Both the position numbers and the translations under genes were made by a program. From Roseimicrobium gellanilyticum (lineage in GTDB: Bacteria > Verrucomicrobiota > Verrucomicrobiia > Verrucomicrobiales > Verrucomicrobiaceae): a stretch of 64,000 bases of DNA. Of the stretch, positions 1 through 64,000 are shown in pieces. The stretch spans positions 248,001-312,000 of the forward strand of contig NZ_QNRR01000009.1 of assembly GCF_003315205.1 (NCBI RefSeq), in the 5' to 3' direction. Position 1 is the stretch's first letter. The number at the start of each line of letters is the position of its first letter. The notes below the pieces were generated by a model. It searched no databases. It saw only the letters and a program-made list of their open reading frames with translations, and was not told the origin of the DNA.

Positions 1-700
1 CTCCCGCGATGCCGAAGGGCACCGGAAACCAAGGGTGATCCTGCGGTGTCTTGGTCTTGAAGTTACGCAGTGTGGCCGCCAGAACGCCCACGGAAAGGAT
101 GACGACCCCTGCAGCACTGTGCAGGGCCATGCCGGTGAATTGCCCCCAGGCATACGTACCGGTGAGCCCGATCGCGTAACCCACCAGAGCCACGGCGCTC
201 AGGGACAGGGTGAACGCGCCGACCACCCAGCCCACGGGACTGTGGAGAGTGCGCAGCTTGGCCGTGGCCAGCACCGCGAGGGCCGTACCGCACAGCGCAA
301 AGCAAAGCGAGGAGGGCGGCGACGGCTTTAGATTCGGCTGATCCTCAATCGATGGCAGGTGTTCCGTCAGCCGATCAAATCCAAACTGAAGCCCAAAGGC
401 ATACTCCAGGCACAGCAGCCACCCCACCAGCCCGGTGAGAAGGCTGAGCACCATTGTAATTTGCTTGCGCCGAAGACCATGCGCGGTGAGCGCGATCCCG
501 ATCAAAAGAAAACACACCGCCGTCAGGAACTGCATCACCGCGTAGTTCTCGCGAATCTGGATGATGAACGGCTGGTGCAGGTACCAACCTGCCATCACGG
601 TCAGCCCCAGTAATGCCACCAGCGCGCCGCAGGCAACAACGAGCACGCGCGCCCGATTTTGTTGCTCCACGGACGTGAACAGGTGGTCGACCTCGGCCAT
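1..700 (-). CDS. Membrane sensor protein, N-terminal part (runs off window)
   Basis: An open frame on the minus strand starts at the ATG at 698-700 (MAEVDHLFTSVEQQNR) and stays open to base 1, so about 233 residues are visible and the C-terminus lies outside. It begins with a short cytoplasmic stretch followed by about six to seven hydrophobic segments, including LVVACGALVALLGLTVMAGW, FLTAVCFLLIGIALTAHGL and MVLSLLTGLVGWLLCLEYAFGL. The pattern of paired helices joined by a loop with PSIEDQPNLKPSPPSSLCFAL resembles the membrane-embedded input module found ahead of PAS, histidine-kinase or GGDEF domains. The output domain is not visible, so the sensor role is an inference. Only small fragments in other frames have start and stop codons here; those are shadows. 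Confidence 0.7.
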   Translation of the reverse strand, partial: MAEVDHLFTSVEQQNRARVLVVACGALVALLGLTVMAGWYLHQPFIIQIRENYAVMQFLTAVCFLLIGIALTAHGLRRKQITMVLSLLTGLVGWLLCLEYAFGLQFGFDRLTEHLPSIEDQPNLKPSPPSSLCFALCGTALAVLATAKLRTLHSPVGWVVGAFTLSLSAVALVGYAIGLTGTYAWGQFTGMALHSAAGVVILSVGVLAATLRNFKTKTPQDHPWFPVPFGIAG

Positions 701-781
701 GATTTGATAATTACCATAATCGTGTATGCCCCAGAAATCGAGCGCTCTTTCGCCTTTTTAAATATTTCGCACCCTTTCAAT

Positions 782-811
782 AAAAAGGGCCTCCCTCGAA
801 AGGGAAGCCCC
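782..811 (-). terminator. Rho-independent terminator
   Basis: On the minus strand a GGGCTTCCCTTT / AGGGAGGCCC hairpin with a short loop is followed by TTTTTATT. It lies about 40 bases after the stop of the histidine-rich peptidoglycan-binding protein gene and should end its transcript, separating it from the membrane sensor gene downstream. Confidence 0.8.
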
Positions 812-847
812 TCGGATTTCGCTGCTCTACCAGGCAGGAAGGTTCTT

Positions 848-1426
848 TCAGATGCCCAGGGAGCGCAGCAGGCTGGAGGTCACCGTACCAGTGACGGGCA
901 GTCCGCGATCCCGTTGATAACGGGCAATCGCATTGCGGCTGCCAGGTCCAAGGCTGCCATCAATGGGGCCATTGTAGTAGCCGCGGCGGGCCAGGGCGCG
1001 CTGCACCTTGGCGTCCGTGGAGTCCATCTGCCATTCACGGGGGTAGTACTGGCGCGGCACGGATTCACGGTTGCGGTAGTATGAGACTCCGGGAGTCTGG
1101 TAATAGTAGGGCGCATTCGGCGGACCGTAGTAGTAGCCCTGGCCAGCATAGCCGGTGCCGAAGGTGATCACAAAGGTGGAGCGAGGAGACGCTACATAGC
1201 GACGGTAGCGGTCGTCCCGATCGCGGTTTCCATGATGGTGATGATCATGATTGTGGTCGTGGTCATCGTGACGGTCGCGGTCGAACTTCTCCTCGATCTT
1301 CTTTTGCTTCTTTTTCAGAAAGTCGAAGGGATCAGCCTTCGAAGTCGCCGGCAGTGCCAGGCAGGCAACGCCTACCATGGTGGCAGTGGTCAAAACGCGG
1401 CTGAGATTTGATGAGGTGATTTTCAT
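848..1426 (-). CDS. Secreted His-rich protein with peptidoglycan-binding domain
   Basis: Translation from the ATG at 1424-1426 gives 192 residues starting MKITSSNLSRVLTTATMVGVACLALPATSKA, a clear signal peptide; the longer frame from 1474 would bury it. After the signal comes a Lys/Glu stretch, then a run of Asp, Arg and His (HDDHDHNHDHHHHG) that could bind metal, then a Tyr/Pro-rich linker. The last 60 residues (VQRALARRGYYNGPIDGSLGPGSRNAIARYQRDRGLPVTG, cited in part) match the peptidoglycan-binding domain 1 family. It therefore probably anchors at the cell wall. No catalytic domain is attached. It is transcribed alone and has its own terminator. Confidence 0.8.
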   Translation of the reverse strand: MKITSSNLSRVLTTATMVGVACLALPATSKADPFDFLKKKQKKIEEKFDRDRHDDHDHNHDHHHHGNRDRDDRYRRYVASPRSTFVITFGTGYAGQGYYYGPPNAPYYYQTPGVSYYRNRESVPRQYYPREWQMDSTDAKVQRALARRGYYNGPIDGSLGPGSRNAIARYQRDRGLPVTGTVTSSLLRSLGI

Positions 1427-1515
1427 GACGGGGATTTGATTTGATTTGCCTAACGAATCGCTTTGACGGGGCAAACCGGCTGCGCCTTCAACTCTCCCTC
1501 ACATTTTTAGATCGA

Positions 1516-2592
1516 TTAGATCGAAAGCAGCAGCTGCTCCCGAACGGGTGGTACCAATGTGGATACACCAATGCCAATCAGTCTCAGTGGCTGAGTCACC
1601 AACTGGTGCCGCGCCAGCAAGTGACAGGCCAGGCGGTAGACGTCCGCCGTATTCGAGACTGGATCCGTCAGACGCACCTGCCGGGTGAGTGTGGAGAAGT
1701 CGCTGTAGCGCACTTTCACCTGAACGGTGAGCGCGGCGAGTGCATGCTTTTCGAGCGTCTGTGCCACGTCTGCCGCGAGCTCTTTCAGTGCCGCCCGCAA
1801 GGTGGGACGGTCGTCCGTGTCATTGAGGAACGTGTTCTCCGCGCTGATGCTCTTGCGATCCTCGCTGAGATCCACGGGTCGCTCATCGATGCCCATGGCG
1901 CGGCGCTTCAATGTCTCCGCCCAGGATCCCACCATCGGGGTGAGATCCATCTCGGTGTCCTGGATATCGGCGATGGTATGAAGGCCGCGATCCGTGAGGC
2001 TTTGCGCCGTGACCGGGCCCACACCATGAATCGAACGCACGGACAATGGCCGCAGGAAAGCGACCTTGTCTTTCTCCAGAATCAGTGTGAGACCGTTAGG
2101 TTTGTTGAAATCGCTGCCGAGTTTGGCGAGAAATTTATTCGATGCAATGCCAACGCTGGCGGTGAGGTGGCGCTCCTCCCGGATGCGGCGCTTGATCTCG
2201 CGGGCCACGGGCAGCGCAGCCTGGAGAGCCGTATCGGTGTCAGCGGTGTCAGGGAGATCCGCGACTTCGAGGTAGGCCTCGTCCACGGAGACGCGTTCGA
2301 CTTTCGGTGTCACTGCCCGCAGGATCTTCATGATCTCCTGCGACTCGGCGCGGTAGACTTCCATGCGGGGTCTCACGAAGATGCCATGGGGGCAGAGACG
2401 CCCTGCCGTACGGGAAGGCATGGCGGAGCGCACCTTGAACTCGCGCGCCTCGTAGCTCGCGGCGCACACCACTCCGCGGCGATCCGGTGGCGAACCCACG
2501 ATCACCGGTTTGCCCAAGTATTCCGGATGATCCCGCTGCTCGATCGACGCGAAAAAGGCGTCCATATCGACATGGAAGATGACACGCGGCAT
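1516..2592 (-). CDS. dinB: DNA polymerase IV (Y family)
   Basis: A 358-residue translesion polymerase. The catalytic core is visible: HVDMDAFFASIE at residues 7-18 (D9), the YEAREFKVRSAMP finger region at 47-59, and SVDEAYLEV at 102-110 carrying the catalytic D104 and E105. The helix-hairpin-helix region follows (LSVRSIHGVGPVTAQSL), then the little-finger domain. The length fits DinB proteins. No C-terminal beta-clamp motif is obvious; the end LLLSI could be a weak one. It synthesises across damaged bases with low fidelity. The gene stands alone, divergent from the sulfurtransferase gene. Confidence 0.95.
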   Translation of the reverse strand: MPRVIFHVDMDAFFASIEQRDHPEYLGKPVIVGSPPDRRGVVCAASYEAREFKVRSAMPSRTAGRLCPHGIFVRPRMEVYRAESQEIMKILRAVTPKVERVSVDEAYLEVADLPDTADTDTALQAALPVAREIKRRIREERHLTASVGIASNKFLAKLGSDFNKPNGLTLILEKDKVAFLRPLSVRSIHGVGPVTAQSLTDRGLHTIADIQDTEMDLTPMVGSWAETLKRRAMGIDERPVDLSEDRKSISAENTFLNDTDDRPTLRAALKELAADVAQTLEKHALAALTVQVKVRYSDFSTLTRQVRLTDPVSNTADVYRLACHLLARHQLVTQPLRLIGIGVSTLVPPVREQLLLSI

Positions 2593-2876
2593 GGGGTGCT
2601 AGGGTGGCGGTGGCACTTCGAGTGTTCTTTGGAACAGTAAAAAGAGCAGGCACCCACGCGCAAGCGGGAAACCACAGAAACAGAGGGCGGAAGAGTGGGT
2701 CACGGCTCCTGGATGGAATCGCGGCGCGTACCCTAGAGGCATGCGTTTCAGGTCCTTGAGCGCGTGTGTGCGCATGAGCTTCATAAAGATCTGTGCTGCT
2801 TCCTCGCCTTGCTTTCGCGAGTGCGTGGCGCATGTTGACCTCCCAACCTGGCTCTCCCAACCCAACTGAACACGCC

Positions 2877-3743
<867 letters not shown>

Positions 3744-3843
3744 AGAATGATGAGTTGGGGGTTATTGGTCGGGGGTTGGTTGCTTGCTTCAAGCTCCCGA
3801 CGTATTCACTGATGACCCTCACGTTTAACGCCTGACTTTTTCC

Positions 3844-4305
3844 ATGTATCCCGAGCCACTCAACGACCTCATCGATCTCTTCGAACACCTTCCCGAGCAG
3901 GAAAGGCGGGAGAATCTGATCGTGATGTCCGACGGCGCGGCCAAGTGCGGACCCAAGGAAGGCGAGCCATTTGATCTCGAGGACGTGCGCAAGGATGAGG
4001 AATGCACGGACACCGTGGGCATCTTCCTGCGTGTGGATGAAGGCGACCGTGCCCACTTCGCCGTGAGCCTCGGGCCGAAGGTACAGACTCTGACCAAAGC
4101 GATGACCAGCATCCTGTGTCGCGGCTTGAATGGCGCGAAGCTGCAGGAGGTGCTCGAAGTGCCGGCGGATTTTGTGCCCCGCATCATCGGCGCTGAGCTG
4201 GTGCGCTTGCGCAGCCAGACGGTGTATTATGTGCTGAGCCGTATGAAGACGGCGGTGAAGATGTTTATGGATCGCCGGCGCGCGGCTGCGGCTGCGGCGG
4301 CGTAG
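3844..4305 (+). CDS. sufE: SufE-family sulfur acceptor protein
   Basis: 153 residues. The SufE fold is recognisable from MYPEPLNDLIDLFEHLPEQERRENLIVMSD through LTKAMTSILCRGLNGAKLQEVLEVPADFV to the C-terminal LRSQTVYYVLSRMKTAV. C54 in DEECTDTVGIFLRV lies where SufE carries the cysteine that takes a persulfide from SufS. SufE normally activates the cysteine desulfurase and passes sulfur to the Fe-S scaffold. Here the neighbour is a rhodanese rather than SufS, so the donor may be the sulfurtransferase. The C-terminus ends in a low-complexity Arg/Ala tail (RRRAAAAAAA). Confidence 0.85.
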   Translation: MYPEPLNDLIDLFEHLPEQERRENLIVMSDGAAKCGPKEGEPFDLEDVRKDEECTDTVGIFLRVDEGDRAHFAVSLGPKVQTLTKAMTSILCRGLNGAKLQEVLEVPADFVPRIIGAELVRLRSQTVYYVLSRMKTAVKMFMDRRRAAAAAAA

Positions 4306-4394
4306 GAAACACGGCTCATCAAGAGAATGCAGTAGCTGGCCCCGCTTCTCTGCGCATGAACGTCAGGTGAAGGATCCCGAAGCGGTGCCGAAGG

Positions 4395-4539
4395 CCTTGG
4401 ACTGCGCGCAGCCTGCTGCCGCTTTCCTAAGGTGCAGCCTGCTGCACGCTTCACTGCGACGAAGTCGCCTAACTTCAAGGGCGCATCATGTTGCAAGTGA
4501 GCGGCACTATCGCCACAGCAGGCTGCGTGCACTCCAAGG
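4395..4539. repeat. 145-bp hairpin-type intergenic repeat
   Basis: The 346-bp gap 4306-4650 holds no convincing gene. Within it, 24-base arms at 4395-4418 (starting CCTTGGACTGCGCGCAGCCT) and 4516-4539 are inverted copies of each other with 22 of 24 matches. The core GCAGCCTGCTG occurs once more at 4434-4444. The whole unit could fold as a long stem, like a REP or MITE family element. No transposase is encoded. Confidence 0.7.
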
Positions 4540-4650
4540 ATGCTTCGCATCACAGCGTCTGGATCTGTCGCGTGTATCCCGTCTTCTTCCTCCATTGCAC
4601 GGGACTCTTGAGCTAACGCATGATGGTCCTTGTAGGACGCGACATCTCCT

Positions 4651-5157
4651 TCAAGGAGGTAACTTCTCAATCGCTTCCATGGTAAAGGGGCCGCTGGCTC
4701 CCACGCGCAGTGGCACGGGAGAGTGCGGCATCTGCTTGCGATAGGGAGGGTAAATTTTTCGCAACAGGTGAGTGGGCATCGGATCCCACACGTACAGGAA
4801 GTGATATGGGTCGCTTTTGCCCCCTTCTACATAAGGCTCCTGCCAGTCGAAGGTTTGCTTCTCACCCCGCTTGAATGCTTTTCCATCCCATTGGTCACCG
4901 ATGACGTAGTGATAGCCATCATAGCCGGCCGGATCCGGAGAATGTAAGCCCAAATAGGCGACACCAATCACTGGAAATGCCGAGGTGTTTTCCACCTCGT
5001 ACGTAATGGAAATCTTGTCTTGGGTGAGGCGCTTGTATCCCACCACTCGTACGGTGAGCGGGTCTTTGAGGGTTAACTGGACACCGACATAGCTGCCTCC
5101 TCCCAGGAGAATCACGATGATGGTAATCAGAATGATGACCCTCGTCCGGCGTGGCAT
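4651..5157 (-). CDS. Single-span membrane protein with Ig-like outer domain, unknown function
   Basis: 168 residues. An N-terminal membrane anchor (VIILITIIVILLGGGSYVGV, residues 7-26) follows a basic start MPRRTR, so the rest should face the periplasm. The outer part begins LTVRVVGYKRLTQDKISITYEVENTSAFPVIGVAYLG, a beta-rich pattern with a conserved idea, a variable attached to an N-terminal strand and an ENTS turn. The same layout (RVV..., then a sentence-like beta strand pair and an E/TN turn, then a G-Y/W motif) is seen in the two proteins at 29175-30490, so these may be distant paralogues. No enzyme motif is present. Function unknown. Confidence 0.72.
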   Translation of the reverse strand: MPRRTRVIILITIIVILLGGGSYVGVQLTLKDPLTVRVVGYKRLTQDKISITYEVENTSAFPVIGVAYLGLHSPDPAGYDGYHYVIGDQWDGKAFKRGEKQTFDWQEPYVEGGKSDPYHFLYVWDPMPTHLLRKIYPPYRKQMPHSPVPLRVGASGPFTMEAIEKLPP

Positions 5158-5193
5158 GGACCTATGCTACACAGCGTACAACGTCGTCCCAAA

Positions 5194-5225
5194 TAAAAAA
5201 ACGGGAGCATCACTGCTCCCGTTTT
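5194..5225 (-). terminator. Rho-independent terminator
   Basis: AACGGGAGC-atcact-GCTCCCGTT forms a strong hairpin. On the minus strand it is followed by TTTTTTTATTT, so it should end the protease-pair transcript whose last stop is at 5271. On the plus strand only a short TTTTC tail follows. Confidence 0.85.
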
Positions 5226-5270
5226 CATGAAGATGATATCTGATGTCTCTCAAAGCTGGCGTTCGAGCCA

Positions 5271-6839
5271 CTACTCAATCCGCTTCAGCATCCCCACACG
5301 ATATGGCACATCCATGAGCTTCAGGTTGTCTGACTCAGCAGTGATGGCATCGAGGTAGATAAGCTTGGGGAAGTCTTCGAGCTCGACGGTGTGCAGCAGG
5401 TTCTGGGGCTCTTGGAAGGCCTTGTCGAGATCGCTGAGATCGTTGATCACCTTGCCATTCACCTTGTTCACGATGCTGCCACCGATGCGGCCATATCCCT
5501 GGGTGCTCCGCGTGGGCAGGGCACCGGAGAGGAAGATGATCTTCTTCTTGCCCATCTTTTCATACTCATCCGCGTGGCTCGCGATATGCACGAGGCGAAG
5601 CGGGCCATTCGTCTCCCAGTTCTCACCGAAAGACTGCAGATAAGGAATGGACAGCTCCTGGAACACGAGGCCACCCATCACGAGGAAGTTCGCGCCGCGG
5701 TCAAAGAGATACGGCCAGACTACAAAGTCCTTCGGATCCTTGCGGGTGAGCTTGCCGGAGAGAGCCTGCTCCTTGCCCTCGCGAAGCACCTTCAAGCTGA
5801 CCTTGTCTCCCACGTAGCTGTTGCCACGTACGATGTGACTCATGTTCAGCGGACCGAAGACAGGATCCTTGTAGTCGCCACGCGCATCGATTTTGAAGCC
5901 ATTCAGCTCGGTGAGGATGTCACCCTTCTTCAGGCCGAGGCTTTCCGCGCTGCCGCCCTTGGCGACCTCGCTGATGTACACACCCTGTTGTTCCTTGCCC
6001 ATGCCGAGGTATTCACGGAATTGCTCATCCAGCGTCTGCTGGAACTCGACGCCGAGGCTGGGGAAACCCTTGTAGTCTCCAGAGGCGATGTCCTTCAGGA
6101 AGTGGGCGATGATGGGTCCGGGGAGCACCGTGGCGGTTTGATCGCGCGAGTTGTAGCGCAGCAGCAGGCCCGCGAGCTTGCCATTCTTCACCACAGGCAG
6201 GGTGAAGCTGTTCGCTTCGCTGCGGATGATCCCGATGGTCTCGTACACGAGGAAATGGCTCGTATCGAGAACGTAGCGCGAGGTGAGCACCTTGTTGATC
6301 TCCAGATCCGTGGCGATGAGATCACCCACGCGGCCGAGCTGCCAGACCTGCAGCTTGTCTCCGATGCGCGCGCTCGGTTCGATGGAGATGGCCTTGAGCG
6401 CGGAGAAGAACTCCTTCGCCGCCGTCGCCGGCTCCAGCACCGCGAGGTTCGCGTCATAGTCCACGGCCTTCACCTTGGCGCTGAGTTTCTGGCCGGTGTC
6501 GGCCTGCTCGAGCTCAATGTAGGTCGCATCCGCCACGATTTGCGCCGTGACGAGGATCTGGTTCTTCTCCATCAGCACACCGAGACCACGGCGCGTGCCG
6601 GGAGAGGTCTTCTGCCACGGCACCCGGAAATTCCAGGCCTGGTACGTGACATTCACCCGCAGGAGCGAGGTGTTCTTGCCCGCCGCCTCGACGATGGGGA
6701 CTGGCACCACGGCCACAGGTTCATCACTGACGGCGCTCTTCTCACCGCCACGTCCTTGTTGCGGGCGGTTCTGTGTTTGCGCGAACACCGGCGCAGCCAG
6801 CATCAGCAGCGCGGCGATGGATAGACGAAAGGGATTCAT
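5271..6839 (-). CDS. Deg-type pseudoprotease with PDZ domains
   Basis: 522 residues from the third in-frame ATG (MNPFRLSIAALLMLAAPVFAQ), which gives a good signal peptide; starts at 6854 and 6845 are also possible. The protein aligns over its whole length with its active neighbour at 6903-8441: a trypsin-like domain, a PDZ domain (GVYISEVAKGGSAESLGLKKGD) and a C-terminal domain of the kind seen in plant Deg9/Deg2 proteases (FLVMGGLVFQELSIPYLQ). However the catalytic His is Gln (ILVTAQIV, Q100), and the GNSGGP oxyanion/serine loop is EANSFTLP. The Asp (YDANLAVLEP) is kept. It should therefore not cleave peptides and may bind substrates or regulate the partner. It sits 63 bp downstream of the active protease, probably in one operon. 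Confidence 0.85.
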   Translation of the reverse strand: MNPFRLSIAALLMLAAPVFAQTQNRPQQGRGGEKSAVSDEPVAVVPVPIVEAAGKNTSLLRVNVTYQAWNFRVPWQKTSPGTRRGLGVLMEKNQILVTAQIVADATYIELEQADTGQKLSAKVKAVDYDANLAVLEPATAAKEFFSALKAISIEPSARIGDKLQVWQLGRVGDLIATDLEINKVLTSRYVLDTSHFLVYETIGIIRSEANSFTLPVVKNGKLAGLLLRYNSRDQTATVLPGPIIAHFLKDIASGDYKGFPSLGVEFQQTLDEQFREYLGMGKEQQGVYISEVAKGGSAESLGLKKGDILTELNGFKIDARGDYKDPVFGPLNMSHIVRGNSYVGDKVSLKVLREGKEQALSGKLTRKDPKDFVVWPYLFDRGANFLVMGGLVFQELSIPYLQSFGENWETNGPLRLVHIASHADEYEKMGKKKIIFLSGALPTRSTQGYGRIGGSIVNKVNGKVINDLSDLDKAFQEPQNLLHTVELEDFPKLIYLDAITAESDNLKLMDVPYRVGMLKRIE

Positions 6840-6902
6840 AAGCATGGAAAGCAAAGGAGAATCTTGGAAAATAGCGGACTCAGAAGAACAGGGCGGGACC
6901 GG

Positions 6903-8441
6903 TTAGTCCCCGAGGTAGCTGTCCTTATCCACGCCGTACTTCTGCATGATGAGCGGCTGGGCGGTCTCCGCGAGGTCACGGCGCAGCACGAGCGGGCGGT
7001 TCTTCTCCAGCAGCTTCACCACGGTGAATTTGCCGTCGCCTTCCTTGTGCTTCAGCGCTTCAGCCACGTCCTTGAGCGTCTTGATCTTCACCCCGTTGAT
7101 CTCGTCCACAATGCTGTGCTGGTACCCCTGCAGGTAGCTGTTCACTTCATCGGGAAGGATGGCGGTGAGGACAATGACCTCGGGGCGTTCCTTGAAGAGT
7201 TCCTTCGTCACATAGTTGTCGAACCAGTAATTGACGAGCGGGTCACGGATGCCGTGGGCTTCCATCAGGTTGCGCGTCATGGGCTGGAAGAGCAGGCCTG
7301 CGTAGAGCACATACTTGGGACGTTGATCATATTGCTCGCCCAGCATGAGGTAGGGCAGGTAGCGCTTCAGGGCGATCTCTATCTGCTGGGGCTTGCCCTT
7401 GCGCAGGATGTCCATCTTGATCTTGTTGCCGGCGAACTTGCGCTCCACGACTTCGTTCATGTCCACCATCTCGCCATCCAGGCGGATGAGGCCGTTGTTG
7501 TAGACCGGGCTGCCATCGATGGCCATGATGACATCGCCCACTTCCAGGAGGCCGCCGGCGCAGCTTGCGCTGTCCACATTCGCCACCATCACGCCGATGC
7601 CGTTGTCTTCCAGACCCAGCGCCTTGAGCTGCGCAGCGTTTTCAATGGGGAAATCCGTGACTGCCAGATCCATGTAGTGATCGTAGCTGCCGTCTTCAAT
7701 GTCCTTGAGGAAGCGGCTGATGACCGGCACCGGGATCATGTAACCCACGTTTTGTGCTACTGCGCCGCTGTAGCCCTGGAAGGCCACGCCTACCACCTTG
7801 CCGCCCTGTAGGACAGGACCGCCGCTGTTGCCGGGGTTGATGGCCGCATCCACCTGGATGGCCAGGTGCTGGTCGATGCCGCTGTGCGAATAGCTCTGGA
7901 AGTCGATGCGCGAGACCACACCACGAGTCACACTCACACGATCACCGCCGATGGGATAGCCCACGGCGATGACTTCGGTGTCGAGCTTCGGCACGCCATC
8001 CAGCACGAGCGGCTTCAGGTCGGCAAAGCGCTTGGGATCTTCCGGCTCCAGCATGGCCAGGTCGCAGTCATGGGCGATGTGGGTGATCTTCGCCTCGTAG
8101 GGCTTCGGGTCATCGGTGGTGCGGATGAAGATCTTGGTGCTGTTGCTCACCACGTGCGCGTTGGTGATGAACTTGTTCTTCCCCACCAGCCAGCCGGTGC
8201 CGTTGCCACTGGTGGGCCGGCCGGCCTGCCACGGCGTGCGGTAGTCGGGGAGCAGGAATTCCGCCTCAATGCGCACGATGCCCTCGAAGGGATCCTTGCC
8301 AATGGGGGCGTTCTTGGGAACGGCCTGGGCCTCTTCGGCTGCCGCAGCTGCAGGCGCCTCTTCTTGTTTGGTTCCTTCGCCCAGAGCGGGCAGGTGGAGC
8401 GCCGTCAACAGCAATGCCGGCAGGAGCAGGGACTTGGACAT
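6903..8441 (-). CDS. Periplasmic Deg/HtrA-like serine protease with PDZ domains
   Basis: 512 residues from the ATG at 8439-8441 (MSKSLLLPALLLTALHLPALGEG), a signal peptide; an ATG six bases earlier is equally possible. After an Ala/Glu-rich linker comes a complete trypsin-like S1C domain. Counting from the earlier ATG, His98 lies in ITNAHVV, Asp129 in HDCDLAML and Ser208 in NPGNSGGP. A PDZ domain follows (GIGVMVANVDSASCAGGLLEVGD). The C-terminus (KYVLYAGLLFQPMTRNLME, then VIVLTAILPDEVNSYLQGY) resembles the extra PDZ-like domain of plant Deg2/Deg9 rather than E. coli DegP. It is likely an envelope quality-control protease. It is transcribed first in a two-gene unit with its pseudoprotease paralogue. 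Confidence 0.92.
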   Translation of the reverse strand: MSKSLLLPALLLTALHLPALGEGTKQEEAPAAAAAEEAQAVPKNAPIGKDPFEGIVRIEAEFLLPDYRTPWQAGRPTSGNGTGWLVGKNKFITNAHVVSNSTKIFIRTTDDPKPYEAKITHIAHDCDLAMLEPEDPKRFADLKPLVLDGVPKLDTEVIAVGYPIGGDRVSVTRGVVSRIDFQSYSHSGIDQHLAIQVDAAINPGNSGGPVLQGGKVVGVAFQGYSGAVAQNVGYMIPVPVISRFLKDIEDGSYDHYMDLAVTDFPIENAAQLKALGLEDNGIGVMVANVDSASCAGGLLEVGDVIMAIDGSPVYNNGLIRLDGEMVDMNEVVERKFAGNKIKMDILRKGKPQQIEIALKRYLPYLMLGEQYDQRPKYVLYAGLLFQPMTRNLMEAHGIRDPLVNYWFDNYVTKELFKERPEVIVLTAILPDEVNSYLQGYQHSIVDEINGVKIKTLKDVAEALKHKEGDGKFTVVKLLEKNRPLVLRRDLAETAQPLIMQKYGVDKDSYLGD

Positions 8442-8752
8442 AGGCATTTATGAGGAAAGGAAAACGCAGAAAACGGTCGTCTTGGTCAGGGAAGACGCAA
8501 GATTTTCCCGGCTGGAGCATGAATAGCGACCATGAGACGCTCTTCCGTCCAGTTGGGCAATCTCAATCTTGGCTGGCATCCCCAGCCCGGCTGGGACCGA
8601 GTCTGATCTTGGTGTCTTCTGGCAGCGATCTGTTGCCGGGAATTTGATGTTTTTCATCGCTTTATGACGCCCGGAGCACGCTCGCCAAGGGGCGGAGGCC
8701 TGCCCCAGACTGTCTCTTGCTCCGTCCAGTTCCCGCCGCTAGCATCCGGTCC
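8442..8752. other. Divergent intergenic region, no gene seen
   Basis: The 311 bp between the Deg protease (leftward) and the M1 aminopeptidase (rightward) should hold promoters for both. I see a small GC hairpin around 8579-8594 (CCCAGCCCGGCTGGG) but no convincing promoter pair, tRNA or small gene. Short open frames here have no codon or composition support. Confidence 0.5.
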
Positions 8753-11359
8753 ATGTCGCGCATCCTCGCCCTGGCCGTCTTGCTGAGTTGTGGTTTGGAA
8801 CTCACCGCCGTGGGGAAGGAGGAGATGATCTGTCGGTGTGGGCGGGGCCATGCCCATCTCCTGCCCGCCCCTGTCAGCGAAAAGCCGGGGCGCAAATATG
8901 CCCGCGACCGTCATGTGGACGTGCAGCATCTGCAGCTCGATGTGACCCCGGATTTCGCAAAGCGCACCGTCCGGGGCACGGCCACCTTGATTTTCCACCC
9001 CATCGCCAAGCCGGTGTCGGAGCTTGAACTCGATGCCGTGGGCCTTGTGGTGGAAAAGGTCTCCGTGCAGGGCGCGACGCTCGCCAGCCATGAGGTCACG
9101 GATGAGAAGCTGGTGATCCATTTCAAGGATCCCGTGGCGCCGGATGTGCAGGCCTCTGTCAATGTGACGTATAGAGCGCAGCCCGAGCGCGGCCTGTACT
9201 TCCGCACGCCAGAGATGGGTTACAAACCCGGTGATACCCAACTGTGGACCCAGGGTGAGGCGGAGCTGCACCGCTTCTGGTTTCCCTGTTACGACTATCC
9301 GAATGAACGCTTCACCAGCGAGGTCATCTGCCACGTGCCGGAAGGCATGAGCGTGATCTCCAATGGCGTGCTGGTCTCGCAAACAAAGGACGCGGGTGGA
9401 TTGCAGGCCTGGCACTGGAGGCAGGACAAGCCGCATGTGAACTACCTCGTGGCGCTCGCGGCGGGGTACTTCCACAAACTCGAGGACAAGGTGGGCGAGC
9501 TGCCGCTCACGCTCTATGTGCCTCCTTCGGAGAAGGAGCAGGCTGCAGGGGCTTTCCGGGACACCAAGAAGATCATCGAGTTCTACCAGGACGAAATCGG
9601 CGTGGCCTTTCCCTGGGACAAGTATGCGCAGGTGTACTGCCTGGATTTCGTGGCGGGCGGCATGGAGAACACGAGCTGCACCTTCAATACGGCGTCCATG
9701 CTCTTCCGTGATGAAACGGAGCAGCTCACCACCCTGCACCGTCTGGATGCGCATGAGACCGCGCACCAGTGGTTCGGAGATCTGGTGACCTGCCGTGACT
9801 GGTCACACCTCTGGCTGAATGAGGGATTCGCCTCCTACTATACCGTCCTTTATGAGGAAGCGAAGTCAGGTCGCGACGCCATGCTCTACTCCATGTGGCG
9901 CGAAGCCCAGCGCGTGCTGGAGAAGAATGACACGCGCCCCACGGTGTGGCGGGACTACAAGGACCCCATGGAGCAGTTTGACCAGCGTGTGTATCCGAAG
10001 GGCGCCTGGATTCTGCACATGATCCGGGCACGCCTGGGTCCGGACCTGTATCGCAAGGCCATCCGCAGGTATCTGGAAAAGCAGCGGGGCACGGTGGCGA
10101 CCACGGATGATCTGATGGACATCCTGGAAGAGGCCTCGGGATTGTCCTTCGATCAGTTTGCTGATCAATGGCTCTATCACGGAGGCTTGCCGGAACTGAA
10201 TGTGAGCTACTCCTGGGATGCCGGCACCAAGCAGGCGAAGCTGAATGTGAAGCAGACGCAGAAGGTTTCCCCGGAGGTGTTGCTCTTCAATCTGGATCTA
10301 CCCGTGCGGTTCTGGGTGAAAGGCGAAGCGAAGCCCCGTGACTTCAGCGTGACCGTGAGCAAGGTGGAAGAGGACTTCCATTTCCCGCTGCCCTCCGCTC
10401 CAGAACTCGTGCGTGTGGATCCCGACTACACCCTGCTGGCGAAAATGAGTTTCACGCCACCGCCGGACATGCTGAAGCGGCAGCTCCAGGGAGATGTCAT
10501 CGGCCGCATGCTGGCAGCGCAAGCGCTGGGAGGGAGGAAAGATGCCGAGAGCGCCGCACAGCTGGCCGACGTGCTGAACAAGGACGCCTTCCACGGAGTG
10601 CGCAGCGAAGCTGCGAAGGCACTGAAGAAGATGAATACACCGGAGGCGCGTGCGCATCTCGCGCGTAGTCTCTCCCAGCCGGATGCCCGGGTGCGCAGTG
10701 ACGTGGTGGAGGCCCTCACAGCCTTCCCCCACCCTGAAGCGTGGGATGCCCTGATGAAACAGGCTGCGATGGAGAAGAATCCCGAAGTGCTCGCGGAGAT
10801 CATCAAGACCTGGAGCCAGCGTCCAGGCGATGCCGCCATCACATCAGCGCTCATGAAGCATCTGGAATCCAACACGTACTGGAACACGGTGGCCGCGGCG
10901 GCGATTGCCACCTTCCGCGCGCAGGATGATGCGAGCGCGGTGCCAGCCATTCTCGCGCGCTTGCAGAAAACGCCCCAGGAGTTTGCCACCTGGGATCGGT
11001 CGGCGGCGTTGGAGGCACTCGGGTTCCTTGCGCGTGATGAGAAGAATCCCCAGCGTACTGCGGTGTTGCATTATCTGACGGAGCACCTCAATAATCCCCG
11101 TGAATCCCTGCGCGTGGCCGCGGCGAAGTCGCTTGGTCTGCTGCGGGATCCCCGCGCGCTTGCCTGGCTTGCGCCACTGGCGGCCACCAGCAAGCCCTTC
11201 AAGGATCCCGTGCGTGATGCCGCGGAGAAATCCATCACGGCACTCGAAGCGGCCCAGGCCGGTCCTCAGGAGCTGAAGGACGTGTGGAACAAGCTCCAGG
11301 AGCTGCAGAAGAAGTCCGAGGACATGCAGCGCCAGCTGGAGAAAATGCCGGCGAAGTGA
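8753..11359 (+). CDS. M1-family zinc aminopeptidase with C-terminal HEAT repeats
   Basis: 868 residues from the ATG at 8753 (MSRILALAVLLSCGLELTAVG), which gives an export signal; the earlier ATG at 8717 adds no conserved sequence. The M1 catalytic set is complete: GGMEN at 302-306, zinc motif HETAH at 334-338 and the third zinc ligand E357 in NEGF, 18 residues later. From about residue 580 the chain turns into helical repeats (for example AAQLADVLNKDAFHGVRSEAAKALKKMN), typical HEAT or PBS-lyase-like units, and ends in a short coiled coil (LQELQKKSEDMQRQLEKMP). It removes N-terminal residues from peptides, probably in the periplasm. Only 9 bp separate it from creC, so the two are probably co-transcribed. 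Confidence 0.9.
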   Translation: MSRILALAVLLSCGLELTAVGKEEMICRCGRGHAHLLPAPVSEKPGRKYARDRHVDVQHLQLDVTPDFAKRTVRGTATLIFHPIAKPVSELELDAVGLVVEKVSVQGATLASHEVTDEKLVIHFKDPVAPDVQASVNVTYRAQPERGLYFRTPEMGYKPGDTQLWTQGEAELHRFWFPCYDYPNERFTSEVICHVPEGMSVISNGVLVSQTKDAGGLQAWHWRQDKPHVNYLVALAAGYFHKLEDKVGELPLTLYVPPSEKEQAAGAFRDTKKIIEFYQDEIGVAFPWDKYAQVYCLDFVAGGMENTSCTFNTASMLFRDETEQLTTLHRLDAHETAHQWFGDLVTCRDWSHLWLNEGFASYYTVLYEEAKSGRDAMLYSMWREAQRVLEKNDTRPTVWRDYKDPMEQFDQRVYPKGAWILHMIRARLGPDLYRKAIRRYLEKQRGTVATTDDLMDILEEASGLSFDQFADQWLYHGGLPELNVSYSWDAGTKQAKLNVKQTQKVSPEVLLFNLDLPVRFWVKGEAKPRDFSVTVSKVEEDFHFPLPSAPELVRVDPDYTLLAKMSFTPPPDMLKRQLQGDVIGRMLAAQALGGRKDAESAAQLADVLNKDAFHGVRSEAAKALKKMNTPEARAHLARSLSQPDARVRSDVVEALTAFPHPEAWDALMKQAAMEKNPEVLAEIIKTWSQRPGDAAITSALMKHLESNTYWNTVAAAAIATFRAQDDASAVPAILARLQKTPQEFATWDRSAALEALGFLARDEKNPQRTAVLHYLTEHLNNPRESLRVAAAKSLGLLRDPRALAWLAPLAATSKPFKDPVRDAAEKSITALEAAQAGPQELKDVWNKLQELQKKSEDMQRQLEKMPAK

Positions 11360-11368
11360 GCCCGTATC

Positions 11369-12808
11369 ATGTCCCTCACCTCACGGCTTCTTCTCGGCTT
11401 TGCCCTCATCGCGGGCATTGGATTCTGGCTGATGATGGATCAGGTGCTGGAACGTGTGGAGCGCCAGTACCTGGAGGCGGCGGAGGAACCGATGGTGGAC
11501 ATGGCCAATGTGATGGCCGAGGTGCTGGCACGCGACGTGAAACGTGACGGTCGGATCGACACGCAATCCATTCAGGTCGCCATGGAGGCGGCGAAGATTC
11601 GAATCTTCGAGGCGAAGATCTACTCGCACACGAAAACGCAGATCAACATGGACGTGTATGTCACCGATGTGCAAGGCAAGGTGCTGTACGATTCATTGCA
11701 TCCGGAACTCATCGGAACCGTGCTCTCGAAAAGGGATGTGAACCTGGCAAAGGTAGGGCTCTATGGAGCGCGCTCCACCCGTGATGACGAGAGGGATCCG
11801 AACTCCTCCATCATGTACGTGGCGGCGCCGATCCGCTCCGACGGCGACATTGTCGGCGTGGTGGCCGTGGCGAAGCCGCAGAAGAGCACCTTCAAGTTCC
11901 GCGATGAAACCAAGGCATGGTTGATTCGCACCATCGGCTCATTGGTGCTCTGCATGGTGTTGGGGTCTTTCCTGCTGGCGCGGTGGACCACGCGGCCCAT
12001 TCGACGTCTCACAGATTATGCCGAGGCCATCACGCGTGGTGAGCGGCCTCCTGTGCCAAAGCTGCACGGCAAGGAAATGAAAACGCTCGGAACCGCTTTC
12101 GAAAAAATGCGTGATACGCTGGAGAACCGTGAAAGCGTGGAACATTATGTGCAGACGCTCACGCACGAACTCAAGAGCCCGGTGGCGGCAATCCGTGGCG
12201 CGGCCGAGCTCATGCAGGAGGAAGCCATGCCGGAAGCGCAGCGCGCCCGCTTCCTGCGAAACATTCAGGTGGAGTCCCTCCGGCTGCAGGATCTGCTGGA
12301 GCGTCTCCTTTCACTCGCTGCCTTGGAGAACAAGAAGGCCCTTGATGAACCGGCCAAGGTCGATCTCAGCGCGATCGCCCGTGAAGTGTGCGACCACTTC
12401 ACCGCGCCTCTCGCCCAGCGTGGACTCAAGCTCGACTGCTGGGTGCAGGACGGCGTGCACGTGCGGGGGGATGGTTTCCTGCTACAGCTGGCCTTCACCA
12501 ACCTCGCGCAGAACGCGGTGGATTTTTCCCCCGATGGCGGCGCCGTTTCCATTGGATTGAAGACGGTGGATGATCGCGCCTGCCTGGTCGTGGAAGATGA
12601 AGGGCCCGGGCTGCCGGATTACGCGAAGGGACGCGTCTTTGAGCGATTCTACTCCCTTCCCCGTCCGCACAACGGAAAGAAAAGCAGCGGCCTTGGCTTG
12701 TGCTTTGTGAAGGAAGCCGCCGCGTTGCACTCGGGCACAGTGGAGTTGGAGAATCGCGATGGTGGCAAGGGCGCGCGAGCGGTGTTCAGTATTCCGGTGC
12801 GCAGTTGA
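11369..12808 (+). CDS. creC: Sensor histidine kinase CreC
   Basis: 479 residues. An N-terminal span (LLLGFALIAGIGFWLMM) and a second near residues 187-205 enclose a periplasmic sensor domain with the CreC signatures YVTDVQGKVLYDS and YGARSTRDDERDPNSSIMYVAAPI. HAMP, HisKA (THELKSPVAAIRGAAELM, phospho-accepting H266) and HATPase domains follow, with N-box NLAQNAVDFSP, G1 DEGPGLPDY, FERFYSLPRPHNGKKSSGLG. These blocks match E. coli CreC closely. It should phosphorylate CreB in response to envelope or metabolic stress. The cognate regulator is not adjacent but lies at 28413-29174. It follows the M1 peptidase gene by 9 bp. Confidence 0.93.
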   Translation: MSLTSRLLLGFALIAGIGFWLMMDQVLERVERQYLEAAEEPMVDMANVMAEVLARDVKRDGRIDTQSIQVAMEAAKIRIFEAKIYSHTKTQINMDVYVTDVQGKVLYDSLHPELIGTVLSKRDVNLAKVGLYGARSTRDDERDPNSSIMYVAAPIRSDGDIVGVVAVAKPQKSTFKFRDETKAWLIRTIGSLVLCMVLGSFLLARWTTRPIRRLTDYAEAITRGERPPVPKLHGKEMKTLGTAFEKMRDTLENRESVEHYVQTLTHELKSPVAAIRGAAELMQEEAMPEAQRARFLRNIQVESLRLQDLLERLLSLAALENKKALDEPAKVDLSAIAREVCDHFTAPLAQRGLKLDCWVQDGVHVRGDGFLLQLAFTNLAQNAVDFSPDGGAVSIGLKTVDDRACLVVEDEGPGLPDYAKGRVFERFYSLPRPHNGKKSSGLGLCFVKEAAALHSGTVELENRDGGKGARAVFSIPVRS

Positions 12809-12947
12809 GTGGGCTCGGGTGCGCAATATGGGATCACCCATCGAGTGCAGGCCTGCCTCTGAGGGTGTTTTTCAAGGCGTACCATTCACGCCACAAATCC
12901 GCGCTTGCAGTCTCCCTTCACGCACGCCACTGATTTTCACGCCTGAC

Positions 12948-13556
12948 ATGATCCGCAAATCTTCCCTACTCCTCGGTGCGCTTGGCGCATTCCTTCTGGC
13001 ATCCTGCGCCTCCAGGCCCCAGGAAAACACTGGTGCGGACTACCTCGCAGGTCTCGGGAATGCTGCACCGCAGGCACCACAGTCGCTGGGTGTGGCAGAG
13101 CACACCTCGTATTGGGATGACGATGGCACCAGTGGCGCCGCCTACATCGTGGTGGACCTGCGTCGTCAGGTGGCGGAGTTCTATCGTGGCGGCCACATCA
13201 TTGGGGTGGCGGCCATCTCATCTGGCGTGGAAAATCGCGCCACTCCTGCGGGCGACTACAAGATTCTGGAAAAGGACATCGACCACGAGTCCTCCTCGTA
13301 TGGCATCATTGAGGACAGCTCAGGCAAGACTGTGAACGCAGACGCGACTCCCCGTACCCCGCGTCCTCCCGGCACCCGCTATGTGCCTGCACCCATGCAC
13401 TACTTCATGCGCATCACCTGGGATGGCGTGGGCATGCACGAAGGTTTCCTTCCCGGATATCCCGCCAGCCACGGCTGCATCCGCATGGACCGCCGCGTGG
13501 TGCCCAAGTTCTATGAAAACGCCTACGTGGGCATGCCGGTGAAGGTGGTCCGGTAG
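12948..13556 (+). CDS. Lipoprotein L,D-transpeptidase (YkuD domain)
   Basis: 202 residues from the ATG at 12948 (MIRKSSLLLGALGAFLLASC); the longer upstream frame is not conserved-looking and would hide the signal. The lipobox LASC predicts lipidation at C20. The YkuD catalytic motif is clear near the C-terminus: H175 and C177 in SHGCIRMDRR. The N-terminal strand region AAYIVVDLRRQVAEFYRGGHII is also typical. Such enzymes make 3-3 peptidoglycan cross-links or attach proteins to peptidoglycan. The gene follows creC by 139 bp on the same strand and has its own terminator. Three TTCACG words lie in its 65-bp leader. Confidence 0.9.
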   Translation: MIRKSSLLLGALGAFLLASCASRPQENTGADYLAGLGNAAPQAPQSLGVAEHTSYWDDDGTSGAAYIVVDLRRQVAEFYRGGHIIGVAAISSGVENRATPAGDYKILEKDIDHESSSYGIIEDSSGKTVNADATPRTPRPPGTRYVPAPMHYFMRITWDGVGMHEGFLPGYPASHGCIRMDRRVVPKFYENAYVGMPVKVVR

Positions 13557-13616
13557 CCGGTGCGACGGTGAGCGGTGGGACAGTACGACGGCAGGATCAG
13601 CCGATTGATCGTCAAT

Positions 13617-13648
13617 GCGCCATGGCAGTGGCGCGTCTTTTCTTTTAT
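13617..13648 (+). terminator. Rho-independent terminator
   Basis: GCGCCA-tggcag-TGGCGC followed by GTCTTTTCTTTT. It lies about 60 bp after the L,D-transpeptidase stop and is oriented to end the M1 peptidase-creC-transpeptidase transcript. Confidence 0.8.
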
Positions 13649-13782
13649 TGCATAGCCTCGTGGTGTGACGAAACGGCGGGATTACCTCCCTGAACCGAAG
13701 CGTCGAGACTGCGGAAAAACCGGGACAAGCGGTACTCGACGGTGTGTTCACCCACCGTCCTACCGCTTACCGGTTCACCGGG

Positions 13783-14109
13783 CTACTCCCGTTCGCTTTC
13801 GTCAGCTTCTTCGGCTTCTTCTTCTTTCAGTTCTTCCAGGTTCCACTCTTCATCACAGAAGAGGAAGAACTTGTTGTGGAAGTCCTCGTTGATGCTTTCC
13901 CAGCCCATATCGGCGGACTGGTTGGGGTACTTTTTCCGCATCATCGCTTCATTGAAGTACTCCAGCCATCCGATGTTCGGTCGGATGATGTGTCCTTTGA
14001 ACTTGATGTGGTCACTCTCCAAGCCTCCTTCGTCGCGAAAGCTGATGACTTCCGCCGCGTCAGGCAACTCAAGGGTGCCTTCAATCACAATCCTGATGGT
14101 CTTGGCCAT
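13783..14109 (-). CDS. Small acidic protein, unknown function
   Basis: 108 residues starting MAKTIRIVIEGTLELPDAAEVISF. The first half looks like a beta-alpha unit with a hydrophobic strand, followed by HIKFKGHIIRPNIGWLEYFNEAMMRKKYP. The C-terminus is strongly acidic (EELKEEEAEEADESERE). There is no signal peptide or membrane span, so it is cytoplasmic. I do not recognise a family. The conserved-looking aromatic segment and normal codon use make it a likely real gene. It stands alone between the transpeptidase terminator and a long upstream gap. Confidence 0.65.
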   Translation of the reverse strand: MAKTIRIVIEGTLELPDAAEVISFRDEGGLESDHIKFKGHIIRPNIGWLEYFNEAMMRKKYPNQSADMGWESINEDFHNKFFLFCDEEWNLEELKEEEAEEADESERE

Positions 14110-14462
14110 GGCATTAGAGTTCTTAAAAACATCTCTCCAGGCGGGGGCGGCGGACGTGTTTTTATCAGTTGGATAATCTCCTCTGCCAGCACGGGCAAAG
14201 GCAAGTCACATCTTTTTTAAAAATCTGACAACGGCGACACTTTAGCGCAGATCCATAAGGGACGCCATCATTTTGAATAAGGATTTTGTGGGTGCATATG
14301 TGGATATCTAAAAACAGCGGTATCAGGGTTTTTGTCAAAGTTCGACTTCGACACGGGACAACGCACAATCCGTGCCCGGCAGTGCCGAAGTCTTTTCCGC
14401 GGGTTGAAACGGCAGAACCAGCGCGCTGCTATCGGGCGTGATGCAGGAATGGAAGGGCATCT
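14110..14462. other. AT-richer intergenic region with a long hairpin
   Basis: 353 bp without a credible gene, between two leftward genes. Its AT-rich middle (14205-14340) probably holds the promoter of the small acidic protein gene. At 14344-14392 arms GACTTCGACAC and GTGCCGAAGTC pair with one mismatch around an inner CACGG/CCGTG stem, giving a branched-looking hairpin after the membrane transglutaminase gene. It has no clean U-tract on the minus strand, so I do not call it a terminator. Confidence 0.5.
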
Positions 14463-15395
14463 TTAGCCCCGCTTTGCCACTGGCAGTGGGAGAGGGGCCT
14501 CCAGGGCTTGCTGCCGCACCCATTCGGGCATTTTAGGCTTCTCGCGGGGTTCGGGGGAAGGTGCTGCGGATTTCTGAGCAGCCGGCGTTTTCCTGGTGCC
14601 GCGCCACCGGACGAGCAGCAGCAGGCCTGCCCCACCGAGCCCGAGGCCGATCAGCCAGGCGTGCACATTCAGGAACCAGAACCGGATGGAAATCCCATGG
14701 GCGTGCAGCCAGGTGCGCGCCTCCGGGAACCAGCCGAGCACCATCGCGGCTCCGGGAATGCGATTCCAGTTCGTGTAGTAGTACCCGCTGTAATCGTACT
14801 CGGGGTAGTAGCCGGGCATGATTTGGGTGCGGTAGTAGAGCCAGTCCCCGTGTACGTCCGCCGCGCTGGCGAGCTTGCCATCGGGACGCCGGAAGGACTG
14901 GTCAAAGGCGGCGTCCAGCACCACCCAGCGACCGTTGACCTTCGCCTCCAGCACGTGGTGGTAGGCCATGATGCCATTCTTGACGAGCCCCACCTTCCGG
15001 ACTGGAAAGTCCGCCGTCTGCATGGCCTTGGCCAGCACGGTCACATAGCTGGCACAGGCACCAGCAGGGCGGTTCATATGGTCTCCGGCCGACCAGAGAA
15101 GGTGGGGCGTGGTCCATTCCGTGTCTCCAAAGAAGACCGCCCGCTCCCGCACCTCGGCGTAGACGGCGTGCAGGATTTCCAGCGCCCGAGTCTCATCGGG
15201 GGCCACGCCCCCGGCGACCTTGGCCGCCTTGAGCTCCGCCACTTGCACGAGCTGGCGGAAGAGGGCGTCATCATCCCGCATGCGCTGCCAGGAAAGCAGC
15301 GCCAGCATCAGGAGGGCGCCGATGGTGGCATCCACCACAGATCGCGAGAAGACAGCGAGCTTGGGATGCCGGGAGAGCAAGCGCATGAGGCGCAT
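14463..15395 (-). CDS. Membrane protein with transglutaminase-like domain
   Basis: 310 residues. A first span lies at residues 21-36 (VDATIGALLMLALLSW). The central domain has a transglutaminase/papain-type triad: C114 in AGACASYVTVLAKAM, H146 or H147 in MAYHHVLEAKVNGRW and D161 in VVLDAAFDQ. A second span near residues 248-262 (LIGLGLGGAGLLLLV) is followed by a Pro/Lys-rich cytoplasmic tail. With two spans the catalytic domain should face the periplasm. Such proteins are proteases or cross-linking enzymes, but no substrate can be named. Start codons at 15395 and 15386 are both possible. Confidence 0.75.
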   Translation of the reverse strand: MRLMRLLSRHPKLAVFSRSVVDATIGALLMLALLSWQRMRDDDALFRQLVQVAELKAAKVAGGVAPDETRALEILHAVYAEVRERAVFFGDTEWTTPHLLWSAGDHMNRPAGACASYVTVLAKAMQTADFPVRKVGLVKNGIMAYHHVLEAKVNGRWVVLDAAFDQSFRRPDGKLASAADVHGDWLYYRTQIMPGYYPEYDYSGYYYTNWNRIPGAAMVLGWFPEARTWLHAHGISIRFWFLNVHAWLIGLGLGGAGLLLLVRWRGTRKTPAAQKSAAPSPEPREKPKMPEWVRQQALEAPLPLPVAKRG

Positions 15396-15417
15396 TTTTA
15401 CTGGCTCTAGCTATTTT

Positions 15418-15464
15418 ACAATCGTTAAATGATTGTTCACCATGAATTGAAGGGCCATTCATGG
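15418..15464. promoter_or_regulatory. Two dyads in divergent promoter region
   Basis: The 225-bp gap between the membrane transglutaminase gene and pdhA holds two inverted repeats: ACAATC-N7-GATTGT at 15418-15436 and CCATGAAT-N9-ATTCATGG at 15440-15464. They lie 20-70 bp upstream of the leftward gene and about 160 bp upstream of pdhA. They could be operator sites, but no regulator is encoded nearby. Confidence 0.35.
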
Positions 15465-15620
15465 AGTAACTTCGATGCTCCAATCTTGCCCGCGCAATTT
15501 CACTCCGCCCGGATGAGCTGGCAGACTTTGTGCGGCCTGGAAACTACCTGCCGCCCGAGGGCAAAGCACACCTTGCCAAGGCCTCCATAGTCGGTACACT
15601 CCGCCCTCTTATACTCGCCC

Positions 15621-16697
15621 ATGTCCGCAAAGAATGCCGCCCCTGTAAAATACGCTGATGCGCCGGTAAACAAGGCGCTCTCCCCGGAGCAAAAGATCAA
15701 GCTCTACCGGGACATGTGCCGCATCCGCCGGTTCGAGCTGGTGGCGCTGAAGCACTATAATAGCGGCAAGATGGGTGGCTTCCTCCACCTCTACAATGGC
15801 CAGGAATCCGTGGCCGTGGGCTGCGTCTCCCTCATGGGGGAAAATGACCACATCATCACCGCCTACCGCGACCATGGTCACGCCCTCGCCGTGGGCATGG
15901 GCATGAATGAATGCATGGCCGAGCTCTTCGGGAAGAAGACCGGCTGCTCCAAGGGCAAGGGTGGCTCCATGCACTTCTTCGCTCCGGACAAGAATTACTG
16001 GGGTGGTCACGGCATTGTCGCCGGCCAGACCCCGCTGGGCGCCGGCCTGGCGTTTGGCGTGAAGTACAAGGGCCTCAAGGGCTGCAGTCTCTGCTTCCTC
16101 GGCGATGGTGCGGTGAACCAGGGCGCGTTCCACGAGAGCCTGAACCTCGCGGCCCTGTTCGATCTGCCGGTCGTCTACATCATTGAGAACAACGGCTACT
16201 CCATGGGCACCAGCCAGAAGCGCTCCAGCGCCTACCCCGGCTGCCTCGCTGAGCGTGCCGAGGGTTACGGCATGAAGTGGGAGCTCCTCAACGGTGAGGA
16301 CATCTACGAAGTCCGCGCCCGGGTGAATGAAGCCATGGTCCGCGCCCGGGAAGAGAGCAAGCCGATGCTGCTCGAAGTGCTCACCTACCGCTACTACGGA
16401 CACTCCGTCGCGGACGCGATGCACAAGAAGTACCGCACCAAGGAAGAAATCGAAAAGCGCGAGCGCGAGCACGATCCGGTCATCATTTTCCGCAATCACC
16501 TGATCAACGAGAAGGTGCTCACTGAGAAAGAGGCCACGGAAATCGACCAGGCCGCCTCCAAGGAAGCCGAGGACTCCGGTGAATTCGCCGAGCAGAGCCC
16601 GCTGCCGGATCCCTCCGAGATCTTCGATGACATCTACTGGGAGGTCGACAACGGAACCGAAGCCGGCCAGACCGGCCGCCATTTCTTCAACGACTGA
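15621..16697 (+). CDS. pdhA: Pyruvate dehydrogenase E1 component, alpha subunit
   Basis: 358 residues. The thiamine diphosphate motif is GDGAVNQGAFHESLNLAALF followed by IENNGYSMG. Other E1-alpha blocks are MCRIRRFE, GGFLHLYNGQESVAVG, YRDHGHALAVGM, KGKGGSMHFF and the phospho-loop region YYGHSVADA. The chain decarboxylates pyruvate with thiamine diphosphate and passes acetyl to the lipoyl E2. Branched-chain 2-oxo acid use cannot be excluded but the motifs favour pyruvate. It is the first gene of a pdhAB pair, with 58 bp before pdhB. No E2 gene follows. Confidence 0.94.
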   Translation: MSAKNAAPVKYADAPVNKALSPEQKIKLYRDMCRIRRFELVALKHYNSGKMGGFLHLYNGQESVAVGCVSLMGENDHIITAYRDHGHALAVGMGMNECMAELFGKKTGCSKGKGGSMHFFAPDKNYWGGHGIVAGQTPLGAGLAFGVKYKGLKGCSLCFLGDGAVNQGAFHESLNLAALFDLPVVYIIENNGYSMGTSQKRSSAYPGCLAERAEGYGMKWELLNGEDIYEVRARVNEAMVRAREESKPMLLEVLTYRYYGHSVADAMHKKYRTKEEIEKREREHDPVIIFRNHLINEKVLTEKEATEIDQAASKEAEDSGEFAEQSPLPDPSEIFDDIYWEVDNGTEAGQTGRHFFND

Positions 16698-16755
16698 TCG
16701 CCCCGCCGTTTCCCCCTTCCCCCTTCCCATCCCCTTTCTGCCCGCCTGACGAGAC

Positions 16756-17748
16756 ATGCGTAAACTCTCCTACCGCCACGCCCTCCGCGAAGCCTTTGAT
16801 GAAGAACTCGCCCGCGACCCCATGGTCGTGCTCATGGGTGAAGAGGTCGCGCAGTACAACGGTGCCTACAAGGTGACCGAAGGTCTGTGGAAAAAGTGGG
16901 GCGACAAGCGCGTGATCGACACCCCCATCAGCGAAGCCGGCTTCATCGGCATGGGCGTGGGTGCTTCCATGCTCGGCGTGCGCCCGGTGATGGAACTCAT
17001 GTTCTGGAGCTTCTACACCGTAGCGTGGGACCAGATCATCAACAACGCCGGCATGGTGCGTTACATGAGCGGTGGCCAGATCAACTGCCCCATCGTCGTC
17101 CGCGGCCCGGCCAATGGCGGCACGAACGTGGGTGCCACCCACTCCCACACCCCGGAAAACATCATGGCCCAGTTCCCGGGCATGAAGTGCGTGTGCCCCT
17201 CCAACGCGTATGACGCGAAGGGCCTGATGAAAGCCGCCATCCGCGACAACGACCCGGTGATGTTCATGGAGAGCACCAAGCTCTACGGCGAAGAATGGGA
17301 AGTGCCGGAAAACTCCGAGCTGCCCGAGGGCGAACTCTTCATCCCGCTCGGCGTGGCCGATGTGAAGCGCGAAGGCACGGACGTCTCCCTCATTGCCCAT
17401 GGCCGCGCGGTGCTCACCTGCTTGAAGGCAGCCAAGATTCTTGAAGAAGAACACGGCATTTCCGCGGAGGTCGTTGACCTGCGTACCATCCGTCCGCTGG
17501 ATGAAGACACGATCTTCGAATCCGTGCGCAAGACCCACCGCGCCGTGTGTGTGGATGAGAACAAGCCCTTCTGCGCGGTGAGCTCCCAGATTGCCGCCAG
17601 CATTGGTCTGCATTGCTTTGATGACCTCGACGCTCCCGTGCAGCGCGTGAGCTCACTGGATGCCCCGGCATTCTACAGCCCGAAGCTTGAAGAACTGCAG
17701 CTCCCCTATCCCGACGTCATCGTCGCGAAGGTGCTGGGCATTTGCTAG
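16756..17748 (+). CDS. pdhB: Pyruvate dehydrogenase E1 component, beta subunit
   Basis: 330 residues starting MRKLSYRHALREAFDEELARD. E1-beta hallmarks are MGEEVAQYNGAYKVTEGL, DTPISEAGFIGMGVGASMLG, PVMELMFWSFYTVAWDQI and the C-terminal transketolase domain (VSLIAHGRAVLTCLKAA, EVVDLRTIRPLDEDTI). With PdhA it forms the alpha2beta2 E1 enzyme. It is followed by a strong terminator, so E1 forms a two-gene unit; the E3 gene lpdA lies about 42 kb away at 59940-61322. Confidence 0.95.
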   Translation: MRKLSYRHALREAFDEELARDPMVVLMGEEVAQYNGAYKVTEGLWKKWGDKRVIDTPISEAGFIGMGVGASMLGVRPVMELMFWSFYTVAWDQIINNAGMVRYMSGGQINCPIVVRGPANGGTNVGATHSHTPENIMAQFPGMKCVCPSNAYDAKGLMKAAIRDNDPVMFMESTKLYGEEWEVPENSELPEGELFIPLGVADVKREGTDVSLIAHGRAVLTCLKAAKILEEEHGISAEVVDLRTIRPLDEDTIFESVRKTHRAVCVDENKPFCAVSSQIAASIGLHCFDDLDAPVQRVSSLDAPAFYSPKLEELQLPYPDVIVAKVLGIC

Positions 17749-17774
17749 GCACCTCTCTCCTTAGGGACACCAAG

Positions 17775-17814
17775 AAAAGGCTGGCAGCTCCTGGAGCATG
17801 CCGGCCTTTCTTTT
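17775..17814 (+). terminator. Rho-independent terminator after pdhB
   Basis: AAGGCTGGCA-gctcctggagca-TGCCGGCCTT forms a stem with one G-T pair, followed by TCTTTT. It lies 27 bp after the pdhB stop codon. Confidence 0.8.
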
Positions 17815-17843
17815 GGCTAGGATGATGTGATACATCACAGTAC

Positions 17844-19199
17844 TCACGGTATGCGGAAGACCTTTCCGTTTGAGGGATCCTTCGCGAGCGCGCCCGGCTT
17901 CATGCCGGTGACATCCAGTTTGTTGTGCGGTGGGAAGGGGCTGCGCACAAAGTCCGGTGAATCCGTCTTGGTGCCCGTGGGCACAGTGCCGGCGTCGGTC
18001 CCATGTTCGTTCGTAGGAGCGGACGCGCCTGACTCCTTCGCAGCACTCGTTCCAATCGTCACCGCATCGGCACCCGGAGGCGTCTTCGGTGGTGCCAGGC
18101 CGCCAGGGGGCTCGGACGGTTTCACCATAGTCTTGTCCGTGGGTGCTTCTGAACCCGCGACGGAAGCAGCCCGGCTGGGAGGTGTGGCCGCGGCGTCGGG
18201 AGGCTCGGGCGGCGTGATGGGCGCGGCTTCATTGGGCGCCGCGATGGTGACCTTGTCTATGTCCACAGTGGGCGAGGAGCGTTTGGTCGTCTTCAGCTCC
18301 TCCTTCACCGTCGCTACTTCGCCCTTTAGACGGGCGAGTTCCTTTTTGGTTTCAGCCAGCGCGCGCTGTTGCTCCACGGCCGCAGTGGTGCTGGTGGGTG
18401 GAGTCGTGTCCACGGTGGTGGTTTGCGTTTGCACCGGAGCCGATGGCTTCACGTTGGTACGTTCCTGCGTGACTTCGACTTTTGTCTCCTCCGGCGTGAG
18501 CGCCTTGTTCATCTCGGTCTTCGCGCGTGCCTGCTCGAGAACGGCTTGATCGGACGGCACTGTGGCTGTGGCAGTCACACTCGTGGTCGTCGCATTCCCC
18601 GCCGGCAGCTCGCGGATGGTCGGTGGCTTCTGCACTGTCGTGCTGCGATCGGTGACAGCGCTTCCGGGAGGCGGAAGTTCCACCCTGGTCCTGGGCGGAT
18701 CTACAGGCGGCGTCTCGACAACGGTGGTGCTGCGTCGTGTCGTGCTGGACTTCTTGCGAGCCGGTTCCTTGCGGATCTCTGGCGTCACCGCTGGCTGGCC
18801 TTGGATCTCTTGCGGTTGTTGCGGGACGACAGGAACTGCCGTGGCACCAGGTGGCGCTTCCTCGACCACGACGGTGGTGCCGGGTGCTGGGGGCAGTCGT
18901 TTCGTATCACCATCGTCATCGTTGTCGGGCTTGTCCTTTTCCCGATCCTTCTTGTCTCCTCCGAAGAGGCGTCCGAAAAATCCCCGCTTCTTGGGTTCGG
19001 GAGCTGGCGGGGGCACTTCTTGCACCTGCACGGGTGGAGGTGCGCCCGGAGGCACGACGATCACGGTGTTTCCATTCGGTGGCGGCGCAGGAACGATCTC
19101 TTGCGCACCGGCTTGATGGATGAACACACCGGCGGAAAATGAAATCATCGCAGCAGCGCCGAGGGTGGCACCGTGCAGCGTGGGTGAGAGGGTTTTCAT
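17844..19199 (-). CDS. Exported Pro/Thr-rich low-complexity protein
   Basis: 451 residues. It starts MKTLSPTLHGATLGAAAMISFSAGVFIHQAGA, a signal peptide. The rest is mostly low complexity: Pro/Val-rich (VVPPGAPPPVQVQEVPPPAPEPKK), a charged patch around residue 75-100 with a GFFGRLFGG segment, long Thr/Pro stretches, and one likely coiled coil near residues 285-310 (EQQRALAETKKELARLKGEV). The short C-terminal part LDVTGMKPGALAKDPSNGKVFRIP is more ordered. No enzymatic motif is seen. It may be a wall-spanning or matrix protein. Its reverse complement is also open for long stretches because of the GC-rich repeats, but the signal peptide marks this strand as the real one. Confidence 0.7.
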   Translation of the reverse strand: MKTLSPTLHGATLGAAAMISFSAGVFIHQAGAQEIVPAPPPNGNTVIVVPPGAPPPVQVQEVPPPAPEPKKRGFFGRLFGGDKKDREKDKPDNDDDGDTKRLPPAPGTTVVVEEAPPGATAVPVVPQQPQEIQGQPAVTPEIRKEPARKKSSTTRRSTTVVETPPVDPPRTRVELPPPGSAVTDRSTTVQKPPTIRELPAGNATTTSVTATATVPSDQAVLEQARAKTEMNKALTPEETKVEVTQERTNVKPSAPVQTQTTTVDTTPPTSTTAAVEQQRALAETKKELARLKGEVATVKEELKTTKRSSPTVDIDKVTIAAPNEAAPITPPEPPDAAATPPSRAASVAGSEAPTDKTMVKPSEPPGGLAPPKTPPGADAVTIGTSAAKESGASAPTNEHGTDAGTVPTGTKTDSPDFVRSPFPPHNKLDVTGMKPGALAKDPSNGKVFRIP

Positions 19200-19319
19200 G
19201 GCAAAGGTGGTTCGGATGAAAACATATTCCTGCGTGCCCCGCGTTGCGTCCCATGATCGTATGGAGACAGGCTCGGGCGATTCGCACGAGAATGCTGCTG
19301 CGCCATCCCCATGGGCTTG

Positions 19320-19503
19320 TTAGTCGCAAAGCAGCGAAAGCGAGCAAAGGAAGTCAGGTCTCCTGACCGGACAGCGGCCGGCGGGTTTTCTTACCCGCCT
19401 TCATCGTTGATAATCTACAACCGCAAACGCAGCCAACTCACAGATCGCCCATGTCTCTCTGGCTGCACTGCTGCTTTCGCTGCTTTCGCTGCTTTGCGAC
19501 CAA
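19320..19503. mobile_element. 184-bp MITE-like element with 22-bp terminal inverted repeats
   Basis: The 330-bp gap 19200-19529 contains 22-base ends at 19320-19341 and 19482-19503 that are inverted copies with a single mismatch; the shared core is TCGCAAAGCAGCGAAAGC. Each end is bordered by TTA or TTG. The interior has a small GGCGGGTTTTCTTACCCGCC-type hairpin but no open frame for a transposase. This is the layout of a miniature inverted-repeat element moved in trans. The right end also has an extra GCTGCTTTC unit, extending the repeat internally. Confidence 0.75.
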
Positions 19504-19529
19504 CCTCACGCACGTCTCCTCGCCCATCG

Positions 19530-20153
19530 TCAATATGTGTCGTCCCGCGAACTCCGTGCACTCCACCATTCACCGGATGCGACGTGCGCCATCAGCTGTG
19601 GGAAGAACTCGAGAAAATCTTTCTCCATCTCTTCACCATGCTCGCGGATCGGTGCCACCGCATCCTGCAGCCGCACGGTCTTCTTCCAGCGCAGGGAGAG
19701 ACGGAGGGACATGCGTTGAAGGGCTGCCTCGATGCCTTCCAGCCTGCGGTAGGAATACAATCGATCCTCACGCACAAGGTACTCGATCAACTCCGCACCA
19801 TCCTCCGGAAGCTGGTGCCTGCGCGTGGTGGCCTCCGCTTGAAACTGCCGCGTGAAGTCGCGCAAGGTGGACTCGTGGAATTGTTCCCAGTTCTTCGCCA
19901 GGAAGTGATCATAAAGCATGTCCACCAGGATGCCCGCGTAGCGTCGATGACTGGCGATGATGCGCATCTTGCTGCGTTGCACGATTGGATGTGTGTCCGT
20001 GAACCGATCAATCGCGGCGTGGCAACACCGACCTGCCTCAAAGGAGGGACCCATCACCCCGCGTGGCTCACGACGCAGCACGTCCGCCAGCAGGTTGCCG
20101 AGCTGGAACTCGACATCCGGCGGGGAGAGGTGCACATGGGCCAGCCAGTTCAT
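19530..20153 (-). CDS. acpH: Acyl carrier protein phosphodiesterase (AcpH/DUF479 family)
   Basis: 207 residues starting MNWLAHVHLSPPDVEFQLGNLLADVLRREP, the hallmark start of the AcpH family. Further family features are the HAAIDRFTDTHPIV segment with its metal-binding Asp/His residues and YAGILVDMLYDHFLAKNW. AcpH removes the 4-phosphopantetheine arm from acyl carrier protein. The C-terminus continues slightly longer than usual. The gene is divergent from the transglutaminase-like gene at 20221 and its stop lies 26 bp from the MITE-like element. Confidence 0.88.
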   Translation of the reverse strand: MNWLAHVHLSPPDVEFQLGNLLADVLRREPRGVMGPSFEAGRCCHAAIDRFTDTHPIVQRSKMRIIASHRRYAGILVDMLYDHFLAKNWEQFHESTLRDFTRQFQAEATTRRHQLPEDGAELIEYLVREDRLYSYRRLEGIEAALQRMSLRLSLRWKKTVRLQDAVAPIREHGEEMEKDFLEFFPQLMAHVASGEWWSARSSRDDTY

Positions 20154-20220
20154 TTTGGTGGATAGGAATTGCGGTCTGAAAAATTCCTGCGACTGCGTTC
20201 AGCGTCCAGAGAATACCTTC

Positions 20221-21411
20221 ATGAAAGTCTTACGGGCCTCCCTTGCCGCCAGCTTCTTTTTCCTCATGGCCAGCCTTCAGGCTGCCAAACCCGTGAAATG
20301 GGAACCATGGATGGAAACCGACAGGGATGTCTTCCCCAGTCTGCTCATTGCCACCGCCACGGTTGACTGGAATGCGGAAGCAGAAGTGGATGAGGATGGT
20401 GAAGAGTACGCTCCAACCTATGGAGATACCAATGGATGGTTCGGTGTGTGGGTGTCCCAGGTACCCGCTGGCGCGAAGCTGACCGTGGAGGTGGAATCGC
20501 CCGGCTGGCTCAAGCCATCCAAGGTGGAGGTGAACGTGAAGAAAGCGCAGGAGGACATCTACATCACTCCCAAGGCAGTGCTGGATTACGACGCCCTGCA
20601 TCTGATCCGCGAGCAGAAGCCTGTGAACGTCTCCTTCAAGGTGAGCCTGAATGGAACCTTGCTGGGCGAGCGGCACGAGACCCTCACCATGCATGGCTTG
20701 AACGATTGTCCTTTCTTTGTCGACCACGGTGAAGAGGCTGAGTCGCTGGATCTCTCGTGGATGTTTGCCGCATATGTGAATGAGAACCACCCCTGGATCG
20801 ACAGGATCCTGCAGGAAGCCCTGCAGACAGGATTGGTGGACTCCTTCACCGGATACCAGACAGAGGACCCGGAACAGGTGCTGACCCAGGTCTTTGCCAT
20901 CTGGCATGTCCTCCAGCGCAAGGGCATCAAGTACTCGGACATTTCCACCACGCCCGGTGCGAAGATGGTCTACTGCCAGACTGTGCGTTTCCTGGATGAA
21001 AGCCTCGATGCCACCCAGGCGAATTGTGTGGACGGCTCCGTGCTGATGGCGTCCCTGCTGCGGAAGATCGGGATCACGGCTTACCTCGTCATGGTGCCCG
21101 GGCATTGCTACCTTGCTTTTGATACGGATGCCGAGGGTGAAGAGACAGTGGGTCTCGAGACCACGATGCTGGGAAACAACAAACTCAAACCCCTCAAGGA
21201 GTTGCCCAGCATGGAGGCGAAGCTGAAGAAGAAGGAATTCGCTGCCTCGCTGAAAACCTTCAAGAGCGCCATCTCCACTGCGAATGAGGACCTCGAAGAG
21301 AATGCCGAGAAATTCGGGGATGAAGAGGAGACAGAATATCAGCTGATCAGCATCCAGGAGGCGCGGGACTTCGGTATCCTGCCCATCGCTTCCGGCCGGA
21401 AGCGGAGCTAG
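20221..21411 (+). CDS. Secreted protein with transglutaminase-like cysteine domain
   Basis: 396 residues from the ATG at 20221 (MKVLRASLAASFFFLMASLQAA), which creates a signal peptide; the frame is open further upstream but overlaps the acpH gene antisense. The N-terminal 150 residues are beta-rich (KLTVEVESPGWLKPSKVEVN). The C-terminal part carries C269 in ANCVDGSVLMASLLRKIGI, H295 in MVPGHCYLAFDTD and VGLETTMLGN. This Cys-His plus ETT pattern is that of a transglutaminase-like family found in secreted bacterial proteins. Activity is unproven. It ends in an acidic helical stretch. A terminator follows at 21437. Confidence 0.78.
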   Translation: MKVLRASLAASFFFLMASLQAAKPVKWEPWMETDRDVFPSLLIATATVDWNAEAEVDEDGEEYAPTYGDTNGWFGVWVSQVPAGAKLTVEVESPGWLKPSKVEVNVKKAQEDIYITPKAVLDYDALHLIREQKPVNVSFKVSLNGTLLGERHETLTMHGLNDCPFFVDHGEEAESLDLSWMFAAYVNENHPWIDRILQEALQTGLVDSFTGYQTEDPEQVLTQVFAIWHVLQRKGIKYSDISTTPGAKMVYCQTVRFLDESLDATQANCVDGSVLMASLLRKIGITAYLVMVPGHCYLAFDTDAEGEETVGLETTMLGNNKLKPLKELPSMEAKLKKKEFAASLKTFKSAISTANEDLEENAEKFGDEEETEYQLISIQEARDFGILPIASGRKRS

Positions 21412-21436
21412 GCAATTGGTGTTGGAAAACAGCGCC

Positions 21437-21457
21437 CTCCGCTCGGCGGGGTTTTTT
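21437..21457 (+). terminator. Rho-independent terminator
   Basis: CTCCGC-tcg-GCGGGG followed by TTTTTT, 26 bp after the stop of the secreted transglutaminase-like gene. Confidence 0.75.
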
Positions 21458-21494
21458 CATTGACTAACAATCGGCTGGGAAGGAAAAAAGTCCC

Positions 21495-23084
21495 ATGGCC
21501 AGAGGCACCCTAGTAAATCTTGATGCGATGCTCCCACGCGAGGACTTTGCGTTGGTCGATGACGACAACCCGCCGAGTTACGAAAAATTCGAGAGGATAT
21601 CTGTCAAAGATCTAAAAGAGGATGGAATAATTCCACTCCTTCGCAAGCCAGATTTTCAAAGAGAGACCAATCACTGGACTCCAGAGCAAGTTGCCTCATT
21701 GCTCGAATGTTTTGTTAACGGCGACCTGATACCTTCAGTTATTGTCTGGAAGTCACCAACCTATCTCTTCGTGATTGATGGAGGTCATAGACTAAGTGCA
21801 CTTCGAGCATGGCTTCTCGACGACTACGGGGACGCGCCAACCTCTCTCGCTTTTTTTGGTCGCTCAGTATCGAACGAGCAGGAAAGGGCTGCGCAGCGAA
21901 CACGAGAACTAGTGTCTCAAAAGATTGGGAACTTTAAACACTTTCAGGCACGGCTGAGCGATCCAAATCTTGATGATCGCGAGAGACGACGTATCAACAC
22001 GGTCCTGACACGAGGAATTCCTGTGCAATGGGTAGAAGGCAACGCCGAAAAGGCTGAGGCTTCCTTCTTTAAAATCAATACCAAAGGAACTCCGCTTGAT
22101 GACATAGAGGAACTTTTGCTTTCGAATCGGCGCAAGCCAATCGCTGTTGCGTCACGGGCGGTGATCCGGGCGGGAATGGGACACCGGTACTGGAGTCGAT
22201 TCCCTTCGCCGACATGTGACGAAGTTGAGCAGCTGGCCAAAACGATCCATAGCACTCTCTTTGAACCTGAATACAATACTCCAGTTAAGACATTGGATCT
22301 TCCGTTAGGAGGTTCTTCTGGAGTTCGTGCCGCCCTCCAAGTGCTTATCGAGTTCATGTTGTTTGCCATCCGCAACCAAGCAAATGAGCCGAAACATCTA
22401 AAAGACCAAGCGGACGATCCCGACGGCTCTTCAACCAAAGAGGCACTGCGGGAAGCACTCAATTTGGCATTGAGGATGACCGGAAACGACAAGGGCAGCT
22501 TGGGGTTGCACCCGGCGATTTATTTCTATGGACCCACTGGACGCCACCTGAGTCCAATGTTCTTGGGTATGGCCCTTCTGCTTAGTCGAAAGATGATCAA
22601 CAACGACAAGGGGTTTTTTGAAAAATTTACAAAGGTACGCTCTAAACTCGAAGACGCGTTGATTGCTCACAAGGATCTCGTCGCCACAATCTTGCAGAAG
22701 ACTATTAGCAGAAACAGAGTGCAAAAGTACGCTAGTTTGATCGATTCGCTTGTTGGCTACATCGTATCTGATCCGAATAGCAGTCTCGATGATGCTCAAA
22801 TCGTATCGCTCTCTGGGCTATCTGGTAAAATCATTACAGGTAGCGCGGACAATGCTGGAAAGGACTTTTCAGATGAAACCAAGAGCGCTGTCTTTATTAA
22901 CGCAGCCCTTAAAGGAGCTCTCCGTTGTCCTATCTGCAATGGATTTCTAGACTCTGCAAAATCGATCTCATACGATCACATAAGGGAGCGGGCTCGCGGT
23001 GGGTTGGGAAGTGAGGCGAACTGCCAACTAACCCATCCATACTGCAATCAGGCAGTGAAAAACAAGCTCCCGCTGACGCCGTGA
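21495..23084 (+). CDS. DUF262-HNH nuclease (GmrSD/SspE-like), probable phage defence
   Basis: 529 residues. The N-terminus has the DUF262 (ParB/sulfiredoxin-fold) signatures PDFQRE at 52-57 and IDGGHRLSAL at 94-103, which in GmrS and SspE bind and hydrolyse nucleotide. The middle is helical. The C-terminus is an HNH nuclease: C478 and C481 (CPIC), D494-H495, N509, H514 and C517 in HPYCNQAVKN. Proteins with this domain pair act as modification-dependent restriction enzymes, so phage defence is likely but not shown. The gene is clearly AT-richer than its neighbours and uses different codons. A good AAGGA ribosome site precedes the ATG. It stands between a terminator and the Cre cluster promoter, as a single-gene insertion. 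Confidence 0.85.
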   Translation: MARGTLVNLDAMLPREDFALVDDDNPPSYEKFERISVKDLKEDGIIPLLRKPDFQRETNHWTPEQVASLLECFVNGDLIPSVIVWKSPTYLFVIDGGHRLSALRAWLLDDYGDAPTSLAFFGRSVSNEQERAAQRTRELVSQKIGNFKHFQARLSDPNLDDRERRRINTVLTRGIPVQWVEGNAEKAEASFFKINTKGTPLDDIEELLLSNRRKPIAVASRAVIRAGMGHRYWSRFPSPTCDEVEQLAKTIHSTLFEPEYNTPVKTLDLPLGGSSGVRAALQVLIEFMLFAIRNQANEPKHLKDQADDPDGSSTKEALREALNLALRMTGNDKGSLGLHPAIYFYGPTGRHLSPMFLGMALLLSRKMINNDKGFFEKFTKVRSKLEDALIAHKDLVATILQKTISRNRVQKYASLIDSLVGYIVSDPNSSLDDAQIVSLSGLSGKIITGSADNAGKDFSDETKSAVFINAALKGALRCPICNGFLDSAKSISYDHIRERARGGLGSEANCQLTHPYCNQAVKNKLPLTP

Positions 23085-23129
23085 GTAGCTGGTTTAAACC
23101 CAACAGTTGTCGTTCACGCGCTTCTGTTA

Positions 23130-23167
23130 TTCACCGCATTTTCATGTGGTGTTCATCGAAGCTTCAT
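23130..23167 (+). promoter_or_regulatory. Candidate CreB-binding site: four TTCA(C/T) repeats at 11-bp spacing
   Basis: TTCAC at 23130 and TTCAT at 23141, 23152 and 23163 form a direct-repeat array with exact 11-bp spacing, that is pentamer plus six free bases each time. A fifth TTCAC lies off-phase at 23113. The E. coli CreB site is TTCAC-N6-TTCAC, which has the same spacing. The array ends 43 bp before the first gene of the cluster that contains two CreD homologues and CreB. This is a strong inferred operator. Confidence 0.65.
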
Positions 23168-23210
23168 GCGGCCCGGGCAGAGTGGGAGTGTCATTCACCC
23201 TGCCTCTGCC

Positions 23211-24917
23211 ATGACTTCCACACGCCTCTCCCTCGTCTGCTACATCGCCATGCAGGCAGCAGTCTCAGGAACCTCTACAGCGCAGACCCCGGCATCACCC
23301 CTGCCCACCCTGGAGAATGCCGAAGTGCGCATCCCGTACGCGGAGTTGCGAAAGCTGTGGGAGATCGCTCATGGCATGGACCCACAAGAACTGCCCAAGG
23401 GCGCGCTCCTGTCGGCCGAGTACCGCGCGGACGTCTCCGGTGGCAAGCTGAAGCTGGAGGCCGACTTCAGGGTGGAGTCCTTTGGCAAGCGTTGGGAACG
23501 CATCCGCCTCATGGGTGCGGGTCCCGCCGTGGCCAGTGTCGAGCCTGCCGATGCGCGACTGTTGGTAGAGGGAGAGGATCTCTTCCTGCTGACCCACACG
23601 GAAGGCGCCACCTCGGTGAAGGTCCGTTTTGTGGAGACTGTATTGCCTGTGCTGGGAAGCGGTCCTTTCTTGGAGCTGCAATCCGCGCCGTGTGCGGTGG
23701 CCGCATTGAAGGTCAGCGGTGTGGCGGCGAAGCAACTTCTCAAGCTGGGTGAGCAGCGGGTGGACGCAGCGGCAGATGGCGCCCTGCAGATCCCACTCTC
23801 ACCCAAAGGTGGGAAGAATCTCCTGAGCCTGGTCGATGCCGCTTCCGAGCCACAGCCGGATCCTCCACCGCCGCCGCTGCAGGCCAGCGAATGGACGGTG
23901 CAGAATGAAGTGCTCGCCATCGAGGGTGATGGTGAAATCAAACACCACGCGCGCGTCCGCCTGCTGGCGGTGAACGGTTCGGCGCTGGAGGCCACGCTGA
24001 TGATGCCGGCCAATGCGCGTGGGGTTGCGCTTGCCAAGGCAGATGACATTCGCGACTGGAAACTCGTCCGCAATTCGGATGGGAGTGCGGAACTGCGCTT
24101 GCGCTGGCAGACACGCGACATCATGGAGCGCGAGTTCCGCCTTTCCTATGCCCTGCCCCAACTGCCGCTGGCGACGGCCTGGGAGCTTCGCGCTCCTGCC
24201 GTCGCGGGTGAGAACAAGACGAAGACACTGTACATGTTCGCGCTGCAGGCCGGCGTGGAGCTCAGTGTGCCCGACATGCAGTCTCCCGTGCCGCCCATCC
24301 GGCTTTCCAAGTGGATTGCCGAGGAGTCCAAGGCGACGGAGTTCGGCACGGTGTCGGGTGCGGCCTCAGTGACGGTGGCTGCGAAGCTGCTGCCGCGTGT
24401 GGACACCGCTTCTGCCGCCATCACCAAAAGCACCTGCACCACGAAGCTGGTGGCGGATGGTTCGGTGCTGACAGAGTCGAAGATGGAAATCGAACATCAG
24501 CAGCCGGAGCGCTGGGTGGTCGTTCTCCCTGAGAACAGCACCTTGCTGAAGTGCGCGGTAAACAACGCGCCGGTGAATCCCATCGTGCGCGCCGCTGGAG
24601 AACTGGAGGTGCCTCTCACCGGCAGCGGCAAGAGCGAAGTTCAGCTCTCGTACACCGAGGCAAAGGGCAAGCTCGATGCCGTGGAAGGTCAGACAGCCTT
24701 GGAACTCGCGCAGACACCTCTCTTCATTCATGAAGTGCTCTGGAATGTGGAAATCCCGGAGGGGTATGAAGCTGTCGGCGCCGAGGGGAATGTGGAATTC
24801 GCCACCCAGGGCACGAACACGAGTGGAAATGCCGCCGCTCTCAGTCTGATCAAAAAGCTCTGCCGCAATGAGCGCCCGCAGATTGCACTCTTCTACCGCA
24901 AGCGCGGTCTCGAATAG
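23211..24917 (+). CDS. Secreted beta-rich protein of the Cre cluster, unknown function
   Basis: 568 residues from the ATG at 23211 (MTSTRLSLVCYIAMQAAVSGTSTAQ), a signal peptide; the in-frame ATG at 23166 lies inside the repeat array region and is unlikely. The mature protein begins VRIPYAELRKLWE and is dominated by short beta strands (LSAEYRADVSGGKLKLEADFRVES; EVQLSYTEAKGKL). There is a Pro stretch near residue 215 (PQPDPPPPPLQ). No catalytic motif or membrane span appears. It is first in the cluster with the CreD-like proteins, 58 bp upstream of the first, and is the gene closest to the candidate CreB site. It may be a periplasmic partner of the CreD proteins. Confidence 0.75.
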   Translation: MTSTRLSLVCYIAMQAAVSGTSTAQTPASPLPTLENAEVRIPYAELRKLWEIAHGMDPQELPKGALLSAEYRADVSGGKLKLEADFRVESFGKRWERIRLMGAGPAVASVEPADARLLVEGEDLFLLTHTEGATSVKVRFVETVLPVLGSGPFLELQSAPCAVAALKVSGVAAKQLLKLGEQRVDAAADGALQIPLSPKGGKNLLSLVDAASEPQPDPPPPPLQASEWTVQNEVLAIEGDGEIKHHARVRLLAVNGSALEATLMMPANARGVALAKADDIRDWKLVRNSDGSAELRLRWQTRDIMEREFRLSYALPQLPLATAWELRAPAVAGENKTKTLYMFALQAGVELSVPDMQSPVPPIRLSKWIAEESKATEFGTVSGAASVTVAAKLLPRVDTASAAITKSTCTTKLVADGSVLTESKMEIEHQQPERWVVVLPENSTLLKCAVNNAPVNPIVRAAGELEVPLTGSGKSEVQLSYTEAKGKLDAVEGQTALELAQTPLFIHEVLWNVEIPEGYEAVGAEGNVEFATQGTNTSGNAAALSLIKKLCRNERPQIALFYRKRGLE

Positions 24918-24974
24918 CACGAGCGCCACGCTCTCTCCTTCCGCATGTCCCGTCACCTCTGACCCCTCTTCGCC

Positions 24975-26207
24975 ATGACCGTTCTCCGCATCTTTACCAT
25001 CGCCCTCATCACGCTTTGCACCGCGGTGGCATGGGCCATTCTTGGCAGTACGCTGCAAATTCGCACCCACGAATCCAGCAGCCAGATGGGCAGCGAGGTG
25101 GCGGATGTGTGGGGCTTTCCCCTGAAGCAGCTTCATCCCTCCGCCTTCTATCACGCGCCCACGGGGAACAATCGCAAGGTGACGCTCCAGCCGGACTCGA
25201 GCCACGTCGAGGTGACGCTGCAGTCTGAACCAAAGAAGCGCGGGCTCCTCTGGCACCGCACCTACTCGGTACAATTCAGTGCGGCCTATCAGTTCACGAA
25301 TCCCACGCCGATTCCACAGACCATCTATGTGCAGTACCAGCTCCCCTCGAAAGAGGCGAGCTACACCAATTTCGCTTTCACACTGGGAGATGAATCGCTG
25401 CGCCGCGCGGTCCCGAAGGCCGGAGTCATCACCGAGGCGCTCACGGTACCGGCGAAGGGAACGGCCCCCTTGAAGGTTTCCTACGAGTCCCGCGGCATGG
25501 ATTCCTGGCAATACACCTTCCCCGACGCGAGCCGCGTGCAGGGATTCGAGCTGGTCATGCAGACGGACTTCGCTGAGATCAACTTCCCCAGCGGCACCGG
25601 CTCTCCAACGGCGCGTGATCGTCTGAAGGGCCGTTACTGGTGGACTTATCCGGATGTGCTTTCCGCGCCTGCCATTGGCATGGACATGCCCAAGGTGCTG
25701 AAGGCCGGCCCCGTGGCTGCGCGCATTTCTTTCTTCGCACCAGTATCGCTGGTGTTCTTCTTCACGGTGCTGATGCTCATGGGCGTGGTGATGGGCATCA
25801 ATCTCCATCCCATGAACTACTTCTTCCTCGCGGCCGGATGTTTTGCTTTCCAGCTCCTGTTTGCCTACCTTGTGGATCTGGTGCCCTTGCATCTCAGCTT
25901 CGTGATCGCGGCCGTGGTCTCGCTGCTGCTCGTTTGTGGTTATATCCGTGCGGTGGGCGGGAAGAGGATGCTGAGGGTCGCCCTGCCGGCGCAGTTCGCG
26001 TACATGGTGCTCTTCAGCTACAGCTTCTTCTTTGATGGCATGACAGGGCTGATGATCACCATCGGTGCCATCGTCACCCTCGCCCTGCTCATGACCTTCA
26101 CCGCGCGGGTGAACTGGGCCGAGCAACTGGCTGGCAAGAAGCGCGTCCTGCCTACGCCACCCACCATTCCGCCCGCGCCTCCAGGCAAGCTCCCTGCCGC
26201 AGTGTGA
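24975..26207 (+). CDS. creD: CreD-like inner membrane protein, copy 1
   Basis: 410 residues. An N-terminal span (IFTIALITLCTAVAWAILG) is followed by a periplasmic domain of about 230 residues with the CreD-type segments PKKRGLLWHRTYSVQFSAAY and FTNPTPIPQTIYVQYQLP. About six C-terminal spans begin with FFAPVSLVFFFTVLMLM and contain INLHPMNYFFLAAGCFAFQLL, the CreD C-terminal hallmark, then FFFDGMTGLMITIGAIVTLALLM and a closing VNWAEQL. CreD in gammaproteobacteria is the main Cre regulon target and helps envelope integrity. It shares obvious identity with the next gene, a tandem duplication. A Pro-rich C-terminal tail is cytoplasmic. Confidence 0.85.
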   Translation: MTVLRIFTIALITLCTAVAWAILGSTLQIRTHESSSQMGSEVADVWGFPLKQLHPSAFYHAPTGNNRKVTLQPDSSHVEVTLQSEPKKRGLLWHRTYSVQFSAAYQFTNPTPIPQTIYVQYQLPSKEASYTNFAFTLGDESLRRAVPKAGVITEALTVPAKGTAPLKVSYESRGMDSWQYTFPDASRVQGFELVMQTDFAEINFPSGTGSPTARDRLKGRYWWTYPDVLSAPAIGMDMPKVLKAGPVAARISFFAPVSLVFFFTVLMLMGVVMGINLHPMNYFFLAAGCFAFQLLFAYLVDLVPLHLSFVIAAVVSLLLVCGYIRAVGGKRMLRVALPAQFAYMVLFSYSFFFDGMTGLMITIGAIVTLALLMTFTARVNWAEQLAGKKRVLPTPPTIPPAPPGKLPAAV

Positions 26208-26249
26208 GTGATCTTGCTCCTCCCCGTTTCATTCAACCCACCCATCGCC

Positions 26250-27488
26250 ATGACACCGTCACGCCTCGTCAGTATTGTCGTCATCACGGGCGCCGCCACC
26301 CTTGCCTGGTTTGTCCTGGGCGCCACGCTGCACCAGCGTTCGCGTGCTTCCGCTTCACGCATGGGGAATGAGGTGCGGCAGGTCTGGGGTCCCGGCCTTG
26401 CCCAGCCGCACCTGACGCTGCTGGCGGACAGCACCTCCGGGTCCGGAGATCCCGAAGTCATGCTGCCCACCTCTTCGAAGGTGGAGGCGCGCATTGCGTA
26501 TTCGCCCAAGAAGCGCGGCCTGCTCTGGCATCGCACCTACGACGTGGAGTTCTCCGCGCGCTATGAAATCACCAACACGGCGGCCAGCGCGCGCAACGTG
26601 CGCGTGCAGATGTCCCTGCCCACCAGGAACACCAGCTATGACAACTTCGCCTTCCAGCTCGGTGAAGGCGCTGCCACCGATATCGCACCGCACAATGGCA
26701 TGGTGGAGACCGTGAAGCTCATTCCTGCCGGCGCTACCTTGCCCCTGACGGTGCGCTACAATGCACGCGGTCTGGATCGCTGGTCCTATACCTTCCCGCA
26801 GGGCAGCCGGGTGAAAAACTTCACGCTCACCATGGGAACGAACTTCGATGACGTGAGTTTCCCCGTGGGAGCCACCTCACCCACCAAGCTGGAACCTGTG
26901 GCCAAAGGTGAAGGTGTGGATCTCGTGTGGAACTACACCGACACCATCGACGCGCGTGACATCGCGGTGGACATGCCCCGTTTGTTGAATGCAGGGCCGG
27001 TGATTGCGCGCATCACCTTCTTTGCACCGGTGTCACTTGTGCTTTTCTTCGGCGTGCTGGTGGTGGTGAGCATGCTGCGGGGGATCCATCTTCATCCCAT
27101 GACGTATGCCTTTCTCGCGGCCGGGTTCTTCACCTTCCATCTGCTGCTGGCGTATCTGGGGGATCAGATGTCCCTGCATGCGGCATTCCTGATCGCCTCG
27201 GTGATTTCACTCGTGATGGTGAGCGGCTACCTGCATGCGGTGGCCGGCAAGTCGATCAGCATGGTCGCCGTGCCGGCGCAGCTCGCGTACATGGTGCTCT
27301 TCAGCTACAGCTTCTTCTTCGACGGCATGACAGGTCTCACGCTCACCATCACTGCCGTGGCCACGCTCGCGCTCCTGATGGTTGCGACCGCGAAGGTGAA
27401 CTGGGAAGAAGTGTTCCGCAGGGGTCGTGAGGCATTGCTGGAAAGAAAGAGCAAGAGCGGCCCCCTGCCGTCTCCAGCAACCACCTGA
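26250..27488 (+). CDS. creD: CreD-like inner membrane protein, copy 2
   Basis: 412 residues from the ATG at 26250 (MTPSRLVSIVVITGAATLAWFVLG); a GTG at 26208 directly after the previous stop would also be in frame. The topology repeats copy 1: one N-terminal span, a periplasmic domain (SPKKRGLLWHRTYDVEFSARYEI, cited in part, and MDRW-like LDRWSYTFPQGSR) and a C-terminal helical bundle with IHLHPMTYAFLAAGFFTFHLL and FFFDGMTGLTLTITAVATLALLM. The periplasmic parts differ more than the membrane parts, so the two copies may see different partners or form a heteromer. It lies 42 bp after copy 1 in the same operon. Confidence 0.85.
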   Translation: MTPSRLVSIVVITGAATLAWFVLGATLHQRSRASASRMGNEVRQVWGPGLAQPHLTLLADSTSGSGDPEVMLPTSSKVEARIAYSPKKRGLLWHRTYDVEFSARYEITNTAASARNVRVQMSLPTRNTSYDNFAFQLGEGAATDIAPHNGMVETVKLIPAGATLPLTVRYNARGLDRWSYTFPQGSRVKNFTLTMGTNFDDVSFPVGATSPTKLEPVAKGEGVDLVWNYTDTIDARDIAVDMPRLLNAGPVIARITFFAPVSLVLFFGVLVVVSMLRGIHLHPMTYAFLAAGFFTFHLLLAYLGDQMSLHAAFLIASVISLVMVSGYLHAVAGKSISMVAVPAQLAYMVLFSYSFFFDGMTGLTLTITAVATLALLMVATAKVNWEEVFRRGREALLERKSKSGPLPSPATT

Positions 27489-27525
27489 TCGCCCCTCGCG
27501 CGCATCCTGCACCCACCCTGCTCCC

Positions 27526-27933
27526 ATGGAACCTGAACAGCTATATCTCATCTTTGGCGCAGTGGCTGCGCTCTGCGCCGCGGTCGTCATCGCAATGGCC
27601 GTCTGTGTGGCATTCGTCATGGTGATGATCGGTGTGGTGACCATTTCCATCATCGTGGGATTCTCCACAGGAAAGGTGTTGTCCGGACTGCGCGCCTTGT
27701 TGGTGCAGCTGGGTGTACTCGCAGGGGCGCCGGTGGGTGCCGTGGCGGCACTGGTGCTTGCCCAGACCTGGCCTGACCTCTCCCATCATGGTGTGATACT
27801 GGCCATGGGCGGCGCTACGGGTGCCTTCGGTGGACTCGTGATGGCGCTGCTGGCGAATCGTGTGGTGCAGATGGCGGCGGATCGCTTTCCGAAGCTGCGC
27901 CTGCCTCGCACGACCTTGATTCCTTCATCTTAA
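27526..27933 (+). CDS. Small multi-span membrane protein of the Cre cluster
   Basis: 135 residues from the ATG at 27526 (MEPEQLYLIFGAVAALCAAVVIAMAVCVAFVMV, cited in part). There are four predicted spans, the first two forming a hydrophobic hairpin rich in Val, Ala and Ile, the others at residues 65-85 and 92-112 with a Gly-rich GGATGAFGGLVMALL. The C-terminus is basic (RFPKLRLPRTTL). I do not recognise the family. It lies 37 bp after the second creD and 12 bp before the next gene, so it is part of the operon. Confidence 0.7.
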   Translation: MEPEQLYLIFGAVAALCAAVVIAMAVCVAFVMVMIGVVTISIIVGFSTGKVLSGLRALLVQLGVLAGAPVGAVAALVLAQTWPDLSHHGVILAMGGATGAFGGLVMALLANRVVQMAADRFPKLRLPRTTLIPSS

Positions 27934-27945
27934 GCCCATGGGTAT

Positions 27946-28356
27946 ATGAAATGGATTGTAGTGTTGCTGGTCCTCACGGCGGGGATGTTTGGGATCGCCC
28001 ACATGTACTTGAAACGCGACGTCGCCCATGTGTCGCAGGCACGAAGCTTCGAGTACCCGGTGCTGGGCCTGGTGCTACCGGAGGGCGGTTCCCCAATGTT
28101 CGAGCCTGTGGCCCAGAACCTCGAGGTGCTCCAGCAGGCGGCGCATCTCCAGATCCTTCGCAAGCATGGCTGCAAACGCGTCACCCACCTCGTGTTGCAC
28201 CTGGACTGCCACTACTACTTCGCAGACAATGCCATGGTCTACGTGACCACCTGGGCCAGTCCCGGCAGACCACCCCGGCTTGTCGAGACCCGTTCGTGGG
28301 CCGGTCCCCCCGCCGAGTTTGACGGTTATCACACGGAACTCTTGCCCGAAGCGTGA
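27946..28356 (+). CDS. Single-span protein of the Cre cluster, unknown function
   Basis: 136 residues. An N-terminal span (MKWIVVLLVLTAGMFGIAHMYL) is followed by an outer domain with a repeated H-x-L-H-L-D-C-H-Y pattern (THLVLHLDCHYYFADNAMVYVTTW) and a C-terminal acidic end. The clustered His and Cys could bind metal, but this is a guess. Its TGA stop overlaps a GTG at 28353 that is in frame with CreB, so translation of creB may be coupled. No family recognised. Confidence 0.7.
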   Translation: MKWIVVLLVLTAGMFGIAHMYLKRDVAHVSQARSFEYPVLGLVLPEGGSPMFEPVAQNLEVLQQAAHLQILRKHGCKRVTHLVLHLDCHYYFADNAMVYVTTWASPGRPPRLVETRSWAGPPAEFDGYHTELLPEA

Positions 28357-28412
28357 CTTCGATCATCAATGCAATGACACTGCTTCCCCTCATACCCACG
28401 CCTTCCGCCGCC

Positions 28413-29174
28413 ATGCTGCCCCCGGTCCGCCCACGCATTTTGATCGTTGAGGACGAGCCGTCCATCGCGGACAACATCGTGTACTCATTGGAGTCAGAGG
28501 GTTTCGCTCCTTGCGCCTGCAGCACCGGAGCCGAGGCGATCGCACGTCTGGAGGCCGAGGACTTCGCCCTGGCTGTCCTGGATGTTGGCCTGCCGGATAC
28601 GACGGGCTTCGAGCTCTGTCGTGAGCTTCGGCTCATCAAGGATGTGCCGGTGATCTTTCTCACGGCACGCTCTTCAGAGCTGGACCGCGTAGTGGGTTTG
28701 GAAATTGGAGGCGATGATTACATCTGCAAACCTTTCAGCCCTCGCGAACTCACCGCACGTGTGCGTGCCGTGCTGCGTCGGGCGGACCACCGGCCCAAAG
28801 GCGCGCCTGTTGCTGCCGCCGCTTCCTCTTCGACGGAATCTTCGCCCGCCGTCGCTGCAGCACCTCCTGAGGAAAGTGCCACCCCGGTATCGGTGGACGA
28901 AACCCGCTGCCAGATCCGCTACTTTGGCGAGGTGCTGCCTCTTTCCCGCTACGAGTACCGGCTGCTGCAAACCTTTGCCAAACATCCCGGCCGCGTCTTC
29001 AGCCGGGCTCAGCTCATGGAGCATGCCAGCGACGAACCCGAAGCCGCCATGGAACGCACCGTAGACGCCCACGTGAAATCCCTGCGCGCCAAGATGAAGA
29101 CCGTGCGCAACGAGGTAGAGCCCATCGTCACGCACCGCGGACTGGGGTACTCCCTGGCGGAGAAGTGGGTGTAG
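28413..29174 (+). CDS. creB: Response regulator CreB
   Basis: 253 residues from the ATG at 28413 (MLPPVRPRILIVEDEP), which leaves the same short lead-in as E. coli CreB; a GTG at 28353 overlapping the previous stop would add 20 residues. The receiver domain has the phospho-acceptor D57 in LDVGLPDTTGFELCREL, TARSSELDRVVGLEIGGDDYICKPFSPREL, all close to CreB. A long Ala/Ser/Pro linker of about 40 residues replaces the short CreB hinge. The winged-helix OmpR-type domain (LSRYEYRLLQTFAKHPGRVFSRAQLM, then HRGLGYSL) is intact. It should act with CreC encoded at 11369-12808. Its stop codon abuts the stop of the convergent gene with no gap. Confidence 0.92.
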   Translation: MLPPVRPRILIVEDEPSIADNIVYSLESEGFAPCACSTGAEAIARLEAEDFALAVLDVGLPDTTGFELCRELRLIKDVPVIFLTARSSELDRVVGLEIGGDDYICKPFSPRELTARVRAVLRRADHRPKGAPVAAAASSSTESSPAVAAAPPEESATPVSVDETRCQIRYFGEVLPLSRYEYRLLQTFAKHPGRVFSRAQLMEHASDEPEAAMERTVDAHVKSLRAKMKTVRNEVEPIVTHRGLGYSLAEKWV

Positions 29175-29912
29175 TCAGGGAGAGGTGGATGCGCTTACGG
29201 GCGCGGGAGCAAAAGGGTCTGAGCCAGCTGGAGCCGGGGCCATACCGCCCACGGCCGGGTCGAAAGGATCTGCTGGTGCCGGAGCGAACGGATCTCCCAC
29301 TGGCGGGCCTGCAGCAAGCAGGTCTTCTTCGAATAGATTTTCCAGGTCCATGACCACTCCATCGTCGAGGGCCTCCAATACCAACTGTTCGGCAGCAGTG
29401 TAAGGAACAGGGTCCAAAGGCGGGGTCCACGTGACCGTCTCTAGCCACCGCTTGTGCAGCCACTCTTTCTGCCGATCCTGAGCCCATTTCTCCAGTCGAT
29501 CCGGCAGCCACTCCAGTTCATGAACCTTACCGTACGCGTAGCTTGAATCGCGCAAATTTACTCCAATACGGGAGGGTGTGCTCAAGGGACGGTTGGTCAC
29601 GAAACGTATACTCGTGCCTGGAGCCAGCGTCTGTGGCCCGAGACCAAATCCACAGCGGTATCCTGAAAGCTCCTTCCATTCGCCGCCTTCCCAGTACAGA
29701 TCCACAAAACGAGGGTCAGTGGGCTCATATCCCATGTAGTGCAGCTCGTGGGTGGTGTGATTGGTAAGCTCAAGTTCATACCAGTCCACGCCGTCCCTGA
29801 TCACAGTTCCGACTACACGCAGCTCTGCTTTGGGAGACACATCCGGCATCACGAGGGACAAAGCCGTAGCCAGGCTGCAGAGCAGAACACCACCGACGAT
29901 CCACTTCTTCAC
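29175..29912 (-). CDS. Single-span protein with Ig-like outer domain, unknown function
   Basis: 245 residues from a GTG at 29910-29912 whose GTGA overlaps the TGA stop of the upstream gene, a coupling signature; the frame is open to 29999 but that would overlap further. After the N-terminal span (WIVGGVLLCSLATALSLVM) comes LRVVGTVIRDGVDWYELELTNHTTHELHYMGYEP (cited in part), the same layout as the upstream neighbour (IRVVQIVSHDAEQNYLLEVVNPGSRDLEYWGYG) and, more loosely, the protein at 4651-5157. Both end the domain with a basic-aromatic FEWLP/FDWLP segment. The C-terminal 60 residues are a Pro/Asp/Ala repeat (PVGDPFAPAPADPFDPA). No enzyme motif. Confidence 0.75.
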   Translation of the reverse strand: MKKWIVGGVLLCSLATALSLVMPDVSPKAELRVVGTVIRDGVDWYELELTNHTTHELHYMGYEPTDPRFVDLYWEGGEWKELSGYRCGFGLGPQTLAPGTSIRFVTNRPLSTPSRIGVNLRDSSYAYGKVHELEWLPDRLEKWAQDRQKEWLHKRWLETVTWTPPLDPVPYTAAEQLVLEALDDGVVMDLENLFEEDLLAAGPPVGDPFAPAPADPFDPAVGGMAPAPAGSDPFAPAPVSASTSP

Positions 29913-30490
29913 GGCATGCCTCCCATGCCTGATTTCTCCGTGACCTGCGTCGTGAGCATGGTCGTCACCGGCGGCAGCGGTTCCAGCTTCTCGCTCCACA
30001 CCATGCGCTTTTTGGTCCGCTCATCCAGGCGTCCATTCTGCCATGCCACCACACTCTCACGAATGGAAAAGGGCAGCCAATCGAATTGAAACACGCGTCC
30101 GCGCTGGTAGCTCGGCGGCAGCAGCAGGAGGCCCACGCGCGAAGGCGCGTCCCTGACGCTGACCTCAAACCGCTGACTGCTGTGCGCGGCGAGCCGTTGC
30201 GGAGCCGCACCCATGCCGCACCAGCCCATCATGGCGTCCTTCCATTCGCCCGAGGCAGCCTCATAGCTCTCCATCTGGTACATGGGATTCTCCGCACCGT
30301 AGCCCCAGTACTCCAGATCCCGGGAGCCGGGGTTCACCACTTCCAGCAGGTAGTTCTGCTCGGCATCGTGGGAGACAATCTGCACCACACGGATTTCCGG
30401 ACGAGGGCCGGTGTCGATGTCCGCCATGCCAATGGCGATCACTGCAGCGACCAAACCACAGGACATCAGGAGCCAGAGGAAGCGCTTCAT
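29909..30490 (-). CDS. Single-span protein with Ig-like outer domain, paralogue of neighbour
   Basis: 193 residues. N-terminal span MKRFLWLLMSCGLVAAVIAIGMA, then a beta-rich periplasmic domain (IRVVQIVSHDAEQNYLLEVVN; WGYGAENPMYQMESYE; GWCGMGAAPQRLAAHSSQRFEVSV) and VFQFDWLPFSIRESVVAW. It aligns with the downstream gene over about 130 residues, and the two genes overlap by 4 bp. They were probably made by tandem duplication. The Cys pair GWCG here and GYRCGFG there occupies the same place. Function unknown. Confidence 0.77.
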   Translation of the reverse strand: MKRFLWLLMSCGLVAAVIAIGMADIDTGPRPEIRVVQIVSHDAEQNYLLEVVNPGSRDLEYWGYGAENPMYQMESYEAASGEWKDAMMGWCGMGAAPQRLAAHSSQRFEVSVRDAPSRVGLLLLPPSYQRGRVFQFDWLPFSIRESVVAWQNGRLDERTKKRMVWSEKLEPLPPVTTMLTTQVTEKSGMGGMP

Positions 30491-30648
30491 GGCATTGGCG
30501 ATGCATAATCCTCCCCAGAAACGCCTTCGACTGTCAAGCCTTGAATGCTCGCAGCGGTCTGCTATCTTCAGCTTGCCGCATTCACTCTGGTCACGAAACG
30601 ATAGTTCGGTTGGCCGATTTTAACGAGATTGGGCCGGCGCGCTGTTAT

Positions 30649-31467
30649 TCAACGCGCGCTAAACTGCTCTTCATCCTGCCAGCGCAGCTTCAGCCCATCA
30701 TAGGCGATGCGCACACCGTCGGGCAGCTTGGCCTCTTCGCGCGCGTGCATGATTTCGCACTGGATGTGGGTAAACCATGTTTCACGGGGCTGGAGAATAT
30801 CCCGCAGCGCCAGCGCCTCGGCGAAGTTCATGTGCGTGGGGTGGGGCGTGTGGCGCAGGGCGTCGCAGACGAGGGTCTCCACACCACGGATGAGCTCCAT
30901 CGTGGCGGGGGGTACCACCTTGCAGTCGCTCATGTACGCGCACAGTTTCTTTCCACCGCGCACGAACATGAAGCCGATGGTCTCGTGCTTCCCATGCTCC
31001 ACAGGCAGCGGAACGATCTCGGTCTCACCCAATGCAAAGTTTCCCTCGATGGGCTTTGCTTCCGCTTTCAGGTAGCCGCGCCAGCGGTTCTCGCGCAGGA
31101 AGCTGAAGTAGAAGATGCGGTTCAGTGCATCGAGGCATGAGGGCATGGCATACACCGGCATCACGGCATCTTCACCAATGGTGAAGCGCCGCAGATCATC
31201 GAAGCCCGTGAGGTGATCCATGTGCGGGTGTGAGATGAGCACGGCATCCACGCGCCGGATGTTCTCCCGCAGGCACTGCGTGCGGAAGTCCGGGCCGGTA
31301 TCCACAATCCACGAGCACTCGGGCGTCTCCAGGTAGATGGAAGAACGCAGCCGCTTGTCCTTCGGGTCACCGCTGCGGCAGGTGTCGCAATCGCAGCCAA
31401 TCATCGGCACGCCCACGGAGGTCGCCGTGCCGAGGAAGGTCAGTTGCAGTCCCGTGTGTCCGCTCAT
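30649..31467 (-). CDS. PhnP-like metallo-beta-lactamase-fold hydrolase
   Basis: 272 residues starting MSGHTGLQLTFLGTATSVGVPMIGC. The N-terminus carries a Cys cluster CDCDTC (C25, C27, C30) typical of PhnP-type enzymes, which bind an extra zinc. The metal site is H80-P-H82-M-D84-H85 in LISHPHMDHLTGF, followed by later His/Asp ligands in MSDCK and the C-terminal FTHIQCE. PhnP hydrolyses cyclic ribose phosphates; many relatives cleave other phosphodiesters, so the substrate is unknown. No phosphonate genes are nearby. Confidence 0.88.
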   Translation of the reverse strand: MSGHTGLQLTFLGTATSVGVPMIGCDCDTCRSGDPKDKRLRSSIYLETPECSWIVDTGPDFRTQCLRENIRRVDAVLISHPHMDHLTGFDDLRRFTIGEDAVMPVYAMPSCLDALNRIFYFSFLRENRWRGYLKAEAKPIEGNFALGETEIVPLPVEHGKHETIGFMFVRGGKKLCAYMSDCKVVPPATMELIRGVETLVCDALRHTPHPTHMNFAEALALRDILQPRETWFTHIQCEIMHAREEAKLPDGVRIAYDGLKLRWQDEEQFSAR

Positions 31468-31499
31468 GAAAAGTGCTACGAGCGCAAGCTAGCGCGGGC

Positions 31500-32114
31500 T
31501 CACGTTTTGTCGCCTGCTTGTTGGCTGGATTGTTTCAGGGCTGCGCTGACAGGCGGGCCGTCCGGCACCGCCGGTGGTGTGGTGTTCTTGTCGGGATTGT
31601 GCACCACGATCTTAAAGCTGGTCACCATGAGAATCAGAAAGAGACCGGACCAGATCACCCACATGGGAAGCGTGCCCGCGATCATGAGACCAGCTTGGGA
31701 AAAGATGCCGACCAGCTCCCAAAGCCGAAGCAGCAAAAAGGAGCCACTGGAGAGCATCAGGAAAAGAGCCATGAATTTCACCGCATGGCGCAGGTACAAC
31801 TGAGCTCCTGCGAGGAACATCGCCACGCCGACGACTGCAATGAAAGGAGACTCTGCTCCGAGACCGCTCAAGGTCACTGCGACCCCCGCGATCAAGGCCA
31901 GAACGCAGACGGTTTTCAACCTGCCTTCTTGATTGATGGCCTCCTGATCGTGAGCCGTGCGCATGCTGGCCACCTTTCGCGCGTCTCCAAGCCGGGCATT
32001 CATCTCCTCGGCCGCCATCAGCTCCCCGGTGACACGATGCTTCCGGCAGTGGGAGCAATAGTCCCCTGCGAACAGGACCCTGTTCTTGCAATGCGGACAG
32101 CGTTCGACCTTCAT
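31500..32114 (-). CDS. Zinc-ribbon membrane protein, unknown function
   Basis: 204 residues. The N-terminus is a zinc ribbon with CPHC at 6-9 and CSHC at 20-23. After a helical linker come four hydrophobic segments from about residue 70 (VCVLALIAGVAVTLSGLG; FIAVVGVAMFLAGAQLYL; FMALFLMLSSGSFLLL; MWVIWSGLFLILMVTSF). The C-terminus is Pro/Gln-rich. The ribbon should be cytoplasmic. Proteins of this plan are often regulators or anchors, but no function can be given. It lies 32 bp upstream of the PhnP-like gene, so the two may share a transcript. Confidence 0.72.
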   Translation of the reverse strand: MKVERCPHCKNRVLFAGDYCSHCRKHRVTGELMAAEEMNARLGDARKVASMRTAHDQEAINQEGRLKTVCVLALIAGVAVTLSGLGAESPFIAVVGVAMFLAGAQLYLRHAVKFMALFLMLSSGSFLLLRLWELVGIFSQAGLMIAGTLPMWVIWSGLFLILMVTSFKIVVHNPDKNTTPPAVPDGPPVSAALKQSSQQAGDKT

Positions 32115-32242
32115 CGACTCTCTCTCATGCTCCGCTATGTGAGGCTGTCAACCAAGGGAAGATTGCAGCAGCGTGGCTGGTACGAGCTTCCGGAGTTCAC
32201 GCCCACCCGAGCGCTCGTCAAGGTAGGCCGGGTGGGCGGGAC

Positions 32243-32821
32243 TCAGCGCAGGGCGGCAATGTCCACGGCTCGTTCCATCACCTCCGATGAGATCATGGTG
32301 GCAAAATTGAGCCGCTTCCCCTTCGCGAAGGCGTCCTGATAATCCAGGAGCTTGCTGAGGTCTCCCTTGTAAGCCAGCGCTGCAAGATGTGCCAGTTGCC
32401 GGGTACCAGGCGAATCCGGCCGGTGATGGATGAAGTGCTCGAGCTTCGAGTTCCAATCAAAACTCTCCACGCGCTTTTCCGACTCAGACAGTTGTTTGCT
32501 TAGTATGTCCTCGAACTGAATCAACGCGCGATCCGCCAATGCCTCAAGGACCCAGACCTCCAACGGGAATTCATGCCCCTGCGGTTCATTCATCAAGGCG
32601 TTGATGAGGGCACTGAAATCCGGTCTGCTGAGGGTTGCATGGGCAGTAATGGCAATGCCTTCCGGCAAGTCGAGGAATTGCACGCGCATGCCGAGGCGCA
32701 AAGGCGGCATGTCTTTGATGAGCCTGTCCTCGTCATGAGGACCCGTCGCATACTCCAGCTGCCAGCCCTTGGAAAAACCCGCCAGACGCAAACGTTCGAC
32801 GGATACACCAGCGAAAGACAT
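32243..32821 (-). CDS. Hypothetical cytoplasmic protein
   Basis: 192 residues from the ATG at 32819-32821 (MSFAGVSVERLRLAGFSKGWQLEY), only 14 bp after the ispG stop, so it is probably the last gene of the rseP-ispG unit. There is no signal peptide or span. The first half is beta-rich; the second half is helical with an HFIHHRPDSPG loop. I do not recognise a family. The longer frame from 32875 would overlap ispG. Confidence 0.68.
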   Translation of the reverse strand: MSFAGVSVERLRLAGFSKGWQLEYATGPHDEDRLIKDMPPLRLGMRVQFLDLPEGIAITAHATLSRPDFSALINALMNEPQGHEFPLEVWVLEALADRALIQFEDILSKQLSESEKRVESFDWNSKLEHFIHHRPDSPGTRQLAHLAALAYKGDLSKLLDYQDAFAKGKRLNFATMISSEVMERAVDIAALR

Positions 32822-32835
32822 GGCATCCCAGGGTG

Positions 32836-34644
32836 TTACACCGCTTCCGCCACCTGCGCGGGTGCATCCACCCAACGGCCGTGTTCCTTGATGAGATCCT
32901 TGAGTCGCTCCACGGCTTCGGCTTGTGGGATGTTGAACTTCACCGCGGTCTTGCCCACGTAGAGGTTGATCTTGCCCGGAGCACCGCCCACGTAGCCAAA
33001 GTCGGCATCGGCCATTTCACCGGGGCCATTCACAATGCAGCCCATCACGGCGATGCGCACACCTTTGAGATGGCCGGTGGCCGCGCGGATTTCTTGCGTG
33101 GTGGTCTGCAGGTTGAAGAGCGTGCGGCCGCAGCTCGGGCAGGCCACATAGTCTGTCTTGAAGATACGTGTGCCCGCCGCCTGGAGAATGTTGTAGCTCA
33201 GGCGCAGGGACTGGCCCGGAGCTTCTTCGCCCTGCACGATCACCGCATCGCCAATGCCATCGCACAGCAGCGAGCCAATGTTTGTCGCGGCCTTGAGCAT
33301 CGTCGGGAGGAAATCCGCACCGGGTTGCGTCGCGGGTTCCAACGTGTCCTTCAGCAGGATCGGTGAAGTGCGACCGAGTTGCTTCAGACGTGCGGCAAGC
33401 AGACGGTAGGAAGGGATCACGGGAAGGTCGAGACCATCCTGCACCGTCACGATTTCAGAATCCTTGAGGCCGTCGAATTGGCTTTCATCACGGGGATCCA
33501 CCGCCACCACGGCGCTGTCTTCCAGCACCACTTCGGGCTTGTAGTCGCCGAGCTTGTCCATCTTGTGTGCCACGGCATCCCATTTGGTGCGGCTGGTGAA
33601 AACGGCGACGGTTTCATGCCCGCCGATCTTCACTTCGTTCTCCTTCACCACGGTCGCTTCACGACGCTCATAGTCGAAGGGATCATAACTCACCGCCGGC
33701 GCTTTCTCCACGCGCGGGAAGCGTGCAGGCACGCCATCGTTGTACGGCTTCACCAAAGCTTGCGCCACGGGGATCTCATACACGGCATCTTCCGTGAGGC
33801 TCACGCGCACGGTATCGCCGATGCCATCTGCCAGCAGCGAGCCGATGCCGATGGCGCTCTTGATACGACCATCTTCACCATCACCAGCCTCGGTCACGCC
33901 GAGGTGGATGGGGTAGTTCCAATCACCACCCAGGGCATTGAGATGCGCCACCAGCAGACGGTAGGCCTCGATCATCACCTTGGGATTGCTTGCCTTCATC
34001 GAGAAGACGAAGTTGTGAAAACCCTCGCGGCGCGCGATGCGGGCAAACTCCAGCGCGCTCTCCACCATACCCAGCGGCGAGTCGCCGTAGCGGTTCATGA
34101 TGCGGTCGCTCAGTGAGCCGTGGTTCGTGCCGATGCGCATGGCACGCTGCTTCTCAATGCAGAGGCGCACGAGCGGTACGAACTCCTCCTCGATGCTCGC
34201 GACCTCGGCGGCATACTCTTCATCCGTGTACTCGCGGACCGCGAACTTCTTCTTGTCCACGTAGTTACCGGGGTTCACGCGTACCTTTTCCACCCACTTC
34301 GCCGCTTCCATGGCGGCATCCGGCTTGAAGTGGATGTCCGCCACCAGGGGAATGTCGCAGCCTGCCGCGCGCACGCCGGCGGCAATGTGCTCCAGGTTCT
34401 CCGCGATCTGCCGTGTCTGCGCGGTGATGCGTGCGATCTCGCAACCAGCCGCCGCGAGATCCAGCACCTGCTTCACGCTTGCTTCCGTGTCGCGCGTGTC
34501 GCTGGTGATCATCGACTGCACGCGGATCGGGTTCTTGCCGCCAATGCCCACCTTGCCCACCATCACCTCACGCGTTTCACGGCGCTGGTAGTGATACAGG
34601 TCGGGGCAGTAGCTGAGCAGGGGCTGCGCGGAGCGGTCGGACAT
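32836..34644 (-). CDS. ispG: 4-hydroxy-3-methylbut-2-enyl diphosphate synthase, long form
   Basis: 602 residues from the ATG at 34642-34644 (MSDRSAQPLLSYCPDLYHYQRRETREVMVG); upstream frame to 34782 is spurious. The N-terminal barrel is typical (IGGKNPIRVQSMITSDTRDTEASVKQV). The 4Fe-4S domain is at the C-terminus: CPSCGRTLFN (two Cys), then CIVNGPGEM (third Cys), with DADFGYVGGAPGKINLY. The enzyme makes HMBPP in the MEP pathway of isoprenoid synthesis. At about 230 residues longer than E. coli IspG it belongs to the three-domain form known from plants, Chlamydia and Bacteroidetes. It lies 58 bp downstream of rseP. Confidence 0.95.
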   Translation of the reverse strand: MSDRSAQPLLSYCPDLYHYQRRETREVMVGKVGIGGKNPIRVQSMITSDTRDTEASVKQVLDLAAAGCEIARITAQTRQIAENLEHIAAGVRAAGCDIPLVADIHFKPDAAMEAAKWVEKVRVNPGNYVDKKKFAVREYTDEEYAAEVASIEEEFVPLVRLCIEKQRAMRIGTNHGSLSDRIMNRYGDSPLGMVESALEFARIARREGFHNFVFSMKASNPKVMIEAYRLLVAHLNALGGDWNYPIHLGVTEAGDGEDGRIKSAIGIGSLLADGIGDTVRVSLTEDAVYEIPVAQALVKPYNDGVPARFPRVEKAPAVSYDPFDYERREATVVKENEVKIGGHETVAVFTSRTKWDAVAHKMDKLGDYKPEVVLEDSAVVAVDPRDESQFDGLKDSEIVTVQDGLDLPVIPSYRLLAARLKQLGRTSPILLKDTLEPATQPGADFLPTMLKAATNIGSLLCDGIGDAVIVQGEEAPGQSLRLSYNILQAAGTRIFKTDYVACPSCGRTLFNLQTTTQEIRAATGHLKGVRIAVMGCIVNGPGEMADADFGYVGGAPGKINLYVGKTAVKFNIPQAEAVERLKDLIKEHGRWVDAPAQVAEAV

Positions 34645-34702
34645 GAGCAGGGAAAGCGAACTTCGGGCGGGAGGGTGAAACGAAAGGGAGGGGCGGGCGG
34701 TG

Positions 34703-36202
34703 TTATTGAGCGGCGCGCTTCTCCGGAGCGAGGAACTTGGAAGGCACGCGCTGAACCTCAGCACCCTTGCGGCCCACGCCAATCACATCACCGGTATCCT
34801 TGAAGCTGATGAAGATCATGAAGCCGAAGAGCAGGATGACGCACGCGGTCTGCACCACTTCCAGGATGCGGAGATTGATCGACTTGCGACGGACCCATTC
34901 ATAGATGGCCATCACGATGTGGCCACCGTCCAGCACGGGGAAGGGGAGCATGTTCAGCAGCGCGAGGTTCACATTCAGCACCACGCTGAACCACAGCACG
35001 CGCTCCCAGCCATTCGGGTCCTGGAGCAGGTTGTAGTACACATTGGCGATGCCGATGAAGCCGCTCAGGTGACTGGCGCCGATGTCGGAGTTGGAGGTGG
35101 GGGAGAGCTTGCGAAGGGTGTCGTAGATGGTGCGGCCGGCATCCTTGAGCTGGCCGATCGGGCCCGGGTAACGCTTCTTCTCCGAGCCGCCGATGTCCCA
35201 ACCCGCGCCGAGAGTGGCGATGGCCTCGTCTTTGATATCAAACGCCTTGTCCCGCTGGTCGGGCAACCGTGTGGTGATGGTGAGGGGGACCGTCTTGCCG
35301 TCGCGCTCCACTTCCACGTTCATGGGCTTGCCCACGTTCTCTTCCAGAATGTCCGAGAGGACGCCTGTGCTCAGCACAGGCTGGCCGTTGATCTTGCGGA
35401 GGATGTCATCCTTCTGCATGCCGCCCTCTTGGGCCGGGGTATGAGCGCCATCCGCGGCGAAGTCCATCACCTTCAGGGTCATCACCGGACCAATGCCCAC
35501 CTGACGGAAAGCAGGGCGGGTGAAGAGACCCGTCCACCAGGAGGTCTTGCCTTCCTGCTTCGGCTTCTCGGACTTCACGGGAACGACCACTTCACCCACG
35601 CCGGGGCGGTTCACCTTGAACTCAATCACATCCTTCTCGCTGGAGACCACATACCAGGTCACGCTCTCCACCAGGCCGCGGAAACCGCGCACCTTGTTGC
35701 CGTCCACGGTGATGATCTCATCGCCAACCTTCAGGCCATCGCGTTCCGCCGGGGAGCCTTTGGCCACGTAGCCGATGCGCTTCTCTGTGTCGATCTCGCG
35801 CTCGGTGAGGCCGACCTGCCAGACCACCACGGCGAAAAATACTGCCAGCAGGAAGCTGAAAAGGGGGCCGGCGAAGGCCACGATGATCTTGTCCAGCGGG
35901 GTGATGGGCGGCAGCGACTCGCGACCTTCCTCGTTCTTGCCCTCGATGGCATCCATGGGCGCCATCTGGGGGAGCGCTACGAAGCCTCCCATGGGGATGC
36001 TGCCGAGGCCGTACTCCACGCCATTGATCTTCTTCTTCCAGATGGCCTTGCCAAACCAGACGTAGAACTTCTCCACCTTCAGCCCGCGCCAGCGCGCGGC
36101 GAGGAAGTGACCCCACTCGTGCACGACGATCATGAGGTTGAAGACAAGCAGGACCAGGAAAATCAGACCGGCGACCCGGAGCACGTTGAGGAGGAGATCC
36201 AT
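34703..36202 (-). CDS. rseP: RseP-like site-2 intramembrane metalloprotease
   Basis: 499 residues from the ATG at 36200-36202 (MDLLLNVLRVAGLIFLVLLVFNLMIVVHEWGHF, cited in part); an ATG at 36223 adds seven residues. The zinc motif is HEWGH at 28-32 in the first span, and the C-terminal LDGGHIV completes the active site. Two PDZ domains lie between, the first around SPAERDGLKVGDEIITVDG and the second around QEGGMQKDDILRKINGQPV. RseP cleaves membrane-bound anti-sigma factors and signal peptides. In many bacteria the gene follows dxr; here it precedes ispG, the later MEP-pathway gene, and dxr is absent. Confidence 0.93.
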   Translation of the reverse strand: MDLLLNVLRVAGLIFLVLLVFNLMIVVHEWGHFLAARWRGLKVEKFYVWFGKAIWKKKINGVEYGLGSIPMGGFVALPQMAPMDAIEGKNEEGRESLPPITPLDKIIVAFAGPLFSFLLAVFFAVVVWQVGLTEREIDTEKRIGYVAKGSPAERDGLKVGDEIITVDGNKVRGFRGLVESVTWYVVSSEKDVIEFKVNRPGVGEVVVPVKSEKPKQEGKTSWWTGLFTRPAFRQVGIGPVMTLKVMDFAADGAHTPAQEGGMQKDDILRKINGQPVLSTGVLSDILEENVGKPMNVEVERDGKTVPLTITTRLPDQRDKAFDIKDEAIATLGAGWDIGGSEKKRYPGPIGQLKDAGRTIYDTLRKLSPTSNSDIGASHLSGFIGIANVYYNLLQDPNGWERVLWFSVVLNVNLALLNMLPFPVLDGGHIVMAIYEWVRRKSINLRILEVVQTACVILLFGFMIFISFKDTGDVIGVGRKGAEVQRVPSKFLAPEKRAAQ

Positions 36203-36327
36203 AAGGGGGTTAAATTCTAGCATTACGCGCCTTGCAGCGCAAACGGGCGGGGTTTGACCAGTCAGACCCCGATTTTGCTCAACACAAGACGCCTTGTCTT
36301 TCGTGCCATTTCCCTCACATTCTGGCC

Positions 36328-36531
36328 ATGACACGCTGGGAGTACAAGACCATCAAGCTCGCCGCCACTGGGTTTCTGGGGGGCGTACTCGATACCGCCT
36401 CGTTTGAGAATGTGCTCAACGGCCTCGGACGCGATGGCTGGGAGCTGGTTTCCGCCTTCGACACCAACCAGTCTGGCGGCGTGACCCGGGATGTGGTGGC
36501 AGTGTTCAAACGACCGGTGGCGGAGCGCTGA
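36328..36531 (+). CDS. DUF4177-type small protein
   Basis: 67 residues from the ATG at 36328 (MTRWEYKTIKLAATGFLGG). The ENVLNGLGRDGWELVSAFDTNQ pattern followed by a V-x-x-V-F-K-R-P strand is the DUF4177 signature. Function of the family is unknown. It is divergent from rseP, 125 bp away. A longer frame starting at 36232 overlaps the promoter region and looks spurious. Confidence 0.8.
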   Translation: MTRWEYKTIKLAATGFLGGVLDTASFENVLNGLGRDGWELVSAFDTNQSGGVTRDVVAVFKRPVAER

Positions 36532-36576
36532 AAGTGGATCGGTTGGTTCACTTGGGGGAGTGACCTCCGCATTCCA

Positions 36577-36930
36577 ATGCTCGTCCGGTTCCTTCTCCTC
36601 CCATTGCCCGTGGCTCTCCTGCTGCTCTGGTTGCAGTGGGAGCGCTATTTTAACTTCGATCTTGTGGGACTGCTGGTGGCAGCGCCCGCCTATGTGATTG
36701 TTGAGGACGTGTTCCCGTTCACGCTTTTCCAGCAGGACGGTTTGGATGTCCTTGGCCTGGCTTTGCTGGGATGGTCGTCACTGGTGCTGGCACCGTGGTG
36801 GTATCCGGGGAACGGACAGAAAGCTCTGCGGAACAAGCTCATGCTCATCCTCCTGCCGTTGTCTTTTGTTCTCCAGATGGGGACGTTGGCCTGGAAAATT
36901 TGGAAGTGTCTGACCGACTTCTGCTGCTAA
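36577..36930 (+). CDS. Small membrane protein
   Basis: 117 residues with about four hydrophobic segments (FLLLPLPVALLLLWLQW; LVGLLVAAPAYVIVEDVFPF; VLGLALLGWSSLVLAPWW; LMLILLPLSFVLQMGTLAW) and a short cytoplasmic end with two Cys. No family recognised. It starts 45 bp after the DUF4177 gene and may be co-transcribed with it. Confidence 0.6.
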   Translation: MLVRFLLLPLPVALLLLWLQWERYFNFDLVGLLVAAPAYVIVEDVFPFTLFQQDGLDVLGLALLGWSSLVLAPWWYPGNGQKALRNKLMLILLPLSFVLQMGTLAWKIWKCLTDFCC

Positions 36931-37004
36931 ACGCGGCCCCTTTAGCGCTCCCTAGGTGATCGCCCCTAGATTTTGGCCCCCGCGTTGCGTGGTCGGCGCG
37001 CGAA

Positions 37005-37244
37005 ATGCAAATTGCCATCTTGGAGCTCAACAATAAGAACTGGGACGACTTCGTTCATGTACGCTGGCGCGTGCAGTTCCTGCGCCATATGCTGCAGATG
37101 CACCAAACGTCTCCCAAACGGGGCACAGCGGCGTGGGCCCACGAGGAGGAGGACTATGTCCAGCGTCTGGAGGAGGCCGAGATGAAGCTCATTCTCTTCC
37201 CAGCAGAGTGGCATGCCCTGCCGGATTCAAACATACCCAGCTAG
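37005..37244 (+). CDS. Small hypothetical protein
   Basis: 79 residues starting MQIAILELNNKNWDDFVHVRWRVQFLRHML. It has Trp-rich, charged composition (AWAHEEEDYVQRLEEAEMKLILFPAEWHAL), no signal peptide and no recognised domain. The frame has plausible codon use but no visible ribosome site, so it may or may not be real. Confidence 0.42.
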   Translation: MQIAILELNNKNWDDFVHVRWRVQFLRHMLQMHQTSPKRGTAAWAHEEEDYVQRLEEAEMKLILFPAEWHALPDSNIPS

Positions 37245-37266
37245 GTGCGGGAGGCGTGGCATGCCC

Positions 37267-37365
37267 GTCTAGGGCGGTTTAGACAAAGTCGTGGCCTTGG
37301 ATCAGGGGTGACTTGCCGCACCCCAAGACGAAATTGGCTACACTGTAACTTAAACCGCTCTAGAC
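37267..37365. repeat. 99-bp inverted-repeat element overlapping a stop codon
   Basis: Arms GTCTAGGGCGGTTTA at 37267-37281 and TAAACCGCTCTAGAC at 37351-37365 are inverted copies with one mismatch. The right arm contains the stop codon of the SLC13 transporter gene (37360-37362), so that protein's last two residues are encoded by the element. The interior has no open frame. It may be a small MITE or a transcript-end structure. Confidence 0.6.
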
Positions 37366-38868
37366 TTTGAATACCCAGCGTCCCACCGTCCACATCATGA
37401 TGGGGATGAGGAGCACGAAGAGCAGGTCCACCCAGATGCCCGCCTTCACCATGCGGGGCAGGCTCACGAGTCCGGAACCGTAGGCGATGGCATTCGGTGG
37501 CGTGCCCACGGGCAGGGCGAAGTCCGCGCTGGCAGCGATGGCTACAGGCACACAGAGGAGGATGGCAGGCTGATTCACCGCGGCTGCCAGGCCGCTGATG
37601 ACGGGGAGGAACGCGGCGGTGGTTGCTGTGTTGCTGGTCAGTGCCGTGGCCACGACCATGACTGCGGTCACCAGGAAAACGATGGCCACCGGAGGCCAGT
37701 CAGACAGGCCCTGCATGGCGGTTGCCATGGCGTCCACCAGTTTGGTCTTCTTGAAGGCGGCGGCTAGGCTCAAGCCACCACCGAAGAGGATCAGCACGTC
37801 CCAGGGCAACTTTTTCATGGAAGCCCAGTCCATGACAAAGATACCCTTTTTCATGTCGAGTGGCACAAAGAACAACAGGGTAGCCGCACCCATGGCAATC
37901 ACCTCGTCCGTGACGATCTTGCCGATGGCTGTTCCCTTCCACAGTTCTCGCGAAATCCAGAGCACAATCGCCAGAGAAAAGGCTCCGGCCACCGCCCATT
38001 CGCCCTTGCTCATCCTGCCGAGTTTTGTGCGCTCCTGATGGAGAGCGTTACGCAGGCCGGGGACCTCATCATTGGGCACCTTGAAGCTGAGTCGGGTGAG
38101 AATGAGATACACCAGGGGCAGGGATACCAGAATCAGAGGAACTCCCAGCAGCATCCACTGGCCAAATCCCACCGTGATTTTGTGCTGATCATGCATGTGC
38201 CCCGCCAGCAACGCATTGGGCGGTGTGCCGATGAGAGTGCCAAGGCCACCGATGTTTGCGCCATACGCAATCGAAAGCACGAGCGCGGCGCCGAATTCCT
38301 TTGCTCCCAAGGTGGCGCCGCCACCTTCTTTGAGGAGGCCGTACACCGAGATGCCGATGGGCAGGAGCATCATGGCCGTGGCGGAGTTGCTGGCCCACAT
38401 GCTGATGAACGTTCCCGCACAGAGGAAACCCATGATCAGCGCACGGGGCTTGGTGCCCACCGCATCGATGATGGTGAGCGCGATGCGCCGGTGCAGGCTC
38501 CATCGTTCCATGGCGAGCGCGAGGATGAAGCCACCCATGAAGAGGAAGATGATGCGGTCCGCATAAGGTGCCGCGGACTCGTCCACCGGGGAAACGCCTA
38601 GAATGGGTAGCAGCACCAGAGGCAGCAACGCAGTGGCGGGAATAGGCACGGCCTCCGTCACCCACAGCACCGCCATGGTGATGGCCAGCAACGCGACTTT
38701 GGACGCGGGAGCTGGAAGCCCGAACATCGGCGGAGCGACCAGCGTGAAGAGCAACAGTGCCAGCCCGAGGAACAGGCCAATCTTCTGCCGCAAACCATAG
38801 CCACCCTCGAGGAGGTTGCCCTCTTCATCCACCAGCTGATCTGGACGCGCATCGTCGTTCATGCTCAT
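37360..38868 (-). CDS. SLC13/DASS-family sodium-coupled anion transporter
   Basis: 502 residues from the ATG at 38866-38868 (MSMNDDARPDQLVDEEGNLLEGGY). About 12 spans are arranged as two repeats with the family ion/substrate motifs: SNSATAMMLLPI and SNTATTAAFLPV in the two hairpins, GTPPNALLAGHM and GTPPNAIAYGSG after them. The VTEAVPIPATALLPLVLLP stretch is also characteristic. The family carries dicarboxylates such as succinate, malate or tartrate with sodium; the exact substrate is unknown. The gene stands alone and its C-terminal codons lie in the inverted repeat at 37267-37365. Confidence 0.9.
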   Translation of the reverse strand: MSMNDDARPDQLVDEEGNLLEGGYGLRQKIGLFLGLALLLFTLVAPPMFGLPAPASKVALLAITMAVLWVTEAVPIPATALLPLVLLPILGVSPVDESAAPYADRIIFLFMGGFILALAMERWSLHRRIALTIIDAVGTKPRALIMGFLCAGTFISMWASNSATAMMLLPIGISVYGLLKEGGGATLGAKEFGAALVLSIAYGANIGGLGTLIGTPPNALLAGHMHDQHKITVGFGQWMLLGVPLILVSLPLVYLILTRLSFKVPNDEVPGLRNALHQERTKLGRMSKGEWAVAGAFSLAIVLWISRELWKGTAIGKIVTDEVIAMGAATLLFFVPLDMKKGIFVMDWASMKKLPWDVLILFGGGLSLAAAFKKTKLVDAMATAMQGLSDWPPVAIVFLVTAVMVVATALTSNTATTAAFLPVISGLAAAVNQPAILLCVPVAIAASADFALPVGTPPNAIAYGSGLVSLPRMVKAGIWVDLLFVLLIPIMMWTVGRWVFKV

Positions 38869-38999
38869 GGGGCACGACGCTATGGGGAAAATGCAAACGG
38901 ACACAAGTGACAAATGCACAGAGAGGGAAAGTCGTGTGCCCGGAATCCAGCGTGAGATTTATCCTGAATTCCTGCTTTCCGCGCCGTTGTCTAAAGCTC

Positions 39000-40184
39000 A
39001 TGCCCTGTCCTCTTTCCTTTCCCCTGCGTTCATTTTTCATCCTCGGAGCTTTGCTTCTGGTGGGAGCAGCACTTCCGGCACAGGAATCCAAGACGCCTGC
39101 ACTCGACATTCAGAAGTTCGTGAATGAGGCCATCGCTGCTGGGAAAGGCGAAGTGATCATCCCCCCGGGTACGTGGGTGCTGGAGAAGGGACTCTTCCTC
39201 AAGGACGCGAAGAACGTCACCATCGCCGGACTGGACCGGGAAGCGTGCATCTTGAAGCTGCCTCCGGTGGCGTATGCGGAGTGCACACAGGACACGGCGG
39301 CAGGCGGCACGGAGATCCCAGTCACGCGATTGCAGAACATGAAGCCGGGTGTGCGACTCCGCATCGAAGCGCCCGGGGCAGTGGATTCCTTCACGAAGAA
39401 GCCCACGAACTATCACCTCGCGAAGGTGAAGGCCGTGGCGAAGGACACACTGCTGCTCGAAGAACCGCTGAAGTATGCCGTGCCGGCGAAGACCACCATT
39501 CGTGATGCGGATGCGGCGAATGTGTTCGAGATCCGCGGTGCGACTGAGAATGTCACCATTCGCAATCTCACCATCGATGGTGGACGTGCGGCGAATGATC
39601 CTGTCATCCACGGCCACGCGGAACTCACCGGGGTGCATGTGGCGGGACCGTACACCTATGAGAAGGGCCCCACCGGCCCGCGCATCAAGGGAGTCACCAT
39701 CGACAATTGCATCATTCAAAACTGCTTCGGCCGTGGTGTATCATTCTATAGTGTGGAGAACAGCAGTATCACCCGCTGCACTTTCATGGACATCAGTGAT
39801 GAGGCGATCAACTTCGATCACTTCTCTGAGAACTGCGTGGCGAAGCACAACCACATCGCCCGTGCGCGCATTGGCTTCGAGTTGAATGACGCCATCGCCT
39901 GCATCGTGGAAGCGAATGAAGTGCGTGATTGCGGCATTGGCGTGAACCTCTGGCGCTGGTGCAAACAAGAGAATGGTATCAATGAGAAGAACAAGATCCT
40001 GAACAATCTCTTCACCGGCATGGAGGGGAATGCCGTTCAGTTTGGCAAGAACACCAAGGATAATGAAGTGAAGGGAAACGAAATCGTGAACTCCGGGAAG
40101 AACGGCATCTCACTGAATGGCACCGCGCAGAAGGCGGAGGGAAATCAGATCAGCGGGACGAAGGGGAAGGCGGTGGTGGAGTAG
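39000..40184 (+). CDS. Secreted right-handed beta-helix protein
   Basis: 394 residues from the ATG at 39000 (MPCPLSFPLRSFFILGALLLVGAALPA), a signal peptide; the frame is open from 38757 but that part overlaps the transporter gene. From about residue 30 the chain is pectate-lyase-like: KFVNEAIAAGKGEVIIPPGTW, then many parallel beta-helix coils (NVTIRNLTIDGG, GVTIDNCIIQNC, NSSITRCTFMDISDEAIN, GNEIVNSGKNGISLNG). Such proteins act on polysaccharides or bind them. Catalytic residues cannot be assigned from sequence alone. Confidence 0.82.
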   Translation: MPCPLSFPLRSFFILGALLLVGAALPAQESKTPALDIQKFVNEAIAAGKGEVIIPPGTWVLEKGLFLKDAKNVTIAGLDREACILKLPPVAYAECTQDTAAGGTEIPVTRLQNMKPGVRLRIEAPGAVDSFTKKPTNYHLAKVKAVAKDTLLLEEPLKYAVPAKTTIRDADAANVFEIRGATENVTIRNLTIDGGRAANDPVIHGHAELTGVHVAGPYTYEKGPTGPRIKGVTIDNCIIQNCFGRGVSFYSVENSSITRCTFMDISDEAINFDHFSENCVAKHNHIARARIGFELNDAIACIVEANEVRDCGIGVNLWRWCKQENGINEKNKILNNLFTGMEGNAVQFGKNTKDNEVKGNEIVNSGKNGISLNGTAQKAEGNQISGTKGKAVVE

Positions 40185-40214
40185 GAGCTGGAAAAATTTG
40201 CCAAGCCACTCCGC

Positions 40215-40661
40215 TCAGCTTTGACGTCCGTCCACCGGCTCCAGCAACTCAATCCGATTCCCGAACGGATCTGCGACATAGATGCGCTCGTAGCCTTCGA
40301 GCGGTTCATCAATCACCACATTGATTCCAGCTGCCGCAAGATGCGCCTTCAGCGCTGGCAGACTTTTCACCAGCAGTGCGGGGTGCGCCTTCCGTGCAGG
40401 CAGGAACTCCTTCTCCACACCCAAGTGCAGGCGTAGCGCGCCGCCTTCAAACCACACGCCCCCACGTTTGGCGAGATTCGCGGGCTTGGGAACTTCCCTC
40501 AAACCGAGGACGCCGGAATAGAAAGACCGGGCTGCATCCTCCTCGCCCGCAGGCATGGCGAGTTGGACGTGATCGAGACCGTGGATGTGAAAAGCGAGAT
40601 CGTTCAAGCGGATGGGATGATGGAATCCTTCACACCGTAGCACAAATCTCAAGGGTTCCAC
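40215..40661 (-). CDS. Glyoxalase/VOC-family metalloprotein
   Basis: 148 residues. The VOC fold begins at HGLDHVQLAMPAGEEDAARSFYSGVLGLREVP and ends with YERIYVADPFGNRIELLEPV; the metal-binding E lies in the last strand. The first 25 residues are unlike the family, so an internal GTG or TTG start is possible. Members detoxify, isomerise or carry antibiotic resistance; no function can be given. The small membrane protein gene lies 15 bp upstream. Confidence 0.82.
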   Translation of the reverse strand: MEPLRFVLRCEGFHHPIRLNDLAFHIHGLDHVQLAMPAGEEDAARSFYSGVLGLREVPKPANLAKRGGVWFEGGALRLHLGVEKEFLPARKAHPALLVKSLPALKAHLAAAGINVVIDEPLEGYERIYVADPFGNRIELLEPVDGRQS

Positions 40662-40676
40662 GCGGAGAATGACGGC

Positions 40677-40895
40677 TCAATCGCCGCCATCTCCTCCACC
40701 GTCATCTCCAGAATCGTGGGATTGCGAATGGCTGTGGCCAATTTCGTCACTTCCACCGCTGTCGTGGTTGCTCCTTTTGAAACGACTCTGAGAGGAGTCT
40801 TGTCGCGCGAGCCGCGGGGCCACGTAACGGTACAAGAACCACAATGAGGCGGCGATGAGGCCGAACACAGCAAGGAGCCCGACGAGCGTTTCCAT
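40677..40895 (-). CDS. Small single-span membrane protein with charged tail
   Basis: 72 residues from the ATG at 40893-40895 (METLVGLLAVFGLIAASLWFLYRYVAPRLA). One N-terminal span is followed by a hydrophilic tail of His, Ser, Gly and Asp (HSHSQSHDSGDDGGGDGGD), which may bind metal. No recognised family. The frame extends upstream to 40994 but without a plausible start. Confidence 0.6.
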   Translation of the reverse strand: METLVGLLAVFGLIAASLWFLYRYVAPRLARQDSSQSRFKRSNHDSGGSDEIGHSHSQSHDSGDDGGGDGGD

Positions 40896-40948
40896 GGTTG
40901 GGTGATCGGTGCGGACTGTCCCTCGGGGACTCGTGAATCTCAAACTAT

Positions 40949-41524
40949 TTAGGAGCCCAGCATCCCCCGCACCGTGTGCGCCGCATCCTCCCAAGTGGCA
41001 TCGTTCATCACGGGACGCTGCAGCGCCACCTGCTCCTTCGCCTCGCCTTCGGTGGGCAGTTTCACCCAGCTCCGGCAGCCGCCGTAACCGCGCTCGTAGG
41101 GAAAGCTCCAGATCTCCGGCAGCGAATACATGCGTACAAGCGCCACATGCAGGCAGCTTTCTTCATTCCAGGCGAAGCGTTCACGCACCACTTCATCCTT
41201 CCATACATGCAGAGGCTCCAGTGCGGCGACCTTGTCCCAGTCGGTGAGGCACCACACCTGGTGGAGCTTCGCAAAGTAATGCACATCCACACGCTCGCGT
41301 TGCTCGTCCTGCGGCACGGTCACTTCACCGGCGTTCTCCGGCATCCATTTCAAGGACTCTGCTTGCGTGTGAAATCCGGTGGGGAACAACCAGAACGCAT
41401 CATGCTGAAAGTGGAATCCACTCTTGCCCTCATGAATGCCGCCTTTGCGCAGGATCAGGGTTTGCGCGCCCTGACCGAGCGCTTCACATACAAAAGACCA
41501 TTCTTTGAAACCGATGGGGGGCAA
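40949..41524 (-). CDS. DUF1802-family protein
   Basis: 191 residues starting MPPIGFKEWSFVCEALGQGAQTLILRKGGIHEG. The KEWSFVCEALG...LILRKGGI opening and the FWLFPTGFHTQAESL segment are the DUF1802 signature. The family has no assigned function. It is cytoplasmic by sequence. It is followed (downstream direction) by the small membrane protein gene after 53 bp. Confidence 0.8.
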   Translation of the reverse strand: MPPIGFKEWSFVCEALGQGAQTLILRKGGIHEGKSGFHFQHDAFWLFPTGFHTQAESLKWMPENAGEVTVPQDEQRERVDVHYFAKLHQVWCLTDWDKVAALEPLHVWKDEVVRERFAWNEESCLHVALVRMYSLPEIWSFPYERGYGGCRSWVKLPTEGEAKEQVALQRPVMNDATWEDAAHTVRGMLGS

Positions 41525-41531
41525 GGGAGTC

Positions 41532-41637
41532 GATAGTTGAGGGTTGATAGTGGATAGCTTGAACCTGACCAGTATCGAAGAGAACAGGTCAGATGGCAGT
41601 TCTTCAGACTATCAACCATCAACCATAGACCATCAAC
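41532..41637. repeat. Short GTTGAT-type repeat pair flanking a gap
   Basis: GATAGTTGAGGGTTGATAGT-like words at 41532-41551 and their reverse-complement forms (ACTATCAACCATCAACCATA) at 41608-41627 border the gap between the DUF1802 gene and the SLC13-TrkA gene. The words are short tandem variants of one heptamer and could pair as a loose stem. Confidence 0.45.
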
Positions 41638-41644
41638 CCGCGTC

Positions 41645-43471
41645 TCACTTCAGCGGAAACAGCCACGGCACCAGAAGAACCGTGACCAGCAGTACAAGGA
41701 TCGTGAAGGGCACGCCCACCTTGAGGAAGTCACCAAAGCGGTACTGCCCCGGACCGAGTACGAGGGTATTCACCGGAGAGGACACGGGTGTCATGAAGGA
41801 GCTGGAGGCTGCGATGGCCACCGTCATGGCGAAGGGCACGGGAGAGACGCCCAGATGCGAGGCCATGCTCAGGGCGATGGGCGCCATGAGCACGGCGGTG
41901 GCGGTGTTGGAAATGAAGAGCCCGATCACCGCGGTGAGTACGAAGAGACTGCCAATCAACACGCGGGGACCGGCGCCTCCCGTCAGATACGTCAGGCCTT
42001 CCACGGCGAGATCCACTCCTCCGGTAATTTCCAGCGAACGGGCAAAGGGCATCATCCCAGCGATGAGCACCAGGCTCTGCCAGTGGATGGATTTGTAGGC
42101 TGAGTCCATGGTCACACAGCCAAAGGCGCCCATCAGCAGACAGGCCAAGAATGCTGCGAGGACATTGGGCACCAGGCCGGTTACCATGAGCGTGACCATC
42201 ACGCAGAGACTGAGCACGGCATAGAATGCCTGGCTCGCGGCGGGGGCCACGTCTTCGACATCTGCGGGCAGGCTCAGGACGATGAAGTCTTTCGTCTGTG
42301 ACTGAAGCTGGCGGATGGATTTCCACGGACCCACCACAAGGAGCACGTCTCCCAACTTGAGGTTCTCCTCCAGCACCGGGCCCGCCATCGCCTTGCCGGA
42401 ACGCCGCAATCCGACGACCGTGAGTCCGTGTTTCCGTCGAAACGCAGCCTTGATGGTTGATTTGCCGATCAGGTCGGATTCTGGCGGTATGAGGACTTCT
42501 GCCATGCCCACCTCGCGGGAGTTCGCCATGAAGTAGCTCCCGGTGAGTGGAAGTCCCTGCAGTTTCAAGTCTGCCTCCATCTTTTCCAGTCCGCTTGCTG
42601 CGGAGACATCCACCAGCAGCACATCCCCGGCTTGCAGCACCATGTTTGCGCCGGGATTGAAAAGCTTCCGGCGGAAATGCACCTGGCGATCCACGGCCAC
42701 CACGTTGCAACCGTAGTCCTTCCGCATGGACACGGTCTTGAGCTGGTGTCCATCCAAAGGGGAGTCCGGGAGGACGCGGAAGCGGCGGCCATGGGTTTCC
42801 AGGTGGTACTCCTGGATGAGATGTTTCAGACCACGTCGTCCGGTCTTCTGCGTGGACTCGTCTTTACCGCCGAGCCACCGTCGCGCGATCAGCATGTAAC
42901 CCGTGCCCATGGCCAGAACCACGAGGCCCATCGGAGTGAAACTGAAGAAGGAGAACCCGGCATGGCCGGCGTGCTTCAGCGTGGCATCTACCACCATGTT
43001 CGGCGGTGTGGCCACCAGGGTGAGCATGCCGCTGATGAGGCCGGCGAAGCTCAATGGCATCATCAGGCGGCTGGGAGAGATGCGGAGGCGATTCGTGACG
43101 CTCAGCACCACGGGAATGAACATGGCCACCACGCCCGTGGAGCTCATGAAGGCCCCCAGCCCGGCCACGGCGAGCATCAATAGCACCAGCAGGCGCGTCT
43201 CACGGCTGTCCGCTTTCCGGATCAGCCAGTCCCCCACGTGATGGCTCACTCCGGTACGCGCCAATCCATCTCCGATGACGAATAGGGCCGCGATGAGGAG
43301 CACATTCGGATCGCTGAATCCCGACATCGCCTCGGGCACGGTGATGATTCCACTGAGAGGCAGGAGAATCAGCACCAGCAGCGCCACCACGTCTGCGCGT
43401 GGCCGGTTGGCCGCGAACATCGCGACGCATCCCGCCAGCAGTGTCAGCACCCAGATCAGTTCCGTTTTCAT
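41645..43471 (-). CDS. SLC13-type transporter with two TrkA-C (RCK-C) domains
   Basis: 608 residues. Two membrane halves (from LIWVLTLLAGCVAMFAANRPRADVVALLVLILLPLSGI and, after residue 400, from LSLCVMVTLMVTGLVPNVLAAFLACLLMG, both cited in part) carry family motifs ATPPNMVVD and SNTATAVLMAPIALSMA. Between them, around residues 230-400, are two TrkA-C-like domains (FRVLPDSPLDGHQLKTVSM; MAEVLIPPESDLIGKSTIK; LKLGDVLLVVGP). Such proteins transport sulfate, dicarboxylates or other anions, with the cytoplasmic domains likely sensing a ligand. The substrate is unknown. Confidence 0.88.
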   Translation of the reverse strand: MKTELIWVLTLLAGCVAMFAANRPRADVVALLVLILLPLSGIITVPEAMSGFSDPNVLLIAALFVIGDGLARTGVSHHVGDWLIRKADSRETRLLVLLMLAVAGLGAFMSSTGVVAMFIPVVLSVTNRLRISPSRLMMPLSFAGLISGMLTLVATPPNMVVDATLKHAGHAGFSFFSFTPMGLVVLAMGTGYMLIARRWLGGKDESTQKTGRRGLKHLIQEYHLETHGRRFRVLPDSPLDGHQLKTVSMRKDYGCNVVAVDRQVHFRRKLFNPGANMVLQAGDVLLVDVSAASGLEKMEADLKLQGLPLTGSYFMANSREVGMAEVLIPPESDLIGKSTIKAAFRRKHGLTVVGLRRSGKAMAGPVLEENLKLGDVLLVVGPWKSIRQLQSQTKDFIVLSLPADVEDVAPAASQAFYAVLSLCVMVTLMVTGLVPNVLAAFLACLLMGAFGCVTMDSAYKSIHWQSLVLIAGMMPFARSLEITGGVDLAVEGLTYLTGGAGPRVLIGSLFVLTAVIGLFISNTATAVLMAPIALSMASHLGVSPVPFAMTVAIAASSSFMTPVSSPVNTLVLGPGQYRFGDFLKVGVPFTILVLLVTVLLVPWLFPLK

Positions 43472-43514
43472 CTGACATGATGCTCAGTGACCTGCACTGT
43501 ATGCGCACTGGCAG

Positions 43515-44642
43515 CTATAACTTTGCCAGGACCACCGCTGAGGAGTTGATGGCATCAATGAATTGCCGCCACCGTCCGAAGTCACCGCGGCGGAAGTGCG
43601 CGATGAGTCGCGGCAGGTGGAAGATGCCCTCTTCATTCGCCTCCTCCGGCAACGCCGTGCCCTGCTCGATTTGTCCCTCGGCGAGCAGATCCTTGAAATC
43701 CTCGTTGAGCTGCTTCACCGCTGCTGCGGAGAGTTTGCGTTTCAGGCGGAAGACCACGCGATCACGCACATGACGGTAGGAGTGGAAGATGCGGTAGAAT
43801 TGCAGAATCTCCTGCACCGCCTCCTCCACATCTTCCACGCGGCGGATGAGCGTGAGATCGAGCGGTGAGATGAGACCGTGACCCAGGAGGTGGCTTTCCA
43901 CGAATGCGAGGAATGTCTTCCAGTATTCCATGCCCGGGACATCCACCAGCACGATGGGAAGGATGTTTGCCTTGCCTGTCTGCACCAGCGTGAGTCCTTC
44001 AAAGAGCTCGTCCATGGTGCCAAAGCCCCCGGGGAAGAGCGCAAAGGCATCTGCTTCCTTCACGAAGGAGAGTTTCCGCGTGAAGAAGTAATTGAAGGTC
44101 ATCAGCTTCTCATCACCCAGGATGGTGTCATTGGCGCTCTGCTCGAAGGGCAGTTTGATGTTCAGACCAAAGCTCTTCTCACGTCCCGCACCATGTTGTG
44201 CGGCGCCCATGATGCCATCGCCTGCGCCGGTGATGACCATGTAGCCCTCCTGCACCATGCGCTGGCCGAAGCGCTCGGCCGCCTGGTAGGCTGGATTGTC
44301 AGGCAGCGTGCGCGCGGAGCCGAAGATGCTCACCTTGCGGCAGTGGCGGTAGTCCTGGAAGACCTTGTTCGCATACCGCATCTCGCGCAGGGCGCGGTGC
44401 AGCATCTTTAGGTCGCCCATGCCCGCATTGTCACGACCGATCTTGAGGCTGGTCATGAGCATGCCCGCGATGAGGTCGCGCTTGCGCGGATCCTTCACCC
44501 AGTGACCGGCGATTTCCTTCAGCCGATCGTCCAGGGCTCTATCGCCCGTGGTATTGCGGGGACGCTCTGCGAGATCAAAGATGCCCCCAGCGGTGAAGTC
44601 CTTTTCCTGCGGCTGGGGGTCGGGGAGTCTGGAATCTGGCAT
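43515..44642 (-). CDS. LOG-family Rossmann-fold protein (nucleotide phosphoribohydrolase-like)
   Basis: 375 residues. The LOG/TIGR00730 fold is seen in VSIFGSARTLPDNPAYQAAE, MVITGAGDGIMGAAQHGAG and the signature PGGFGTMDELFEGLTLVQTG. Enzymes of this family cleave nucleoside monophosphates to release a base and ribose 5-phosphate, including cytokinin precursors. The protein is longer than the basic 190-residue LOG, with a 100-residue N-terminal helical extension and a C-terminal region. It stands downstream of the 190-bp gap after rfbA. Confidence 0.85.
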   Translation of the reverse strand: MPDSRLPDPQPQEKDFTAGGIFDLAERPRNTTGDRALDDRLKEIAGHWVKDPRKRDLIAGMLMTSLKIGRDNAGMGDLKMLHRALREMRYANKVFQDYRHCRKVSIFGSARTLPDNPAYQAAERFGQRMVQEGYMVITGAGDGIMGAAQHGAGREKSFGLNIKLPFEQSANDTILGDEKLMTFNYFFTRKLSFVKEADAFALFPGGFGTMDELFEGLTLVQTGKANILPIVLVDVPGMEYWKTFLAFVESHLLGHGLISPLDLTLIRRVEDVEEAVQEILQFYRIFHSYRHVRDRVVFRLKRKLSAAAVKQLNEDFKDLLAEGQIEQGTALPEEANEEGIFHLPRLIAHFRRGDFGRWRQFIDAINSSAVVLAKL

Positions 44643-44831
44643 GGTGAGGATAACGGGGAAAGCAAACGGCTAAGCCTCAATTGCCCATGAAGCAAACGGC
44701 TTCGCGGCGCAGATGGGCCGCAGCGCGAGCCCACGGGGTCCCTTCGCACTGCCGGAGTCCCTGAGATCCGCGGCTGCCGCCCGGCCTGCTGTCGATCTGC
44801 TTTCCAGAGCGGCTTCCTGCGCCAGCAATGC

Positions 44832-45740
44832 TTACGCGATCGGCCCGTGGGCCGCCGTGGTGTGTTCATACTGCGCCATCTTGCGCAGGTAGACAGCGTA
44901 CTCGGTCTTGCCGAGTCTGTCTGCGGTGGCCAGCAACTCGGCCTTGGAAATCCACTGCTTGTTGTAGGCGATTTCTTCGAGGCAGGCGATCTTGAGGCCC
45001 TGACGATGCTCGATGACCTTCACAAACTCCGCTGCTTCCAGAAGTGAGTCCGGTGAGCCCGTGTCCAGCCAGGCAACGCCACGGCCCAGCACTTCCACGT
45101 GGAGCTGGTTGTCTTCAAGGTAGAGGCGGTTCAGGTCGGTGATCTCCAGTTCACCACGGGCGCTGGGCTTGATGCTGCGGGCCAGTTTGCACACGTTCTC
45201 ATCGTAAAAGTAGATGCCTGGTACAGCGTAGTTCGACTTCGGCTGCTTGGGCTTTTCCTCCAGCGAGATCGCCTTGCCAGCCTTGTCGAACTCCACCACG
45301 CCGTAGATCTCCGGTGTCGCGGTGTAGTAGCCGAAGATGGTCGCGCCTTTGCCCTGCGCACCGGCACGCTCCACCGCCTTGCGGAACTGGGTGCCGTAGA
45401 AAAGGTTGTCTCCCAGCACGAGCGCCGCCGCACTGCCGGCGAGGAATTCCTCCCCGATGTGGAACGCCTGTGCGAGACCTTCGGGCTTGGGCTGCTCCGC
45501 GTATTCAAACTTCACGCCCCACTGCGAGCCATCGCCCAGCAGCTTGCGGAAGCCCGGGAGATCGTGCGGGGTGGAGATGATGAGGATCTCCCGGATGTCC
45601 GCCAGCATCAGCGCGGAGAGCGGGTAGTAGATCATCGGCTTGTCATAGACCGGCATGAGCTGCTTGCTCACGGCAATGGTGAGCGGGTAGAGCCGGGTGC
45701 CGGAACCCCCGGCGAGAACGATGCCTTTGCGTGCGGACAT
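44832..45740 (-). CDS. rfbA: Glucose-1-phosphate thymidylyltransferase
   Basis: 302 residues from the ATG at 45738-45740 ([21 protein letters not shown]); the upstream frame to 45872 is not conserved. The nucleotide-binding motif [30 protein letters not shown] and LGDNLFYG are typical RfbA/RmlA. It makes dTDP-glucose for rhamnose or other deoxysugars. rfbB, C and D are not nearby. It is divergent from the GntR regulator gene, with a 173-bp gap that contains the operator palindrome close to the regulator. Confidence 0.93.
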
Positions 45741-45869
45741 GGGAATGAATATGAGGTGGCGCGAAGTGTGACTGCAATAGGAAGGCGGACAAGGGAAAAA
45801 GGAAGGCCTGAACACCTGTGCAGGAGCACTGCCGTGATTCCCCATCGTGCTTCGGAGAAAAAATTGTTG

Positions 45870-45898
45870 CAAGTGTAACAGTCATGCTGTTACACTTG
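45870..45898 (+). promoter_or_regulatory. 29-bp operator palindrome of the GntR regulator
   Basis: Twelve-base arms CAAGTGTAACAG and CTGTTACACTTG are perfect inverted copies around five bases. Inside them is AGTGTA-N13-TACACT, the site geometry described for Bacillus subtilis YtrA. It ends 15 bp before the regulator ATG and overlaps a likely promoter (TTGTTG at 45864-45869, TGTTAC about 18 bp later), so it fits autorepression of the regulator-ABC operon. Confidence 0.8.
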
Positions 45899-45913
45899 GT
45901 ACAGATTGCCGCC

Positions 45914-46318
45914 ATGCTTCCCTTCTCCGTCCAGTTTCAGGACAATGCCCCCGTCTCAGACCAGATTCTGCAGGCGGTGCGGAAGGCGATGCTCACTGGG
46001 CAGCTCCAAGCCGGGGACACCTTTCCCTCCGTGCGCGTGCTCAGCCAGGAGCTCCAGATCAGCCCCACCACTGCGCACAAGGTGGTGCTCCAGCTCAAGG
46101 CCGCCGGCTACCTCGCCGCCCAACCGGGCCGCGGCATGGTGGTGACCACGCCCGCGTTGCCGCCCTTGGACGATCGGCTTGCCCAGCTCAGCCCTGCCTG
46201 TGAGCGGCTGCTACAGGAGGCGGCGGACCTCGGCCTCACTTTTGATCAAGTGCTGGAGGCCCTGCATCGCACCCACTCCCCTGCGCGGGATCTGCTGGAT
46301 GCCGCTGGCCAAGGTTAG
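45914..46318 (+). CDS. GntR-family transcriptional regulator, YtrA type
   Basis: 134 residues from the ATG at 45914 (MLPFSVQFQDNAPVSDQILQAVRKAMLTGQL), the usual length of YtrA-subfamily proteins: a GntR winged helix (GDTFPSVRVLSQELQISPTTAHKVVLQLKAAGYL, cited in part) and only a short helical tail. A 60-residue upstream frame would run over the operator and is rejected. It leads an operon with an ABC ATPase and two large permeases. It probably represses this operon by binding the palindrome at 45870-45898 until the envelope or an antibiotic signal relieves it. Confidence 0.9.
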   Translation: MLPFSVQFQDNAPVSDQILQAVRKAMLTGQLQAGDTFPSVRVLSQELQISPTTAHKVVLQLKAAGYLAAQPGRGMVVTTPALPPLDDRLAQLSPACERLLQEAADLGLTFDQVLEALHRTHSPARDLLDAAGQG

Positions 46319-46376
46319 CAACTGCCCGCCCCTCTTACCTGCGACCTGAAAATCGCGAACCGAAACACTCCCACCC

Positions 46377-47300
46377 ATGAGCGCCCTCATCGAACTCCAC
46401 GACCTGCGCAAAAAGTTCCGCCGCACCATGGCGGTGGATGGCCTCACGCTCTCGGTACCGGAGGGCGCGGTGACCGCTTTCCTCGGGCCGAACGGTGCGG
46501 GGAAGAGTACCACCATCCGCTCCATGCTGAATCTCTACCGGCCGGATGGCGGGACAGCGACGGTACTGGGCTGCGACTCCCGGAAGCTCGGGCCGCAGCA
46601 GTTTGTGAACATCGGCTACGTGGCGGAGAGCATGGAACTGCCGCTGTGGATGACCGTGGCGCAGTTCCTCGACTATTGCCGCCCGCTCTATCCGCAGTGG
46701 GACACCGACTTTGAGAAGCGGCTCATGCAGCAGTTTGAACTGCCGCCGAAAACGAAGCTACGCGCCCTCTCGCGTGGCATGCGCATGAAAGCGGCACTGC
46801 TCAGCAGCCTTGCCTACCGGCCGAAGCTCGTGGTGCTGGACGAGCCTTTCTCCGGATTGGATCCACTGGTGCGGGATGAATTCATCCGCGGCCTGCTGGA
46901 GCTCACGGAGGAGGAGGGCTGGACCGTCTTTGTATCCTCTCATGATATTGAAGAAGTGCAGCGCCTCGCGGACCGGATCGCGATCATCAATCGTGGACGC
47001 CTTGCGCTGGAGGAGGATGCGGAAGCATTGCAGGCGCGATTCCGCGCGGTGGAGGTGGTGATGCCGGATGGTGCGAAGGCGCCACCACAGGTTCCTTCCA
47101 CATGGCTGCATCTGGAGCAGGCGGGCCGCACCGTGCGTTTTGTCGACACGCGTTACACAGACGGCATCGCGCTGGAGAAGCAGATCCACCAGCACCTGCC
47201 GGAGGTGATCACCCACAGTGCCCACGCGATGAGTCTCCGGGAAATCTTCGTGGCGCTCGCGCGTGCCTATCGCCTGGAAGGAACGGTGACAGGAGCATGA
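46377..47300 (+). CDS. ABC transporter ATP-binding protein
   Basis: 307 residues starting MSALIELHDLRKKFRRTMAVDGLTLSV. Walker A GPNGAGKSTT, the Q-loop region, a divergent signature LSRGMRMKAALLSSLA, Walker B LVVLDEPFSGLD and the H-loop VSSHDIEEVQRL are in place. The C-terminal 90 residues form an accessory domain (VEVVMPDGAKAPPQVPS). The C-motif reads LSRGM rather than LSGGQ, as in some export-type subunits. It lies 58 bp after the regulator and 31 bp before the first permease gene. Confidence 0.93.
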   Translation: MSALIELHDLRKKFRRTMAVDGLTLSVPEGAVTAFLGPNGAGKSTTIRSMLNLYRPDGGTATVLGCDSRKLGPQQFVNIGYVAESMELPLWMTVAQFLDYCRPLYPQWDTDFEKRLMQQFELPPKTKLRALSRGMRMKAALLSSLAYRPKLVVLDEPFSGLDPLVRDEFIRGLLELTEEEGWTVFVSSHDIEEVQRLADRIAIINRGRLALEEDAEALQARFRAVEVVMPDGAKAPPQVPSTWLHLEQAGRTVRFVDTRYTDGIALEKQIHQHLPEVITHSAHAMSLREIFVALARAYRLEGTVTGA

Positions 47301-47331
47301 AGTACGGTGAATCCTATCACACCCTGATATC

Positions 47332-49977
47332 ATGAACTTCACCCTGCATCATTTCCGCAAGGAAGCATCCCATGTGCGCCTGCGCTGGCTGCTCTGGCTG
47401 GTGCTCCTGGCACTGCAGATGGCGGTGAATCTGGAGTGGATCGCGCCCATGCCGCCGGATTTCAAAGTGGACCGCAGTGTGGTGAATCCCTTCTGGCTTT
47501 TCTTGGTGAGACCCGTGGTCTGGGGCGTGGCATTCTGGCTCGTCGTATCCTGTGCACCAGAGGATCGCCCGGGGAATCCCGAGCGGTTCCTTGGCGCGCG
47601 CCCGCTACCGCTTCGGAGTTATCTGCTCGGCAGGGTGCTGACTTTTCTGGCGCTCATTGTAGTGCCCTTCGGTGTGCAGGAGGCTCTGTACTTGTGGTTC
47701 TCGGATCGTCCATGGAATGAGATTCTCAGCGGCGCGGGCGAGGCGGCATTCAGAGCATGTGCTTTCCTTGGATGGTGGATTCCCTTTTCCCTGCTGTGCC
47801 GGCGTCGGCGTGAGGTGTGGCTCAGTTTGGGCGTGGTGCTCGCCGCCCTTTTCGTGGCGTGGCTTTCCCTGGCATGGGCCGCCAAGGTAACTTCCGAGAA
47901 GCTGATCGATGCGCCTGATCCTCTACCGGTGTCGATCCATTGGCTGAGGCATGCCGTGCAGTGGCCTGGTTGGTTCTTCGTTGGCGCCGTGATTTTGTCA
48001 GGCGTTGCCTGGAGGCATCTGAGCAGGGGGTGGAAACTTGGCCTGCGACTTGCCGCCGTGTTCGTGATCGTTGCGGGCACCCTGCTGCTGATCCTTCACG
48101 TGCCACTACCCAATCCCGCCACACGTCCCACTGCACAGGCAGAAGTGGATCGCCTGGCGCCGGGTCTGCAGCCCGCGTTCACCAAATACAAACTGCAACC
48201 CTCCAGGGGCGCCCAGCAGCGATATGATGCCTGGGTGAAAGGGGAGATGCATGGGTTCCCTGCGGAATACACTCCGCACTGGAGAAGGCAAAAAGTGGTC
48301 CTCAGTCATGGCAGCGACGTGATCACCACGACGCGCTCTGAAGCCCCGGGCTTTGATACGGCATTTCATCCCTGGCAGGACATTTCGGTGCAGGGTGCGC
48401 TCTCCAGCTTCTTCCCCAAGGACACTTTGTGGAGGGCGGGTCCTCGTTGGGGTATCGATCGCGGCGCAGATGCCGGCCGGTTCCGCGTGCCGGACTCATG
48501 GACACGTGATCGCAGTCCCATTTCCGTGGAGGGAGCGTATGCGATCGACTGGCTCAAGTGGGAGAAGGAGGCAGATCTTCCTGCCGTGGCCGGAAGCACT
48601 CTGACCACGGCTGGGACGAGATGGACGGTGCTGGCGGTGGATGACCATAGGTCATCGTGGGGTGATCCGACTTCCGGAATGGTGAGCGTGACGTTGCGTC
48701 TCGAGCACCGGGCGCAGGGTTTGAGCGCGCCACCCTGGGATTGGACCCAGGAGTTTGTGCCCGTGCTGCATGCGCCACATTTGGGGCTCGTCTTTTCAGA
48801 TGCCTGGAAAGGCGATGGGGCACAGCCTCAGAATGCGCAGCCCCAGATAGGCGTCCGCGCGGAATCCTCCGCGTGGCAGCGGCGCATCTTCCGCGTGTCG
48901 TGGCCAAAGGCGCTGGCTCCGCTGGGCCCTGTTCAAAAAGCTGATGAGGGAAAGCTTCGTCTGGTGGTGCTGAGGAGGTCCTATGCTGGGACTTCCATGT
49001 GGGAGGGAAGTCTGCCCCCGATGACGCTCCCGGATTCGGACTCCAGAATCGAACAGTATCCTGACTCCGTGCAGGAGGATGAGTCCTTCCTCGCCCGTCT
49101 CAGGGAGTTGCCGGAACTCGGTGAGAACACCACTTTGGAAGAAGCTCAGCGGTACCTCGCGACCGTCATGGACATCTTGCGGCCCACCTTCAGACGGCCG
49201 TGGGCAGGTCGCCTCGATCTGGTGGTGGAACGGCTCGAGCCGATGGCACGCCTGTATCCCTCCTTGCTGCTCAAGACTGGCGACCAGCGACCGTGGCCGG
49301 AAATCCTGGGGAAGCTCGCCGCGTTCCCCCAGATGCAAAAGGCCATCCTCACGGAGATGCCGGTGAAGCCGTGGCTCGCCACGGTGGTGGACCAGAGTCC
49401 GGAATGGCAGCCGCTCCTGCGTGAGCAGGCCCCGATGATCATGAGCACTGTTCCTCCCTTGGAGGGACGTTTCTTTGCCAACCTCTTCATGAACCTCCGG
49501 GATCCGGCCCATGTGCCGTGGCTGATCAAAGTGATGGAAGCCAGTGCAGATGAGGACTTGTACTTGCACTGCCGATCATTTCCGGAGCATCGTGAAGCGG
49601 CCGATGCGGCGGCACGCCGTGCAGCTCTGGCATCGATACAGGAATCAGGTCCGTTCGTTGGAAACACCCAGGCAGAAGCCTTTCGGGGGCTCGCGTTGGG
49701 ACTGCGGGCTGGCATCCCTGAGGTGCTGCAGTTGGTGCAGCACCTCGCCAGGGTAATGACTGCGGAGGAGCGCGACGGGCTCCTTGTTGGTGGAAGGGTG
49801 TCTGAGGCGTTTGGACTTCCGCGTCTCACGATGTTCCCACCCGGGGTGCAGGAAAAGGACAGGGCTTGGTTGGCTGAGATAGCGGCCTTGGGTCCCGAAG
49901 AGCTACGGTTCGATGAAGAAGCGCGCGTGTGGCAGCCGGTCGCCCCACCCCGGTCCCCTGCCACTCCCCAACGATGA
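47332..49977 (+). CDS. Large ABC-2-like permease with extended C-terminal domain, copy 1
   Basis: 881 residues. The first 260 residues carry about six spans (WLLWLVLLALQMAVNL; FWLFLVRPVVWGVAFWLVV; YLLGRVLTFLALIVVPFGV; LGVVLAALFVAWLSLAW; WFFVGAVILSGVAW; LRLAAVFVIVAGTLLLIL). The rest, some 600 residues, is soluble, with a beta-rich first half (TAGTRWTVLAVDD; VSVTLRLEH) and a helical second half (LRELPELGENTTLEEAQRYLATVMDILRP). This large domain is not part of usual YtrC/YtrD permeases and has no recognised family. It lies in the operon with its partner permease. Confidence 0.82.
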   Translation: MNFTLHHFRKEASHVRLRWLLWLVLLALQMAVNLEWIAPMPPDFKVDRSVVNPFWLFLVRPVVWGVAFWLVVSCAPEDRPGNPERFLGARPLPLRSYLLGRVLTFLALIVVPFGVQEALYLWFSDRPWNEILSGAGEAAFRACAFLGWWIPFSLLCRRRREVWLSLGVVLAALFVAWLSLAWAAKVTSEKLIDAPDPLPVSIHWLRHAVQWPGWFFVGAVILSGVAWRHLSRGWKLGLRLAAVFVIVAGTLLLILHVPLPNPATRPTAQAEVDRLAPGLQPAFTKYKLQPSRGAQQRYDAWVKGEMHGFPAEYTPHWRRQKVVLSHGSDVITTTRSEAPGFDTAFHPWQDISVQGALSSFFPKDTLWRAGPRWGIDRGADAGRFRVPDSWTRDRSPISVEGAYAIDWLKWEKEADLPAVAGSTLTTAGTRWTVLAVDDHRSSWGDPTSGMVSVTLRLEHRAQGLSAPPWDWTQEFVPVLHAPHLGLVFSDAWKGDGAQPQNAQPQIGVRAESSAWQRRIFRVSWPKALAPLGPVQKADEGKLRLVVLRRSYAGTSMWEGSLPPMTLPDSDSRIEQYPDSVQEDESFLARLRELPELGENTTLEEAQRYLATVMDILRPTFRRPWAGRLDLVVERLEPMARLYPSLLLKTGDQRPWPEILGKLAAFPQMQKAILTEMPVKPWLATVVDQSPEWQPLLREQAPMIMSTVPPLEGRFFANLFMNLRDPAHVPWLIKVMEASADEDLYLHCRSFPEHREAADAAARRAALASIQESGPFVGNTQAEAFRGLALGLRAGIPEVLQLVQHLARVMTAEERDGLLVGGRVSEAFGLPRLTMFPPGVQEKDRAWLAEIAALGPEELRFDEEARVWQPVAPPRSPATPQR

Positions 49978-49990
49978 TCCCTGCTGTTGC

Positions 49991-51727
49991 ATGAATATGG
50001 TCGCCACCCTTCCAGAACCGGAGTCCGCCAGCCAGCTCTCCATCGCCCGGCAACAAGTGGCCCACCCGCAAGGATTGTGGCTGCGTGTGCGGCACCAGTG
50101 TGTCCATGAGTTGCGAAGGCAATGGCTGCTGGTGCTCCTCATGTGGCTGCTGCCCGTGACATCGCTGGCGCTGCAGATTTCCGGATTGGAGTATCATCTT
50201 ATATTGGGTTATATCATCGGTCCAGTCTCGGTGGTGTTCTGCGTGGTCCTGACGTGCAGATGTGTGTGGGCCTCCTCGGCGGCCCGGCCGGAGATACTGA
50301 TTCACACGCAGCCGCTGGGCCGGCTGGCGCTGGTGCTGAGCCAGGGATTGTTCATGCTGGTGGCGATCGTCGTTCCCTGGCTGCTGCTGGATATCGTGGC
50401 GGGACTGGGTTTTGAATTCAGCAGGGGCCAGTGGTCGCAGCTCGTCCTCGGCAGCTTTCTTATGGTGCTCCTGCCCATCGGACTCAGCGCGGCCTGGATG
50501 TCCGCAGCACGCACCTACCGGCAGCAAGGTGTGATCTTCATCGTGGCTCTTCTTGCCTGGTGGGGAGCGGCTCTCCTGTGCAGCGAGATGTCGAGCAATC
50601 ATCTTCTGGACTGGCTGGAACCCGACCGCAGCTTCTCGACGGAGCAGTACTGGGTGCATCTCTTCGGTGCCGGCCTGATGGGTTTCATCCTGTGGGTTCT
50701 TCAGTCGCTGTGGCATCGGCGCCGTGTCATGTTGTGTGCCGCGCTGGCGGGGGCGGTGGTGCTGGCACTCATTACGCTGGGCTGGCCATGGAACTGGATG
50801 AGGGGGGATGCGATGACCTACACGCGGGGCACTCCAAGGCTCGTATTGCCTGGAGCGGACAAGGCTTTACAGCCGGGTGCCACCCGCCTGTGGGACGGCG
50901 TGGTCGTAGAGGGTTTGCAGCCTGCTGAGGTGCCGGTGATCACGGGCTTTCACCATCGTGGCTTTCGTTTCCCGACATCGTTCACAGACGCCAATGATCG
51001 TGATCCAGCGCCCAACACTTTCGGGACCAAACGCGCTGGTGTGAATGTGGACATGATGCGCACCATCAACAGCTCCCTGCCCCAGGGCTGGATCGTGTCT
51101 GATGATGGCAGGGTCTCCGTGCGCCCGCCTTTGAAGGATGTGCTGCAGATGACCGCCTCCGACCTGTCCAGTGTGCAAGAACGAGACGCATGGACCATGA
51201 CCCTGGCTGTCGTGCAGCCGCGTATGGTGGCTGAGTTTCCCCTGCGGGACGTCCTTGATGGCAAGAAGGAGTTTCTCCTGGAGCCTGGACTGCGTGGAGT
51301 CATGGGAGAGATCAAGTCGCCCGAGGCCTTCCTGCAGTTGTGGGTGCAGACTGCGGAGCGCTCACCCATTCTGTCAAAACATCCTGCGCGCCAAGGTGGT
51401 ACCACGACTTCTGAAAGGCTGCCCCGGAAGTTGTATGTCCTGCTTCTGGATGATTCCCAAAACATGGCACATATGAAGGTGAGCCAGTCCATCACCATGA
51501 ATCCCTACGCGGTGGGATTTCCGGGAATGACCTTCACTACAGCATTGATGTTCGACACGCTGCCGGTGGATGGTCCGCGGGCCCGAATGCAGATCACCGG
51601 GTTGACACGCGAGCAGTGGATCTCCCAAGTGCGCGTGCAGATCTGGTGGCCGGAGCTGCACGGTTACTCTCGCCTGCACGTCACAGGCGCAGAGGTGCAG
51701 AAGATGAGCAAGGCACAGGGGAGCTGA
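49991..51727 (+). CDS. Large ABC-2-like permease with extended C-terminal domain, copy 2
   Basis: 578 residues from the ATG at 49991 (MNMVATLPEPESASQLSIARQQ), 13 bp after the first permease; the frame open to 49913 overlaps the previous gene. Six spans fill the first 290 residues (WLLVLLMWLLPVTSLALQI; LILGYIIGPVSVVFCVVLTC; ALVLSQGLFMLVAIVVPWLLL; LVLGSFLMVLLPIGLSAAWM; IVALLAWWGAALLC; LCAALAGAVVLALITLGW). The C-terminal part is beta-rich and extracytoplasmic by topology. Both permeases would pair with the single ATPase. The substrate is unknown; related Ytr systems respond to cell-wall antibiotics. Confidence 0.82.
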   Translation: MNMVATLPEPESASQLSIARQQVAHPQGLWLRVRHQCVHELRRQWLLVLLMWLLPVTSLALQISGLEYHLILGYIIGPVSVVFCVVLTCRCVWASSAARPEILIHTQPLGRLALVLSQGLFMLVAIVVPWLLLDIVAGLGFEFSRGQWSQLVLGSFLMVLLPIGLSAAWMSAARTYRQQGVIFIVALLAWWGAALLCSEMSSNHLLDWLEPDRSFSTEQYWVHLFGAGLMGFILWVLQSLWHRRRVMLCAALAGAVVLALITLGWPWNWMRGDAMTYTRGTPRLVLPGADKALQPGATRLWDGVVVEGLQPAEVPVITGFHHRGFRFPTSFTDANDRDPAPNTFGTKRAGVNVDMMRTINSSLPQGWIVSDDGRVSVRPPLKDVLQMTASDLSSVQERDAWTMTLAVVQPRMVAEFPLRDVLDGKKEFLLEPGLRGVMGEIKSPEAFLQLWVQTAERSPILSKHPARQGGTTTSERLPRKLYVLLLDDSQNMAHMKVSQSITMNPYAVGFPGMTFTTALMFDTLPVDGPRARMQITGLTREQWISQVRVQIWWPELHGYSRLHVTGAEVQKMSKAQGS

Positions 51728-51750
51728 CGGCGTGCCTCTGTCTTGATGGC

Positions 51751-52431
51751 TCAACCCCCGAAGATCCCCAGCGTGCCCGTGCCCAGGGAGCCGGGATTTG
51801 CCGTCTTCCACAGTTTCTGCAGTGCGGCGTCCTTGAAGAGACTCAGGCATTCGCGCGAGACGTCGCGCCACGGTTGCGAGGCATCCACGATCACGGAGCG
51901 GGCCTGGCTTTGTGCGGGCAGCTTCAAGAAAAGGTCACGGATCTTCTGCTGGTAGGCCGCGTCTTCGAAGGAGTTCGGCTGGTCGCCGCGGACGCGGATG
52001 CGCTTCTGTCCCACCTCGACCGGCAGATCCAGCAGCAGGATGAGGTCCGGAATGGGGAAGCTGGTCTCGTTGTGCTCCAGCACCTCCTTCACACTGGCCC
52101 CACGGGCGCCTTGGTAGGCGGCGGTGCTCCAGTAGTAGCGGTCCAGGATCATGATGCCATCCTCCTCCAACGCCGGCCCAATGGATTGCTCCGTGTGCTG
52201 GGCGCGATCCTTGTGAAACATGTCCAGCTCCTGCGCCAGCGTGAGGCGACCGGCAGAGGCGGATTCGCGCAGTTTCGTGCCCCATTCCAGGCTGGTGGGC
52301 TCCTTCGAGAGTGCACACAGCAGACCGCGCTCTCCGCACCACTGCGCCAGCGTGGCTGCCACGGTGGTCTTGCCCGCGCCATCAATGCCTTCCACGGCGA
52401 TAAGAAGTCCTCCGGGGATGGGTCGTTTCAT
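51751..52431 (-). CDS. tmk: Thymidylate kinase
   Basis: 226 residues. P-loop GIDGAGKTT at 15-23, the DR motif LDRYYWSTAAYQGARG and a lid with RIRVRGDQPNSFEDAAYQQ match thymidylate kinase, which makes dTDP from dTMP. The chain is a little longer at the C-terminus, ending GSLGTGTLGIFGG. It converges with the permease gene. Confidence 0.88.
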   Translation of the reverse strand: MKRPIPGGLLIAVEGIDGAGKTTVAATLAQWCGERGLLCALSKEPTSLEWGTKLRESASAGRLTLAQELDMFHKDRAQHTEQSIGPALEEDGIMILDRYYWSTAAYQGARGASVKEVLEHNETSFPIPDLILLLDLPVEVGQKRIRVRGDQPNSFEDAAYQQKIRDLFLKLPAQSQARSVIVDASQPWRDVSRECLSLFKDAALQKLWKTANPGSLGTGTLGIFGG

Positions 52432-52639
52432 GGGCGGAATGAAGAAAGGCGGGCGATCAGGGGCAAAGGGCCGGTAGTGTAGTGCAATCTGCTTCTCCTT
52501 TCCAAGGCAACTTTGCAGGAACGCGCCTGAGCCCCATCCTTTTGCCTGTCTTCCACTGCGAAAGCGCTGCTAAGTTCCATGTGGCGGGCACGTTTAGTCG
52601 GGTAGGAGAGGGGAATGCGGCTCCGCTTCCCATCCAGTC

Positions 52640-53695
52640 ATGACTCGCCATTCAGCGCTTTGTCTCGTTTTGCAGCTTGGCTGTGTGTTCATGATGCGCT
52701 CGCTGTGTGCTGCCGGGGAACTCACACCCGCGCCGATGCCTGAGCCAGCTGCCGTGAAAGCGGCGGTGCAAAAGGGCTTGGCCTTTCTGGAAAAGGAGGG
52801 AGCCGCCTGGTACGAGGAGAAGAGCTGTCTCTCCTGTCACCACATTCCCTTTCAGGTCTGGGCCCATCGCGAAGCCCAGCGCCGCGGCTTTTCCGTGGAG
52901 CAGAAGAAGCTCGACGAATGGGTTGGCTGGTGCGTGGAACTCGCCGAACCGAAGGGCGGGAATGACGTGCTCGCCGAGCTGATGGTCTTCCTGTCTCGCG
53001 ATATGGTGCCGCCCGGTGAGGCGCAGAAGAAACTGGAGACCCTGCCTGCGAAGATCGCGAGTTTCCAGAAGCCGGATGGTTCGTGGGCGGCATCAGGACA
53101 GTTTCACGCGGAGAGCTGGCCCGCGGCCGAAGCGAACGAGACCACGACGAGGCTCATGCTGCAGAGCCTGAACTCGCCTTGGGCGGATGCGGAGAAGACC
53201 AAGGCGAATCGGGAGCGCGCGCTCGCTTGGCTGAAGACCCGCGAGGCGCAGACCGCGAACGCGAGTCCTCAAAGCACGCGCACCCATGCCACGCGACTTG
53301 CCTACGCCGTGACAATCAAACATACGGTCCAACAAGTTGCGCTCTGTGAGACGTTGCTTTCCCAGCAACAACCCGATGGTGGATGGCGCTGGAAGATGGG
53401 TGCAGAAGGCAAAGACAGCGATCCTATCACCACCGGTGAAGTGCTCTACGTCCTCAACGTCGCCGCCGCAAAGCAGATGGACACGATAGCACCTCGCGCC
53501 GTCGCCTACCTCTTGAAGACGCAACGCGAAGACGGCGCTTGGTATCAGGATCACAAAAGAATCAGCAACAAGATCCGCAAGGAGGAGAACCCCAAGGTCG
53601 ATGGCATCTACACTTACTGGTCCACCGCATGGGCGACCCTGGGATTGCTGAGCACATTTCCCGAGGTGAAGGCGGAAGTGACGGCGGTGAAGTAG
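52640..53695 (+). CDS. Secreted alpha-toroid protein with CxxCH motif
   Basis: 351 residues. The N-terminus has a signal peptide (LCLVLQLGCVFMMRSLCA). At 63-67 is CLSCH, a haem c or metal-binding type motif, followed by HIPFQVWAHREAQRRG. The rest is built of prenyltransferase/squalene-cyclase-like helical repeats, each ending in a QxxDGSW/GxW element: FQKPDGSWAAS, QQQPDGGWRWK, TQREDGAWYQD. The cyclase acid DxDD motif is absent, so a cyclase reaction is unlikely. Proteins of this plan are common in Planctomycetes and Verrucomicrobia. Function unknown. Confidence 0.82.
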   Translation: MTRHSALCLVLQLGCVFMMRSLCAAGELTPAPMPEPAAVKAAVQKGLAFLEKEGAAWYEEKSCLSCHHIPFQVWAHREAQRRGFSVEQKKLDEWVGWCVELAEPKGGNDVLAELMVFLSRDMVPPGEAQKKLETLPAKIASFQKPDGSWAASGQFHAESWPAAEANETTTRLMLQSLNSPWADAEKTKANRERALAWLKTREAQTANASPQSTRTHATRLAYAVTIKHTVQQVALCETLLSQQQPDGGWRWKMGAEGKDSDPITTGEVLYVLNVAAAKQMDTIAPRAVAYLLKTQREDGAWYQDHKRISNKIRKEENPKVDGIYTYWSTAWATLGLLSTFPEVKAEVTAVK

Positions 53696-53777
53696 GATTA
53701 GTTGATTGCACAACGTAAGCGCGAGATTGAGCTCTGACGCACTCTTCTGGTTTGTTGCTTTGCGTGCCAGACACACT

Positions 53778-53918
53778 GGTGGGGAGCCGCTGCGCCGGCT
53801 TCCTAATCAAGTGGGCGGAGGCGGTGTGGAACTGGTACGTGGCGAGCTGCTTTCACCCGAATGCTCCGCTCCACCTCCGCCCGCTCTAGTCAGGAAGCCG
53901 GCGCAGCGGCTCCCCACC
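53778..53918. repeat. 141-bp hairpin repeat with perfect 27-bp arms
   Basis: Bases 53778-53804 and 53892-53918 are perfect inverted copies over 27 bases (arm begins GGTGGGGAGCCGCTGCGCCG). A second inner pair, GGGCGGAGGCGGTGTGGA at 53813-53830 with its mate at 53863-53880, matches at 15 of 18 places. The whole unit can fold into one long stem and fills most of the 299-bp gap after the toroid gene. No transposase. Confidence 0.8.
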
Positions 53919-53975
53919 GGCTTTTTAGAAGCAGAGGGTTAGCGGGTGGTACCTGTCACCGACTGACTTGTGGAG
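53919..53975. repeat. Interspersed intergenic repeat, copy A
   Basis: The segment with CTTTTTAGAAGCAGAG, then AGCGGGTGGTACCTGTCACC, recurs with few changes at 56254-56312. It directly follows the 141-bp hairpin. The end GGTACCTGTCACC is close to a palindrome. Confidence 0.7.
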
Positions 53976-53993
53976 ATGTGGTGGGTAGAGAGA

Positions 53994-54908
53994 TCAGAAC
54001 AGGATGTGATCCACGAAGCCCTGCACGTGCGCGGCGCGTTTGCGTTCTTTCCGTGCCAGCACGGCCAGCTCGCGGGTGAAGCGGGGTTTCCAGGTGAGGC
54101 GTTGCACGGCCTGCCTTCGCGCAAAGGCGGCGAGCGAGCGTCGGGGCACCAGTCCAATGCCCATGCCGGTGGCGACGAGCTGGATGACGACATCGAAGCT
54201 GTCGAGCTCCATCGCGGGCTCGATTTCCAGATTCTGCTCATGCAGCCAGGAGCGCATGGCACGGCCGGTATTGGTACGTGGATCGAGCATGAGCCATCTT
54301 TGATGCGTGAGCCAACTTCGCCAGGTGCGCGAGTTGGCGGTGGCCGGCGGCGCCACGGCATCACGCGCTGCGATCAGCGCGAACACATCCTGGAACTGAT
54401 GAGTGATCTCCAGACTCGGATGCAGACGCCGTGGCGGGCAGAGAATGCCGAGATCCAGTTCGCGCTGATCCAGCGCCTCAAGGATGGCCGCACTGTCCTG
54501 GTGATACACCCGCGTAAAGACCTCCGGCTGATGTCGCTGGCTCGCCGCAAAGAGACCGGGCAGATGCGCGAGTGTGACACTGCGTGAGATACCCACCTTC
54601 ACCTCACGCCGTGCTTCGGTGAATTCCTCACGGATCCGCTTCAGCACCGCGTCCACATCGCCCACAAGACGCCGGGAGTGTTGCTTCAAGTAGAGACCGG
54701 CTTCGGTCAGGGTGACGCGCCGGGTGGTGCGCTCGAAAAGCGAGATGCCAAGACGCTGCTCCATGCCCTGGATGGCGCGTGTGAGGGAGCTCTGCGTGAG
54801 CCCCACATTCCGCGCAGCCACCGTGAAACTGCCACTCTCCGCCAGCGCGTGGAAATGATGCAGGTCGCGCAGGTCGAAGGGTGAGGTGGCGAGGAAGTCA
54901 TGCGCCAT
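53994..54908 (-). CDS. LysR-family transcriptional regulator
   Basis: 304 residues from the ATG at 54906-54908 (MAHDFLATSPFDLRDLHHFHALAESGSFT); an ATG at 54914 adds two residues. The N-terminal winged helix (TVAARNVGLTQSSLTRAIQGMEQRLGISLFERTTRRV, cited in part) and the effector domain are complete. It is divergent from a ferredoxin gene, 105 bp away, the usual LysR arrangement, so it may control it. The effector is unknown. Confidence 0.9.
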   Translation of the reverse strand: MAHDFLATSPFDLRDLHHFHALAESGSFTVAARNVGLTQSSLTRAIQGMEQRLGISLFERTTRRVTLTEAGLYLKQHSRRLVGDVDAVLKRIREEFTEARREVKVGISRSVTLAHLPGLFAASQRHQPEVFTRVYHQDSAAILEALDQRELDLGILCPPRRLHPSLEITHQFQDVFALIAARDAVAPPATANSRTWRSWLTHQRWLMLDPRTNTGRAMRSWLHEQNLEIEPAMELDSFDVVIQLVATGMGIGLVPRRSLAAFARRQAVQRLTWKPRFTRELAVLARKERKRAAHVQGFVDHILF

Positions 54909-54935
54909 ATGCATGAATATATGGCATTAATGCAT
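54909..54935. promoter_or_regulatory. Possible LysR operator dyad
   Basis: ATGCATGAAT-N7-ATTAATGCAT, with one mismatch between the 10-base arms, directly abuts the LysR start codon and lies 79 bp upstream of the ferredoxin gene. It would suit autoregulation. Confidence 0.45.
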
Positions 54936-55013
54936 TTCACGCAATGAGGTTGCAGGCGGAGGGTTGGTTCGCTCAGAAAATCGAGCCAACCAAATCGACA
55001 AACTCACCCGACC

Positions 55014-55241
55014 ATGTCCAACCCACTCGACCGCAATCCTGAAAACGTGCCCGGCTCCTTCTATGTCGACAACACCTGCATCGACTGCGACATCTGCCGG
55101 GGAAGCGCGCCGCAGTTCTTCACCCGCTGGGATGATGGCGGCTACAGCATCGTCCACACCCAACCAGTGACGGAGGAGGAAATCGCGCAGGCCATGGAAG
55201 CCATGGAGGGATGCCCTTCGGAATCCATCGGGCGCGAGTGA
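55014..55241 (+). CDS. Small 3- or 4-Cys ferredoxin
   Basis: 75 residues. Cysteines C22, C25 and C28 (CIDCDIC) and C67 followed by P (EGCPSESIG) form the CxxCxxC...CP pattern of a single-cluster ferredoxin. The YVDNTCIDCDICRGSAPQFF and GCPSESI segments are usual for such electron carriers. The partner enzyme is unknown. Divergent from the LysR gene. Confidence 0.88.
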   Translation: MSNPLDRNPENVPGSFYVDNTCIDCDICRGSAPQFFTRWDDGGYSIVHTQPVTEEEIAQAMEAMEGCPSESIGRE

Positions 55242-55328
55242 AGGCAGTTTGCGCATTCATGGGGTTTTCACACCCAATTCATGTGACAAAAAAGGCTCAC
55301 ATGCCGAGGCTGGGAATCATCCTCGACC

Positions 55329-55721
55329 ATGCACCCGAGATACCTGTCATTCCTCTGCCTATTGCTGACTCTGGTTTCCTGCGGCGGTGAGCCGCTGCAG
55401 GGGCCGGAGGTGGCGCGCCAGAGGGCGCTTTGGGAGCCGAAGGGCTGGACCTTCGTGGAAGTCTGCGGCGACTCGAGCTGGGCACATGAATCCAGTGAGG
55501 TTCGCCTGCAAGGCACGGAACCCAGTCTCAAGGTCTTTGCTGAGACAAGCGGTGTCGACGGACGTGGTCCCAAGAGCACCTCTGAGAAAACCTATGCGGA
55601 GCCCGGATACACCTACCTGGAGGTCAAGATGAGTGCCGGGTTTACGGATTGTTATTCCATCGTCTTCAAAAGGAAGGTCGACGCCAACGACGATGCGAAA
55701 CGGAATGCGGCAGTCCCCTGA
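55329..55721 (+). CDS. Small lipoprotein, unknown function
   Basis: 130 residues starting MHPRYLSFLCLLLTLVSCGG; the lipobox LVSC predicts lipidation. The mature part has a beta-rich core (WTFVEVCGDSSWAHESSEVRLQG; YLEVKMSAGFTDCYSIVFKRKV) with two Cys. No family recognised. A CATGTGA-N10-TCACATG dyad at 55280-55303 lies just upstream. No clear link to neighbours. Confidence 0.65.
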   Translation: MHPRYLSFLCLLLTLVSCGGEPLQGPEVARQRALWEPKGWTFVEVCGDSSWAHESSEVRLQGTEPSLKVFAETSGVDGRGPKSTSEKTYAEPGYTYLEVKMSAGFTDCYSIVFKRKVDANDDAKRNAAVP

Positions 55722-55839
55722 GAGGGGCGACGGGCTTTCACTGCGATGGCCGCAAAAAACGTTGTCCTTTCTGCGGCACCCGGTTCGTCATGGTGGTGAA
55801 TGCGTCGCTCCAGCGTCGCCCATCATCCTGATCACCGCC

Positions 55840-56232
55840 ATGAATGCTGCCCCAACATCCACCGAAGTCGAATCCAAGCCCAAGTTCATGCTCTTCCTGC
55901 GCCATCCGCACGGGGAAGATCTCCCGCCCACGCCGCAGGAGCTTGAGGTCATCATGGGGCGCTTCAAGATTTGGATGGATGACATGGAGGCCAGAGGACA
56001 CGTGATCGGTACCAATGGTCTGGATACGAACGCTGGCAGAGTGCTGCGGGGCACCATGGTGATGGACGGGCCACTCATTGAGGCAAAAGAGATTGTCGGC
56101 GGCTATGTGATGCTCACTGCTGAAAATCTCGATCAGGCCGCAATACTGGCCGGCGCGTGCCCCGGGCTGGAGTACGGCATGACCCTGGAGGTGCGGCCGG
56201 TAGTCGCCTGCTGTGGGGCGGCCAGTGATTGA
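55840..56232 (+). CDS. YCII-related domain protein, copy 1
   Basis: 130 residues from the ATG at 55840 (MNAAPTSTEVESKPKFMLFLRHP). The KFMLFLRHPHGEDLPPTPQELEVIMGRFKIWMDDME region and the EIVGGYVMLTAENLDQAAILAGACPGLEYG region are the YCII/DGPF-type fold. Members are often encoded near ECF sigma factors, which are absent here. It shares high identity with the copy at 56486. The longer upstream frame overlaps the lipoprotein gene. Confidence 0.82.
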   Translation: MNAAPTSTEVESKPKFMLFLRHPHGEDLPPTPQELEVIMGRFKIWMDDMEARGHVIGTNGLDTNAGRVLRGTMVMDGPLIEAKEIVGGYVMLTAENLDQAAILAGACPGLEYGMTLEVRPVVACCGAASD

Positions 56233-56253
56233 TTCACGAAGCAACGACGCGAC

Positions 56254-56312
56254 TCCCCACTGATTCTTTTAGAAGCAGAGAGTTCAGCGGGGGTGCCTGT
56301 CACCGGCTGGTT
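56254..56312. repeat. Interspersed intergenic repeat, copy B
   Basis: TCCCCACTGATTCTTTTAGA, then AGCGGGGGTGCCTGTCACCG, matches copy A at 53911-53975. It lies in the 253-bp gap between the two YCII paralogues. GGTGCCTGTCACC is a near palindrome. The rest of the 141-bp hairpin is not present here. Confidence 0.65.
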
Positions 56313-56485
56313 CGTGAACGGAGTTTGGTAGGGAATTCGGAATAGAATGGAGGAATGCCCTTCCCAATCCATCGGGCGGGAGTGAGGAGAAACGTATATT
56401 GCGTCATCTGTTGTCCCATTTGGCGCGGGTGATTCGTCATATCCGGGAGGGCAGCTGCTTTCCTTCATCTTTCCCACCCCATCAT

Positions 56486-56863
56486 ATGAGCACCACCGAT
56501 GCCCGACCCAGATTCATGCTGCTGCTTCGCCACCCCTATGGTGACGGACCGCCCCCTACACCCAGTGAAATGGAGGAGATCATGGGACACTTCAAAAAAT
56601 GGATGGAGTCCATGAATTCAAAGGGCCAGGTGGTTGCAACGCATGGACTGGAGCCCACCGGAAAGGTGCTTCGCGGCCCGCATGGTGCACTCATAGTGGA
56701 CGGTCCAATGATTGAGGCGAAGGAGATTGTGGGCGGGTACGTGACGATCTATGCTGAGAACCTGGAGGAGGCCGTGGAATGCGCCCGGGCGTGCCCAGCT
56801 CTGAACTACCGCATCGCGGTGGAGGTACGGCCAGTGGCGCATTGCGATCGCCCGGAGGCGTGA
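56486..56863 (+). CDS. YCII-related domain protein, copy 2
   Basis: 125 residues from the ATG at 56486 (MSTTDARPRFMLLLRHPYGDG). It repeats the blocks of copy 1: MEEIMGHFKKWMESMNSKGQ, LIVDGPMIEAKEIVGGYVTIYAENLEEAVECARACP. The two probably arose by tandem duplication. A longer frame from 56399 is unlikely. The ABM gene follows after 41 bp. Confidence 0.82.
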   Translation: MSTTDARPRFMLLLRHPYGDGPPPTPSEMEEIMGHFKKWMESMNSKGQVVATHGLEPTGKVLRGPHGALIVDGPMIEAKEIVGGYVTIYAENLEEAVECARACPALNYRIAVEVRPVAHCDRPEA

Positions 56864-56904
56864 AGAGGTCTGTCAGCTGGCAACAAGAAAAGCCCCGCAT
56901 CATC

Positions 56905-57210
56905 ATGAGCAAGCAAGCCCTCTTCATCCGCCATCAAGCCAAACCGGGATGTCGCGATGACGTGCGACGGGTTTGGGAAACCTTTGTGAAGCCGCGTGCC
57001 GCCGCGAATCCGGGGCACGAGGCCTACTACTTCTGCTATGACGAGGGTGACCCAGATACCATCTGTGTGTTCCAGCTCTACAGCAGCAAGGAGGCCATGG
57101 ATGCCTTTCTCGCTGGCGAGTGGTATCCAGACTATCTGAAAGCGGTGGGTGAAGTCGTGGCCGCGCCCCCGCAGATTTCGCCAGCAGGTCTGGTGTGGCA
57201 GAAGGGGTGA
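56905..57210 (+). CDS. Antibiotic biosynthesis monooxygenase (ABM)-domain protein
   Basis: 101 residues from the ATG at 56905 (MSKQALFIRHQAKPGCRDDVRRVWETFVKP). The ferredoxin-like ABM fold is recognisable from FIRHQAKPGCRDDVRRVW, the ANPGHEAYYFCYDEGDPDTICVFQLYSSKEAMDAFLAGE segment and the end. Such small enzymes oxidise quinones or degrade haem, and many are of unknown substrate. Same strand as the YCII pair, possibly one unit. Confidence 0.82.
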   Translation: MSKQALFIRHQAKPGCRDDVRRVWETFVKPRAAANPGHEAYYFCYDEGDPDTICVFQLYSSKEAMDAFLAGEWYPDYLKAVGEVVAAPPQISPAGLVWQKG

Positions 57211-57405
57211 GCGGCAGGTGAGAAACGAGGTAATTGCGCCACACGTTTGTGCCGGTGTACTCGAGCTCGAGATGCAACGGCTCAAGATGTTATGCGTCGA
57301 TATCTGCCAATGACATGGACTCCGGATACGCGAGGGCCCTGGAGCTGTACGCTGAATGTTTCATGCGTAACCCGAGCCGCGGCATGGTCGTCTTCCTATC
57401 ATGCC

Positions 57406-58050
57406 ATGAGCGGATCCGGCACCAAGAAGGGACTTTTCAGTCTGGTCATCGGTGTGTTGTTTCTGGGCGCTGCTGTCATCGTCATGAAATCATGCGGGCA
57501 GGATCATGGCGGACCGTTGGAGCTCATGCCGGGGAAGGCGGACATCGTCTTCTTCAGGAACTACCGGGTTCCTGTCCTAGATTTCCGCTATCGGACGCTG
57601 GCGAAGAAGTATGACTTGGGGAAAGCGGTGGTCATTCCACCTTCTGCGGCCTGGCAAACCCTGGCAGGTCAGCTTGGCATCAAACGTGAGGTGTCTGAGT
57701 TTCCTCTCGTGTTTGCGCAGACGCGCCGTTCGAAGGGAGGTCGGGAGCTGCTGGTGGTGGTGCAGCTCGCACACAAGTTTTCTGGCGAAGGATTTTTTTC
57801 GGGTCCCGGTCCAGTGATAAACATGGAGATGGTCACGGTGGAAGGATACGGCTCTGCGACTCCTCGGATGGTCTGGAGCGGTTCGACTCACCTCGGCACG
57901 ATGCAGGGAAGTTGCCTCTATGTCGGCGAGCCCGACGCCATCGATGTCTCGAGGTTCCAGTTCAGGGTGGAAACGGAAGGTGGTCACGGTAAAACAGTAA
58001 TCATGGAGCTTCTGGATGATGGCTCTCTCAAGACGGTGCACAAGCCTTGA
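57406..58050 (+). CDS. Single-span protein, unknown function
   Basis: 214 residues from the ATG at 57406 (MSGSGTKKGLFSLVIGVLFLGAAVIVMKSCG). One N-terminal span is followed by a periplasmic, beta-rich domain (KADIVFFRNYRVPVLDFRYRTLAKKYDLGKAVVIPP; ELLVVVQLAHKFSGEGFF; GSCLYVGEPDAIDVSRFQFRV). No family recognised. The longer upstream frame from 57247 has atypical composition. Confidence 0.68.
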   Translation: MSGSGTKKGLFSLVIGVLFLGAAVIVMKSCGQDHGGPLELMPGKADIVFFRNYRVPVLDFRYRTLAKKYDLGKAVVIPPSAAWQTLAGQLGIKREVSEFPLVFAQTRRSKGGRELLVVVQLAHKFSGEGFFSGPGPVINMEMVTVEGYGSATPRMVWSGSTHLGTMQGSCLYVGEPDAIDVSRFQFRVETEGGHGKTVIMELLDDGSLKTVHKP

Positions 58051-58146
58051 GCTGGACGATGAGGAGAGAGTAAATCCGAGTGTATTTGCCGGCTTGGCGT
58101 GTGGCGGTGTTTGACATGCGGACGGTTCCGCGCGCATCGTTTCGCC

Positions 58147-58734
58147 ATGGGAGTTGTCCTTTCGTACATCCGTGTATCGCCAGCAAATGCTGCGCTCCTG
58201 CTGCAGCATCCGAAGCTGATGCACGCATTGCTGGGTTTTGAAGAAAGCGCTGCGTCGTCAAAGCGAAGCGGTTTTTTATCGAGACTCTTTGGTCGAAAGG
58301 TGGAGCCGAAGTCGAAGTCGGAGTCGCTTCCGTCACTGGAACCAAGAGAGGGAGAGGACGAAGGTGATACCGACAAGGCCTGGCAGGGCATGCACTTCAT
58401 TCTTACAGGCACCGCAGAAGGAGGAGACTTCCCGGAGGGATTCATCATGCACGGTGGAACTCCCGCCGGTGATGACCGGGAAGAGACAGGCGCTCGCCTG
58501 TTCCAGCCAGAGGAGGTGCAGCGCATCCAGGCGGTGTTGGAGGCACAGACTGAAGATGGCGTTCGCTTGCGTTACGATGGGAAGAAGATGGACACAGCTG
58601 GAGTGTATCCGCAAATCTGGCAGCGCGACGGTGAAGAGGGCGTGGCCTACATCTGGGAAACTCTTTGCGAAATGAGAGAGTTTGTTCGTGAAACCGTGGA
58701 GAAGAAGTGGGCGCTGCTGGTATTCTTCAGTTAG
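58147..58734 (+). CDS. DUF1877-family protein
   Basis: 195 residues from the ATG at 58147 (MGVVLSYIRVSPANAALLLQHP). The AWQGMHFILTGTAEGGDFPEGFIMHGGTP and LFQPEEVQRIQAVLEAQ blocks are the DUF1877 (YfbM-like) signature. It has an Arg/Lys/Ser-rich insertion (SRLFGRKVEPKSKSESL). Family function unknown. Confidence 0.85.
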   Translation: MGVVLSYIRVSPANAALLLQHPKLMHALLGFEESAASSKRSGFLSRLFGRKVEPKSKSESLPSLEPREGEDEGDTDKAWQGMHFILTGTAEGGDFPEGFIMHGGTPAGDDREETGARLFQPEEVQRIQAVLEAQTEDGVRLRYDGKKMDTAGVYPQIWQRDGEEGVAYIWETLCEMREFVRETVEKKWALLVFFS

Positions 58735-58787
58735 GGCAGGGATGTCCTGGTTTCATTACGCCCGCATTCATTCATTGCCCCACCTCC

Positions 58788-59174
58788 ATGCCCCAGTCTC
58801 AGTTCCGCCCCGGCTTTCGCTTCTCCGCGATGGATGCGGTGGTGTTGTGCCTTGGCGCAGCGACCGCGTGGTTTCTCGGTTCTGTCATCTGGTGGGCCGG
58901 TGTGGCCGTGGTATTTGTCGTGGGACACTTCTTTCTGTTCTGCAATGTCTTCCGCATCGCCCGCGGGTCCGAGTTCACCTGGGCCGGCACCTTTGTGCTG
59001 CTTGCCGCGTGCACCTTGATCACGGACTGGCCTGGATGGCCTGCGGTCTTCATCGCGTGTGTCTGCTTGAGCACCTTCTTGATCTGGCGCGAGACCAGGA
59101 AGAAAGACTATCACGGCATCTTCTGGCAGCGGCGGAATCCGGGGTTGCGGGAGTGGTGGGAATACTCACGATAG
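58788..59174 (+). CDS. Small membrane protein
   Basis: 128 residues from the ATG at 58788 (MPQSQFRPGFRFSAMDAVVLCLGAATAWFLG, cited in part). Four spans are predicted: AVVLCLGAATAWFLGSVIW, AGVAVVFVVGHFFLFCNVF, WAGTFVLLAACTLITDW, WPAVFIACVCLSTFLIW. The C-terminus is basic (RRNPGLREWWEYSR). Frame-shifted ORFs here are shadows. No recognised family. Confidence 0.65.
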   Translation: MPQSQFRPGFRFSAMDAVVLCLGAATAWFLGSVIWWAGVAVVFVVGHFFLFCNVFRIARGSEFTWAGTFVLLAACTLITDWPGWPAVFIACVCLSTFLIWRETRKKDYHGIFWQRRNPGLREWWEYSR

Positions 59175-59289
59175 AGCACTTTTGACGCCAGGAGAAAATG
59201 GCCGGGTGTGTTTGAAGACGTATGAGTGATTTGGCACGAGAGAACGAAAAGTGTACGGTGACGCTCACTGAGATGAGAGCCTAACTTCC

Positions 59290-59799
59290 ATGTATCCTTC
59301 CACTGAAGTTCTCAAATATCTCCTGGAGCGGGACGGGAGCACGAGGGATATCACATTTCGCCCCGCTGCCCGGTGGCGGTTGATTGCGTTCTGTGAACAA
59401 TTGCTGTCGAAGTACAGCATCGAAAGTCTTTCCGACTCGGAAGGAGAAGATCAGGCGGAAGCTCTCAAGGTACACGATTGGGAGACGTTGTTCGGATCCT
59501 CTTGTGGTCATTCTTTCGGAGTCTTTCGGAGTGATTCTGCGATCATTCAGAGGCTTCTTTGCTTTGTGGATTGGGATCTCAGCGATCATTCCGAGTATGA
59601 GGTGGAGCTTAGTTTTTTCCCCACCGACCTCTGTCCGACGACATTCACACTGCCTGCCTTCAGAGAACTCGTTGAAGAGTGGCGTACTGTCCTTGGAGCG
59701 GATGACTATTTTGTTCGGCAGGAGAATGCCAGCTGGGACCTATACGATTCCACCGGATTGGGTGTCATCTATACGCACCTCAGGCCGCCACTACACTAA
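59290..59799 (+). CDS. Hypothetical protein, lower GC
   Basis: 169 residues starting MYPSTEVLKYLLERDGSTRDITFRPAARWR. No signal peptide or span. Aromatic-rich strands (FVDWDLSDHSEYEVELSFFPTDLCPTTFTLPAF) suggest a compact fold; the gene is visibly less GC-rich than its neighbours, so it may be an insertion. No domain recognised. Confidence 0.62.
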   Translation: MYPSTEVLKYLLERDGSTRDITFRPAARWRLIAFCEQLLSKYSIESLSDSEGEDQAEALKVHDWETLFGSSCGHSFGVFRSDSAIIQRLLCFVDWDLSDHSEYEVELSFFPTDLCPTTFTLPAFRELVEEWRTVLGADDYFVRQENASWDLYDSTGLGVIYTHLRPPLH

Positions 59800-59874
59800 C
59801 GACTGCGGCCTTAGTGGAAGGACGTGGCGTGGAGCTGGCGTGTGGTAGCGGCGGCACTTCCAAGCTCCGGCAAA

Positions 59875-59903
59875 CAAAAAAGCACCGGCTTGCGCCGGTG
59901 CTC
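59875..59903 (-). terminator. Rho-independent terminator of lpdA
   Basis: AGCACCGGC-ttgc-GCCGGTGCT hairpin; on the minus strand it is followed by TTTTTTGTTT. It lies about 40 bp after the lpdA stop. Confidence 0.85.
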
Positions 59904-59939
59904 TTGCAGGAAGTGCTGTCTCGCTCTTCCGCGCTTCGA

Positions 59940-61322
59940 TCAGATATGAATCGGATGTCCCTCCGCCACTTCGGTGGCTTCCTTGAGCATCTCGGCCAGG
60001 GTCGGATGCGCGTGGATGGTGGCTTCGATTTCGTCGGCGGTGGCTTCCATGGTCACGGCGAGGCTCATCTCAGCGATGAGTTCGGTGGCCTCGGCGCCGA
60101 TGATGTGGGCACCGATGATTTCGCCGTGGGGTTCGCCGTAGATGATCTTCACAAAACCTTCCGTCTCGGCGATGGCGAGGGCCTTGCCGCTGACCTGGTA
60201 GGGGAACTTGCCGACCTTGTACTTCAGGCCCTTGGCCTTCGCCTGCGCCTCGGTGAGACCGATGCTGGCAACTTGCGGCTGGCAGTAGGTGCAGCCGGGG
60301 AAGGTGGTGACCTTCTTCGGCTTGTGGCCGGGCTTGAACATGCCTTCCACCGCGTGCACGGCTTCGTAGCTGGCCACGTGCGCGAGCCAGGGCGGCCCGA
60401 TGATGTCGCCGGCGCCGTAGATGCCCTTCACACTTGTCTCGTAATTGGCGTCGGTGTCGAGCCAGCCACCCTTTTCGGACTTCTTGAGCTCCACACCTTC
60501 CGGGAGCAGGGGCACCACGCCGATGGCCACGAGGCACATGGGGGCCTCCAGCGTTTCGTTGGCCGCGCCTTCGACGGTCAGGCTCACCTTGTCACCATGG
60601 TCCTTGGAGGCGGTGACCTTGGTGTTCGTCAGGATGCGGATGCCGGCCTTCTTCAGGCTCTTTTCCAGGGCCGCGCTCACCTCTTCATCTTCCACGGGGA
60701 GGATGCGGGGCATCATTTCCACCACGGTCACCTTCGTGCCGTAGGCGTTGAAGAAATAGGCGAACTCGATGCCGATGGCGCCGGCGCCCACGATGAGGAT
60801 TTCCTTGGGCTGCTCGGCCAGCGTCAGCGCCTCGCGGCTGCCGATGACGGTCTTGCCATTGAAGGGCAGGCCGGGCATGGGGCGGGACTTCGCGCCGGTG
60901 GCCACCAGGATCTTCTGGGTGTCGTAGGAGGTCTTCTTGCCGTCCTTGTCCGTCACTTCCACCTTGCCCGCAGCCGGGATGGCGGCGGTGCCGCGGATGT
61001 AGTCCACCTTGTTCTTCTTGAAGAGGAACTCGATGCCGCCGCAGAGCTTGTCGGACACCTTGCGGCTGCGGCCCACGATCTTGCTCCAGTCGTAGGAGAT
61101 GCCGTCAATCTTCAGGCCGAACTCGTCCGCGCGATGCGTGAGGGTGTGGTACAGCTCGGCGTTCTTCAGGAGTGCCTTGGTGGGAATGCAGCCCCAGTTC
61201 AGGCAGGTACCGCCAGCGCGGTCGTTCTCCACGCAGGCCACTTTTTTGCCAAGCTGGGCGGCGCGGATGGCGCCGACGTATCCCGCGGGGCCGCCGCCGA
61301 TGACGATGAGGTCGTAGGTCAT
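59940..61322 (-). CDS. lpdA: Dihydrolipoamide dehydrogenase (E3)
   Basis: 460 residues starting MTYDLIVIGGGPAGYVGAIRAAQLGKKVACVENDRAGGTCLNWGC (cited in part). The redox disulfide is C40-LNWG-C45, the FAD motif GGGPAGYVG, NAD-binding GAGAIGIEFAYFF, and the dimer-interface His/Glu lies in HAHPTLAEML near the C-terminus. It reoxidises the lipoyl arms of 2-oxo acid dehydrogenases, and here presumably serves the E1 encoded at 15621-17748 and other complexes. Stands alone, with its own terminator. Confidence 0.96.
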   Translation of the reverse strand: MTYDLIVIGGGPAGYVGAIRAAQLGKKVACVENDRAGGTCLNWGCIPTKALLKNAELYHTLTHRADEFGLKIDGISYDWSKIVGRSRKVSDKLCGGIEFLFKKNKVDYIRGTAAIPAAGKVEVTDKDGKKTSYDTQKILVATGAKSRPMPGLPFNGKTVIGSREALTLAEQPKEILIVGAGAIGIEFAYFFNAYGTKVTVVEMMPRILPVEDEEVSAALEKSLKKAGIRILTNTKVTASKDHGDKVSLTVEGAANETLEAPMCLVAIGVVPLLPEGVELKKSEKGGWLDTDANYETSVKGIYGAGDIIGPPWLAHVASYEAVHAVEGMFKPGHKPKKVTTFPGCTYCQPQVASIGLTEAQAKAKGLKYKVGKFPYQVSGKALAIAETEGFVKIIYGEPHGEIIGAHIIGAEATELIAEMSLAVTMEATADEIEATIHAHPTLAEMLKEATEVAEGHPIHI

Positions 61323-61465
61323 GATGAGTAGTCAGTAGAAGGGAAAGTGTCCTGTGTGAGTGGGGGTGTGGACGTAGCGCACGGAGCAGGGGAGTGCAAG
61401 GCGCGGCGTGGTGTTCGACCACCCCGCCGCTGCCCTGGACCTCCTGTCCTGCCAATGATTACGCC

Positions 61466-64000
61466 TCAGGGCTGCTTCTTGGAGAAGCGCTCCAGCATCT
61501 GGCGTGCCTGTACACAATCCGGGTCATCATGGACATGGTCCAGAAAGGTTTGCAAGGCCTTCACCGCTTCCTCACCGCGCCCCAGATTGCCCAAGGCGAG
61601 GCCTCCCATCAGGTAGAAGTCGTAAAAGGTGGGATAGAGCCTGGCACCCTCCGCTGCGTGCTTCGCGCAGGCCTCCCAATCTTTGCGCAGCCGGGCTTCC
61701 AGCAGGCTCAGGAAGAGCTTCTCCCGCTCGTGTTTCGTTTCAGGGATCAATTCCTGGGCCATGACAGCGGGCACTAGATCCGGCTCCCCGATGGCTTCCG
61801 CCGCATGCAGCCCCATGAAAGCAGTGCGCCTGTCCGGGTCCACCCAGCCACGGGTCATGCTCTCATAGATGGTGCCGCGCGCCTGTTCCGTGGCCAGCTC
61901 CGCTTCATCCTTCATGTCCAGCAGGAGGTAGATACGGGTCATGAGGCCAGCGTAGAGCGGTGACATCAACTCATCCACGCTGGTCATTTCCACCAGGCGC
62001 TTGAGTCCAGCCTTGTCCTGATCGGCATAAAGCTTGCGGAAGAGCTGCCAGCGGGTGCGACCCAGGTTGCGCGGATCGCGCAAAGAGGTCAGCACGGTGA
62101 ATCCGTCTGATGTCTCACCCACTCGCATCTGCACCAGCAGATCACGCGTCTTGAGCGAATCCGCGGTGAGCGGCGCATCTGGGCGGTTGCGGTACGGTTT
62201 CAGTATGGCGGCCAGCTTCTCTCTCGCGGCGGGGTTGTCGATGTCCACATAGCCGCTGCTGCCCATGATGAGCTGCGCGCGGTCGCCGTCTTCCGGTGCT
62301 TTCTCGAGGGCCAATGTCAGCAGGGCAAACGCGAGATTTTCGCGTGTTTCGCTGTGGGGAAGGTCGCTGGTAAGGTCGAACCAGAAGTCGAGGCTGTGCC
62401 TGGGCCAGGTGCCGTCTTTCAGCCAGCCTTCGCGTACCGCGGTGGCATCCGCTTCGGAGAGGTTGAATTGCACATCCGACTTGCAGGCCAGCTTCACGGG
62501 AGGGGGACCGGCGGGTAGGGGACGATGCTTCAGGTACAGAGCCTTCATCTCCTCCTGATAGGGCAGGAGTTTCTTCGCCCGGTTGATCATCTTCAGCGCG
62601 GCGAGCTGGAGCGGAGGCTTGTCCTTGGTGTCTTCGAACCGGGCATGTCCCAGCTTTTCATAGAGAGCCCGGGCGTCGGCATCCTTGCCACCAAACGCGA
62701 GCGCCATGATGCAGCGTTTCAGGGCCTCGCATTCGAAGTAGGTCAGTTGTTTCTCCAGCAGCGCAAGACCGAATTCCTTGTGCCCTGCCAGGTCTGTGGG
62801 CTCCAGAGCGGCCCAACGGCGGAAGATGTCATGATGGGGCGCATCCTCCGGTTGGAGTCCGGCGAGAACGGGGTGGTTGCCGAACTTTCGAATGGCTTCG
62901 CGATCCTGGGTGACGTACGCATTCCTTAGGAAGGAGTCCAGATGCAGGCCACGGGTGCGGCGGGGCAGGGATTTTTCCGAGAGGACGGCCTCCAGGCGTG
63001 GGCCGGAATCTTCCAGGGATGGCAGCGCCGCATGCGTGTACCACCCCAGGCGGATCAGCGCATCCATACGCGAGGCGTCCGCCTGCTTGGAGTCCTGGGT
63101 GATCAGCAGACAGAGCTTTACAAACTCCAGCGGCAGCAGGCCATTGGCCGTCGCGATGGTCTTGTCAGCATTCTCCGCCTTGGAGTCCTGCATATCCTTG
63201 GGACGGGCATGGTCATACCAACCTGTCTTGCCAGCAGCGAGCCAGGCCTTGGCAGCGAGGGCGGGAGCGTCACCAGCGCCACCGCCCTCCCGCAGCACCT
63301 CCAGCCGCTGCTTGAGCAACTCGATCGCAGAGTCAGTCTTGGTCACGGCCGGGTGCTCCAGCTCGCGCTCCAGCAGTACAATTTCCGCTTCCGGTCTTCC
63401 GAGTTTGGAGTAGACACCCGCCAGGTCGAAGACTGCCGCCGCCCGCACTGCATCAGGCACGGCCCCCTGCGTGGCGAGCAGCCTTTCCAACTGGGTGGCG
63501 GCTGGCGCCAGCTTCTCTCCGGAGGCTTGTGCGGCGGTGGCCTGAAGGCGGGCCATGGCCGTGGTCATGGCATCTGGATTCCCACTCTCTCCGGCGAAGA
63601 AGGCATCTGCAATTTTTAGAGCGGCGGGGGCCTGCTTGGATTCAATCAGGACTGCGGCGGCCCAAATCTGAAGGCGACGGCGGTACGAAGCCGTTTTGAT
63701 GCCGCCGGCTCCCTCCATGGCCACCACGAGTTTCCTCAGTTCCGGGGTCACTTCGCTCATGCGAATGGAATTGAGGTAGCCCAGCATTCCGGCCACCTCT
63801 GCGGCGTAGCGCGGGTCCCACCTGCCTGCATGCACCAGCTTGCGAATGGTATCGAAGGACTCCTTTTTCTGACCTGCCCGCGCCTGATTTCCCAGCACCC
63901 CACCCAGTTCCTCGGCGCTGCCGATCAGGGGGAGAATCAGTTCCCCTTCAGGCACCGGAGTGCCATGCTTGTGCTCGAGGGACAGCCACTCCGGCCACCA
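61466..64000 (-). CDS. Large helical-repeat (TPR-like) protein, N-terminus outside window
   Basis: The frame is open to base 64000 with residues WWPEWLSLEHKHGTPVPEG before the first internal GTG at 63955, so the gene begins outside. At least 844 residues are visible. The chain is almost all alpha-helical pairs, for example LIESKQAPAALKIADAFFAG, AAVFDLAGVYSKLGRPEAEIVLLERELEHP and LMGGLALGNLGRGEEAVKALQTFLDHVHDD, in TPR-like units. No catalytic motif is seen in this part. It ends QMLERFSKKQP and lies 143 bp upstream of lpdA in the same direction. It may be a scaffold or exported TPR protein. Confidence 0.75.
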   Translation of the reverse strand, partial: WWPEWLSLEHKHGTPVPEGELILPLIGSAEELGGVLGNQARAGQKKESFDTIRKLVHAGRWDPRYAAEVAGMLGYLNSIRMSEVTPELRKLVVAMEGAGGIKTASYRRRLQIWAAAVLIESKQAPAALKIADAFFAGESGNPDAMTTAMARLQATAAQASGEKLAPAATQLERLLATQGAVPDAVRAAAVFDLAGVYSKLGRPEAEIVLLERELEHPAVTKTDSAIELLKQRLEVLREGGGAGDAPALAAKAWLAAGKTGWYDHARPKDMQDSKAENADKTIATANGLLPLEFVKLCLLITQDSKQADASRMDALIRLGWYTHAALPSLEDSGPRLEAVLSEKSLPRRTRGLHLDSFLRNAYVTQDREAIRKFGNHPVLAGLQPEDAPHHDIFRRWAALEPTDLAGHKEFGLALLEKQLTYFECEALKRCIMALAFGGKDADARALYEKLGHARFEDTKDKPPLQLAALKMINRAKKLLPYQEEMKALYLKHRPLPAGPPPVKLACKSDVQFNLSEADATAVREGWLKDGTWPRHSLDFWFDLTSDLPHSETRENLAFALLTLALEKAPEDGDRAQLIMGSSGYVDIDNPAAREKLAAILKPYRNRPDAPLTADSLKTRDLLVQMRVGETSDGFTVLTSLRDPRNLGRTRWQLFRKLYADQDKAGLKRLVEMTSVDELMSPLYAGLMTRIYLLLDMKDEAELATEQARGTIYESMTRGWVDPDRRTAFMGLHAAEAIGEPDLVPAVMAQELIPETKHEREKLFLSLLEARLRKDWEACAKHAAEGARLYPTFYDFYLMGGLALGNLGRGEEAVKALQTFLDHVHDDPDCVQARQMLERFSKKQP

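Follow-up and report, generated by a model that had tools for sequence, protein, structure and literature searches.

The locus described here raises two questions about the CreBC two-component system: what does it control in Verrucomicrobiota, and does this bear on the function of CreD? In passages of PMC2654508, CreBC of Pseudomonas aeruginosa is described as a major contributor to a beta-lactam resistance response, with creD as its clearest target, and removal of creD lowered resistance only slightly. Loss of CreD in Stenotrophomonas harms the envelope; little is said to have been published on the function of CreD, and a structural role or a channel has been proposed (parts of PMC4689548). 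We found no title on CreBC in Verrucomicrobiota in the open-access literature.

The window (the whole 64-kb stretch of DNA that was analysed) contains a cluster (Table 1) that the initial annotation read as a Cre system expanded through a doubled CreD. We found that the first part of this reading holds and that the second is not supported in the form proposed. What is new here is the partnership of CreD with the secreted protein that we call HEAD, together with the tag regulon, and not the doubled CreD.

Table 1. Features of the window; coordinates are window positions
Feature	Coordinates	Strand	Comment
cre/blr-tag array, predicted CreB binding site	23130..23167	+	four direct repeats TTCAC/T, exact 11-bp period
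HEAD (working name)	23211..24917	+	568 aa, secreted beta-rich protein
CreD1	24975..26207	+	short divergent CreD
CreD2	26250..27488	+	second short divergent CreD
sm1, small membrane protein	27526..27933	+	
sm2, small protein with N-terminal membrane helix	27946..28356	+	
CreB, OmpR/PhoB-type response regulator	28413..29174	+	start 28413 likely; frame open from 28353
CreC, sensor histidine kinase	11369..12808	+	
second cre/blr-tag array	55256..55282	+	three repeats
small lipoprotein-like gene (by eye), candidate CreB target	55329..55721	+	no Pfam family

A CreBC system with a distant CreC

All genes named for the cluster, and CreC, are open reading frames at the positions that had been assigned to them. 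CreC scored 525 bits against the CreC equivalog model (cut-off 356; runner-up model 146.1 bits) and CreB scored 303.7 bits against the CreB equivalog model (cut-off 273; runner-up model 203.9 bits). That is, each protein fit its own model best and above the cut-off. The two are 40% (CreC) and 44% (CreB) identical to their E. coli counterparts, and the DNA-binding region of CreB is closely similar to that of E. coli K-12. Judged by these sequence comparisons, the cluster and CreC are a genuine CreBC system, as had been proposed.

Because the gaps from HEAD to CreB are short (57, 42, 37, 12 and 56 nt, using the chosen starts) and all genes are on the + strand, HEAD-CreD1-CreD2-sm1-sm2-creB is likely a single operon. 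CreC does lie apart, 10.3 kb from the tag array and 15.6 kb from CreB, and the same split was found in G486, the sole other genome found of this genus. An LD-transpeptidase gene adjoins CreC in the window genome. Such a gene was near HEAD-CreD in 3 further genomes (L091/L156, L160 and L166) among 132 loci searched, a suggestive association but not a general one.

We compared the window to the Cre systems of E. coli (creABCD), Aeromonas (blrAB), and Pseudomonas and Stenotrophomonas (creBCD). Common to all are the CreB and CreC equivalogs, TTCAC-N6 repeats ahead of a CreD-bearing transcript, and a CreBC-linked membrane protein of the Pfam CreD family. In contrast to those systems, the window has a HEAD gene ahead of a CreD that is itself short and divergent, a second CreD, two small membrane genes, CreC 10.3 kb off, and creB within the tag-led operon. 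The window does not show the compact creA-B-C-D order with one creD: CreC is apart, there are two CreDs, and creB is last. We found no creA in the 64-kb window (best tblastn match of E. coli CreA, E 0.96).

Several neighbours were ruled out as conserved parts of the cluster. Among 40 loci, sm1 and sm2 were present only in the window and G486, and the 80 named loci (the best 80 of 482 relatives) had neither. Beyond the window the M1 peptidase was matched in G486 alone, and there was no match for the lipoprotein or for the gene at 29175.

The operon is preceded by a cre/blr-tag array

The repeats ahead of the operon start at 23130, 23141, 23152 and 23163. They are one TTCAC and three TTCAT, with 0 mismatches to a four-repeat array; 0.02 such arrays were expected in the shuffled window even when up to 3 mismatches were allowed. 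According to passages in PMC3660660 and PMC4689548, the cre/blr tag of E. coli is the CreB/BlrA site. The published pair TTCAC-N6-TTCAC was matched in the array if C or T was allowed in the last place. C and T had about equal shares at this position across the best 80 of 482 relatives, in a search pattern that permitted only C or T there. Inspection of the E. coli K-12 creD promoter revealed the same 11-bp repeats. The array is absent from the initial annotation. Downstream of the second array by 46 nt begins the lipoprotein-like gene.

The tag was common upstream of HEAD. A tag pair with spacing 11 was found in 61 of 69 evaluable loci among the best 80 of 482 relatives (the other 11 of the 80 were excluded because their upstream region was cut); the remaining 8 of 69 had no perfect pair. 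In these same 69 loci, control spacings of 6-10 and 12-21 bp gave a pair in 0-3 loci, and a spacing of 22, twice 11, gave one in 58. Tag triples were present in 10/10 family genomes with CreBC and in 0/3 without, in a set picked mainly by CreD status, and the tag read backward gave 0 triples in 13/13 family genomes. Fourteen genomes had CreC and no CreD: nine were inspected near CreC, plus G180 on short contigs, and four were left out. In the nine, the tag was absent in five and immediately before creB in three (L249, L250 and L252).

It is possible that the repeats serve another PhoB/OmpR-type regulator and that CreBC is a mere neighbour. Direct repeats spaced by about 11 bp are a common target of response regulators of this class. 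In several genomes the tag-HEAD-CreD unit and CreBC are far apart, and the pair adjoining the unit in L082, L085 and L087, although fitting the CreC and CreB models best, scored just under the cut-offs (kinase 300-350, cut-off 356; regulator 241-259, cut-off 273). We consider this very unlikely: the repeats read as the E. coli cre tag, the triple accompanies CreBC in ten genomes and is absent in the three where CreB and CreC were not found, and the tag is right before creB in three of nine CreD-less CreC genomes. Regulation by CreB is our preferred reading. The cre/blr DNA site is preserved nearly letter for letter from gammaproteobacteria to Verrucomicrobiota; therefore, CreB regulons should be predictable from sequence in Verrucomicrobiota.

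HEAD is the usual partner of a short CreD

We found that the order tag, HEAD, short divergent CreD is a conserved unit in Verrucomicrobiota, as far as gene order and profile matches tell. HEAD was directly before the short CreD in 76 of the best 80 of 482 relatives, several of which recur among the loci used to train the HEAD model and hence are not independent. The four loci without HEAD were L195 and three (L145, L159 and L173) in which CreD is at most 156 nt from the locus start. Thus, the cluster is conserved in its core. The secreted gene at its head is not peculiar to this cluster; it usually accompanies the short CreD.

The same association was seen in 288 genomes of the phylum without preselection by CreD status. 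These searches scored the best five or six first-look candidates per genome, and absences are softer than in the family set. A strong HEAD match (at least 160 bits; 13 genomes) was found in 12 of 15 genomes with short CreD, in 1 of 273 without, and in 0 of 53 with canonical CreD. The other 36 of the 49 HEAD-matching genomes have weaker matches only, all shown within frames of more than 1100 residues. CreC was in 14 of 15 short-CreD genomes versus 34 of 273 others, and 14 of these 48 CreC genomes had no CreD of either kind. The 15 short-CreD and 53 canonical-CreD genomes did not overlap, a pattern like replacement. Two weak matches, G177 (78.6 bits) and G218 (114 bits), were excluded from the short-CreD count. 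Among the 70 Pfam-CreD genomes, G013 (a 63-residue piece) and G057 (22.3 bits) fall in neither class. Two genomes, G066 and G269, carry a short CreD but no HEAD. In G269 the CreD frame is broken, and CreC is missing as well.

The canonical CreDs of other Verrucomicrobiota (53/288 genomes) match Pfam CreD, as the window CreDs do, and score 150-541 bits to the CreD model at the best place, far above the window CreDs. We fetched 30 of these loci. Of the 29 that could be evaluated, 12 had a tag pair no more than 400 nt upstream, compared to 0-2 at control spacings 8-10 and 12-16. HEAD was absent within ~1.5 kb in 30/30, some of them cut by contig ends.

The short CreDs are probably divergent members of the CreD family

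CreD1 (38.8 bits) and CreD2 (46.6 bits) both pass the Pfam CreD gathering cut-off (PF06123, cut-off 23), with the match confined to the C-terminal membrane part. Against the NCBIfam CreD equivalog NF008712 they scored 38.5 and 46.3 bits, again over the C-terminal part only. Since these scores are far under the cut-off of 275, the two are not filed as CreD equivalogs. In the predicted structure, CreD1 has one N-terminal helix, a periplasmic beta domain and C-terminal membrane helices.

Could these be unrelated multi-span membrane proteins that match the CreD profile through hydrophobic C-termini? The match is limited to CreD positions ~280 to 428 (25-54 bits), and E. coli CreD aligned weakly in BLASTP (E 1e-4 for CreD1, 5e-8 for CreD2). 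We regard this as rather unlikely, given that both exceed the Pfam gathering score, that the CreD1 model has the helix, beta domain and helices described above, that the tag and the two-component system are those of canonical CreD, and that short and canonical CreDs exclude each other in a replacement-like manner. Divergent CreD is the reading we keep.

A sequence search of the PDB found no relatives at E up to 1. The periplasmic domain of the CreD1 model matched the group of Ost1 and M1 N-domains with Z about 9-10. Its best structural match was 4g2a (Z 15.1, rmsd 3.0, 181 residues), which is titled a putative nutrient binding protein. Foldseek matches of CreD1 to pentameric ligand-gated channels were set aside: their TM-scores were near 0.2, and we take them for a chance likeness of a beta domain plus helices.

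The tandem CreD pair is restricted to one genus

The doubled CreD had been read as a sign of an expanded Cre response. It is not a general expansion: we found the pair in only 2 of 68 family genomes, both of one genus, and in none of the best 80 of 482 relatives, a collection that possibly does not include the window genome. (L153 has two fragments of a single broken CreD.) CreD1 and CreD2 adjoin each other in one family and one operon, as would be expected of a recent dosage duplication of no wider significance. The sequences make such a duplication highly improbable. CreD1 and CreD2 each share 87% identity with the corresponding G486 protein but only 49% with one another, and in a tree CreD2 groups with the CreD of the HEAD-less genome G066 (support 100/100), and CreD1 with HEAD-linked CreDs. 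G066 also has two small frames between CreD and CreB, unlike sm1 and sm2 by phmmer. By these comparisons CreD2 did not arise through recent copying of CreD1. The operon of the window genus may instead be a composite of tag-HEAD-CreD1 and a tag-CreD2-small-small-CreB unit as in G066.

HEAD resembles non-catalytic domains

HEAD has a hydrophobic N-terminal helix that, by inspection, resembles a signal peptide, and is beta-rich beyond it. It matched no family in Pfam (0 at E up to 1) or NCBIfam, and no sequence in the PDB at E up to 1. Its predicted model had mean pLDDT 88.2 and pTM 0.50; at this pTM, the arrangement of domains is unsure. In this model, the fold of the last two domains is of the M1-aminopeptidase N-domain/Ost1 type. 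The last one (model range 402-561) matched 1z1w (Z 13.4, rmsd 3.4, 148 residues), and the two together matched both Ost1 domains of 8b6l_O (Z 15.1, rmsd 24.6 over 307); from this rmsd, both domains are matched with a different tilt. The idea that HEAD and CreD belong to a single sequence family was dropped, since comparison of their profiles gave E 0.38 and a probability of 0.2.

Many of the fold matches of HEAD are M1 aminopeptidases, and it might accordingly be an envelope enzyme, a peptidase or hydrolase, and not a binding protein. That seems unlikely to us. The matches are over the non-catalytic N-terminal domain type, Pfam found no M1 catalytic or N-terminal domain (E up to 1), and just four columns (G417, G493, P516 and Y562) are invariant in 34 sequences, a count lowered by rows that lack the middle part. 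The likeness of HEAD and the CreD1 periplasmic domain to the M1 aminopeptidase N-domain and the luminal domains of Ost1/ribophorin I is one of fold only; HEAD has no catalytic domain and no Pfam or PDB sequence match. Because HEAD and short CreD have M1 N-domain-type beta domains and no enzyme domain, their models suggest that HEAD more probably binds or scaffolds in the envelope than catalyses a reaction.

A proposed Verrucomicrobiota form of the CreBC regulon

We propose, with a probability of about 0.75, that the locus is a Verrucomicrobiota form of the CreBC regulon in which CreC would act through CreB and the tag on the HEAD-CreD operon, with HEAD and short CreD acting together. As expected from its family, CreC, a membrane sensor kinase, would sense disturbance of the cell envelope and phosphorylate CreB. 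CreB, by binding the TTCAC/T-N6 repeats of the array at 23130-23167, would control HEAD-CreD1-CreD2-sm1-sm2-creB; conserved sequence points to this wiring, with activation most likely. In Stenotrophomonas maltophilia, creD was up when creBC was removed (part of PMC4689548), and therefore the tag need not imply activation. Because creB is the last gene of the operon, the system would increase its own abundance. HEAD, in the periplasm, would work with short CreD in the inner membrane, and we infer a role for CreBC, HEAD and CreD in envelope stress. The DNA switch would be that of E. coli Cre, but the two envelope proteins under its control would differ and have not been described before. That CreD has a near-constant partner gene in another phylum gives a concrete starting point for working out its function.

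More tentatively, and at odds that we put well below even, HEAD and short CreD could form one inner-membrane/periplasm machine of non-catalytic M1-N-type domains, Ost1-like in design, that holds or hands over envelope clients under stress. CreBC of Verrucomicrobiota might then use this machine and an exosortase/VIT-VWA surface system as a single cell-surface repair programme. If so, CreD would gain a partner and a role. The dedicated sortase system of marine proteobacteria has its own kinase and regulator and a VIT-VWA target. A tag-linked VIT-VWA protein of the window genome reached 390 bits against TIGR03788 (cut-off 552), and the gene after it belongs to the exosortase family. Compared to the marine system, its VIT-VWA score is below the cut-off, an exosortase replaces the sortase, and the presumed regulator is CreB.

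The Cre genes and the tag upstream of the cluster

We found that the cluster belongs to a Cre system, as the initial annotation had proposed. In a profile search CreB and CreC were both above the cut-offs of their curated models, and no other model scored better for either. CreB is 44% and CreC 40% identical to the proteins of E. coli K-12. Both CreD-like proteins passed the Pfam CreD model and failed the NCBIfam CreD equivalog; their similarity to E. coli K-12 CreD is weak and confined to the C-terminal part. The cluster (23211-29174) has six genes on the + strand, separated by 57, 42, 37, 12 and 56 nt. We refer to the secreted beta-rich protein encoded by the first gene as HEAD.

Excerpts of a review and a primary paper (PMC3660660, PMC4689548) describe TTCAC-N6-TTCAC as the cre/blr tag required for CreB/BlrA action. 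The creD promoter of E. coli K-12, as fetched, reads TTCAC-N6-TTCAC-N6-TTCAA. There were 6 tag pairs in the window (mean in shuffles, 0.40). The triple pattern had 13 overlapping matches at 8 sites in the whole genome, and the pattern read backward had none. Among 13 family genomes, tag triples were present in all ten with CreB and CreC and in 0 of the 3 where neither was found; the backward pattern was absent from all 13.

Features of the window and genes faced by tag sites in its genome (G486 is the sole other genome found for the genus)
Feature	Position	Remark
M1 peptidase with HEAT repeats	8717-11359	ends 9 nt upstream of CreC; adjacent in G486 too
CreC	11369-12808	
LD-transpeptidase (YkuD)	12948-13556	immediately after CreC; in G486 too
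GmrSD-N + HNH nuclease-type gene	21495-23084	immediately upstream of the tag
Tag: TTCAC, then TTCAT three times	starts 23130, 23141, 23152, 23163	upstream of the cluster's first gene
HEAD	23211-24917	faced by tag, same strand
CreD1	24975-26207	
CreD2	26250-27488	
CreB	ends 29174	
Lipoprotein-like gene	55329	faced by tag, same strand
VIT-VWA protein, then exosortase-family gene		faced by tag, same strand
Membrane protein without family		faced by tag, same strand
Nudix hydrolase		faced by tag, same strand
GFO/IDH/MocA oxidoreductase		faced by tag, same strand, about 140 nt away

HEAD and short CreD form a conserved unit

We fetched 40 loci containing a short CreD and found HEAD in 33 of them. 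Of the seven others, L090 and L114 begin within or right before CreD, and in L113 CreD is broken. A scan of named genomes gave 482 relatives, of which we kept the 80 best; each of these is titled as a Verrucomicrobiota lineage. HEAD ended at most 600 nt upstream of CreD in 76 of these 80, and of the four exceptions, three start at the edge of the locus. In this best-80 set, 69 loci could be evaluated for the tag, and 61 of them had a tag pair at most 400 nt ahead of HEAD. Control spacings of 6-10 and 12-21 gave 0-3 loci each, and a spacing of 22, twice the period, gave 58. A + strand tag pair occurred in the first 6 kb of 64 of the 80 loci; in 100 Markov shuffles of these regions the mean was 2.0 loci and the maximum 6.

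In 30 loci with canonical CreD, we found no HEAD up to a distance of about 1.5 kb. Since canonical-CreD loci also carry the tag (12 of 29 evaluable), the tag either predates the HEAD-CreD unit or moved with CreB.

We then counted these genes in 288 phylum genomes that were not picked by gene neighbourhood: short CreD in 15, strong HEAD in 13, CreC in 48 and canonical CreD in 53. Strong HEAD was in 12 of the 15 short-CreD genomes and 1 of 273 others (Fisher p 1e-17), and CreC in 14 of 15 and 34 of 273 (p 3e-11), with related genomes treated as independent in both tests. All 13 strong-HEAD genomes had CreC. None of the 288 had both kinds of CreD; G344, outside this set, has a short CreD and a weak second match in a 467-residue frame. 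HEAD and CreD probably act jointly.

Counting against a link between HEAD-CreD and Cre, 14 of the 48 CreC genomes had neither CreD (G178, G215, G237, G240, G243, G251, G268, G277 and six more); thus in this phylum CreBC also works without CreD. Nine CreD-less genomes were fetched around CreC. The tag was just before creB in three (L249, L250, L252), L255 had tags nearby and none before creB, and in five no tag was found within 13 kb around CreC.

The gene identities, the tag, the conservation and the co-occurrence are established by these data. We infer that CreB binds the tag and that the Cre system regulates itself; a role in envelope stress also seems plausible. The direction of CreB control is the least certain step in this picture, because creD rises when creBC is lost in Stenotrophomonas (excerpt of PMC4689548).

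Gene order and the second CreD

The order was HEAD-CreD-CreB-CreC in L080, L099 and L104 and CreB-CreC-HEAD-CreD, with CreC above cut-off, in L112 and L115. In L082, L085 and L087 the adjoining pair matched the CreB and CreC models best, slightly below cut-offs. In G217, G172 and G254 CreBC is elsewhere in the genome from HEAD-CreD. CreC is detached, with creB remaining in the operon, in both genomes found for the window's genus. Between CreC and CreB the window is mostly collinear with G486. The GmrSD-type gene is missing there, the alignment stopping at about 21414 and restarting at about 23163, and this gene looks like an insertion. LD-transpeptidases related to the one after CreC occur near HEAD-CreD in L091/L156, L160 and L166.

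The initial annotation had taken the two tandem CreDs to suggest an expanded Cre envelope response. The second CreD is not a general expansion: of 68 family genomes, 40 had a short CreD and 2 had a pair, both of this one genus. The case for novelty rests instead on HEAD and on the probable regulon marked by the tag. Each of the two CreDs shares 87% identity with its own counterpart in G486, and CreD1 shares 49% with CreD2. In a tree whose root serves for drawing only, CreD2 joined the CreD of G066, a genome lacking HEAD (support 100/100), CreD1 fell among the family's HEAD-linked CreDs with weaker support (88/94 and 85/80), and HEAD-less L093, L094 and L114 were placed elsewhere than CreD2/G066. 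The order in G066 is tag, CreD, two small frames, CreB. The simplest history, based on this one comparison genome, is that the operon combines two units, tag-HEAD-CreD1 and a CreD2-small-small-CreB unit like that of G066.

Predicted folds of HEAD and CreD1

HEAD had no match in Pfam or NCBIfam, and no sequence relatives were found in the PDB. Its predicted model is beta-rich (pLDDT 88.2, pTM 0.50). The last domain of the model resembles the N-domain of M1 aminopeptidase (1z1w: Z 13.4, rmsd 3.4, 148 residues). Taken together, the final two domains resemble both Ost1 domains (Z 15.1, rmsd 24.6, 307 residues); given this rmsd, the domain tilt differs in the HEAD model. A shorter HEAD of about 350-360 residues, without the middle part, was present in 11 of 33 loci. 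In the predicted CreD1 model (pLDDT 91.6, pTM 0.80), the periplasmic beta domain gives a better match to 4g2a (Z 15.1, rmsd 3.0, 181 residues) than to the Ost1/M1 group (Z about 9-10). A search for a sequence link between HEAD and CreD found none.

The M1 peptidase next to CreC has an N-domain of the fold type matched by HEAD. Three frames of 1288-1588 aa in G000:C1:250001-260875 contain HEAD-like stretches, and comparable large proteins, reaching about 2500 aa, are encoded in many phylum genomes. In L054-L059, open frames about 490-750 aa long have the CreD periplasmic region and lack the C-terminal membrane part.

A predicted wider tag regulon

Six of the 8 tag sites in the window's genome point towards the start of a gene on their own strand (see table). 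A Nudix gene is linked to CreBC in E. coli as well. The other 2 are reverse-facing, 50-54 nt from a gene start on the opposite strand. This geometry was found at 7 loci in five genomes (L226 and L230 in G000, L232 and L235 in G486, L236 in G217, L241 in G491 and L245 in G066). At L230:2768-4217 the reverse tag lies 51-54 nt from the start of a protein without a Pfam or NCBIfam family, and this arrangement is kept in all five genomes; the tag may cause repression there. At L227:1080-4664 a cre tag of five repeats precedes a VIT-VWA protein, which matches PEP-CTERM weakly, and an exosortase-family gene, an arrangement that recalls the proteobacterial dedicated sortase system.
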